A DNA stretch of 37,855 bases from Candidatus Gastranaerophilales bacterium (GTDB lineage: Bacteria; Cyanobacteriota; Vampirovibrionia; Gastranaerophilales; Gastranaerophilaceae): NCBI GenBank assembly GCA_944322935.1, contig CALUQO010000026.1, positions 1 through 37,855 on the forward strand, read 5' to 3'. The notes beneath the pieces were generated by a model. It ran no database searches. It was not told the DNA's origin and was given only the letters and a program-made list of their open reading frames with translations. The first letter of the stretch is position 1. Every line of letters starts with the position of its first letter. Both the position numbers and the translations under genes were made by a program. This document shows positions 1 through 37,855 of this stretch, one piece after another.

Positions 1-95
1 CCATACTCTACGAGCATCCTGATTCGTACGGCTCGTACCTCGCCTACGACTCAAGCAAGAAAAGAAAAACCGGCGCTTATCAAAAGAAACAGTAA
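1..95 (+). CDS. C-terminal end of an unidentified protein (partial)
   Basis: Frame 3 is open from the left edge to a TAA at 93-95 and gives about 30 residues, ending in DSSKKRKTGAYQKKQ. The mixed, lysine-rich hydrophilic tail looks like a real protein end. Frame 1 is also open here and runs further, but into a hairpin-rich patch, so it is less likely. The family cannot be recognised from this fragment. No terminator follows directly. Confidence 0.4.
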   Translation, partial: ILYEHPDSYGSYLAYDSSKKRKTGAYQKKQ

Positions 96-294
96 AGTGT
101 TTTATCAAAGATTTTGCCGTGACAAGCTACGGTCAAAATCTTCTCAAAACACAACTGTTTCTAGTCAAAGTTCCATCAGGGCTTCGCCCCAGTTCACTAT
201 TAAAAGAACAAGCGTATTTGCAATATCATAATGAAGTCGTGAAGCCATTTTGCACGTTTCGCAACGGCTCAACGGCAAAAGAAGGCAACCCCCT

Positions 295-315
295 ACGGCT
301 CACTTTGTGAGCCGT
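295..315. repeat. Perfect hairpin, 9-bp stem, 3-nt loop
   Basis: ACGGCTCAC (295-303), loop TTT, GTGAGCCGT (307-315). This is the strongest of a group of short hairpins with three- or four-base loops. It could act as a terminator or belong to a repeat element. It is not followed by a clear T-run. Confidence 0.6.
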
Positions 316-352
316 TATTGTGTATTGTCGTACGCGGAAATAAATAACAACA

Positions 353-387
353 CTTACCGCGTAAGCGGTGTGAGCGGCTCTGCCGCT
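353..387. repeat. Two adjacent small hairpins
   Basis: ACCGC-GTAA-GCGGT (356-369; an alternative fold is CTTAC-CGC-GTAAG at 353-365) is followed at once by AGCGGC-TCT-GCCGCT (373-387). Both stems are perfect and share the GCGG core. The adjacency suggests a structured repeat unit. Confidence 0.55.
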
Positions 388-419
388 GGAACTGATTACA
401 GACTCTTGGTATTTACGCA

Positions 420-456
420 CAAAATTTTCGTTAAGCGTAGCGGTTAGAAAATTTTG
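420..456. repeat. 10-bp inverted repeat with 17-nt loop
   Basis: CAAAATTTTC (420-429) and GAAAATTTTG (447-456) are perfect inverted copies. Each arm is itself nearly palindromic. The loop holds TAAGCGTAGCGGTTA, which echoes the GCGG core of the hairpins just upstream. Confidence 0.5.
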
Positions 457-506
457 AAGATAAATACTTTAGAGTCTGTTTTGATTGCGTATTTTTCTTT
501 CTTTTG

Positions 507-550
507 GTTCGTTTTCTTTCTTTTATTCGCAAAAAAGAAAGAAAATGAAC
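507..550. repeat. 18-bp inverted repeat (pyrimidine/purine hairpin)
   Basis: GTTCGTTTTCTTTCTTTT (507-524) pairs with AAAAGAAAGAAAATGAAC (533-550). All 18 positions pair, one of them as a G-U wobble, around an 8-base loop. One arm is almost all pyrimidine and the other almost all purine. I recall similar GTTCGTTTTC/GAAAATGAAC hairpins as dispersed intergenic repeats in unrelated bacterial genomes; that is memory, not a search. Confidence 0.6.
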
Positions 551-611
551 ATAAGAAAATAAAACGTATTTTACACAACAAACAAAATACATATTCCCCC
601 ACTATTCAGAT

Positions 612-630
612 TCTGAACATAAACGATTGA
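612..630. repeat. 19-mer direct repeat, copy 1
   Basis: TCTGAACATAAACGATTGA matches the copy at 873-891 in 18 of 19 bases. Weaker similarity continues for about 25 bases downstream (CAAAAGC..G.CG.TT). The two copies flank the GC-rich hairpin at 710-736. Confidence 0.6.
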
Positions 631-709
631 AGTGTGTTTCAAAAGCCTGACGCTTCAGAATGACAGCAGGATTTTTGACTGCTACAAGGTGTGCCGTTTG
701 GCAAAAAAC

Positions 710-736
710 ACCCCTCTCCCGCAAGGGGTGAGGGGT
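710..736. repeat. GC-rich hairpin with GCAA loop
   Basis: ACCCCTC (710-716) pairs with GAGGGGT (730-736), and an inner CCC-GCAA-GGG closes the stem. The GC content is far above that of the surroundings. The unit is embedded between the two 19-mer copies and preceded by CTTCAGAATGACAGCAGG, which looks like part of the same dispersed element. Confidence 0.55.
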
Positions 737-872
737 TGAACTGAATGAACTGTCCCCCAACAAGTGGCAGGTCGAAATCTCTGATTTTGTTGATGACGCA
801 ACGGTAGCCTGAAGTCTGCCCTACGGCTAAGAAAAGAAAAAATATCAAAGAAAGTAAAAACGCCGGAAAGAC

Positions 873-891
873 TCTGAACACAAACGATTGA
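873..891. repeat. 19-mer direct repeat, copy 2
   Basis: TCTGAACACAAACGATTGA is the partner of 612-630, with one mismatch. The spacing between copies is 261 bases. Confidence 0.6.
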
Positions 892-1035
892 TATAGCCCA
901 CAAAAGCAAGGCGTTTTAATGTTATGACAATTTTTGTATATTAATACACTATAAAGCTGAACTGTATAGAAAAACGCATACGTACATAATGTGCCTTGTC
1001 TGACAAGCAATTTACATATCAGGCTAATTTTATCT

Positions 1036-1920
1036 CTATCCTTGAGAAATTTTGCTAACGGCGGCATCGACACTTGAAAATGTCGGTATTAAAGTATCAA
1101 GAAAAGCGTCTGATAAGGCCTCTCTGACTGACTCAGATATTTTTACCAGCATAAATTTGCCGCCCTTTTCGTTACACATCTTATAAAGAGTTGTAAAAAC
1201 ATTTGTGTATTCATCGTCAAATATTTTTACATTTTCCATATTGAAAATAATGTTAACCTGGCCTGTATAAAGGCTTGTTGTTACATCTTTTAATAACATA
1301 TCGATGTGCTTTTGCCCGTTGAATTTATTTATTGTATAGCAGCAAATATCGTTATTAATTGAATATTTAAAGAAATCTTCATGCTGTTTTGAGGTAAGTG
1401 AAGACGTAATATATTTCAATATCTGGTCGTGCCAGTTGCTGCTTTTGGGAACAAATTCATCAATTCCCCGTTTATAACAGCGTTCTATCAAATCTTTATC
1501 ATCAGTACCTGACATAACTATTATTTTATTAGTTCTTTTGGCATCCCTCAATTTAATACACTCATCAATGAGTTCAAGCCCGTCCTCGGCATCAGGCAAA
1601 AATAAGTCAATTACAATATAATCATACTTTTTCTTTTTTAATTCAGCTATGGCTTCCGACTTGTTTCTTGCTACTGTAGGAACAATGCCGACTTTTTTAA
1701 GCAATTGATTGAATTGATATATAGACAGTTCCATATCATCAATAATCAATATATTAAATTCTGCAGGCAATGTTAAGGACTCTGTTGACGCAAAAGACAA
1801 CAATTTACGTTCAATAGCTATAAGCGCCTTTGTGATATCGTCTGATGTTACATTTAGCAGGTCAATTTCTATACCGGCCATATCAAAGAGTTTTTTTAAT
1901 TGCTCTACATTTATATCCAT
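1036..1920 (-). CDS. REC-STAS fusion regulator (response-regulator receiver plus anti-sigma-antagonist-like domain)
   Basis: 294 residues. After a short helical N-terminus (1-50), a CheY-like receiver spans about 55-172. It shows the acidic pair D61/D62, the phospho-acceptor D105 in VIDLFLPD, S137 in VMSGTD and K159 in FVPKS, so all phosphorylation residues are present. Residues about 180-290 resemble a STAS domain: QVNIIFNMENVKIFDDEY, then a helix, then GGKFMLVKISESVREAL. The canonical phosphorylated serine (D-S-x-G) is absent and replaced by DDEY, so this STAS may bind without being phosphorylated. There is no DNA-binding domain. It probably signals through protein contacts, perhaps in a partner-switching pathway. 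It lies 35 bases after trmD on the same strand and may be co-transcribed. No cognate kinase is visible. Confidence 0.75.
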   Translation of the reverse strand: MDINVEQLKKLFDMAGIEIDLLNVTSDDITKALIAIERKLLSFASTESLTLPAEFNILIIDDMELSIYQFNQLLKKVGIVPTVARNKSEAIAELKKKKYDYIVIDLFLPDAEDGLELIDECIKLRDAKRTNKIIVMSGTDDKDLIERCYKRGIDEFVPKSSNWHDQILKYITSSLTSKQHEDFFKYSINNDICCYTINKFNGQKHIDMLLKDVTTSLYTGQVNIIFNMENVKIFDDEYTNVFTTLYKMCNEKGGKFMLVKISESVREALSDAFLDTLIPTFSSVDAAVSKISQG

Positions 1921-1955
1921 TGCAAAAAACCTATCTAACTATCTATTAAATATTA

Positions 1956-2696
1956 CTATTTAAACTCGGATATTACCTCATTCAAAAGTTTTAAATCTAC
2001 CTTATTATTGCAATTTTTCGCAAATTTATCAAATAAATCTCTTCTTTTTTTATAAGTTGTAATAAACTGCTGCTTTCTTCGCCATAGAGCGATTTCTTGG
2101 TGGTTTCCGGTTAATAAAACCTCCGGAACGCTGTACCCTCCGTACTCTCTTGGTTTTGTATACTGCGGATATTCAAGAAGACCGTCAGAAAAAGAATCAA
2201 AATGTGCTGAGTCAATCTTTCCCAAAAAACCGTCAATATTTCTTGATACGGAATCAATAATACACATAGCTGGCAGTTCACCGCCTGTTAAAACAAAATC
2301 ACCTATGGATACTTCTCTTGCTTTTGTGTATTGCTTTATACGCTCGTCAAAGCCTTCATAATGACCGCAAATTAATATTATATGCGATTTTTTTGCAAGC
2401 TCAATACTCATTTGCTGATTGAAAGCCTTACCTTGCGGTGAAAGTATTATAACTTCAGTGTCTTCTGTCTTTTCAACAGAATCAAAACAATCAAAATAGG
2501 GCTGGCACATCAGCACCATGCCAGCACCGCCTCCATAAGGCGTGTCATCAACCTTTTTGTGTTTATCTTTTGTGTAATCTCGCGGATTGAGTGCATTCAC
2601 ACTAATAAGCCCTGACTCAATACCTCTGGCAACAATGCTGTGAGAGCACGCCTGGTTAATCATCTCGGGAAAAAGTGTTAGTACATCAAATTTCAT
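1956..2696 (-). CDS. trmD: tRNA (guanine37-N1)-methyltransferase TrmD
   Basis: 246 residues, the normal size for TrmD, which methylates N1 of G37 in tRNAs with a G at position 36 and prevents +1 frameshifting. The SPOUT trefoil-knot motifs are present: LICGHYEGFDERI, then SIGDFVLTGGELPAM. The N-terminus MKFDVLTLFPEM and the conserved DDTPYGGGAGMV segment are typical. The start codon overlaps the end of rimM by 11 bases, so the two are translated together. The usual neighbours rpsP and rplS are absent from this operon. Confidence 0.97.
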   Translation of the reverse strand: MKFDVLTLFPEMINQACSHSIVARGIESGLISVNALNPRDYTKDKHKKVDDTPYGGGAGMVLMCQPYFDCFDSVEKTEDTEVIILSPQGKAFNQQMSIELAKKSHIILICGHYEGFDERIKQYTKAREVSIGDFVLTGGELPAMCIIDSVSRNIDGFLGKIDSAHFDSFSDGLLEYPQYTKPREYGGYSVPEVLLTGNHQEIALWRRKQQFITTYKKRRDLFDKFAKNCNNKVDLKLLNEVISEFK

Positions 2697-3231
2697 CGCC
2701 GTTACCCTGTACTGTAAATAATGATTCTATACCGTCAATCATATTTACTACAATCTTATCATTTTCGACGTCAACAACCGGCACCCACTCTTTGACGAAC
2801 GGTACCATGAATTTTAAACCGTTAGTTTTTTCGATTTCCAAAAGATTAGTTGCCTTATTTTCTCCGACGCCGCTAATAACTCCTATTTTATTGCCGTTCG
2901 TATCGTAAACAGCCAATCCTGACAAATCTGATATCAAAAATTCATCTGTTTCAAGACTTGCTTTTAATGTTTCTTCATTTACATGTAAAAGCAACCCTTT
3001 TATTGGCATAACATCGTTAATTGAATTTATTTGTTTAAATTTTATAATTGCAAAATTTTTATGGAATCTAACAGATTCTATATCATAAGCATATTTAATG
3101 TTATCTTTAAATATAAAAACCTGGTTGAGTTTTTTTAAAAGTGATTCTTTGCCTTTGCTAAAACCGACACGAACCTCACCTTTAATTCCGTGAAAATTTA
3201 AAATTTTACCGATAGAAACCAATTTACCCAT
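2686..3231 (-). CDS. rimM: Ribosome maturation factor RimM
   Basis: 181 residues from the ATG at 3231. A longer in-frame reading from 3333 would run inside the upstream gene and add a lysine-rich stretch unlike RimM, so the internal ATG is preferred. The N-terminal domain begins KLVSIGKILNFHGIKGEVRV (the G-x-I-x-x-x-x-G-x-K-G-E-V motif). The C-terminal PRC-barrel includes LLEIEKTNGLKFMVPFVKEWVPVVD. RimM helps mature the 30S subunit 3' domain by binding S19. It starts 4 bases after the stop of the zinc-ribbon gene and overlaps trmD by 11 bases. Confidence 0.93.
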   Translation of the reverse strand: MGKLVSIGKILNFHGIKGEVRVGFSKGKESLLKKLNQVFIFKDNIKYAYDIESVRFHKNFAIIKFKQINSINDVMPIKGLLLHVNEETLKASLETDEFLISDLSGLAVYDTNGNKIGVISGVGENKATNLLEIEKTNGLKFMVPFVKEWVPVVDVENDKIVVNMIDGIESLFTVQGNGDEI

Positions 3232-3235
3232 GATT

Positions 3236-4315
3236 TTAATCGGATTCTTTTGTTTCTTCTGCGGTGTCAGCAGCTTTTTTTCTGCCTCTTTTTTTAGGTT
3301 TATCTTCTGTTTCAGTGGTTTCTGTCGCTTCAACTTCGGATTCGGCAGCTGATTGCGATTCTTTTACCGATTTTACCTGTTGTTTGAATTCTTCGGGCGC
3401 ATCTTCACGTTCCGGATTCCATCTGTCCAAGCCAAGTTGTTTTCTTATTAAACCGATACCTACATGAACACGCCACTCGTCAATCTTAAGTTGACTTGCT
3501 ATGATTTTGTGGCATCCGATAGGAGGCAACGGCAGCAAAGGCTCATAGAGCATTTTGATTGCTGACAACTGATCCGGTGATACAGCCAGTTTACGTTTTG
3601 GATAAGGCAGTTTCGGCAGCATCAGTTTTTGTCTGACTAGATTTATGCCGAAAAACACCTTTCTTGCCTCAAGCCCGATTTGTTCGCCGATAACTTCGTG
3701 TGCATCGGGATTAGGCAGCGGAAGCATCTTTTTATACAATTCTTCAATTTGTAACAGTTGTTCTTTATTGACCAACAGCTGTTTTGGCGGTCTGTTTTGA
3801 GGCCTAGACGGTTTTCTGCCGCCCATAGAAGGTCTTCCTCCTTGCGGTCGCTGGGGTCTTTGGTATCCGCCCTGCGGACGATTGTAGCCGCCTTGCTGCG
3901 GTCTTTGATATCCGCCTTGGTTGTAACTTCTTTGGCCGCCGTCTCTATCATACGGGCGTCTGTTATACCCGCCTTGCTGGGGTCTTTGGTATCCGCCCTG
4001 CGGACGGTTATAGCCGCTGTTATACTGGGGTCTTTGGTATCCCGTAGTCTGATTGTAGTTTCTCTGTCCGTCATATCTTGGGCGTTCCTGTTGATATGGA
4101 CGCTGATATGAATTATCTGTTGAATAACCTCCTGCACTATAGGCTGCAGGTCTTTCATAAGCAGAATGCTGTTGATTTTGGGAACTGTCGCCAAAATCTG
4201 CACCACCTTCTGAATCATTCTTTTTATCAGGATATAAACAATTTGGACAAATTACCCTTTTGGGGTTTTTAGTTTCGAATTCCGCTCCACATTTAGTACA
4301 CTTATTTACATACAT
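3236..4315 (-). CDS. Zinc-ribbon protein with RPQ-rich linker and duplicated C-terminal domain
   Basis: 359 residues, family not recognised. A zinc ribbon opens the protein (C6-x2-C9-x13-C23-x2-C26). A low-complexity region at about 50-175 is rich in Arg, Pro, Gln, Gly and Tyr, with GGYQRPQ/GGYNRPQ units. Then two copies of a 54-residue helical domain follow (about 181-235 and 244-298). They share the pattern QL..I..LY...LPLP....H..I..Q......V..GI.L.R..L.L. The tail is acidic and then basic (KKRGRKK). The RGG-like linker, zinc ribbon and place just before rimM-trmD suggest an RNA- or ribosome-binding protein, but that is inference. It occupies the place where KH-domain (KhpA) genes often sit. 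Confidence 0.8.
   Translation of the reverse strand: MYVNKCTKCGAEFETKNPKRVICPNCLYPDKKNDSEGGADFGDSSQNQQHSAYERPAAYSAGGYSTDNSYQRPYQQERPRYDGQRNYNQTTGYQRPQYNSGYNRPQGGYQRPQQGGYNRRPYDRDGGQRSYNQGGYQRPQQGGYNRPQGGYQRPQRPQGGRPSMGGRKPSRPQNRPPKQLLVNKEQLLQIEELYKKMLPLPNPDAHEVIGEQIGLEARKVFFGINLVRQKLMLPKLPYPKRKLAVSPDQLSAIKMLYEPLLPLPPIGCHKIIASQLKIDEWRVHVGIGLIRKQLGLDRWNPEREDAPEEFKQQVKSVKESQSAAESEVEATETTETEDKPKKRGRKKAADTAEETKESD
3836..4063 (-). repeat. GGYQRPQ-type tandem coding repeat
   Basis: The part encoding residues about 85-160 consists of imperfect units such as GGTATCCGCCCTGCGGACG and CTGGGGTCTTTGGTATC, repeated out to about 4040. They encode GGYNRPQ/GGYQRPQ. This is a low-complexity, slippage-prone stretch within a gene, not a CRISPR array. 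Confidence 0.75.
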
Positions 4316-4468
4316 TTTTGACTACCCTTTGAAGTAAAAGGCGAAAGGCTATTAAAAAAAATTAGCTCCTCGACATCTTATTATCTTATTAATTTAAAAT
4401 TCTAATATCTTATTATATTCTATACGCAAACATAATATTAGGCAAGCCTTTTTACAAATATATCCTTA

Positions 4469-4906
4469 TTATTTATTCAAAATAAAGGTTACAGGCCCGT
4501 CGTTAATAAGCGAAACATCCATCATTGCCGCAAATACACCGGTTTTTATGTGTAAATTTGAACTTTTTAATTTTTCAACGAATTTTTCATATATATTTTT
4601 TGCAATTTCCGGTTTTTCCGCGTTATCAAAGCTTGGACGTGTACCTTTTTTGCAATCTGCCGCCAAGGTAAATTGTGAAACAACAAGAATCTCGCGCCCT
4701 GTATCCAATACGGATTTATTCATTTTACCGTTTTCATCTTCAAATATGCGTAACGAAAATATTTTGTCGGCAAACCAATCAAGCTTGTCTGTGGTGTCGC
4801 CTTTTTCCACGCAAAACAGTACGAGCATGCCTGCACCAATTGACGAATGCACCTTATTGTCGATTGTAACGGAAGCGCTTTTTACTCTTTGAATAACAGC
4901 TTTCAT
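4469..4906 (-). CDS. dtd: D-aminoacyl-tRNA deacylase
   Basis: 145 residues, full length for Dtd, which hydrolyses D-aminoacyl-tRNA (and glycyl-tRNAAla) to keep D-amino acids out of proteins. The two signature motifs that form the active site across the dimer are present: SQFTLAAD (SQxT) and NDGPVTF (NxGPxT). The N-terminus MKAVIQRVKSASVTID is typical. It begins 3 bases after the stop of the DUF115 gene, so the two are almost certainly co-transcribed. A 153-base spacer separates it from the zinc-ribbon gene downstream. Confidence 0.95.
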   Translation of the reverse strand: MKAVIQRVKSASVTIDNKVHSSIGAGMLVLFCVEKGDTTDKLDWFADKIFSLRIFEDENGKMNKSVLDTGREILVVSQFTLAADCKKGTRPSFDNAEKPEIAKNIYEKFVEKLKSSNLHIKTGVFAAMMDVSLINDGPVTFILNK

Positions 4907-4909
4907 AAG

Positions 4910-6856
4910 TTAATTTTCCAATTCTTTTATTACTTGTTCCAGTATTGTAATTGTATTATTCAAGTTTAGCACGCAGGAGTTAAAATAACTATAATATGCA
5001 TGAGCAAGCTCATTGAGGGACGAATAGTCTTGCGATTGAGATTTTTCCCTTTTTAAATAAGCGATATCACTGTATTCTTTAACAGTAAGCATTTTTATTA
5101 TTCTGTGTTTTAGCATGTACTCATTTACAATTTTTACATATGCCTCAGTTAGTTCATCCAATAATTTTTGTGACTTGATTGTATGTTTTTCTTCTGTTTG
5201 ATAAACGGTTAACAATCTGTCGGCTGTTTCGGCAGCAGGTTGTGCTATTTTTAACGCCTTTTTTATAACATCAATATCTTTTGTTATATTTCTTTTTACT
5301 TTTCCGATGTCAAAACAGGCCGAATTTTTAATACAATAAAATTTTTCAAGCGCAGATGTTTTATCAAAATTTTGTGAAACATACTTTTTCATTGTTTCAT
5401 CCAGAGGCATTGTCTCAAAGCCTTTAATCAAGGCTCCGCCAATAGATGCATTAACAAGAGTAATATCCTCTTTATGTTTTGAAGCAAACCCCTGCAAATA
5501 ATCTATGAATAGTGAATACACGGAATCCGTTGCCAAAAGATTGTTATTTTGTCCTTTTACCGTAACAAGATTTGCATTGAGATGTTTTAAATGCGACTTA
5601 ACAATTTTATTTTTTTTATCCTCGCTCCAGTCAACAGAAGCACAATATGCATTTTTAAATTTTTCAAAATCTTTTACTTCTATTTTGTATTTTTGAGATT
5701 CACTGTCAAAAACACACGCCAAATCTTCAAATTTAGATCCCTTAGAATAGCATGAGCCGTCGCTGTATGCCAAGTCCTGGCCTAAAAGAATAATCGGATT
5801 GCATCCCAGATAATACGCACAATACAAAGCATGATAAGCGACTGTTCCTTTTGTTTCAAAATCAACAAAAGGTGCTTCCGCTTTTTCTAAAAACCATCTT
5901 GCATCATCATTTTCCAAAGAATTTGTAAGAAATCGTTCTTTAAATTCAATATCCAAATATGAAGGTTCGCTAAACTGTTCACAAATAAAAGAAATATCTT
6001 TAGAAAAAGGGAGACGGTAATGATGCGATGTATTGATTCTTTCGATAACATTTGCAAAGTCAGGTGTAATCCCGTTGTTATACAGTGTCGGCAAAGCAGT
6101 TCCCGCTGAGAAAACAACAGCCTTATTTGTATATTGTTTTAAGACATCTATGTTCTTGCTTAATGAGGGGCCTGCCGATACAATAATGGCCGGTACATCT
6201 TTTAATGTATCTTTATAATCACTAAGCCTTTTTAATTTATACTTTTCAGCAAGCCTTTTTAATGTGGAAAAAAAGAAACTTCTTGTATTGTTAACCTGAA
6301 AATTATAATTATGGTCAATCAAGATTATTTCTCTTTTTAAAAATTCGGCAATTTCGTTAAAATCCCGCCCGTGAGTTTTGTAATAATCAAGATAAGAAAA
6401 AGTTGCATTTGCTTTATAACGGTACAATTCATATAAAACTTTTTTTAGTTCGGAAATATTTGTAACAAAAAAGAGCCGGTCTGTTTTAAAGTTTTCGGAA
6501 AAGTCCACGGCCGAAAGCACAAATGCCAGAACCTGTAAATCCGGTTCGTAGACAATAACCTTCCCTTTTAAAGATTGCACAAATTCATCCGCGAGATATC
6601 CGAGACCGATACCGTATATTACATGCAGTGTTCCATAGTCATTGTGGGCAATTGAGCGGACAATTTCTTTAGCCTCGTTAACGGCGCCGGTCAAAGAATG
6701 AACGGGTAATCCGTCTATTACAAGATTGTATTCATCCGCAAGATTTGTATCAATATTAATATTTTTATCAATTGCACCAAGTGATTTTAATTTGTCAGAA
6801 AGAGGATTATTGTGCTTTGCTATGCAGGCACAATTACTTTCAAAAATGTCAGACAT
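4910..6856 (-). CDS. DUF115 / Maf-like glycosyltransferase (6-hydroxymethylpterin diphosphokinase MptE-like fold)
   Basis: 648 residues. The N-terminal part (about 75-110) holds a Rossmann-like YGIGLGY...VYEPD. The central DUF115 domain (about 215-375) has VPAIIVSAGPSLSKN, FSAGTALPTLYNNGITPDF and IILLGQDLAYSDG, the hallmark motifs of motility-associated Maf proteins that add nonulosonic acids to flagellin. No flagellar gene is in the window, so another surface protein may be the acceptor. A strong ribosome site (GGAGGT at 6861-6866) lies 4 bases before the ATG. An extended -10 (TGCTATAAT) lies 30-38 bases upstream. It leads the operon with dtd and is divergent from a TPR gene. Confidence 0.85.
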   Translation of the reverse strand: MSDIFESNCACIAKHNNPLSDKLKSLGAIDKNINIDTNLADEYNLVIDGLPVHSLTGAVNEAKEIVRSIAHNDYGTLHVIYGIGLGYLADEFVQSLKGKVIVYEPDLQVLAFVLSAVDFSENFKTDRLFFVTNISELKKVLYELYRYKANATFSYLDYYKTHGRDFNEIAEFLKREIILIDHNYNFQVNNTRSFFFSTLKRLAEKYKLKRLSDYKDTLKDVPAIIVSAGPSLSKNIDVLKQYTNKAVVFSAGTALPTLYNNGITPDFANVIERINTSHHYRLPFSKDISFICEQFSEPSYLDIEFKERFLTNSLENDDARWFLEKAEAPFVDFETKGTVAYHALYCAYYLGCNPIILLGQDLAYSDGSCYSKGSKFEDLACVFDSESQKYKIEVKDFEKFKNAYCASVDWSEDKKNKIVKSHLKHLNANLVTVKGQNNNLLATDSVYSLFIDYLQGFASKHKEDITLVNASIGGALIKGFETMPLDETMKKYVSQNFDKTSALEKFYCIKNSACFDIGKVKRNITKDIDVIKKALKIAQPAAETADRLLTVYQTEEKHTIKSQKLLDELTEAYVKIVNEYMLKHRIIKMLTVKEYSDIAYLKREKSQSQDYSSLNELAHAYYSYFNSCVLNLNNTITILEQVIKELEN

Positions 6857-6885
6857 ACAAACCTCCGAATATTAGTTTTATATTA

Positions 6886-6894
6886 ATTATAGCA
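6886..6894 (-). promoter_or_regulatory. Extended -10 promoter for the DUF115-dtd operon
   Basis: On the minus strand TGC-TATAAT is a perfect extended -10 element, 30 bases before the ATG at 6856. No good -35 lies at 17-18 bases, which is usual for extended -10 promoters. Confidence 0.5.
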
Positions 6895-7025
6895 AAATTC
6901 TCTGAGTAAATTTGCAAACTAACCACATGGACTAAAAAGTTAAATCGTAAGGTTAATAACTTTTGACCAAAAAATCCATAAAATAAAAATATAGAAATAA
7001 ATTTGTAATTTACGGGGAAGAGATA

Positions 7026-7811
7026 TTGGGGATAAAATACAAAAGTGTGGTAAAAGGCCTTGATGCCTTTGTTATCAAACCGGTTAATTTGGAAAGAACA
7101 GAAGCATACAAAGCATTTGTAAAGGCTGATGCACTTCGCTTGGCAAATTTTTTCAGAGAATCCATTAAACATTACCTGCATGCACTGATGTTGGACAGAA
7201 ACAACTATCGTGTATACAAAGGGCTGGGTATCTCTTATAAAGCAGAAAAAGACTATGATAAGGCAATCAAATATCTCGAACAAGCAAGGGCAATGTCTTA
7301 CTTTTCCGCTGACATTCACTACGAACTGGGTTTATGTTACATGCTGACCGGAAGGTTTTGTGATGCAATAAAATGTTTTCATCACACAATTTCGCTTGAC
7401 AGAAACAACATTAATGCGCAAGTTCAGCTTGGGGTCGCTCATGAAGGTATAGAAGAATATGATATGGCGATATTAATATACCATACTATTATCGAAAACA
7501 ATCCGTCATACCTCAGTGCATATAACCACCTGTCAGCTCTTTATATGAGTGTCGGTGATTTTAAAGCTGCAGGAAACGTATTTTCGCAGTTGTTAAAAAT
7601 TAACCCATCTTTTAGCAAAGCTTATCTGGGGTTAGCAATATGTTTTGACAAAATGTCACACAAAACAAGGGCGCTGCATTATTACAAGCTTTTTTTAGAT
7701 AAAAAACCGCACTCTCACCATGGAGAAAAAATAAGAAAAAGAATCGACAAACTTAACAGCCAAAAAGCGCTTTCATCAGCAAGCAGAGCTCTCGCTATTG
7801 TTAACGACTAG
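7026..7811 (+). CDS. TPR-repeat protein
   Basis: 261 residues starting at TTG (7026), supported by GGGGAAG at 7014-7020, five bases upstream. About six tetratricopeptide repeats cover residues 30-245. The typical pattern is visible in YRVYKGLGISYKAEKDYDKAIKYL, IHYELGLCYMLTGRFCDAIKCF and AYLGLAICFDKMSHKTRALHYY. There is no signal peptide, so it is likely a cytoplasmic scaffold. It is divergent from the DUF115 glycosyltransferase gene across 169 bases, a common arrangement for functionally related genes. Its stop is only 4 bases from the stop of the convergent downstream gene. Confidence 0.85.
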   Translation: MGIKYKSVVKGLDAFVIKPVNLERTEAYKAFVKADALRLANFFRESIKHYLHALMLDRNNYRVYKGLGISYKAEKDYDKAIKYLEQARAMSYFSADIHYELGLCYMLTGRFCDAIKCFHHTISLDRNNINAQVQLGVAHEGIEEYDMAILIYHTIIENNPSYLSAYNHLSALYMSVGDFKAAGNVFSQLLKINPSFSKAYLGLAICFDKMSHKTRALHYYKLFLDKKPHSHHGEKIRKRIDKLNSQKALSSASRALAIVND

Positions 7812-7815
7812 CTTG

Positions 7816-8958
7816 CTAATATTGTGATTCAATACCCATCTGTTCAAAGAATTTTCTGTTATTTTCTTCTATGTACTTTCGGTCAATTGATTTTTTTATG
7901 TCTTGGAGGGTATTAACACTATCTTCACATTTATTTAAATAATTGTCCAATGCTTTAAAATCAACATTAATGCCTTTTTGCAAATAATTTTCTTTGTAAT
8001 AATCCTTCAGTAAGCGGATTTCTTTTCTTGCATTAGTTTTACAATCATCAACAATATATTCATACATATTGCGGATTTCTTCGTCAGTAGGATTATTATT
8101 TTTGTTTTTATTGTACTTATCAATAAAGGCCTTTATCTCTTGTTTATTTTGATTGAATCTGTCCATGTCTTTGATAATAGAATCGCAAGACTGCTGCATA
8201 TGTTCAATACTTGTGAGTGTTTTCATCAAAGATTGAGAGGGTTGTTTTACCTCTTTACCCATTTCTTTAAAAGCTCGCAGCATCATATAAGTTTCAGGCA
8301 AAGGCATGAGCATCGCATAAGAAATAGCTTGAACATGTTTGTTTGTTAAATCAGCAATTTTTTCTTTCAGTGGAAGTGATGAAGATTGTATTGTTCTATC
8401 CTCGTTAAACAAGAATATGCTATGCTCCATTTTTTTATATCTATTGACTAAAGGTTTTATTTTTTCCAGCTCTGTATTATTTTCAAACAAAATATTTTCT
8501 GTATTTTTAACAGCCTCATTCATTTCCGGAGTTTGATAAATTGTATCGCTTGCAAGTGATTTTATTCTTGCATAATTGTTCAAATTGGTTTTGTATCTGT
8601 TGTAACGTATAATATAGGGTTGATACTGCTGCAGGTTTTTATCAAATTCCGCTGTAGCTAAACTTTGTTTTAATATTGTTGAGTCCATCTCCCCAGAAGA
8701 AACTTTCTTCATAATTGAGCTGATATCATTGTTAATATCTATCAAAGCCTGATATGTTCCTTTGTTTTCATTAACAAAAGGCATAATTTTGCTGTTTATT
8801 GTTTTTTCTAAATTATCATAAGCGTTCTGTATAAAACTCCCGCCGAAACTGACGGTATCTTTTTTTAATCCGTAGTTTGCTATTGAATTTGATACGGCTT
8901 TTTTATTGTTAAAGTTTTTTGTGTGCATCAACTGAATAGATAACGGCAGTATTTTCAT
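7816..8958 (-). CDS. Lineage-specific coiled-coil protein with N-terminal SFGG motif
   Basis: 380 residues, no family recognised. The N-terminus (MKILPLSIQL...) is polar and carries DTVSFGGS at 34-41 without a classical signal peptide. The rest is almost entirely helical, rich in Lys, Asn, Glu and Ile, with heptad-like stretches (for example 255-300 and 330-375), and probably forms coiled coils. The SFGG motif matches the PAFG, TPFK and VSFKG motifs near the N-termini of three other proteins in this window. It starts 8 bases after rlmN on the same strand, so it is probably translated from the rlmN transcript. Confidence 0.7.
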   Translation of the reverse strand: MKILPLSIQLMHTKNFNNKKAVSNSIANYGLKKDTVSFGGSFIQNAYDNLEKTINSKIMPFVNENKGTYQALIDINNDISSIMKKVSSGEMDSTILKQSLATAEFDKNLQQYQPYIIRYNRYKTNLNNYARIKSLASDTIYQTPEMNEAVKNTENILFENNTELEKIKPLVNRYKKMEHSIFLFNEDRTIQSSSLPLKEKIADLTNKHVQAISYAMLMPLPETYMMLRAFKEMGKEVKQPSQSLMKTLTSIEHMQQSCDSIIKDMDRFNQNKQEIKAFIDKYNKNKNNNPTDEEIRNMYEYIVDDCKTNARKEIRLLKDYYKENYLQKGINVDFKALDNYLNKCEDSVNTLQDIKKSIDRKYIEENNRKFFEQMGIESQY

Positions 8959-8966
8959 AATTTAAC

Positions 8967-9995
8967 TCATTCCTTCATTTTATTGCTAAGCTGACCGCAA
9001 GCAGCGTCTATATCCGACCCGCGTTCTAGCCTTATTGTAACTTTTTTCCCTGATTGTTCCAATATGTACTTAAATTTTTGTATAGATTCTTTGGTTGGTT
9101 TTTCAAAGTCATCTTTGTCATTTGGATTATATATAATAAGATTTATATTTGCTTTTAGGCCTATTAAAAGCATTGCCAATTTTTTTGCACAATCAATTGT
9201 GTCATTAAATCCCTTTATAAGTGTGTATTCAATGGTGACTCTTCTGCCTGTTTCACCGACATAATCTTTTAACGTCTGCATAAGTTCGTCAATTGAATAT
9301 TGATTTTCAATGGGCATAAGTGATTTTCGAAGCTCGTGTGTCGGAGCATGCAATGATACAGCCAAAGTAGGCTGAAAATCCATTTGCGCAAGTTTTTTAA
9401 TCTGTGGAATAATCCCGCAGGTAGAAACAGTCAGGCGCCTTATGCCGATAACAAAATCTGTATTAAATATATCAATTGCCTTTAAAACATTATCAAGATT
9501 TAACAGAGGCTCTCCCTGACCCATAAATACGATATTTGTAACCTTTAGCCCGGTGTCGCGCTGGATAGTTAACACCTGCTCAATAATTTCTCTCGGAGTG
9601 AGATTCCTTATAAAACCCAGTTTTGCAGTTGCACAGAATTTGCAATTGCAGGCGCAGCCGACTTGAGAACTTACACACGCCGTAAGATTGGCTCTGTTAT
9701 CAAATCGCATAAGAACAGTTTCAGCACAATTGCCGTCAGCATACTCAAGTAAATATTTGATGGTTCCGTCTTTGCTTACCTGTTTGTGTTTTATTTTTAC
9801 GTCAGTTATTTGGGCAATCTCGCTGATTTTTTCTCTTGTCTTTTTAGAAATATCTGTCATTTCATCGAATGAAGAAACAGATTTCAAATAAATCCAATTG
9901 TGCAACTGCTTTGCTCTATACTTAGATTCATTAATAGAGTCAGTAAAGTCAGTTAGTTGTTCTAATGATAAACCTGATAATATCTGTTTTTCCAT
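8967..9995 (-). CDS. rlmN: Dual-specificity 23S rRNA/tRNA adenine-C2 methyltransferase RlmN
   Basis: 342 residues. This is a radical-SAM enzyme that makes 2-methyladenosine at 23S A2503 and tRNA A37. The [4Fe-4S] cysteines are C114, C118 and C121 in GCACNCKFCATA. The SAM-binding MGQGEPLLN follows. The C-terminal catalytic cysteine is C333 in DAACGQL, and the methyl-carrying residue fits C333. The linker RRLTVSTCG and SLHAP motif are typical. It stands alone behind the ftsZ terminator, so it should have its own promoter at about 9996-10080. Confidence 0.95.
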   Translation of the reverse strand: MEKQILSGLSLEQLTDFTDSINESKYRAKQLHNWIYLKSVSSFDEMTDISKKTREKISEIAQITDVKIKHKQVSKDGTIKYLLEYADGNCAETVLMRFDNRANLTACVSSQVGCACNCKFCATAKLGFIRNLTPREIIEQVLTIQRDTGLKVTNIVFMGQGEPLLNLDNVLKAIDIFNTDFVIGIRRLTVSTCGIIPQIKKLAQMDFQPTLAVSLHAPTHELRKSLMPIENQYSIDELMQTLKDYVGETGRRVTIEYTLIKGFNDTIDCAKKLAMLLIGLKANINLIIYNPNDKDDFEKPTKESIQKFKYILEQSGKKVTIRLERGSDIDAACGQLSNKMKE

Positions 9996-10084
9996 AACTT
10001 AATTTTGGCACAAATATTTTTCATACATGTTATTGGATACGCCCTAATTTAATTCTTTGTTACATTTATTATGCATCAGGTTAT

Positions 10085-10122
10085 AAAACAAAAGCTCTGA
10101 CATATATCAGAGCTTTTGTTTT
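10085..10122 (-). terminator. Strong intrinsic terminator after ftsZ
   Basis: A perfect 16-bp stem, AAAACAAAAGCTCTGA (10085-10100) and TCAGAGCTTTTGTTTT (10107-10122), closes a 6-base loop. On the minus strand the stem ends in a T-rich run. It lies 14 bases after the ftsZ stop and separates ftsZ from rlmN. Confidence 0.9.
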
Positions 10123-10136
10123 TTATTCAATTACCG

Positions 10137-11348
10137 TTACTTTTGAAGGAACGGAGGAATATCAATAATACTCATTAAATCACTTTGCGTTTTTTGAGGT
10201 GATATAGCAGGCTTGGGCTGCTGTATGTTACCAGCTGCAGCAGGTGTAGGTGCAGCATTTAAAGAAGAGCCTGTATTAAACGAACCTGAGAAGAAATCTG
10301 CAGCGCTTAAAGATTTAACAGCTTCTTTCTTAGGAGCGGATTCAACACCCTTCATTTCAAAGCCTGTTGCTATAACAGTAATCTGAATTTCTCCCTGGAT
10401 TCTGTCATCAATTACGGAGCCAAAAGTAACAATTGCATCTTCTGCAACTGCATCGTGAATAACCTGAGCAGCTTCCGTAACTTCGTGCAATGTCATATCG
10501 GAACCGCCTGTTACGTTCATAATGATGCCTGATGCACCGTTTATAGAAGTTTCAAGCAACGGAGAATTAATTGCAAGCTTAGCAGCTTCCATTGCTCTGC
10601 CTTCGCCGGTTCCTCGGCCAATACCCATTAAAGCTGAACCGCTTGACTGCATTACAGCTTTAACATCTGCAAAGTCAACGTTGATTAATCCCGGAACAGT
10701 GATAATATCGGAAATACCCTGAACACCTCTTAAGAGGACTTCGTCAACAACCTGAAAAGCTTCCTTCATTGTTGTTCTTCTTTCAACCACTTCAAGAAGT
10801 TTGTCGTTAGGTATTACAATCAATGCATCAACTGTTTCTTTCAGTTTTTCCAACCCTTGCATTGCTTGGTTCATACGGCGTTTGCCTTCAAAACTAAACG
10901 GTTTTGTTACAACACCGATAGTTAAAGCACCGAGTTCTTTTGCGATTTTAGCAATAACAGGAGCCGCACCGGTACCGGTACCGCCGCCCATGCCTGCGGT
11001 AACGAATACCATGTCGGCGCCGTCAAGTGCCTGAACAATCTGGTCTCTTGTTTCTTCTGCAGCTTTTTCACCAACAGAGGGGTCTCCGCCTGCGCCAAGA
11101 CCTTCTGTTAATTTGCCGCCCAATTGAATCTTGTTATCAGCTAACGACATTTTCAAAACTTGAGCATCGGTATTCATTGCCCAAAAGTCAACGCCTGTTA
11201 AGCCGGCTTTAATCATTCTATTAACTGCGTTACCGCCGCCTCCTCCGGCACCGATAACCTTAATATCCGCAACGCTTGATACGGATGGTGTATCCATGTC
11301 CTGTTCTTTGTCTCTTCTTCCAAAGATATCTGGTCCGAAATTTTCCAC
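10137..11348 (-). CDS. ftsZ: Cell division protein FtsZ
   Basis: 403 residues. This tubulin-like GTPase forms the Z ring. The G-box GGGTGTG is at 121-127, the N-terminal nucleotide loop [13 protein letters not shown] at about 33-45, and the T7 catalytic loop NVDFAD at 223-228. After a Pro/Ala/Ser/Gln linker the C-terminal peptide DIPPFLQK, which binds FtsA/SepF/ZipA-type partners, closes the protein. Translation starts at GTG (11348), with AGAGG eight bases upstream. The gene is alone; the usual ftsQ/ftsA neighbours are missing. A terminator follows. Confidence 0.97.
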
Positions 11349-11760
11349 TTATTTGACCTCTTTCAATCTAAACTTTTTAACGGAAAGGTTATTTTTCCCA
11401 TAACTTAATATAAATAGTATTTTAAAAAAATTAAATAGTAAAGAAATTTAAGATATTTTAATATTTTTTTTTAATATAAGTTAAAATTTTTGAAAAAAAA
11501 TCTTGTTAGTATTAATATTTTTTATGTAAGTAATGGTCTAATATAATTATGGCATGTTCCATGACAAACTAAGGGGTATCTTTTAAAATTTCAAAAAAAT
11601 AAAGAAAAAGACTGAAGGATGTGTATGTTGAAACGTAATTATAGTGCTTATTTTGCCGCTTGGCATTAATGTTTACATTTGTTAACAATTGGGCTGTGTA
11701 TGCGCAATTTTTATTTTTACGGTTTTTAGTATATGTAGAAGTGTGATTAAGGTAGAAAAG
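11349..11760. other. AT-rich intergenic region between ftsZ and the 11761 operon
   Basis: About 410 bases that must carry the divergent promoters of ftsZ and the plus-strand operon. It is strongly AT-rich with long A/T runs (11420-11520). A TATAAT at 11542-11547 could be a plus-strand -10, but no matching -35 is seen. A TTG-started 24-residue extension of the downstream frame (11689) lacks a ribosome site and is not accepted. No RNA gene is recognised. Confidence 0.4.
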
Positions 11761-13290
11761 ATGAAAGTCCAGACAAATTACAATTATTACATTCCTGATA
11801 AAGGTAAACCTGCATTCGGAAATTATGTAATAGATAAAAGAATCGGCAGGGCTGTAGGGGTATTAGTTCCGAAAAATATTAAAACATTTTATGCTTTGGG
11901 CAAAAACAACGGAGAGAATTTAAACAACATTGTTACTGCGGTAGGTACAGCAGGTGTTGCTCCTATTTTTATCAGGTTTAACCCGTTATCTGATGAAGAC
12001 CCGAAAGTTAAAGCTTACACATCCTGGAGACAGCCGTTATCAGCTGGTCTTGCTCTCGGGGTTCAATTGCCGGTTATGACTATATACAACTATCTTCTTG
12101 ATAAATGGGCAACTTCAGGAAAAGTAAGAAGAATAGACTTAAGCGCAAAACCTCCTGAGGCCATTCTTAAAACTTATGCAAAATCAAGATACAATCAAGA
12201 ACTCAGAGAATATTTTGCTGCAGGAAATTCCGTTGAAGATATGAATGAAAAATTCTTCAAAGGCCGTAATAAGCAACAGTATATAGAAGATATTATTCAA
12301 GAAGCAAGAAACAACATTTTCTATGCTCAACGAGACAAAATTCGCAGACTTGCCAAAGAAGACAAACCTATAACAACTTCTGTTTTGCGAGATGAAAACG
12401 GCAAAGTTAAAGATTGGTTCCATCCGACAAAGTTGAGCGAAATAAAAGACATTGAATTTGTAAAACCCGACGAACTTGATAAAGCAAGAAAAGATGTATA
12501 CGGAAAAGTACTTAAAGAATTTAATATAAATCCCGACGATAAAAAGCTGTTTAATATAAAAATCGACTGGGAAGACAAAAAGGCTGTTGAAAAATATAAA
12601 AAAATGAAATCGGGAGAAATTCCGGTAACAGAATCTTTAAAGGATTATAAAAAATCTGCTGTTAAAAGTGCCCTCAGAAAGGCCGGTGCCAGATACAAAG
12701 ATTTCAAAACACAATTAGAAAAAGTAGCAGAAGATGAAGCTATCCGCAGAGTAAAAAAAGAACTGCTTGAAGAGTCAAAAGTCAAGCTGGAAACATCTAA
12801 AGCATTCAATGAGTTAAAAAGCAAATTTATTCTTGAGAAAAAAAGAATATTGGATGACAAAAATATTTCTGTTGACCAAAAAGAGGAACACATCCTCGAG
12901 GCTGAAAAGAAATTAGTCGCTAAAAAAGTTGAAAATTTGGAAAATCGTCTTGCTAAAATACCTGCAACTGATGATGCCGCAAGAAAAACTTTAATTCGTG
13001 CGATTGATAAAATTAAAAACAAAAGAATCAAAGACATAAGATTGCATGGCTTGACATTAGAAGAAGTAGAAACAAGCGTAAAGGCAAAAAAATGGCTTAG
13101 AGCGGAAATCAACAGACGAGAAGGCGTGTTTAAAAACTTTAAAAAATTAAGCGGTCTTGTCTTCGGTCTTGCAATTCTTCCGTTCACCTGCGGTTTGCTC
13201 AACTGGGCATATCCAAGGGTTATGGAAAAATGCTTCCCTAAATTGTGTCAGGCTAAAAAGCAAGCAAATGCAGCAAAGGAGGCTAAATAA
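11761..13290 (+). CDS. Lineage-specific membrane-associated protein with N-terminal PAFG motif
   Basis: 509 residues from ATG 11761, chosen because AAGG lies 8 bases upstream and the N-terminus MKVQTNYNYYIPDKGKPAFG matches related leaders in the window. PAFG is at 17-20. Hydrophobic segments lie at about 60-75 and 95-125 (QPLSAGLALGVQLPVMTIYN) and near the C-terminus (about 465-490, LVFGLAILPFTCGLLNWAY). A long, highly charged helical/coiled-coil region of about 300 residues lies between them (KKELLEESKVKLETSK...). The family is unknown. It overlaps the next gene by one base (TAATG), so the two products are probably made in fixed proportion. The architecture suggests a membrane-anchored spacer or scaffold; this is inference. 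Confidence 0.7.
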   Translation: MKVQTNYNYYIPDKGKPAFGNYVIDKRIGRAVGVLVPKNIKTFYALGKNNGENLNNIVTAVGTAGVAPIFIRFNPLSDEDPKVKAYTSWRQPLSAGLALGVQLPVMTIYNYLLDKWATSGKVRRIDLSAKPPEAILKTYAKSRYNQELREYFAAGNSVEDMNEKFFKGRNKQQYIEDIIQEARNNIFYAQRDKIRRLAKEDKPITTSVLRDENGKVKDWFHPTKLSEIKDIEFVKPDELDKARKDVYGKVLKEFNINPDDKKLFNIKIDWEDKKAVEKYKKMKSGEIPVTESLKDYKKSAVKSALRKAGARYKDFKTQLEKVAEDEAIRRVKKELLEESKVKLETSKAFNELKSKFILEKKRILDDKNISVDQKEEHILEAEKKLVAKKVENLENRLAKIPATDDAARKTLIRAIDKIKNKRIKDIRLHGLTLEEVETSVKAKKWLRAEINRREGVFKNFKKLSGLVFGLAILPFTCGLLNWAYPRVMEKCFPKLCQAKKQANAAKEAK

Positions 13291-14069
13291 TGAATATTTC
13301 ATCCATTAAAAATTTAGCTTCAAGATGCGCTGACAGAACAATCGGTTTTGCAAACAGAGTTTCTTCAAAAGCAATGGATTCAAAAGTTGCACATACTCTT
13401 ATGCCGGAAAATCCTACAGATATAGCAAAATTACTTGCTTTGATTTCCACAACAACAAAAGACATTGTTAACTGTTATTATTACACAACTCAGAGTTACA
13501 ACAACAAAAAAATACCAGAAGATAACAGAAAATTTGTTGCAGGTATTGACCTTGCAAACGGCATATTAAATGTTATAACACAATTAACTCTCGGGTTGTG
13601 TATCAATAAATGGTCTGACAAATTATATGAACGCATATTCAAAGGCGGATTTGTACCGACTAAAGAGAAAATTGATGATTATACACATAGGGTAAACCAA
13701 TTCCTTAAAAAATCAGTATTAACAGAAAATATAAGATGTTCGGAAATTGATATAAGAGAAGCAATTAAAAGGACAAACAAAGTTGCCAAAGGCGGTTTTG
13801 GTGTTATCGCTGTATTGATAGTAACACAAATCATAGCCAAACGTATGATTGTTCCTTTCTTATCCACTCCGTTGGCCGGTGTTTTCAAAAATCAACTGGA
13901 TAAAATGGAAGCCAAAAAGAAAGGAAAATCACCCGAAAATGATACTGCTCAAAATACAAATGCAGTTCAAAACATAAACGCAACTACTCCAGAGAAATCT
14001 GTACAGCAAACAGATCACGCACGTGAAACATTCAAAGGTTTCGAGCAATTATTACCCAAACAAATTTAA
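13290..14069 (+). CDS. Membrane protein, probable distant relative of the preceding gene product
   Basis: 259 residues, unknown family. Two hydrophobic regions are seen: about 82-110 (DLANGILNVITQLTLGLCINKW) and about 165-195 (GGFGVIAVLIVTQIIAKRM followed by VPFLSTPLAGVF). Their order and flanks resemble those of the 11761 protein but without the long charged insertion: a helix ending in xxKW, and a Gly-rich start to the last helix followed by P-rich residues and KMEAKKK/QAKKQ. I infer distant homology. The C-terminus is a polar Asn/Thr/Gln tail. It begins within the stop codon of the upstream gene. Confidence 0.65.
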   Translation: MNISSIKNLASRCADRTIGFANRVSSKAMDSKVAHTLMPENPTDIAKLLALISTTTKDIVNCYYYTTQSYNNKKIPEDNRKFVAGIDLANGILNVITQLTLGLCINKWSDKLYERIFKGGFVPTKEKIDDYTHRVNQFLKKSVLTENIRCSEIDIREAIKRTNKVAKGGFGVIAVLIVTQIIAKRMIVPFLSTPLAGVFKNQLDKMEAKKKGKSPENDTAQNTNAVQNINATTPEKSVQQTDHARETFKGFEQLLPKQI

Positions 14070-14099
14070 GTAACACAATTATTTTAAGAGGTTTAAAAG

Positions 14100-14609
14100 A
14101 TGAAAATATCACCTATTTTGCATCCGTATTATAGTAATACAACAAAATCAAACAAAAATACTCCATTTAAAAGAGATGTCACAACCAAAGAAAATATTAA
14201 CGGGGTTATACAATCTTCCTTAAAAGATTCTGAAAAAAAGTTAATTTTAGATGCATACGACAAATGTAAAGAATATATAGACGGCTTAGATGCCGATATA
14301 AATTTAAGATATAGCCCGAACAAGCAAAAAAAATCGTGGTTTTCTAACGAATATGTTTTTCCTGAGGAATTAGGTTTTATGGTTAAAGCCAAAAATATCG
14401 GCAGAGAGATTGTACCTATGTCCGTTGATGTGCTTGATGATGTAAAAAAAGGAATAGAGCTTGATACTCTTGTTGATAAACTTAAAATTATGACAAGAGA
14501 TACGGTTGATGATATAAAACAAAGCATTACATATCATCCCAGCGGTGACGATGATTTTTACAGAGATAACACAGGTACCTGGGATTTGACTGACGCTTAT
14601 ATCCCATAA
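14100..14609 (+). CDS. Small lineage-specific protein with N-terminal TPFK motif
   Basis: 169 residues, unknown. AGAGG at 14087-14093 precedes the ATG by a normal distance. The leader MKISPILHPYYSNTTKSNK is followed by NTPFKRD (20-26), which resembles the PAFG/SFGG/SFKG motifs elsewhere in the window. The middle is helical and mixed-charge, and the C-terminus is acidic and aromatic (DDDFYRDNTGTWDLTDAYIP). It has no membrane segment. It is the third gene of the cluster beginning at 11761 and ends 5 bases from the convergent permease gene, leaving no room for a separate terminator. Confidence 0.6.
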   Translation: MKISPILHPYYSNTTKSNKNTPFKRDVTTKENINGVIQSSLKDSEKKLILDAYDKCKEYIDGLDADINLRYSPNKQKKSWFSNEYVFPEELGFMVKAKNIGREIVPMSVDVLDDVKKGIELDTLVDKLKIMTRDTVDDIKQSITYHPSGDDDFYRDNTGTWDLTDAYIP

Positions 14610-14614
14610 ACTTA

Positions 14615-15970
14615 TTAATTCTTTAATTTTTGCCAGATATGAAATACCGGTATGCCCGCGATTGTGATAAGCAATCCGGGGATTGTGTACAAAGGTTTGT
14701 ATATGGATAGGCATATAACGATATATGTAGCAAGAATTAAGAATGTTATCGGGAAAAAGTTGTTGATTTTGAATTTTTTATTTTCGTTCGGGAATTTTTT
14801 TCTATAAACAAAAATACCTGCAGTAACAAGAATATAAAAAATCAAAGATGCATAAATAACAAAGTCAAGAAGCTCTGAATAGTTTCCCCACAGAATTAAT
14901 ATACAAATCCAGATGCACTGTGCCCATAGTGAATTAACGGGAACCCTTGTTTTTCGGTTAATTAGTGCTAAAGGTCTGAAAAATGCTCTGTCTTTTGCCA
15001 TTTTGTAGTATACTCTTGAACCTGTTAATATCATTCCGTTTGCACAGCCAAATGCCGATATCATAATAATTAAAGCAATTATATCTTTGCCTAATGTACC
15101 GAAAATTTCACTCATAGTACGGGCTGCAACAATATCTTGAGGTGCGTTTTGTATCGCATCAAAAGGTAAAACACCAAGATATATCATATTCATCAAAAAA
15201 TACAGGGCAACGACAAGACTGACTCCGCAAATCATAGCTTTAGGTATGTTTTTTTGCGGATGTTTTACTTCGCCTGCTATAAAGGTTATATTATTCCAGG
15301 TAATTGAAGCAAATAAAGCTCCTACTATGGCAACAGCCATAGTGTTAATAGTATTAAAATCGAACGATACAGGCATGTGAAAATTTGCCTGTAAAACATT
15401 TGCTTTAAATCCAAAAAACAAACCTACAACTATCAAACCTGCCATAGACAGAACTTTTGTTATAGTAAAAATATTCTGTGTTATTACACCGTATTTTATA
15501 CCTCTGGAGTTAAGATAGCTTAAAAATATTACGGTACAAATAGCAAACAACTGCTGGGTTGATAGTTTTATAAAACCTATTTGAAACAGCAAATTTTCAG
15601 TGTTTATAAAAGGTACAACTATCCCGAAAAATTTGGAAAAAGCCACACAAACAGCAGCAATTGTTCCTGTTTGAATTACAAGAAAAAGTGTCCAGCCGTA
15701 TAAAAATGCTATTTGTTCGTTAAAAATTTTTTTTAAATAAACATACTGTCCGCCTTCATCAGTAATATTTGAAGCAAGTTCGCATAATGATAAACCTCCG
15801 CACATAGTGATAAAACCGGCAATCAGCCAGATTAATATAAGCAAAAGTCCTGAATTGACCTGCCTTGCAATATCTGCCGAAACAATAAAAATACCGCAGC
15901 CTATCATTGAGCCTGCAACTATAGATATTGCATCGGGGAGTGATAATGTCCTTTTTAAATCTTGACCCAT
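14615..15970 (-). CDS. APC-superfamily amino acid permease
   Basis: 451 residues with about 12 hydrophobic segments. Near the N-terminus, the G-S-M-I-G-C-G-I-F motif (residues 20-28) forms the unwound helix that binds the amino-acid backbone in APC transporters. ITWNNITFIAGEVKHPQKNIPKA is the typical loop between TM6 and TM7. It is most like the amino-acid/polyamine-organocation branch (LAT/YfnA type). Substrate cannot be told. It shares a 131-base divergent promoter region with the small gene at 16102. Confidence 0.88.
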   Translation of the reverse strand: MGQDLKRTLSLPDAISIVAGSMIGCGIFIVSADIARQVNSGLLLILIWLIAGFITMCGGLSLCELASNITDEGGQYVYLKKIFNEQIAFLYGWTLFLVIQTGTIAAVCVAFSKFFGIVVPFINTENLLFQIGFIKLSTQQLFAICTVIFLSYLNSRGIKYGVITQNIFTITKVLSMAGLIVVGLFFGFKANVLQANFHMPVSFDFNTINTMAVAIVGALFASITWNNITFIAGEVKHPQKNIPKAMICGVSLVVALYFLMNMIYLGVLPFDAIQNAPQDIVAARTMSEIFGTLGKDIIALIIMISAFGCANGMILTGSRVYYKMAKDRAFFRPLALINRKTRVPVNSLWAQCIWICILILWGNYSELLDFVIYASLIFYILVTAGIFVYRKKFPNENKKFKINNFFPITFLILATYIVICLSIYKPLYTIPGLLITIAGIPVFHIWQKLKN

Positions 15971-16060
15971 ATTTTAATCTTATTATAAAAAACAAAAAAC
16001 ACAATTTTAAATCAGGCTCTTTAGAGTTATGAAACACCGGATTTGAATTGTTATAATAAA

Positions 16061-16072
16061 ATTGATATCAAT
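16061..16072. promoter_or_regulatory. Palindrome ATTGATATCAAT between divergent genes
   Basis: A perfect 12-base palindrome lies 29 bases before the ATG of the 16102 gene and 90 bases before the permease start. It sits next to a TATAAT (16052-16057). It could be an operator, but no regulator is assigned. Confidence 0.35.
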
Positions 16073-16101
16073 CTTATATAAAAGTGGAAAAAGGAGACAT
16101 A

Positions 16102-16455
16102 ATGGTTAATTCTATCAGTTCATATTCAACCTCCGGTGTTCAATCAACAAGTACAAATCAGCTGAGCGAAGAAGAAAAGAAAAAGAAAAAAGCTCAGGAA
16201 GACGGACTATATTCATATAATAATCAATCAAGCACTACTTCTGAAAATACTTCTACTACACAGGTGACAGAAGATACTGCGCGCTCAACAGCGCAATCTT
16301 ATATTGCAAGTTTGAAAGCGCAGTATCCTCAGCTTGCGTCAAAACTGGATGCTTATTATTCAAGTTTGGACTTTTCTTCTTTAATTCAGGATGCAACTTC
16401 GGTATCTGATATAAGAGCCTACATTTACAGTGAAACTCAAGGCTTTTTAAAATAA
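16102..16455 (+). CDS. Small Ser/Thr-rich protein
   Basis: 117 residues from ATG 16102. AAGGAG at 16091-16096 is five bases away, so the upstream in-frame start at 16084 is rejected. The N-terminal half is Ser/Thr/Gln-rich with an EEEKKKKK charge block (about 23-32) and looks disordered. The C-terminal half (about 60-117) is a compact, probably helical domain (ARSTAQSYIASLKAQYPQLASKLDAYY). It has no signal peptide and no known family. A well-formed terminator follows, so the gene is expressed as a single unit and probably strongly. Confidence 0.65.
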   Translation: MVNSISSYSTSGVQSTSTNQLSEEEKKKKKAQEDGLYSYNNQSSTTSENTSTTQVTEDTARSTAQSYIASLKAQYPQLASKLDAYYSSLDFSSLIQDATSVSDIRAYIYSETQGFLK

Positions 16456-16480
16456 TTTGTGTATTATGCAAACGCAACTG

Positions 16481-16530
16481 AATATATCCTCTCTGACGAA
16501 AGTTGTTAATGTCAGGGGGGATATTATTTT
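16481..16530 (+). terminator. Intrinsic terminator after the 16102 gene
   Basis: ATATCCTCTCTGAC pairs with GTCAGGGGGGATAT, including two G-U pairs, around a 13-base loop (16498-16510). A T-rich run (TTATTTTTAT) follows at 16524-16533. Confidence 0.75.
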
Positions 16531-16538
16531 TATACAAA

Positions 16539-16564
16539 AGCAGCGATTCATAAAAATCGCTGCT
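16539..16564 (-). terminator. Intrinsic terminator after the gyrA-ycf23 operon
   Basis: AGCAGCGATT (16539-16548) and AATCGCTGCT (16555-16564) form a perfect 10-bp stem with a 6-base loop. On the minus strand it is followed by TTTTGTATAAAAA. It sits 28 bases after the ycf23 stop and back to back with the terminator of the convergent gene. Confidence 0.8.
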
Positions 16565-16591
16565 AAATAATAATCAAAATTATTTTACTAA

Positions 16592-17356
16592 CTATGCGTT
16601 AGCAGATTCTTTTTCTGCAACTTTTGAACCCTTAACAGCTTCAACAATTGCTGTAGCTGCAGCAATCATTTCAATGTCAGAGTTCAATTTGTTAACACAA
16701 GAACCGACGCCTACTGCACTTGCACCTGCAGCAATTGCCATCGGAACTGTAGTTGTTGTCAAACCTGATGCTGTCATAACAGGTATATCAACATTTCTTG
16801 CAAGTTCAATAGTGTTAGCAATAGAAACCTGAGCTGTTTCCAACAATGCTCTTGCACCTTCAGCTGTTGTATGTACGGTAGCTGCACCTTCTGTTTGGAT
16901 TAAATCAATATTTAATGCTTCCAATTCTTTTGCAAGTGCAATTTGTGAAGCAATATCAATGTGACCCGGAACAGTTACGCAAACAAATACGTTTGAATTA
17001 CCGATTAATGCCAAAGTTTCTTTAACAATATCAAGGATTTCTTCAGCTGACATTCTTAAACCTTTTTTGTACAGTGCATCAAAGTTGCCTACTTCAATAG
17101 CGTCTGCGCCTGCCTTAACAGCCATAGCAAGATCTTGAGGAACGATTGAAGAAACAAATACCGGCAGAGATGTTGTTTCTTTAGCCATTTTAATGATTTC
17201 TTCTTTTGCAGCAACGTCTACTGCGCTTGCACCAGCCTTATCTGCAGCAATAACAACGTTTCTTACTCTGTTCATATCGAAATTGTCGATACCTGCTATA
17301 ATTTTTACAGCTCTTTTAGCTTCCAAATCTTTTCTGAATGATGTAATTCTTTTCAT
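16592..17356 (-). CDS. ycf23: Ycf23 / DUF561 family protein (TIM-barrel)
   Basis: 254 residues. The sequence follows the Ycf23 pattern known from cyanobacteria and red-algal plastids: KIIAGIDNFDMNRV near the start, ASAVDVAAKEEII, SLPVFVSSIVPQDL, GADAIEVGNFDALYKKGLR, LIQTEGAA, IPVMTASGLTTTTVPMAIAAGASAVGVGS. Strand-helix alternation and the C-terminal GASAVGVGS phosphate-binding-like loop indicate a (beta/alpha)8 barrel. The biochemical role of the family is unknown. It starts 22 bases after gyrA on the same strand, and a terminator follows, so gyrA and ycf23 form an operon. Confidence 0.88.
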   Translation of the reverse strand: MKRITSFRKDLEAKRAVKIIAGIDNFDMNRVRNVVIAADKAGASAVDVAAKEEIIKMAKETTSLPVFVSSIVPQDLAMAVKAGADAIEVGNFDALYKKGLRMSAEEILDIVKETLALIGNSNVFVCVTVPGHIDIASQIALAKELEALNIDLIQTEGAATVHTTAEGARALLETAQVSIANTIELARNVDIPVMTASGLTTTTVPMAIAAGASAVGVGSCVNKLNSDIEMIAAATAIVEAVKGSKVAEKESANA

Positions 17357-17378
17357 CTTAAACTTTACCTTTCTTTAT

Positions 17379-19955
17379 TTATTCTTCTTCGTTATTTTCT
17401 TCTGTATTTATATCCAACATACTCTGTTGAATAGAATTATCAACAGGTGTTGCATCAGCCTGTGCTGTTGATTCAGCACCAGCAGTATCTTCGTCGGAAT
17501 CTGTATTGACTATCTTGTTAATAGTACAAACCATATCACCGTCAGAGAGGTTTTGTATCTTAACGCCCGTAGCAGGTCTGCCCTGACGAGATATACAATC
17601 GGCTTTGATTCTTGATACTACGCCGTTTTGAGTTACAACCATGATTTCGTCTTTTTCTTCAACAATTGTCAATGCAACAAGTCTTGATGATGAAGTTTTG
17701 AACTTGGTTGCAATAAGACCGATACCGCCTCTGTTTTGTGGTCTGAACTCAGAAAGTTTAGAACGTTTTCCGAAACCGTCGGACGTTACAACAAGAAGGT
17801 CAGCATCGTAATCTCTCGGAACTATATCACAACCGATAATCTTATCACCGGCTCTCAGTTTCATTGAGTTTACGCCTCTTGCGCTTCTTCCGAGCGGACG
17901 CATATCACTGATAGGAAATCTTATTGCCATACCGCAGGAGGTGCCGATGATAACTTCATCGTTGTCCTGAGCTTGTTTTACCCAGCATAAAGTATCACCG
18001 TCTTCCAAACCGATGGCTATTATGCCGCTTTTTCTGATACTTTCAAAGTTATCAAGCGAAATTCTCTTAATATAGCCTTTTTGTGTAAGCATAATGAGAT
18101 TGGAAGCAGTTTTAAAGTCACTGACCGGTACAACGGCCGTGATTTGTTCATCCTGTTCAAGCGGAAGCACGTTAATAATAGGCAAACCTTTTGCCTGACG
18201 TCCGCCTTCCGGAAATTCGTAAACATTTAAACTGTAAACAGTACCTTTAGAACTGAAGAATAAAACTTTATCGTGCATCATTGCGGTAAAGAAGTGCTCA
18301 ACGTCGTCATCTTCTTTTGTCTTTATGCCGCCCTTGCCTCTTGTTGCTCTGTTCTGGCGTTCAAACGTATCCAGAGAGATTCTCTTTAAGTATCCCTGAC
18401 GTGTTATAAACACAGCCATAGGAAGGTTGGGAGTTAAGTCTTCGATAGTCATTTCATCGGCTTCAGGCACGATTTGGGTTCTTCTGTCGTCGCCGTATTT
18501 TTCTTTATCTTCTCTTAACTCGTCTTTGATAATATTAAGAACTTTTTGTCTGTCGGCAAGAATTGCTTCGTATTCTGCGATTTTCTTTTTGAGTTCTTCG
18601 TATTCGGATTTGATTTTATCCTGTTCCAATCCGGTCAAACGTCTTAATTGCATTTCAAGGATTGCGTTAGCCTGATCCGCATCAAGCCCGAATCTGCTCA
18701 TCAAGCCTGTTCTTGCTTCATCAGTGGTTTTTGATTTTTTAATTAACTCAATTACCTCATCAAGGCTGCCCAAGGCAATCAACAAACCTGCCAATATGTG
18801 GGCTCTGATTTTAGCTTTTTTCAAGAAGAAAATTGTTCTTCTTGTAACAACTTCTACCCTGTGTTCAACAAATTCGTTCAATACTTCGTAAAGATTCATC
18901 AAACGGGGCTGTTTACCGACAAGAGCAACCATATTAACGCCGAAGGTTGTGCTCAACTGGGTATATTTAAACAGATTGTTTTTAACGACTTCAGGTTTAG
19001 CATCACGTTTGAGTTCAATAACAATTCTCATACCTTCACGGTCGGATTCATCACGTAAGTCAGAAATACCGTCAATCTTTTTATCCCTTACAAGTTCTGC
19101 AATTTTTTCAATCAACAAAGCTTTGTTAACCTGATAAGGAATTTCTGTAACAATGATAGCTGTTCTGCCCTGACGTCCGCCTCCGCCAGGAATTTCTTCA
19201 AACTGGGCTACAGCCTTCATTTTTATCGAACCTCTACCTGTAGTGTAAGCTTGTTTTATGTCCTGTAAACCAACAATTGTTGCCGCTGTCGGGAAGTCAG
19301 GCCCTTTAATGTGTTCCATTAAGCCTTCAACTGTAATATCAGGATTGTCTATTAGAGCAATTGTTCCATCTACAACTTCATTGAGGTTGTGAGGCGGAAT
19401 ATTTGTCGCCATACCAACAGCAATACCGGATACACCGTTTAACAGAAGCATCGGAAGCCTTACCGGAAGTACAGAAGGCTCTTCCAAAGAACCATCAAAG
19501 TTCGGTGTAAAATCAACTGTTTCGCAATCAATATCCGCAAGCATTGATTGGGTAATTTTATGCATTCTTGCTTCCGTATAACGCATAGCTGCTGCTGAGT
19601 CGCCGTCTACGGAACCGAAATTGCCATGCCCTTCTATTGTTTGATATCTTGTTGAAAAATCCTGAGCCATACGAACAAGAGACTCATAAACTGCTATATC
19701 ACCGTGCGGGTGATATTTACCGAGAACTTCACCGACGATTCTGGCGCTTTTCTTAAACGGTTTATCAGGTGTCATCCCCAGTTCGTTCATCGCAAATAAA
19801 ATACGTCTGTGAACTGGTTTTAAACCATCTCTTACATCAGGAAGTGCACGTCCTACAATTACAGACATTGCATAGTCAATGTAAGAACGTTTCATTTCAT
19901 CTCTTATATTTACCGGTACTATTTTTCCGTCTTCAAATAAATTCTGCTGGCTCAA
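17379..19955 (-). CDS. gyrA: DNA gyrase subunit A
   Basis: 858 residues starting at TTG (19955), with AGGGGTGGAG just upstream. GyrA breaks and rejoins DNA while GyrB supplies ATP hydrolysis. The catalytic tyrosine is Y126 in AAMRYTEAR. In the quinolone-binding helix [10 protein letters not shown], the residue equivalent to E. coli S83 is I87 (ATA, 19695-19697) and D87 is E91. The C-terminal beta-pinwheel is present. Its box region reads [10 protein letters not shown], followed by [10 protein letters not shown], the form I associate with cyanobacterial GyrA. An acidic tail of about 40 residues (ending NTEENNEEE) closes the protein. gyrB is not in the window. Confidence 0.97.
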
Positions 19956-20000
19956 TTCTCCACCCCTAATTCAATACTATCGATAATTATCTACAGTAAA

Positions 20001-20028
20001 ATTGTAGCATAAACAAGAAGCGGTGCAA
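20001..20028 (-). promoter_or_regulatory. Candidate gyrA promoter
   Basis: On the minus strand TTGCAC (20023-20028) and TACAAT (20001-20006) are separated by 16 bases, about 46 bases before the TTG start. The -10 matches 5 of 6 and the -35 is weak. The remaining 20041-20202 holds no recognisable feature. Confidence 0.4.
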
Positions 20029-20202
20029 ATTGTTAATTAATTAAACGAACACCTGCTTTTGATGCATTTATCAAGCGTTTGTATTGAAAGGCTCCGGCCT
20101 GTGACAGAAATGTTTTTCGATTTTCACAAATACTTTATATTCCACACTTTACTTATACAAAAATATGTTTTATGAACTTTGTTCAAAAGCCGGCTTGACT
20201 AA

Positions 20203-21264
20203 CTATAAAAATTCTTCAACTGCATTTTTAACCATATCGACACTGATATCTTTTATGCAGTGATAATCTCTTTTGCAGGCATGTTTTTTCTTTAATCCGC
20301 ACGGCTGGCAGGGTAAATCAGTTTTTACAACAACAGATTTTTCTATCGCGGGTTTCCATTTTACAGGATTCATCGGGCCGAAAATCGCTGCTACAGGCAC
20401 TCCTACAGAAGCAGCAATATGAAGATTCCCGCTGTCACAGCCGACAATAAGGTCACATAGCTTTGTAAAAGCCAGAGTCTGTCTTAGTCCGAACTTTCCG
20501 CATAAATTAACCGGTTTAATTTTTAAATCGTCTTTGACATAAGACATTATTTCTTCATAAGTTTGCGAGTCATTTTTTGTACCGTTAAAAAGCACCTGCA
20601 CATTTTTTTCGTTGGAAAGCCATGTCACTACCTGCGCCCATTTTTGTTTTTCCCATTCTTTTTTGCGGTTTCCGCTCGTTGCATGCACTATAACCTTTTT
20701 CAGCTCTCTGTTCTCAGCTGCAATACAATCGTTGAGGACACTTTGAACCTGCTGTGTTTCAAACGGTTCAATCCAGTTTTCAAGGTAATTGTCCTTTACT
20801 TCAACACCGTCCTCTGTTAACACATCAAGAAAACAGTCTATCTCATGCCTGTTCTCAGCGTATTTAACCCTTTTTGTGAGCAAAAAGCCCCTTCCCTCGG
20901 TATCAAAGCCGATTCTCTCTTTTATTCCTGCCGCAAAAGCGAGAAAAGCACTGGAAAAAGAGCGTTTTAGCACATAGGCTCTGTCATATTTCTGTTCTTT
21001 AAGCAATTTTACGTATGTCCAGAAGGTTTTCTTTTCCTGACCCTCTTTATTTTCGTAGCGGTGTTTTTTTGTGGTGTCAAAATAGATAAAATTATCAACA
21101 TACGGGCATTTTTCGATAATCTCGCCTGACACGGGCGCAACAAGCATATCGATTTGAGCGTCCGGATATGCGTATCTCAAATTCCTTAAAAACGGGACAG
21201 TAAGCAGCGTGTCGCCAATAAACCTGTATCGCATCACAAGAATTTTTAGTTTTTTATTGTTCAT
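20203..21264 (-). CDS. Glycosyltransferase family 9 (ADP-heptose:LPS heptosyltransferase-like)
   Basis: 353 residues. The N-terminus ILVMRYRFIGDTLLTVPFLRNL is the family 9 signature. The C-terminal Rossmann domain has IVHATSGNRKKEW (about 192-204) and the nucleotide-sugar site CDSGNLHIAASVGVPVAAIFGP (about 276-297). A cysteine cluster near the end (C319-x2-C322-x7-C330-x5-C336) also occurs in some WaaF/WaaQ-type proteins. It overlaps lpxK by 11 bases, so it probably adds an inner-core sugar to lipid A. The exact donor is not known, since no heptose-synthesis gene is in the window. Confidence 0.88.
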   Translation of the reverse strand: MNNKKLKILVMRYRFIGDTLLTVPFLRNLRYAYPDAQIDMLVAPVSGEIIEKCPYVDNFIYFDTTKKHRYENKEGQEKKTFWTYVKLLKEQKYDRAYVLKRSFSSAFLAFAAGIKERIGFDTEGRGFLLTKRVKYAENRHEIDCFLDVLTEDGVEVKDNYLENWIEPFETQQVQSVLNDCIAAENRELKKVIVHATSGNRKKEWEKQKWAQVVTWLSNEKNVQVLFNGTKNDSQTYEEIMSYVKDDLKIKPVNLCGKFGLRQTLAFTKLCDLIVGCDSGNLHIAASVGVPVAAIFGPMNPVKWKPAIEKSVVVKTDLPCQPCGLKKKHACKRDYHCIKDISVDMVKNAVEEFL

Positions 21265-22327
21265 CCAAAAGCCCTCTCAAATCCAGCGACGGTTTTAGCT
21301 TGAGTGCATAAATCTCGTCTTTGGCTTCGGCAATGTCTTTTAGTTTTACAGCATCTTTTTCTGTTGTTATCATTGCTTCTGCGCCGTATTTGTTCTTTAA
21401 AATTCCCAGCTCTCTTAAATCAGCCGCGCAATAAATATGATGATCCGGAAAATCTTTTGTTTCCATAACATCAAACCGTCTTAAATACTTATAAAACTGC
21501 TCCGGCTGCGCAATTGCACTGAACGCAATCACCGCCTTTGCGTCATCAAGCGGCTCTCCCGTAATTATGTTATAAATCTCATCAGGCTCCATTGTACATA
21601 CAAAAGAGGGTTTTGAGTATTTTTTTCTTAAATATCTGGCAAAAGTTTTTGCTTTTTTGTCGTTGAAGTTTTTGTTAACAACAATAATCCTGTCCGCTCT
21701 TTTTATCTCCGACACCGGTTCTCTAAGCGCCCCGAGCGGCAAAACACAGCCGTTTGAAAACTGTTTTTCACTATCCACGACCAGTATGTTCAAATCGCGC
21801 TCGAGTTTTTGATGCTGATATCCGTCATCAAGAATCAGCTTTGTACAATGCAGTTCATTTTTTGCAAACTGTGCTGCTTTTGCCCTGTTTGAGCAGGTTA
21901 AAACAGCCGCCCCCTTGCAATGCTGTGCCAGCCAGAAAGGTTCATCGCCCGATTGCTTCGAAGTGTAATTTATTTTTTCACCGTCAGAAATTACATTGAC
22001 ATTCTTGTTAGAAAGCTCTCCGCCGTAACCCCGTGACAGGATTGCAGGATATTCGCCCTTTTTTACAAAATAATTTGCTATTTCCGCTGTAATCGGTGTT
22101 TTACCTGTTCCGCCGGTAGTAAGGTTGCCGACTGATATCGTATACTGATGCGGTCTGAAGGATTTAAGTATTCTTTTTCTGTACAAAAAGTTGCGCACCT
22201 TAACGGTTAACAGATACACAAGCGACGGAAAAGCAAGAAGCGCGTATAAAAAAGCTCCGCCGACAGCTTCCGCCGGCGTATAGTTTTTTTTGTAATGAAA
22301 TTTTGTTAAAAGTACTTTGACGTCCAT
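21254..22327 (-). CDS. lpxK: Tetraacyldisaccharide 4'-kinase LpxK
   Basis: 357 residues. LpxK phosphorylates the 4' position of the lipid A precursor at the inner membrane. The N-terminal membrane segment (about 22-45) is followed by the Walker A GNLTTGGTGKTP (67-78) and LSRGYGG (98-104). ILDDGYQHQKLERDLNILVVD is the conserved second motif. Finding it with a family 9 glycosyltransferase supports a true lipid A outer membrane. It starts 16 bases after the CNT transporter gene and overlaps the glycosyltransferase downstream. Confidence 0.94.
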   Translation of the reverse strand: MDVKVLLTKFHYKKNYTPAEAVGGAFLYALLAFPSLVYLLTVKVRNFLYRKRILKSFRPHQYTISVGNLTTGGTGKTPITAEIANYFVKKGEYPAILSRGYGGELSNKNVNVISDGEKINYTSKQSGDEPFWLAQHCKGAAVLTCSNRAKAAQFAKNELHCTKLILDDGYQHQKLERDLNILVVDSEKQFSNGCVLPLGALREPVSEIKRADRIIVVNKNFNDKKAKTFARYLRKKYSKPSFVCTMEPDEIYNIITGEPLDDAKAVIAFSAIAQPEQFYKYLRRFDVMETKDFPDHHIYCAADLRELGILKNKYGAEAMITTEKDAVKLKDIAEAKDEIYALKLKPSLDLRGLLDEQ

Positions 22328-22343
22328 TATTTTCTAATATAAA

Positions 22344-23624
22344 TTATAACAGAATACCGGCAATGCAAGCAGAAAGATAAGATGCAAGCGTACCGCAGAC
22401 AAGAGCCTTTACCCCTAATTTTGCGAGGTCTTTTCTTCTGTTTGGCGCAAGCTCTCCTATACCGCCTATCTGGATTGCAATAGAGCCGAGGTTTGCAAAC
22501 CCGCAAAGAGCAAATGTCGCAACAATAATACTTTTCGCGCTCAATACAGGTTTTAGCGCTGTAAGGTCAAGATATGCGATAAACTCGTTGAACACAAGTT
22601 TTGTTCCCATCAACGCCCCTACATTAACAGCCTCATCCAGAGGAACACCCATAACTATTGCAAACAGAGAAAATACAGCACCTAAAATTTCTTTCAATGA
22701 AAGGTGTGCTAAATCAATATGAATAAACGCAAGATTCATATGCAGATACTTAACCATAAACAATCCAAGATGGCCTAAAAACCAGTCCACCATCGAGATT
22801 AAAGCAGTCAGCGCAATAAGCATTGCAATGACATTAATAGATACTTTCATACCGTCAGAAGCACCGTGAGCAATTGAATCTATGAGATTTACGTGTGTTT
22901 TTTTGATTTCTACTTTAACCTCGTTTTTTGTCTGGGATTCTTCGGTTTCGGGGTATACGATTTTTGAAATAACGAGAGCCCCCGGCGCAGCCATAATTGA
23001 AGCAGCCAGCAAATATTCAGCAGGTATCCCCATCCCGACATACATTGCCATAACCCCGCCGGCGATACACGCCATAGAGCCTGTCATAGAAGCCAGAAGC
23101 TCGGACATTGTCATTGTGGCAAGGTATGGTTTAATCATAATTTGCGCCTCAACCTGTCCGACAAAAGCGGAGGCAATGTTAGACAAAGACTCAGCACCCG
23201 AAACATTCATCAGTTTGTACATTATTTTTGCGCAGAACTCGACCACTCTTTGCATTATGCCGTAATAATACAGAATATTTACAAGGATAAGTATAAAGAT
23301 AATAGTCGGAATCAACTTCAGTGCAAAGATAAATCCTGTTCCGGCGCCGAAAAGCTCTTCCATACGGTTCGGGCTGTTTGTTAAAACGCCGAACACAAAG
23401 TTTCCGCCCTCGTTTGAAAAATCAAGGATTTTCTGGATAAACATTCCGATATAATGAAAAATCTTCTGTCCGAGAGGAACTTTTAAAACAAAAACAGCCA
23501 GAAGCACCTGAAGGATAAATCCGGGGATGATTGTCTTTAGCGAAATTGCCTTTCTGTTATTAGACAGCCCGTAGGCTATGCCTAAAATAACTATAATCCC
23601 GATAATTCCGACAAATCTATCCAT
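22344..23624 (-). CDS. Concentrative nucleoside transporter (CNT/NupC family)
   Basis: 426 residues, highly hydrophobic, full length for bacterial CNTs, which import nucleosides with H+ or Na+. The core motifs are present: GQVEAQIMIKPYLATMTMSE (hairpin 1 and substrate site), ASIMAAPGALVISKI, and, near the end, LCGFANLGSIAIQIGGIGELAP (hairpin 2). AAGGAAG precedes the ATG. It is the first gene of the minus-strand group leading into lpxK and the glycosyltransferase. The functional link to lipid A is unclear, and the grouping may only be positional. Confidence 0.92.
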   Translation of the reverse strand: MDRFVGIIGIIVILGIAYGLSNNRKAISLKTIIPGFILQVLLAVFVLKVPLGQKIFHYIGMFIQKILDFSNEGGNFVFGVLTNSPNRMEELFGAGTGFIFALKLIPTIIFILILVNILYYYGIMQRVVEFCAKIMYKLMNVSGAESLSNIASAFVGQVEAQIMIKPYLATMTMSELLASMTGSMACIAGGVMAMYVGMGIPAEYLLAASIMAAPGALVISKIVYPETEESQTKNEVKVEIKKTHVNLIDSIAHGASDGMKVSINVIAMLIALTALISMVDWFLGHLGLFMVKYLHMNLAFIHIDLAHLSLKEILGAVFSLFAIVMGVPLDEAVNVGALMGTKLVFNEFIAYLDLTALKPVLSAKSIIVATFALCGFANLGSIAIQIGGIGELAPNRRKDLAKLGVKALVCGTLASYLSACIAGILL

Positions 23625-23816
23625 AACGCTTCCTTTTTATTCTGTTGTATTTATTGTACTTAAATAGCACTCAAAATACTAAACATTTTTGATATATTTA
23701 ATATATTTGTAACAATTATTATGAAATTTATTTATGTTTAACGGGAACTAATATACACGGCTTACTTAGTAATTCATTAGATTTTTGTTCAAAATTAACA
23801 TACATACGTCCGTTAT

Positions 23817-23844
23817 ATGACAATTTACAAAAATGGTGTAAAAT
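23817..23844 (+). promoter_or_regulatory. Candidate promoter of the YD-repeat exported protein gene
   Basis: ATGACA (23817-23822) and TAAAAT (23839-23844), each 5 of 6, lie 16 bases apart and about 70 bases upstream of the chosen ATG. The rest of 23625-23800 is AT-rich with no recognised element. Confidence 0.4.
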
Positions 23845-23915
23845 ATTATTAGATATGTATTAATACGTTGTGTATACCATTAGGACTTATTAAACTTCGA
23901 GGTTTTATATATTTT

Positions 23916-24392
23916 ATGAATAAATCTGTTTTATCTATTATTGCTTTTTTGATTTTACAATCAGTAATATTCGGTTCTGCTTACGCTGCATCAACTTATG
24001 CAGGCGGAGGACTCGGGTCTTCAATAAAAAACATTAATAAAACAGGAGTTAAGGTTAATCAGTACAACTCAAAATCAAATATATCCGTAGTTGAGTACGA
24101 TACTTACGGAGCTGAAACAGGTTACTATATAGAAGACGGTTTTGGCAATACAACAAAATATGATAAATATGGAAATAAGCTATCGCAATATGCTACCAAC
24201 CAGCCCGGAATCACCTATGTTTACGATAAATACGGACATACCGCAGGATATTTTAAACCCGTATCAAATACAAAAACTATGATTTATGACAAAACCGGAC
24301 AGCCGGTCGGTTATTTTTCTTCAGACGGAAGCGGATTTGTTAAAAAATATGATATGGATGGAACACACCTCAATACATACAAGCGCCTATAA
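23916..24392 (+). CDS. Exported protein built of 21-residue YD-type tandem repeats
   Basis: 158 residues from ATG 23916, chosen because it begins directly with a signal peptide (about 1-24, ending GSAYA). A TTG start 16 codons earlier would bury it. Residues 57-158 are four full copies and one 18-residue copy of a 21-residue repeat, consensus YDKYG...GYF......G with Y-D-x-x-G in each. Residues about 40-56 look like a decayed extra copy. The repeat resembles YD/RHS-type beta repeats but is in register with no gaps. The protein is probably a small beta-solenoid or sheet outside the cytoplasm. There is no anchor, lipobox or enzyme motif. Function unknown. Confidence 0.75.
   Translation: MNKSVLSIIAFLILQSVIFGSAYAASTYAGGGLGSSIKNINKTGVKVNQYNSKSNISVVEYDTYGAETGYYIEDGFGNTTKYDKYGNKLSQYATNQPGITYVYDKYGHTAGYFKPVSNTKTMIYDKTGQPVGYFSSDGSGFVKKYDMDGTHLNTYKRL
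24084..24389 (+). repeat. Five tandem 63-bp coding repeats
   Basis: Units start at 24084, 24147, 24210, 24273 and 24336, the last being 54 bases. Protein spacing is exact, while DNA identity is modest, mainly around TAYGATAAATAYGGA. The array is old or selected at the protein level. Confidence 0.75.
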
Positions 24393-24443
24393 ATACCTGA
24401 ATGTTAGCTGTGTGTTCGCATAAAACATAACGCGTGGTTAAAA

Positions 24444-24785
24444 TTACAGCTTGCTTACAATAAGACTTAAGACTGAAAATATTGCAGAGCCAAACAATGC
24501 ACTAAAAAATCCGTCGACCTCCAGCCCCGGAGCAATCCAGCCCGCAAGCATAAACAGCAGAGCATTTATTACCAGCGTGAACAAACCTATCGTAACTATG
24601 TTAACGGGCAAAGTCAGCAGCATTATCACAGGTTTTATAAATATATTTATGATTGCAATGATTACGCATGCCAGCATTGCCGCCCATATACTGCTTACGC
24701 TTATTCCGGGGATTAGCCAGGCAGTCAGCATAAGCGCCAGTGCAAAAAATACCCATTTGATTATCATTTTTACTATTGTGTTCAT
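24444..24785 (-). CDS. Four-helix membrane protein of the PF04020 (YvlD / 'phage holin IV') family
   Basis: 113 residues with four hydrophobic helices. The family pattern is clear: ALALMLTAWLIPGI, NIFIKPVIMLLTLPVNIVTIG (the conserved [NR]-x-x-x-[RK]-P-x-x-x-x-x-x-P-x-x-x-x-T-x-G core) and FALVINA-like LVINALLFMLAGWIAPG. Despite the holin label these are ordinary chromosomal membrane proteins. AAGGAG lies seven bases before the start. The same-strand metal-exporter gene lies just upstream. Confidence 0.85.
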   Translation of the reverse strand: MNTIVKMIIKWVFFALALMLTAWLIPGISVSSIWAAMLACVIIAIINIFIKPVIMLLTLPVNIVTIGLFTLVINALLFMLAGWIAPGLEVDGFFSALFGSAIFSVLSLIVSKL

Positions 24786-24815
24786 ATAAATTCTCCTTAG
24801 TTTTTAGTTTTCTAT

Positions 24816-25784
24816 TTAATTATACAATGCCTGTATAATTATGCCCCAGAAAATGCTTACACCCAAAAGCATAATTACAATTTTTGCAGTGTCTTTAAGC
24901 GGGGTGTTTTTCTTTAGCAGCACAAGAAGCCCAAGCCCAGCACTCGAGCACAAACCCGATATTACAGAGCCAAATCCTATTGCACCTTTAAGATACATCA
25001 AAGTTATTGCAATGGATATTGCACAGTTGGGCACAAGACCGACAATGGCGGTTATAACAGGCTGCAGTATAGAATCGTTTAAAAAATACTGCCCGAGATT
25101 CTCTTCTCCGCCTATGCAATGCACCATATAGTTTAAGCCGACGGTTATCAACACCACAAATATAAACACGTTAACGGTATGTTCCAGCGGATGTAATAAC
25201 AAATCTCTTTTTCTCGGCTTGTGAACGTGGTGTTTGCAGCAGCCTTCTTCAACTTCTAAGTTTTCAGCATTTTGTGCATTGTTTTCATCTGCGTTTTTAA
25301 ACTGACCGAGTAAAAAGTCTATAAGATAACCGGCGGATATACCGATAAATATTTTTGCAAGCAGAATCGGAACAATCAAATACATTTTTGAAGGTTCCGA
25401 AAGTATAACGGGTATTGCCTCATCCGAGGTGGATAAGAAAACTGCAATTAAAGTACCTTTTGTGATAAGTCTTTTTGTGTAAAGCGTACTTGCGATAACA
25501 GAAAAGCCGCATTGAGGAAAAGATGCAGCAAGGCTGCCGACAAGCGGTCCCGCTTTGCTTGAATACTTTGCAAGCTGCGTCATTTTATCGGAATAAAAGA
25601 ATTCTATAACCTCAATGACAACAAAAATTAAAAACAGAAACGGAAGCATATGCAGGCTGTCTTTTATGGCATCAGCAAGCCATTCCGCTATGGACAGACT
25701 GTTAATAAGTCCGTCTATCGGAGAAAAAATCCATTCATTAAAGCCGTTTAAGGCTGAAACCGTTTTTATTATTAATGATTGCAT
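24816..25784 (-). CDS. Putative metal exporter of the ArsP_2 / DUF2899 family
   Basis: 322 residues, about eight to ten membrane segments. Two halves echo each other: AASFPQCGFSVIASTLY (87-102) and VGLVPNCAISIAITLMY (248-264), each with P-x-C-x-x-S, as expected for an internally duplicated transporter. TLIAVFLSTSDEAIPVIL (111-128) is the most typical family segment. The central cytoplasmic loop has EEGCCKHHVHKPRKRD (179-194), a Cys/His cluster likely to bind metal. The family is annotated as heavy-metal or manganese export, but the substrate here is not known. No strong ribosome site is seen. Confidence 0.8.
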   Translation of the reverse strand: MQSLIIKTVSALNGFNEWIFSPIDGLINSLSIAEWLADAIKDSLHMLPFLFLIFVVIEVIEFFYSDKMTQLAKYSSKAGPLVGSLAASFPQCGFSVIASTLYTKRLITKGTLIAVFLSTSDEAIPVILSEPSKMYLIVPILLAKIFIGISAGYLIDFLLGQFKNADENNAQNAENLEVEEGCCKHHVHKPRKRDLLLHPLEHTVNVFIFVVLITVGLNYMVHCIGGEENLGQYFLNDSILQPVITAIVGLVPNCAISIAITLMYLKGAIGFGSVISGLCSSAGLGLLVLLKKNTPLKDTAKIVIMLLGVSIFWGIIIQALYN

Positions 25785-25803
25785 AGCGTTTTTCTGTTTT
25801 CCG

Positions 25804-26676
25804 TTACATTATGATTCTTTTTACATAATTGAAGTATTCGTTATTTTTATATTGTTCAGCCTGAACTCTCAGCTGTTCTTTTGTTACAAAGCCCATTCTG
25901 TAGGCAACTTCTTCCAGGCAGGCAATTTTTATGCCCTGATTTTCTTCTATCGTATGTACATACTGGCTTGCCTGCAGCAGTGAATGATGAGTTCCAGTAT
26001 CGAGCCAAGCAAAACCTCTTCCGAGAATTTCAACGCTCAAAACGCCTTTGTCAAGGTAAAGCCTGTTAAGGTCTGTAATTTCAAGCTCTCCACGTGCTGA
26101 CGGTTTAAGATTTTTTGCTTTTTCAACAACTGAATTGTCATAAAAATACAAGCCGGTTACCGCATAATTGGATTTAGGGTTTGCAGGTTTTTCTTCAATT
26201 GATTCAGCTATGCCGTTTTTATCAAAAGACACAACCCCAAATCTTTCGGGGTCTTTTACCTGATACCCGAACACAGTTGCACCGCCCGAGTTTTGTGTTC
26301 TTTTCACTACGTTGCGCAAAGTTCCCGAAAATCCGGGGCCGTAAAAGATGTTATCTCCGAGAATCAAAGCTGCACAATCGCTGCCGATAAATTCCTCGCC
26401 CAGAATAAAAGCCTGAGCAAGTCCGTCCGGTGAGGGCTGCTCTTTATAGCTGAATTTTACACCGTATTGCGAGCCGTCGCCCAGAAGCTTTTTAAAATTG
26501 GGCAAATCCTGAGGGGTTGAAATTATCAGGATATCCCTTATGCCGGCAAGCATCAACACTGATATCGGGTGAAAAATCATAGGTTTGTCGTAAATCGGCA
26601 AAAGCTGTTTTGAAACGACTATTGTGCTGGGATAAAGTCTTGTACCGGCTCCGCCCGCTAAAACTATACCTTTCAT
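25804..26676 (-). CDS. rfbA: Glucose-1-phosphate thymidylyltransferase RmlA
   Basis: 290 residues. It makes dTDP-glucose from dTTP and glucose-1-phosphate, the first step to dTDP-L-rhamnose. The nucleotide loop [14 protein letters not shown] (3-16) and the downstream [16 protein letters not shown] are diagnostic. [11 protein letters not shown] holds the Mg2+-binding aspartate. Its ATG overlaps the rmlD stop by one base. It is the last rml gene; the metal-exporter gene begins 19 bases later. Confidence 0.96.
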
Positions 26677-27500
26677 CAGTCTATCCTCAATTCTATATAT
26701 TCTTTAAGTGCAAGTTTCCAGTCCCTGAGCAAACCTTCATTATCCATTATGCTGTACTGCGGACGTTTTGCGGGTCGTGGAAATTCTTGCGTAGTGCAGG
26801 GTTTTAAGTTTACCTTCAAACCGGTTTGATTATATATTTCCTTTGCAAAGCCGTACCACGTTGTATTTCCGCCGCCGCAGGCATGGTATATTCCGTAATC
26901 AGGGTCTTCATCAATAAAGCTGATAATAGCATCCGCTAAATCAACCGTCCATGTGGGACAGCCGATTTGGTCATCAACTACTTTAACCTCGGGCTTGTTC
27001 ACAAGGGAAATCATCGTTTCCACAAAGTTTTTTCCGTGGTGACCGTACAACCAGCTTGTGCGCAGGATGTAATATTGCTCACAGTTTTCCTGCACAGCCT
27101 GTTCACCGTGAAGTTTTGACAAGCCGTAGGCATTAATCGGATTTGTCTTATCCTCGGGAACATACGGTGTGTTTTTTGTGCCGTCAAATACGTAATCCGT
27201 TGAAATGTAAATTAAAACAGCTTCGTTTTCTTTACACGCCGAGGCAATATACTTTGCTGCGGTGCCGTTAACAAGTTCTGCTTTGTCCGGTTCGTCTTCT
27301 GCACCGTCCACATTTGTGTATGCGGCACAATGCACGACATAATCGGGTTTTACATCGTTGATTACGTCTTTAACGTTTTGCTCATCTGTTATGTCCAATT
27401 CCGCTCTTGTTGTTTCAATTACCTCAAAGCCGGCATCCTCAAGCATAGGACACAGGTCTGAACCTAACATGCCAGTAGCACCAGTAACAAGAACCTTCAT
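26676..27500 (-). CDS. rfbD: dTDP-4-dehydrorhamnose reductase RmlD
   Basis: 274 residues. An extended short-chain dehydrogenase that reduces dTDP-4-keto-L-rhamnose to dTDP-L-rhamnose with NAD(P)H. The cofactor loop is GATGMLGSD (7-15). [13 protein letters not shown] follows. The catalytic Y125 and K129 (AYGLSK) and the STDYVFDG segment are present. It overlaps both neighbours by one base (TAATG at rmlB, TGATG at rmlA), which indicates coupled translation. Confidence 0.95.
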
Positions 27501-28486
27501 TACACAGCCCCCGCTTTCAGTTTTTTAGCTTCGATGGATTTTATCCAGTCCTGATTTTTAAGATACCAGTCGATGGTTAATTTTATGCCTTCTTCAAAAG
27601 TTAAAGAAGGCTGCCAGCCAAGCTCCGTTTGGATTTTATGGTTGTCTATCGCATAACGTCTGTCATGGCCGAGTCTGTCTTGGACGTATTCAATAGAGCT
27701 TTCGTCTTTGCCCATGGCGTCTAAGATAATTTTTGTTATTTCAAGGTTTGTTTTTTCGTTATGTCCGCCGATGTTATAGACCTCGCCGACTCTGCCTTTG
27801 TGCAGTACAACGTCTATGGCGCTGCAGTGGTCATAAACATACAGCCAATCTCTTACATTCAGCCCGTCGCCGTACACGGGAACCTTTTCGTTTCTTAAAA
27901 GCTTTGAAATAAAGAAAGGAATAAGCTTTTCCGGATACTGATACGGACCGTAGTTGTTTGAGCATCTTGTGTTCAACACCGGCATTTTGTAGGTTTCAAA
28001 ATATGCACGCACCAGCAAATCAGCCCCTGCTTTTGACGCCGAGTACGGAGAATTTGGCGCAAGCGGGGTTGTTTCATAGAAATAGCCGTCCTTGCCCAGA
28101 GTTCCATAAACCTCATCAGTTGAAACCTGCAAAAATCTTTGTATATTTGCTTCTTTAGATGCTTGCAAAAGGTTTAGCGTGCCCTGTACGTTTGTTTCTA
28201 TAAAAATTTCCGGCCCTGTAATGGAACGGTCAACATGGCTTTCAGCAGCAAAGTTTATTACCGCATCAACTTCATTAACCAGTTCTCTCACAAGCTTTTT
28301 GTCACAGATATTGCCGTGCACAAAGCTGTAATTGGGGTTGTTTTTGACATCATCGAGGTTTTCGATATTGCCTGCATAAGTGAGTGCATCAAGGTTTATT
28401 ACTTTGTAATCTTTGTATTTGTTAAGGATGTGTCTTACAAAACAGCTGCCTATAAAGCCAGCACCGCCTGTTACGAGTAGTTTCAA
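27500..28486 (-). CDS. rfbB: dTDP-glucose 4,6-dehydratase RmlB
   Basis: 328 residues. It converts dTDP-glucose to dTDP-4-keto-6-deoxyglucose through tightly bound NAD+. GGAGFIGS (7-14) binds the cofactor. STDEVYG (122-128) carries the catalytic Asp/Glu pair D124/E125. Y148 and K152 form the YxxxK motif (SPYSASK). The RCSNNYGPYQYPEKLIP loop fits the sugar-nucleotide site. The start overlaps the rmlC stop by four bases. Confidence 0.97.
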   Translation of the reverse strand: MKLLVTGGAGFIGSCFVRHILNKYKDYKVINLDALTYAGNIENLDDVKNNPNYSFVHGNICDKKLVRELVNEVDAVINFAAESHVDRSITGPEIFIETNVQGTLNLLQASKEANIQRFLQVSTDEVYGTLGKDGYFYETTPLAPNSPYSASKAGADLLVRAYFETYKMPVLNTRCSNNYGPYQYPEKLIPFFISKLLRNEKVPVYGDGLNVRDWLYVYDHCSAIDVVLHKGRVGEVYNIGGHNEKTNLEITKIILDAMGKDESSIEYVQDRLGHDRRYAIDNHKIQTELGWQPSLTFEEGIKLTIDWYLKNQDWIKSIEAKKLKAGAV

Positions 28487-29040
28487 AATAAATCCTCCTC
28501 TTTGATGTCTTTTAAAAACGGTTGTTTGGAATCTTTTTCGCTTATTAAAGGTTCAAAATCAATACCCCATCGAACGTTAATATCGTGGTCGTTCCACCTT
28601 ACGCCTCTGTCATTTTCAGCGGAATATTCATTAGACGCCTTGTACAAAAGCTCAGCCTCGTCGCTTAAAACAACAAAGCCGTGCGCAAACCCTGCGGGAA
28701 TATAGAGCATGTTTTTGTTTTCTTCCGAAAGAAATTCGCCCACCCACTTACCGAAGGTCGGTGAATTTTTTCTTATATCCACAGCCACATCAAAAATCGC
28801 GCCACGTGAGCATCTGACAAGCTTTGCCTGTGCTTTTGGATTTTTCTGATAATGGAGTCCTCTTAAAACTCCTTTTGTTGATTTTGAATGATTATCCTGA
28901 TTGAACTCCACATCAATTCCGTTTTGAACAAAGGTTGATTTCTGGTATGATTCCATAAAAAAACCTCTGCTGTCGCCGAAAACCTGTGGTGTAACAAGTA
29001 TCACATCAGGTATTGATAATTTTTTAAAACTAAACGGCAT
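28483..29040 (-). CDS. rfbC: dTDP-4-dehydrorhamnose 3,5-epimerase RmlC
   Basis: 185 residues, a cupin that epimerises C3 and C5 of dTDP-4-keto-6-deoxyglucose. The catalytic base H63 (GLHYQ) and Y133 (LLYKAS) are in place, with the conserved FNQDNHS before and PAGFAHGF after. AAGGGGAG precedes the ATG, and a minus-strand TATAAT (29068-29073) lies upstream, so the rmlCBDA operon starts here. All four steps to dTDP-L-rhamnose are thus encoded in order C-B-D-A. The rhamnosyltransferase that uses it is not in the window. Confidence 0.95.
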   Translation of the reverse strand: MPFSFKKLSIPDVILVTPQVFGDSRGFFMESYQKSTFVQNGIDVEFNQDNHSKSTKGVLRGLHYQKNPKAQAKLVRCSRGAIFDVAVDIRKNSPTFGKWVGEFLSEENKNMLYIPAGFAHGFVVLSDEAELLYKASNEYSAENDRGVRWNDHDINVRWGIDFEPLISEKDSKQPFLKDIKEEDLF

Positions 29041-29179
29041 AATACTCCCCTTAAATTTATTAAAAATATTATATAATAGACCCGATTATTTAGATAGTAT
29101 AATTGTATATTTGTATATTTGCTTAATATTTTTGTTATGCTAAATTTAATAAACAGCATTAATTTCATTTTTTAACACT

Positions 29180-30514
29180 ATGCAATTAGTCGAAAGATTA
29201 CAATCATATAAAAAATATTTTACTGAAATTATAGGACTATCTGTTCCGCTTATTGTAGGCAATCTGGGACAGACCTTAATCGGTGCTACGGATGTTTTTA
29301 TTGCGGCCAAACATTCAACAAACACTCTTGCTGCAATTAGTATTGCAAACTCTATTATTTTTTGCATATTAATTATGGGAATGGGGTTAATGTCAGCAAT
29401 ATCAATACAGCTTTCTAACCTCAGAGGAAACAGAAAACCGACTAAAAAGTTTTTGTTTACTGTCTTGAATTATTCAATAGTTCTTGCTGTGATATTTTGC
29501 GCAATATGTCTTATGACTGTCCCGTTAATTCCCCGTATGGGGTTTGATGTAACGCTTGTACCGATGATTAAAGAGTATATTTTTATATGTGCTTTTTCAC
29601 TTTTCGGGATGTATTTATATCAGTGTTTAAGAGAATTTTTACTGGCGTATGAAATTGTACAGTTTCCCAATATGATACTTGTGTTTGCGCTTGTGCTAAA
29701 TTATGTGTTGGCTTATTCGCTTGTATTCGGTATCGGCCCTGTGCCAGGACTCGGGGTTATAGGTCTTGCTCTGGCCGCGTTCATCGTAAGAACGCTTATG
29801 GGTGTAGTTCTTTTAGTCTACTGTTTTAGCTTGATTAAATTTAAAAATCCGTTTGACACAAATTTGATAAAGCAGCTTTTAAAAATAGGATATCCCATCG
29901 GGATAGCTATGTTTTTGGAGTTTTTAGGTTTCAACCTTATAACAATACTCGTTGGTCGAGAAGCCGGAATACTGGCCGCAACTCACAATATATGTGTAAC
30001 GATTACATCGAGCGCCTATGTAATACCTATGTCGATTTCGGCAGCTATTGCAATAAAGGTCGGTTTCTTTAACGGGGCTAAAAATCTTAAAGAAATCAGG
30101 AGATATTCGCTTTCCGGTACTTCTATGTCAGTGCTTTTTATGCTGTTATGTTCAATATTGCTTATTACCATTCCAAAGCAAATATTTGGAATTTTTACTC
30201 ACAACAATGATATTCTTGCATTAGGGCTTCCTATTTTGCATATTGCTGCATATTATTTGATGTTTGACGGTTTACAGGTAAGTTTGAGCGGTATTTTAAA
30301 AGGCCTTAAAATGACAAAAATTGCCTCAGTAACACTTGTTGCCGGTTACTGGCTTTTTGGGTTGCCTTTCGGGTATATGCTTGCTTACCATTATAAAATG
30401 TCATTGAAAGGATTTTGGATAGGGCTTGCAGTATCATTCTTAGCAATGTGTACCTTGTTTTTAATTGTAATTTTCAGAAAATTTAAACAGTTGAAAAAAG
30501 TATATTCCGACTGA
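29180..30514 (+). CDS. MATE-family efflux transporter
   Basis: 444 residues with 12 predicted membrane helices. The first repeat starts IIGLSVPLIVGNLGQTLIGATDVFIAA, the typical MATE opening, and the second half begins about residue 240 (YPIGIAMFLEFLGFNLITILVG). MATE proteins export drugs or metabolites using Na+ or H+. It is divergent from the rml operon across 139 bases, so it might export a polymer or metabolite related to it, but this is only context. No clear ribosome site precedes the ATG. Confidence 0.9.
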   Translation: MQLVERLQSYKKYFTEIIGLSVPLIVGNLGQTLIGATDVFIAAKHSTNTLAAISIANSIIFCILIMGMGLMSAISIQLSNLRGNRKPTKKFLFTVLNYSIVLAVIFCAICLMTVPLIPRMGFDVTLVPMIKEYIFICAFSLFGMYLYQCLREFLLAYEIVQFPNMILVFALVLNYVLAYSLVFGIGPVPGLGVIGLALAAFIVRTLMGVVLLVYCFSLIKFKNPFDTNLIKQLLKIGYPIGIAMFLEFLGFNLITILVGREAGILAATHNICVTITSSAYVIPMSISAAIAIKVGFFNGAKNLKEIRRYSLSGTSMSVLFMLLCSILLITIPKQIFGIFTHNNDILALGLPILHIAAYYLMFDGLQVSLSGILKGLKMTKIASVTLVAGYWLFGLPFGYMLAYHYKMSLKGFWIGLAVSFLAMCTLFLIVIFRKFKQLKKVYSD

Positions 30515-30767
30515 TTATTTTTATTAGCAGCATTGCCGTATTGTTTGTTACATCCGTTGACTGTGATGAATCGTCACTTACTGCAGTATTCTGTCAGGCA
30601 ATTTTGTTTAAAATCCTGCGGGTATTTCCGTTTGTGTTTCCGTTTGGGGCGCTCAAGCAATATAAAAAATAATACTTTTTTACGAGCAACAATTGTACAT
30701 TGGTGTATTTTAACTTGAGCAAAAGGAACGTAAACTATCAATAGATATCTTAGAGAGGAGTCTTATA

Positions 30768-31076
30768 ATGCTTACTGAAAGGTATATAGACGGGCTTAAT
30801 AAGCGCCATCAACTGGAATTTAATAACGTCAGTAAAGAAATACTACCCTGGCTGGAAGATGTTGCTTTAGAAAATAATTGCAAAATTGATCGCAAAGAAT
30901 GGAAAAGCAAATATAACAGCTATGTAATTTATGACTATGAGCCGTTTTGTTCGGACGGCTTTGAGATAAATCTTGTAATATCTTCTTTTAGCAGGGAACA
31001 TCTCGATTTTTTGAAATATCTTTATGATACAAAACTGAACACAATAGAATATTTGAATAACTGCGTAATTAATTAA
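30768..31076 (+). CDS. Small protein of unknown function
   Basis: 102 residues, no family recognised. A strong ribosome site (GAGGAG, 30755-30760) lies seven bases before the ATG, and a bidirectional terminator follows, so the gene is probably real and transcribed alone. The sequence is soluble, alternating alpha and beta, with YVIYDYEPFCSDGFEINLVISSF in the middle. The 253-base region before it (30515-30767) has no gene. It carries a short GTGA/TCAC hairpin and repeated TTTCCGTTTG, but nothing recognisable as a riboswitch. Confidence 0.6.
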   Translation: MLTERYIDGLNKRHQLEFNNVSKEILPWLEDVALENNCKIDRKEWKSKYNSYVIYDYEPFCSDGFEINLVISSFSREHLDFLKYLYDTKLNTIEYLNNCVIN

Positions 31077-31086
31077 TTATATTAAT

Positions 31087-31122
31087 AAAAAGCAAAAAGC
31101 GATAAAATGCCTTTTGCTTTTT
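31087..31122. terminator. Bidirectional terminator between convergent genes
   Basis: AAAAAGCAAAAAGC (31087-31100) pairs with GCCTTTTGCTTTTT (31109-31122) with one mismatch and an 8-base loop. T-runs follow on both strands. The last bases overlap the TAA stop of the minus-strand gene (31121-31123). Confidence 0.8.
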
Positions 31123-32062
31123 ATTTTTGTAATACGGCATCCTCTCTCAATTGAATTGTAAACAGAGCACCGCTTGGAATTGTGATGGATTTCCCTTTAT
31201 AAAAAAGAGCAAGCACAGGCGAGGTTACAAAATTAACTGCGTATACAACAGTACCTGTCAACAGCGTAAACGGTGTAAGTATAATTTCTACTCCATTTTC
31301 GTTTCTGGCAAGATTTTTTGTTTTTCTCCACATTTTTTTGAAGAACCTTGCCCCGGGCTTAATTGATTGAGGAATACTCCTTAAATACATTCGTTTCCCT
31401 TTTATGTTGTTCAAAAAAATGCGCTTGTCGTTTGCTATACTTATTTTTGCATCAATTTCGTATGTTTTTCCGTTGTATACCATCTGGTCGACATTTATTA
31501 CAATCAATCCTCCGTTGCCTGTTATCTGGGGCGGATGAGAATCTGTTATTCTTCCCTTAAAAACAGTACCTGCCGGAATAGTTATATATGTTGATGTTTC
31601 AGGATATCTGTTAACAAAACTTATTTTTGAACTCACGGGGGTACTGCTTGAAATTGTCTGCTGCAGTCTTACATGAAATTTTTTACCCTTTGGTATAACG
31701 TAGGTACTTTTGGTGTTTTTAGGGTAAACCGTTTGTTGCGTGTTGGCCTTTTGTTGTGTAGAACTTTTTACCGGCGTAAGAGTTGATTTTGCCGGTTGAG
31801 ATTGTGTTGTTGTTTTCTCGGCTTTGGATTGCACAGTGCTTGTTGAAGAAGCTGCCGGCTTTTGCTCTGCCGTATTTTGGGGAGCTATCTGCGCGGGAGT
31901 TGTGGAAGGCGAAAAAACATCCACTCCGTCAGGCGGCAGTACAGTATCGAATTCCGGAGGCAAATCAGGCAAATCGGGAAGTTTTTCGCCGGCTTGTACG
32001 GCGGAAAACATTTGTACGCAAATTATGCATACCAGAGCCAACTGTGTAAAAAACTTCTTCAT
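31121..32062 (-). CDS. Exported protein with Pro/Thr/Gln-rich linker and beta-rich C-terminal domain
   Basis: 313 residues. A signal peptide spans 1-24 (MKKFFTQLALV...SAVQA). Residues about 25-125 are a disordered linker rich in Pro, Ser, Thr, Gln and Lys. The domain at about 128-313 is beta-rich, with two similar edge motifs: IPAGTVFKGRITDSH and IPSGALFTIQLRED. The pattern (polar strand, 'TISSSTPVSSKISF', 'IPAGT..KG.I', 'GNGGLIVINVDQMVYNGKTYEI') resembles envelope-associated proteins that I cannot name. The hydrophobic stretch TPFTLLTGTVVYAVNFVTSPVLALF (about 262-286) may insert in a membrane. It shares a 124-base divergent region with the amylase-like gene. Confidence 0.7.
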   Translation of the reverse strand: MKKFFTQLALVCIICVQMFSAVQAGEKLPDLPDLPPEFDTVLPPDGVDVFSPSTTPAQIAPQNTAEQKPAASSTSTVQSKAEKTTTQSQPAKSTLTPVKSSTQQKANTQQTVYPKNTKSTYVIPKGKKFHVRLQQTISSSTPVSSKISFVNRYPETSTYITIPAGTVFKGRITDSHPPQITGNGGLIVINVDQMVYNGKTYEIDAKISIANDKRIFLNNIKGKRMYLRSIPQSIKPGARFFKKMWRKTKNLARNENGVEIILTPFTLLTGTVVYAVNFVTSPVLALFYKGKSITIPSGALFTIQLREDAVLQK

Positions 32063-32186
32063 ATTATAATTTTAAACCAGCAAATATCAATACGAATCCT
32101 TAATTAATAGTATTTTTTGATAAATATATATAACAAAAATTATTTTTTAATAGTGACAAAAATTTTGTTTATGTTTTACTATAATT

Positions 32187-33668
32187 ATGCCAATAAATAT
32201 TACTGCATTAAATTCGGCATGTCTGGGATTATCTTATAAAAAAAATAAATTGTCCGAAAAAAATGAGCTACCCTCAGCCGCTAAGCCGTCAATAAAAAAT
32301 AATTTTGCGCTGTTTGATATGAACAGAGCAATGTTTAATCGTTCACTTGTTTCATTTAAAGGATATTACGGCGACCCGCAGCCGCTGAAAAAACTCTTTT
32401 GGATTTCAACAGGACGAAACGATGTGTATGAAGATAACTGGACAAAAGACCACTTGTATCAGGTCGGTACAAAAAAATGGGTGAATGCTCATCCCGCAGA
32501 GCTGTTGAAACATACACCAGAACAGACAATACAATCACTATGTACGCTTATTAAGCCTGATAATCAGTACCCCGGTATACCTCCTTATATTCCGTCGCCT
32601 AATTTTGGGGATAAATGGGGTAGACGGGCAAATTACATAGAAATAAACCCGCGTGTTATCGCAAAATATGACAATAACAGCAACAGGTTAACAGACGGGC
32701 TGTTGAATACAATGAAGCTTATGAGGGCAATACCTACTTCGCCAAATTCTTTTGCAAACTGTATTGTTCTTTCGCAGTTGTATCCGTGTATTTATGGGGA
32801 CGGATATAACGATGCCGCTTCATTATATTGTGCTAACCTTCACACGGGAATAAGCCAGACACTCACTGCTGACGGTCTTTATGCAAAAATGGGTGCAGAT
32901 GAACAGGTAAAAGCCTTTAATGATATGGCTCACCTGCTTGGCTTTAAAACAGCCTTTAGAATTCCTTTATCGGCAGGTCAATTACGTATACAGGGACGTG
33001 AATTTAACTGGTATGACCATGAAAAAGCCTTTATTGATGCATGTGTGTGGGGCATAGAACTTGGGTTTGATGCAATATACTTTGACAGCGCAAAACATAT
33101 TACAGACAGAAACGGTTATAGCGGTGTAGGTGATTTGCCCAATAAAAACCAGATGGGCTATATTTTATACAAAATAAGAGAACAAACCGGACGCAGTGAT
33201 TTGGCTTTTGTCGGAGAAAAATGCGATAACAGATACGACTATAAGGAAATGGGCTTTACCGCAGGTACGGACTGGGGCAAGGCTGATGATTTCAACAGTG
33301 TAAGATGGGAATCTGAACAGCAAAGCTGGTCAGGAGAATACGCAGGCGGGCCGGAAGTATCTAATGACAACGATGATGGCGGAATTTTTTATCCGCAAAG
33401 GCTTAACAGAATTAATTCCTGTTTGTTCGGTTACAGAAATATAGGCGAAAAACTGCCTTCATTTATGCAAATGCACGATATCTTCCCTTTGTCACCTTAT
33501 TCAAATACCCATGAGGTTATGATGCACGCAAAACAAATGAGCGGTTCTGATGCCTGGACAAAATGCGAGCGTCATTATGACGGTGCCTTTAATACAAGCC
33601 CGGCTGCAAATGATTACAGAAACAATGTCTATCATATTTTTGAAAACGTCATAAAAACATACGGGTAA
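32187..33668 (+). CDS. Divergent GH13-like (alpha-amylase superfamily) protein with N-terminal VSFKG motif
   Basis: 493 residues. After a polar leader and VSFKG (55-59) comes a TIM-barrel-like region. Several elements match amylase regions: GFDAIYFDSAKH (293-304, region II, nucleophile D300), LAFVGEKC (339-346, region III, acid E344) and FMQMHDIFP (427-434, region IV, stabiliser D431). The arginine two residues before the nucleophile is replaced by tyrosine (Y298), and region I (LGFKTAFRIPL, 251-261) lacks its usual D and N-H. It is therefore a remote relative, perhaps with changed chemistry or no activity. No ribosome site precedes the ATG, and a TATAAT (32180-32185) ends just before it, so the true start is less sure. 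No signal peptide. Confidence 0.6.
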   Translation: MPINITALNSACLGLSYKKNKLSEKNELPSAAKPSIKNNFALFDMNRAMFNRSLVSFKGYYGDPQPLKKLFWISTGRNDVYEDNWTKDHLYQVGTKKWVNAHPAELLKHTPEQTIQSLCTLIKPDNQYPGIPPYIPSPNFGDKWGRRANYIEINPRVIAKYDNNSNRLTDGLLNTMKLMRAIPTSPNSFANCIVLSQLYPCIYGDGYNDAASLYCANLHTGISQTLTADGLYAKMGADEQVKAFNDMAHLLGFKTAFRIPLSAGQLRIQGREFNWYDHEKAFIDACVWGIELGFDAIYFDSAKHITDRNGYSGVGDLPNKNQMGYILYKIREQTGRSDLAFVGEKCDNRYDYKEMGFTAGTDWGKADDFNSVRWESEQQSWSGEYAGGPEVSNDNDDGGIFYPQRLNRINSCLFGYRNIGEKLPSFMQMHDIFPLSPYSNTHEVMMHAKQMSGSDAWTKCERHYDGAFNTSPAANDYRNNVYHIFENVIKTYG

Positions 33669-33693
33669 TATGTTTTAGCTGTTTTTTGATTGT

Positions 33694-34815
33694 TTAGCGG
33701 ACAATTTTCATAATACTTGTTGCTCTGGTAGACCAATCATGTTTTTCTTTTATTATATTTTGAGCTTTTTGGGCTTTTTGAAGTCTTTCGTCCTCGTTAT
33801 CAAGAAAATATTGAGCCTGCGTTGCTGCATCGCTTATGTCCTTGCAGCTAAAATACCCTAATGCGTCACCAAACTCCAATCTGAATGATGGTGTATCGCT
33901 GCACAGACAAAAAGTCTGAACTGCAGCAGCATTTAGGACTCTTTCATGCAGTCCGGAACACAAGGCAAACGGATGGGTGTGCAGTGCAATTTTAGATTTA
34001 TTCAAAATTTGGACTGTTTCTTGTATTGAACAAGCCCCCATATATTTTTGACTGCCCGAAATATATTTTTTCCATTCATCGTTACCGTATATTTTTAAAT
34101 CAAATTCTGACAATGCCTGTACAAGTTTAATTTTTTGCCTGTTTGTTACAATATCAGCTATATTTTGAAACAAAAGCATATATTGATCAGCATCAAGCTG
34201 CAGGCTGCAGGTTTCTTTTATTGCCTGATATATCTGCCAAAAATTTAAAGAAGGACTTTTTAATGCAATTGCAAGAATTTCCATCATAAGATTAAAAACA
34301 AGTTCCGGCATGGTTTTCTTTAAGTTATCAATTATTTCATTGTAATCTTTTATCGTTGCAAAAAAGACAATATCGTTTTCTTTTTTGCATTCTTCTTTTT
34401 TCCACAATTCAGTATCGACACCTACCGGAATATACCCGTGTTTTAACGTCGGAAGATAAGTCCCCGTTGCTTGAATATCCGCTTGAGTGGCTTCAAACAG
34501 TATAAAGTTTGGAAATGAGGCAAAAGTCTTTGCTATTTTGTAGTGTTTTGAAAAAATTGAATCCAAAGACCACATAATGTTAGGGGTGTTGCTGTTAAGA
34601 ATTTTCTGCCAAATATCCAAGCCTGCGGTGTCAAACCCCAATGCAAGGTTAAAAGGGATATTGTCTTCAATGCATTGCTTTGAACTAAAGGCTTTTATTC
34701 CTATTTTGTTAAACCCGTTTATAAGCCCTTGGGCAAAAGCTTTTTTTGCTCCGTAAACATCATTATCAGAGTTTTCTTCACAATGTATGGCAACCGTAAT
34801 ATTTTTTTCTTCCAT
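33694..34815 (-). CDS. CgeB-like / PF13524 glycosyltransferase
   Basis: 373 residues from the ATG at 34815; GAGG six bases upstream favours it over a GTG start four codons earlier. GT-B style. The N-terminal half has LGFDTAGLDIWQKIL and NIMWSLDS...FLFEATQADI. The C-terminal half has SGLHERVLNAAAVQTFCLCSDTPSF and a final HDWSTRATSIM, the usual end of family-1-type transferases of the PF13524 group. Such proteins often glycosylate surface proteins or glycans, and DUF115 glycosyltransferases are frequent companions in other bacteria; here that one is 27 kb away. An inverted repeat array (34852-34882) lies upstream. Confidence 0.7.
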   Translation of the reverse strand: MEEKNITVAIHCEENSDNDVYGAKKAFAQGLINGFNKIGIKAFSSKQCIEDNIPFNLALGFDTAGLDIWQKILNSNTPNIMWSLDSIFSKHYKIAKTFASFPNFILFEATQADIQATGTYLPTLKHGYIPVGVDTELWKKEECKKENDIVFFATIKDYNEIIDNLKKTMPELVFNLMMEILAIALKSPSLNFWQIYQAIKETCSLQLDADQYMLLFQNIADIVTNRQKIKLVQALSEFDLKIYGNDEWKKYISGSQKYMGACSIQETVQILNKSKIALHTHPFALCSGLHERVLNAAAVQTFCLCSDTPSFRLEFGDALGYFSCKDISDAATQAQYFLDNEDERLQKAQKAQNIIKEKHDWSTRATSIMKIVR

Positions 34816-34851
34816 TAGCAACCTCACATGTTGTTATATAAATAATAATCT

Positions 34852-34882
34852 GACAAAAAGGCGAATTTGTCTAATAGACAAA
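34852..34882. promoter_or_regulatory. Alternating GACAAA/TTTGTC inverted repeats
   Basis: GACAAA (34852-34857), TTTGTCT (34866-34872) and AGACAAA (34876-34882) can form two mutually exclusive hairpins. The second is followed by GTTTTTTT on the plus strand. It lies 37-67 bases before the start of the minus-strand glycosyltransferase and may be its operator or an attenuator. Confidence 0.35.
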
Positions 34883-34999
34883 GTTTTTTTAAGATTTTGT
34901 ATAAATAAATAAATCTAAAATACACTGTATCCAAAGTGCGCTGCAATCTCTCTTTATTTGTTTTTGATAATTGAATAAATTAAAAATAATTTAGTATTC

Positions 35000-35029
35000 T
35001 TGACAAAAATCAAACGTTTGTTTTATAAT
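35000..35029 (+). promoter_or_regulatory. TetR-operon promoter with operator in the spacer
   Basis: TTGACA (35000-35005) and TATAAT (35024-35029) are both perfect consensus with an 18-base spacer. The spacer contains the palindrome CAAACGTTTG (35011-35020). This is the classical layout for autorepression by the TetR protein encoded 30 bases downstream. Confidence 0.85.
35011..35020. promoter_or_regulatory. Palindromic operator CAAACGTTTG
   Basis: A perfect 10-base palindrome, extended by partial A/T symmetry (AAAAT before, TTTTA after), sits between -35 and -10. A bound dimer would block RNA polymerase. It is the likely site for the adjacent TetR-family protein. Confidence 0.65.
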
Positions 35030-35058
35030 TTCAAAATAAAAATATTGCCGAGGTGTGC

Positions 35059-35688
35059 ATGGAAAAAGTCAAAGACGAAAATTCTAAAACCAGAATCCTT
35101 GAAGCAGCAACAGCACTTTTTGCCCAAAAGGGTTTTGACGGAACAAGCATAAGAGAAATCTGCAAAAAAGCAAATGTAAATTTATGTATGATTTCCTACT
35201 ACTGGGGCGGAAAACAGGAGCTTTATCAAGGTATTATAGAAAACTTAATTGAAAAACAGATTGAATACTCCAAAAGTTTTCTTGACTTGAACAAAAACCC
35301 CAAAGATATGAGCGTTGACGAGTGTATTAATTTACTGATGACAATAGCGGACAAATTTGTTGATTTTTTCTACACAAACATATCAACAGACTTAATAGTA
35401 TTACTTTTAAAAGAGCAACAAAAGCCTGATTTTCTTGCTCAATCTCCGGTTCTGGATTATATGAAGGCTGTTGTTGCAAGAATTTTAAACAAAGATGTTA
35501 ACGATAGACTTGTTATCTTCAAAACACTTTTTATTCTTTCACAGGTAAATTCACCGAGGATTCTTCCGGCATTTTCACTGAGACAGCTCGGACAAAAAGA
35601 ATTTACAAAAGAAGATATAAAAATCATAAAAGAAAATGTAAAACTATATATTAATTCTGTTCTAAAGGGGGGTAATGATGAAAATTAA
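35059..35688 (+). CDS. TetR-family transcriptional repressor of an efflux operon
   Basis: 209 residues from ATG 35059; GAGG (35050-35053) is five bases upstream, so the GTG two codons earlier is rejected. The N-terminal helix-turn-helix is clear: RILEAATALFAQKGFDGTSIREICKKANVN...ISYYWGGKQELY (about 12-62). The C-terminal ligand-binding domain is helical and lipophilic (about 70-205). It overlaps the TolC gene by 14 bases. Order and neighbours resemble the E. coli cecR (ybiH)-ybhGFSR locus. Ligand unknown. Confidence 0.9.
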   Translation: MEKVKDENSKTRILEAATALFAQKGFDGTSIREICKKANVNLCMISYYWGGKQELYQGIIENLIEKQIEYSKSFLDLNKNPKDMSVDECINLLMTIADKFVDFFYTNISTDLIVLLLKEQQKPDFLAQSPVLDYMKAVVARILNKDVNDRLVIFKTLFILSQVNSPRILPAFSLRQLGQKEFTKEDIKIIKENVKLYINSVLKGGNDEN

Positions 35689-37003
35689 AACTATTTTCCT
35701 TGTATTCGCCATGTTTTTCATTTTTACCGCACAAAACTGTTTTGCAGTTGATGTTAATGAGTTGAATGTTGATTTTTTCGGCAGATTTAATGACGAAAAT
35801 TTAAACTGCTATATTCAGCAGGCACTTGAAAACAACCACGATTTAAAAAAAACACAACACGTTGTGGAACAGTACCGCCAGCAGACAAAATACTCCCTCG
35901 GCAGAGAACTCCCGTCTTTCAGCGTAAGTGCTAATTATCTCGGGATAAAAGTTCCCGAGCTGGATAATTTCCAATTAAAAGAAAACGCCTTTGTTTTGCC
36001 GTTTATGGCAAGTTATGAGGCCGATTTTCTTTTAAAAAACAGAGATAAAACAAAAGCTGTAAAAAAAAGCTATGAAGCGGCAAAATTCAATGAAAAAGCT
36101 GTTTATATCGCACTTTTGACGGATGTAGCAACGGTTTACACAAATATATTGCAATATGACGATTTAATTGAAAAGCAAACCGAAGTCTTGAAAAATCAGC
36201 AGGAAATTTTTCAAAGAAACAGCAAAAAATTTGAACAGGGCGTTATAAGTTCAACTCAATTAAATAATGCTAAAAAAAATGTTGAAACAGCCAAAAGTAC
36301 GTTAGAAAAACTGCAAAAAGAGCGGGAAATCGCAATGATGCAATTAGCTGTTTTGACAGGAAATTCTGCCACAAACATTGCCGATATGAAGGTCGGAAAT
36401 TTTGATAATTTTGAATATTCAGGCAAAATTCCGGACTCAATAAGTTCCGATGTGATTTTTTCACGACCCGACGTAAAAATGGCAGAGGCAAACCTTGAAA
36501 AAGCAAAAATAGATATTAGAGTTGCAAAAAAAGAATTTTTCCCAACCTTTAATATTGTAGGAATATGGGCATTTAACACACTGGCACCAGGCACGTTCTT
36601 TTCCTGGGAATCCTCTCTTGCCGCCATTTTAGCAGGTGCAACGCAGGATATTTTTAAAGGCGGGATGAAGGTTGCAAACCTGAAAATCCAAAAAGCCAAA
36701 TACGAAGAACTTTTTGAAAATTACAATCAAACAAATTTAGAAGCAGTAAAAGAAGTAAACACGGCTCTTTGCATAATAAAACACGACCAAAAAGTCGAGG
36801 ACAATCAAAAATCTGAACTTGATTACGAAACGCAAAATTTTCAAAACGCACAAAAAAAACTCAACCGTGGAATTATAGCAGAACCGGAATATCTCACGGA
36901 AGAAAATAAACTCATAAATTCACAAACAAATTACACACAGGCAAAAGCACAGAGAATAGTAAACTATTTTACATTATACAAAGCTGCGGGCGCCAAACTT
37001 TAA
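35675..37003 (+). CDS. TolC-like outer membrane efflux protein
   Basis: 442 residues. Signal peptide at 1-24 (ending NCFA). The mature protein shows the two-fold repeat of outer membrane factors: long coiled-coil helices (KNQQEIFQRNSKKFEQGVIS..QLNNAKKNVETAKSTLEKL and the second copy LNRGIIAEPEYLTEENKLINSQTNYTQAKAQ) with beta-barrel strands between. SRPDVKMAEANLEKAKIDIRVAKKEFFP is the NodT-type hallmark. AAAGGGGGG immediately upstream of ATGATG gives strong translation; either ATG could be used. It would complete a tripartite pump with the YbhG-like adaptor that follows. Confidence 0.9.
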   Translation: MMKIKTIFLVFAMFFIFTAQNCFAVDVNELNVDFFGRFNDENLNCYIQQALENNHDLKKTQHVVEQYRQQTKYSLGRELPSFSVSANYLGIKVPELDNFQLKENAFVLPFMASYEADFLLKNRDKTKAVKKSYEAAKFNEKAVYIALLTDVATVYTNILQYDDLIEKQTEVLKNQQEIFQRNSKKFEQGVISSTQLNNAKKNVETAKSTLEKLQKEREIAMMQLAVLTGNSATNIADMKVGNFDNFEYSGKIPDSISSDVIFSRPDVKMAEANLEKAKIDIRVAKKEFFPTFNIVGIWAFNTLAPGTFFSWESSLAAILAGATQDIFKGGMKVANLKIQKAKYEELFENYNQTNLEAVKEVNTALCIIKHDQKVEDNQKSELDYETQNFQNAQKKLNRGIIAEPEYLTEENKLINSQTNYTQAKAQRIVNYFTLYKAAGAKL

Positions 37004-37013
37004 GAGGTAAGTT

Positions 37014-37855
37014 ATGAAGAAAAAGGCAATTATTTTAATATTATTAATACTGATTATTTGTGCGGCTCTGGGATTTTTATACTATAAAAACCGCAAAGCA
37101 GGCAATGAACTTACACTGTACGGAAATATCGAAATAAGACAGGTGGATTTAAGTTTTCAGGTTGCGGGTAAAATTGATAAAATGCTGAAAGAAGAAGGCG
37201 ACACCGTAAAGCAGGGCGAATTGCTTGCCGTCTTAGACGACAAAGATTACGTATCAAACCTTGAAAAAGCAACAGCAGATGTTGAAAAGACACTTGCCAT
37301 AAAAAATGATGCGGAATCAAAATTTGAGCGCAATGCTCCTCTGGTTGAAGATAATACGATTTCAAAACAGGATTACGACACACTTTTAAACACAAAAAAC
37401 AAATCCAAAGCCGATTATGACGGAGCGGTTGCACAGAAAAATTTTGCCAAAAATCAACTGGATTACACAAAAGTCTACGCACCGGAAGAAGGCATAATAA
37501 TGATAAGAGTGCAGGAACCCGGCGCCAACGTTTCCAAGGGGCAGCCTGTTTATACTATGGCAAAAACAAAACCTGTCTGGGTTCGTGCTTATGTTAACGA
37601 AACCGATTTAGGCAACATAAAATACGGACAAAAGGTAAAAGTCTATACCGACACAACAGACCCGAAAACAGGGGAAAAACGGGAATACACGGGACAGGTA
37701 GGTTATATTTCGCCGGTTGCGGAATTTACGCCCAAAACAGTACAATCAACCGATATAAGAACAAATCTTGTGTACCGCATAAGAGTCTATATTTATGATA
37801 TTGATGAATATCTGCGTCAGGGAATGCCCGTAACGATTAAGGTTGATTTAACCGG
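37014..37855 (+). CDS. ybhG: YbhG-like membrane fusion protein (HlyD family), cut by the window edge
   Basis: At least 280 residues; the right end is missing. ATG 37014 has AAGAGG six bases before it. An N-terminal membrane anchor (5-24) is followed by the lipoyl-like half motif LTLYGNIEIRQVDLSFQVAGKID, an alpha-hairpin (about 80-150), and the second half VWVRAYVNETDL. AEFTPKTVQSTDIRTNLVYRIRV is very close to E. coli YbhG as I recall it. It is the periplasmic adaptor joining an inner-membrane ABC transporter (YbhF/YbhS/YbhR type, expected just beyond the edge) to the TolC-like channel encoded 10 bases upstream. Confidence 0.88.
   Translation, partial: MKKKAIILILLILIICAALGFLYYKNRKAGNELTLYGNIEIRQVDLSFQVAGKIDKMLKEEGDTVKQGELLAVLDDKDYVSNLEKATADVEKTLAIKNDAESKFERNAPLVEDNTISKQDYDTLLNTKNKSKADYDGAVAQKNFAKNQLDYTKVYAPEEGIIMIRVQEPGANVSKGQPVYTMAKTKPVWVRAYVNETDLGNIKYGQKVKVYTDTTDPKTGEKREYTGQVGYISPVAEFTPKTVQSTDIRTNLVYRIRVYIYDIDEYLRQGMPVTIKVDLT

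What the first reader, a model, noticed from the sequence alone, without database searches (positions are those of the whole stretch)
8839..8850. Shared N-terminal motif ([PVT]-[SA]?-F-[GK]-[GNR]) in four unrelated proteins: possible new sorting or processing signal
SFGG (8839-8850, coiled-coil protein), PAFG (11809-11820, membrane protein), PFK (14163-14171, small protein) and VSFKG (32349-32363, amylase-like) all lie within residues 17-60. Each follows a polar Asn/Ser/Thr/Lys-rich leader, and none has a classical signal peptide. The proteins are otherwise unrelated, so descent from one domain is unlikely. I recall similar leaders in other gut Melainabacteria proteins. A targeting, modification or cleavage signal is the simplest explanation.
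Basis: partly seen in the sequence, partly recalled or inferred. Interest (0 to 1): 0.75.

Follow-up and report, generated by a model that had tools for sequence, protein, structure and literature searches.

The report
Conserved SFxG tag at protein N-termini
Dozens of otherwise unrelated proteins in an order of non-photosynthetic gut cyanobacteria start with a variable polar leader ending in a conserved Ser-Phe-Lys/Gly-Gly tag, which is real, under selection and probably an unknown protein-targeting signal.

Summary
The four motifs are at the stated places. In 36% of the genome (713 called genes), [SNTA]F[KG][GA] occurs in residues 4-65 of 32 proteins against 9 in composition-preserving shuffles (z 7.5; without the window 30 vs 8.7). 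The 32 share no homology beyond the N-terminus and use 29 different 12-base spellings, so this is a protein-level short motif, not a domain or a DNA element. In orthologues of the four window proteins the leader diverges, but the Phe is kept (16/16, 26/28, 9/9, 20/20), and so, less strongly, is an 'M-[KRN]-[IV]-x-P-[IL]-S'-like start. Families f1, f4, f5, f6 and f7 of the order (Gastranaerophilales) show it; other orders of the class and other phyla show no excess. Leaders are Asn/Gln/Ser-rich and Asp/Glu-poor, with no Sec signal. The best mechanism I can offer (inferred) is an uncleaved export signal for a second, flagellum-derived type III apparatus that the order keeps even where flagella are lost. 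Against it: no clustering near that apparatus, cytosolic-type cargo (radical SAM, Cdc48-like), and orders that have the apparatus but not the motif. An intracellular docking tag is nearly as likely; cleavage is less likely.

The parts
8839..8850 (-). SFGG motif, residues 37-40 of the coiled-coil-like protein; leader MKILPLSIQLMHTKNF... (residues 1-36)
   Evidence: orthologues DTVSFSG / SFKA / SFGS; Phe in 16/16 while leader identity is 0.25 and motif 0.66
7816..8958 (-). gene of the SFGG protein (380 aa), no confident Pfam family
   Evidence: 53% identity in nearest relatives, same family f1 only
11809..11820 (+). PAFG(N) motif, residues 17-20; leader MKVQTNYNYYIPDKGK
   Evidence: AFGN, AFKS, AFKA, AFRA; SFKG in family f6 (L178), SFGC in f5 (L186); Phe in 26/28
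11761..13290 (+). gene of the PAFG protein (509 aa, one C-terminal membrane-like segment)
14163..14171 (+). PFK(R) motif, residues 22-24; leader MKISPILHPYYSNTTKSNKNT
   Evidence: TPFKR, TSFKR, ASFKK in 9 orthologues
14100..14609 (+). gene of the small PFKR protein (169 aa)
32349..32363 (+). VSFKG motif, residues 55-59, directly before the conserved domain (YYGDPQPLKKLFW)
   Evidence: Phe in 20/20, SFKG in 18/20; motif identity 0.93 vs leader 0.31
32187..33668 (+). gene of the amylase-like protein (493 aa); starts MPINITALN, orthologues MI.AI
   Evidence: no Pfam, NCBIfam or PDB sequence match
13290..14069 (+). neighbour gene with an MNISSI-type start but no N-terminal motif; carries TFKG near its C-terminus (14028-14039)
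   Evidence: the C-terminal copy is probably chance, as there is no C-terminal excess

Best explanation
Shown: Gastranaerophilales proteins carry a two-part, lineage-specific N-terminal short linear motif: a start like M-[KRN]-[IV]-x-x-[IVL]-[ST], a polar acid-poor linker of 0 to about 50 residues, and [SNTA]-F-[KGSTCQ]-[GA] placed in front of the folded part. It is selected at protein level and sits on unrelated families. Inferred: it is an uncleaved targeting signal read on the disordered N-terminus. Most likely it marks substrates for a second, flagellum-derived type III export apparatus (T3SS-2: FliE-, FliF-, FliH-, FliI-, FlhA-, FliP- and rod-like proteins) that the order keeps even when flagella are lost. 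A soluble FlhA-C-like protein that I found only in this order may act as substrate receptor.
For: Motif real and N-terminal: 32 vs 9.1, no homology among the 32 and 29 distinct 12-mers. Conserved against a diverging leader. Present without flagella: G061 has no flagellin, one FliP and no flagellar FlhA but 10 wide-motif proteins vs 2.3 expected. T3SS-2: second FlhA in most of the 40 order genomes and in all 19 family f1 genomes of the class sample, including flagellum-free ones; FliP kept, rod genes kept, FliF/FliH/FliI adjacent. Soluble FlhA-C-like ~490 aa protein found across the order but not in other orders, roughly the range of the motif. Leaders enriched in Ser/Asn/Gln and depleted in Asp/Glu compared with the rest of the same proteins (p 1e-4 to 1e-6); Ser enrichment and Leu/Glu/Asp/Ala depletion are the published bias of type III effectors (PMC2669295). 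In one 5'-nucleotidase-like family the tag stands where distant homologues in other orders have a hydrophobic Sec-like signal.
Against: No motif genes near T3SS-2 (0 of 125 flank genes against about 5.6 expected). Other orders (f9, f14) have T3SS-2 at 60-68% identity without motif excess. Some carriers look cytosolic: a CxxxCxxC radical SAM protein (L046:7541), a Cdc48-like AAA protein (L053:10527) and an HTH-repeat protein. Known type III signals have no strict consensus. The match of motif and soluble FlhA-C range rests on one clade. Nothing here shows secretion.
Confidence: 0.35

Rival explanations
1. Intracellular docking tag: the motif binds a lineage-specific adaptor, scaffold or compartment inside the cell and recruits unrelated enzymes to it. 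No export and no cleavage.
For: Carriers include radical SAM, Cdc48-like AAA, GNAT, HTH and amylase-like proteins, few membrane proteins (4/31 vs 30%), no clustering near T3SS-2, and minimal tags such as MNI-SFKG that suit a docking peptide.
Against: No binding partner, shell protein or scaffold was identified; none was searched for systematically. The acid-poor Ser/Asn/Gln leader is not needed for docking.
Confidence: 0.33
2. Cleaved leader: a protease removes everything up to SFxG and activates or releases the protein.
For: In several families the conserved domain starts directly after the motif (YYGDPQ..., ITKIYAISDSHQ...) and the leader is free to vary.
Against: Minimal leaders of 3-7 residues (MNISFKG, MKSTVNFKG, MNNTISFGA) make a propeptide pointless. 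The start MKI..I is itself conserved. Residues around the Gly vary (G/A/N/S/R). No protease was linked.
Confidence: 0.1
3. Export or surface targeting by a machinery other than T3SS-2, not recognised here.
For: Leader composition and replacement of a Sec-like signal in the 5'-nucleotidase-like family; the restriction to the order suits a lineage-specific machine.
Against: No candidate found; other secretion systems were not searched for.
Confidence: 0.15
4. Statistical artefact of AT-rich, Asn/Ser/Lys-rich N-termini or of gene-start errors.
Against: Shuffles that keep composition give 9 not 32; low-GC outgroups (655 genes) and other low-GC orders show no excess; orthologues keep the motif at 20-50% protein identity.
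Confidence: 0.04

Closest known systems
N-terminal secretion signals of type III effectors (injectisome and flagellar)
   Same: N-terminal, uncleaved, disordered, Ser-rich, poor in Asp/Glu/Leu, on unrelated proteins scattered over the genome (composition: PMC2669295)
   Different: Those signals have no strict sequence consensus; here a short motif is conserved, cargo includes cytosolic-type enzymes, and export is untested
Host-targeting motifs such as Plasmodium PEXEL (from my own knowledge)
   Same: A short motif within the first ~60 residues shared by unrelated proteins of one lineage
   Different: PEXEL follows a Sec signal and is cleaved; no Sec signal here and no sign of cleavage
Encapsulation peptides of bacterial microcompartments / encapsulin cargo tags (from my own knowledge)
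   Same: Short terminal tags that recruit unrelated enzymes
   Different: Those are amphipathic helices or C-terminal tags; no shell protein was looked for or identified; the present tag is polar with a single SFxG
Flagellar type III export apparatus (FlhA/FliP/FliI family)
   Same: The second apparatus has the same core parts
   Different: Kept without flagellin or flagellar FlhA; scores below the flagellar and SctV equivalog cut-offs; accompanied by a soluble FlhA-C-like protein

Membership tests
Type III secretion N-terminal signal | N-terminal, uncleaved, Ser/Thr/Pro-enriched, depleted in Leu/Glu/Asp/Ala (PMC2669295) | tested here: inconclusive
   Ser, Asn, Gln up; Asp and Glu strongly down; Leu slightly down; Thr, Pro and Ala unchanged against the rest of the same proteins. 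Cleavage not testable
Type III secretion N-terminal signal | The genome has a type III export gate independent of flagella | tested here: met
   second FlhA, FliP and rod genes kept in genomes without flagellin or flagellar FlhA
Type III secretion N-terminal signal | Some effectors lie near apparatus genes | tested here: not met
   0 of 125 flank genes carry the strict motif (about 5.6 expected); only one case in the window's own genome, L048:13278
Type III secretion N-terminal signal | Secretion depends on the apparatus | not testable with these tools
   needs an experiment
Sec/Tat signal peptide or lipoprotein | N-terminal hydrophobic segment (and lipobox) | tested here: not met
   in 31 carriers membrane-like segments occur in 4 only, all far from the N-terminus; leaders polar
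Shared N-terminal domain by descent | Homology among carriers | tested here: not met
   no BLAST pair at E<1e-3 among 32 carriers beyond the N-terminus
DNA or RNA element in the 5' coding region | Conserved nucleotide sequence | tested here: not met
   29 distinct 12-mers in 32 genes, Ser by TCN and AGY, Gly by all four codons
Double-glycine leader (C39 peptidase) | GG/GA at the end of a conserved 15-30 aa leader | tested here: not met
   leader length 3-58 aa and variable; GG is rare

The most novel reading that the evidence does not exclude
A whole bacterial order uses a new consensus N-terminal signal (MKI..IS plus SFxG) to send dozens of unrelated proteins out through a flagellum-derived, non-flagellar type III apparatus, with a soluble FlhA-C-like protein as cytosolic receptor.
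Probability: 0.2. Interest if true: 0.88.

Novelty: new variant of a known kind. Interest (0 to 1): 0.62.

Why it matters
Gut Melainabacteria are common, almost uncultured, and full of proteins without known function. A tag that marks perhaps 60 of them per genome (32 in 36% of the genome, 9 of these expected by chance, scaled up; an inference) would give a handle on what they export or assemble. It would also offer a reason why flagellum-free members keep a partial flagellar gene set, which earlier papers read as incomplete flagella (PMC5877343).

Tried and rejected
DNA-level signal: rejected, synonymous codons vary freely. Common ancestry: rejected. Operon clustering of carriers: none (2 adjacent pairs vs 1.4 expected). 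C-terminal copies: no excess. First pass with a cruder gene caller gave weaker enrichment. AlphaFold on the SFGG protein without an alignment gave pLDDT 43.5 and is not used. Amylase-like and radical-SAM-like proteins have no PDB sequence match. Literature: no paper found on such a motif in these bacteria.

Full report
What was claimed and what is there. A sharper pattern shows that something real is underneath.

Enrichment. I sampled 41 stretches of the window's genome (838 kb of 2.32 Mb), called 713 genes with a codon-model script, and counted [SNTA]F[KG][GA] in residues 4-65: 32 proteins, against 9.1 (sd 3.1) when each segment is shuffled, and 4 of 557 in residues 101-162. Without the window it is 30 against 8.7, so the signal does not rest on the case that suggested it. 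Among 102 proteins whose start resembles M.[IVL]..[IVL][STN...], [SNA]FKG is found in 11 where 0.7 are expected. The tag lies mostly in the first 65 residues and falls to background after about 70.

Not a domain, not DNA. The 32 proteins show no BLAST similarity to each other beyond the N-terminus, and the motif is spelled by 29 different 12-base sequences. Minimal forms exist: MNI-SFKG, MKSTV-NFKG, MNNTI-SFGA, MINKQSV-SFKG.

Selection. In orthologues of the four window proteins the leader changes in length and sequence (mean pairwise identity 0.16-0.31 per column) while the motif columns stay at 0.52-0.93 and residues 2-7 at 0.39-0.58. The Phe is kept in 16/16, 26/28, 20/20, and in all nine true orthologues of the PFK protein (the two other matches are poor local hits). 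In the PAFG family, members from other families of the order read SFKG (f6, L178) and SFGC (f5, L186).

Range. A relative of the same family without flagella (G061) has it: [SNTA]F[KGTSCQR]G in 10 proteins vs 2.3. Smaller samples of families f3, f4, f6 and f7 pooled give 13 vs 4.1; convincing individual cases are in f4, f6 and f7. Other orders of the class (f8, f9, f10, f12, f14) show no excess, nor do 1,394 genes from about 67 loci of other phyla (these are flagellar neighbourhoods, so not a random sample). The order is Gastranaerophilales, judged from the titles of close relatives.

Carriers. About half have no known family. The rest include a Cdc48-like AAA ATPase, another AAA protein, a radical SAM protein with CxxxCxxC, an HTH-repeat protein, GNAT, amidohydrolase, alpha-amylase-like, M16 peptidase and metallophosphatase/5'-nucleotidase. 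Membrane proteins are rare (4/31 vs 30%). Leaders are rich in Asn, Gln and Ser and poor in Asp and Glu compared with the rest of the same proteins.

A possible machine. Most of the 40 genomes of the order that I checked have a second full-length FlhA besides the flagellar one (two incomplete genomes showed none). In five flagellin-free members (G061, G043, G091, G023, G024) it is the only full-length one, with a single FliP and remaining rod-type genes. Its locus also encodes FliE-, FliF-, FliH- and FliI-like proteins. A soluble protein with only the FlhA cytoplasmic domain (about 490 aa) occurs across the order (a few genomes excepted) and was not found in other orders. Together with the leader composition, which partly matches the published bias of type III effectors, and a 5'-nucleotidase-like family in which the tag stands where distant homologues have a Sec-like signal (about 24% identity, so orthology is unsure), this makes type III export the best single mechanism I can offer. 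The link is circumstantial: motif genes are not near that locus (0 of 125), orders f9 and f14 have the apparatus but no motif excess, and several carriers look cytosolic.

Verdict. A real, lineage-specific N-terminal targeting motif (about 0.9 sure that it is real and selected). Its function is open: type III export 0.35, intracellular docking 0.33, other export 0.15, cleaved leader 0.10. These are judgements, not computed values.

Noticed in passing
L048:5493-13067 (own genome C28) and L205, L206, L207, L209, L210, L212, L215, L217: A second flagellar-type export locus (FliE-, FliF-, FliH-, FlhA-, often FliI-like), distinct from the flagellar FlhA, kept in flagellin-free members of the family. 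It may be the 'partial flagellar gene set' reported for these bacteria.
   Followed up: partly
L015:7155-8615: Soluble ~490 aa protein with an FHIPEP cytoplasmic domain (E 6e-54), found across the order and not in other orders of the class; a further 694 aa protein fuses the T3SS-2 neighbour's N-terminus type to an FlhA cytoplasmic domain (L052:7221-9305).
   Followed up: partly
L053:10527-12167: Bacterial AAA ATPase close to Cdc48/p97 (E 1e-74 to PDB chains) with a 240-residue novel N-terminus bearing the tag.
   Followed up: no
L061:7130-8572: 5'-nucleotidase-like family: tag in this order (NFKG, TFTG, SFGG, NFNG) where distant homologues in other orders have hydrophobic Sec-like signals.
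   Followed up: partly
window 32187-33668: Amylase-like family has a second copy in most genomes of the genus (about 45% identical, matching from residue ~65-78 on), so possibly without this leader.
   Followed up: no
window 16102-16455: Small protein MVNSISSYSTSGVQSTSTNQL..., very Ser/Thr/Asn-rich start without the SFxG tag.
   Followed up: no
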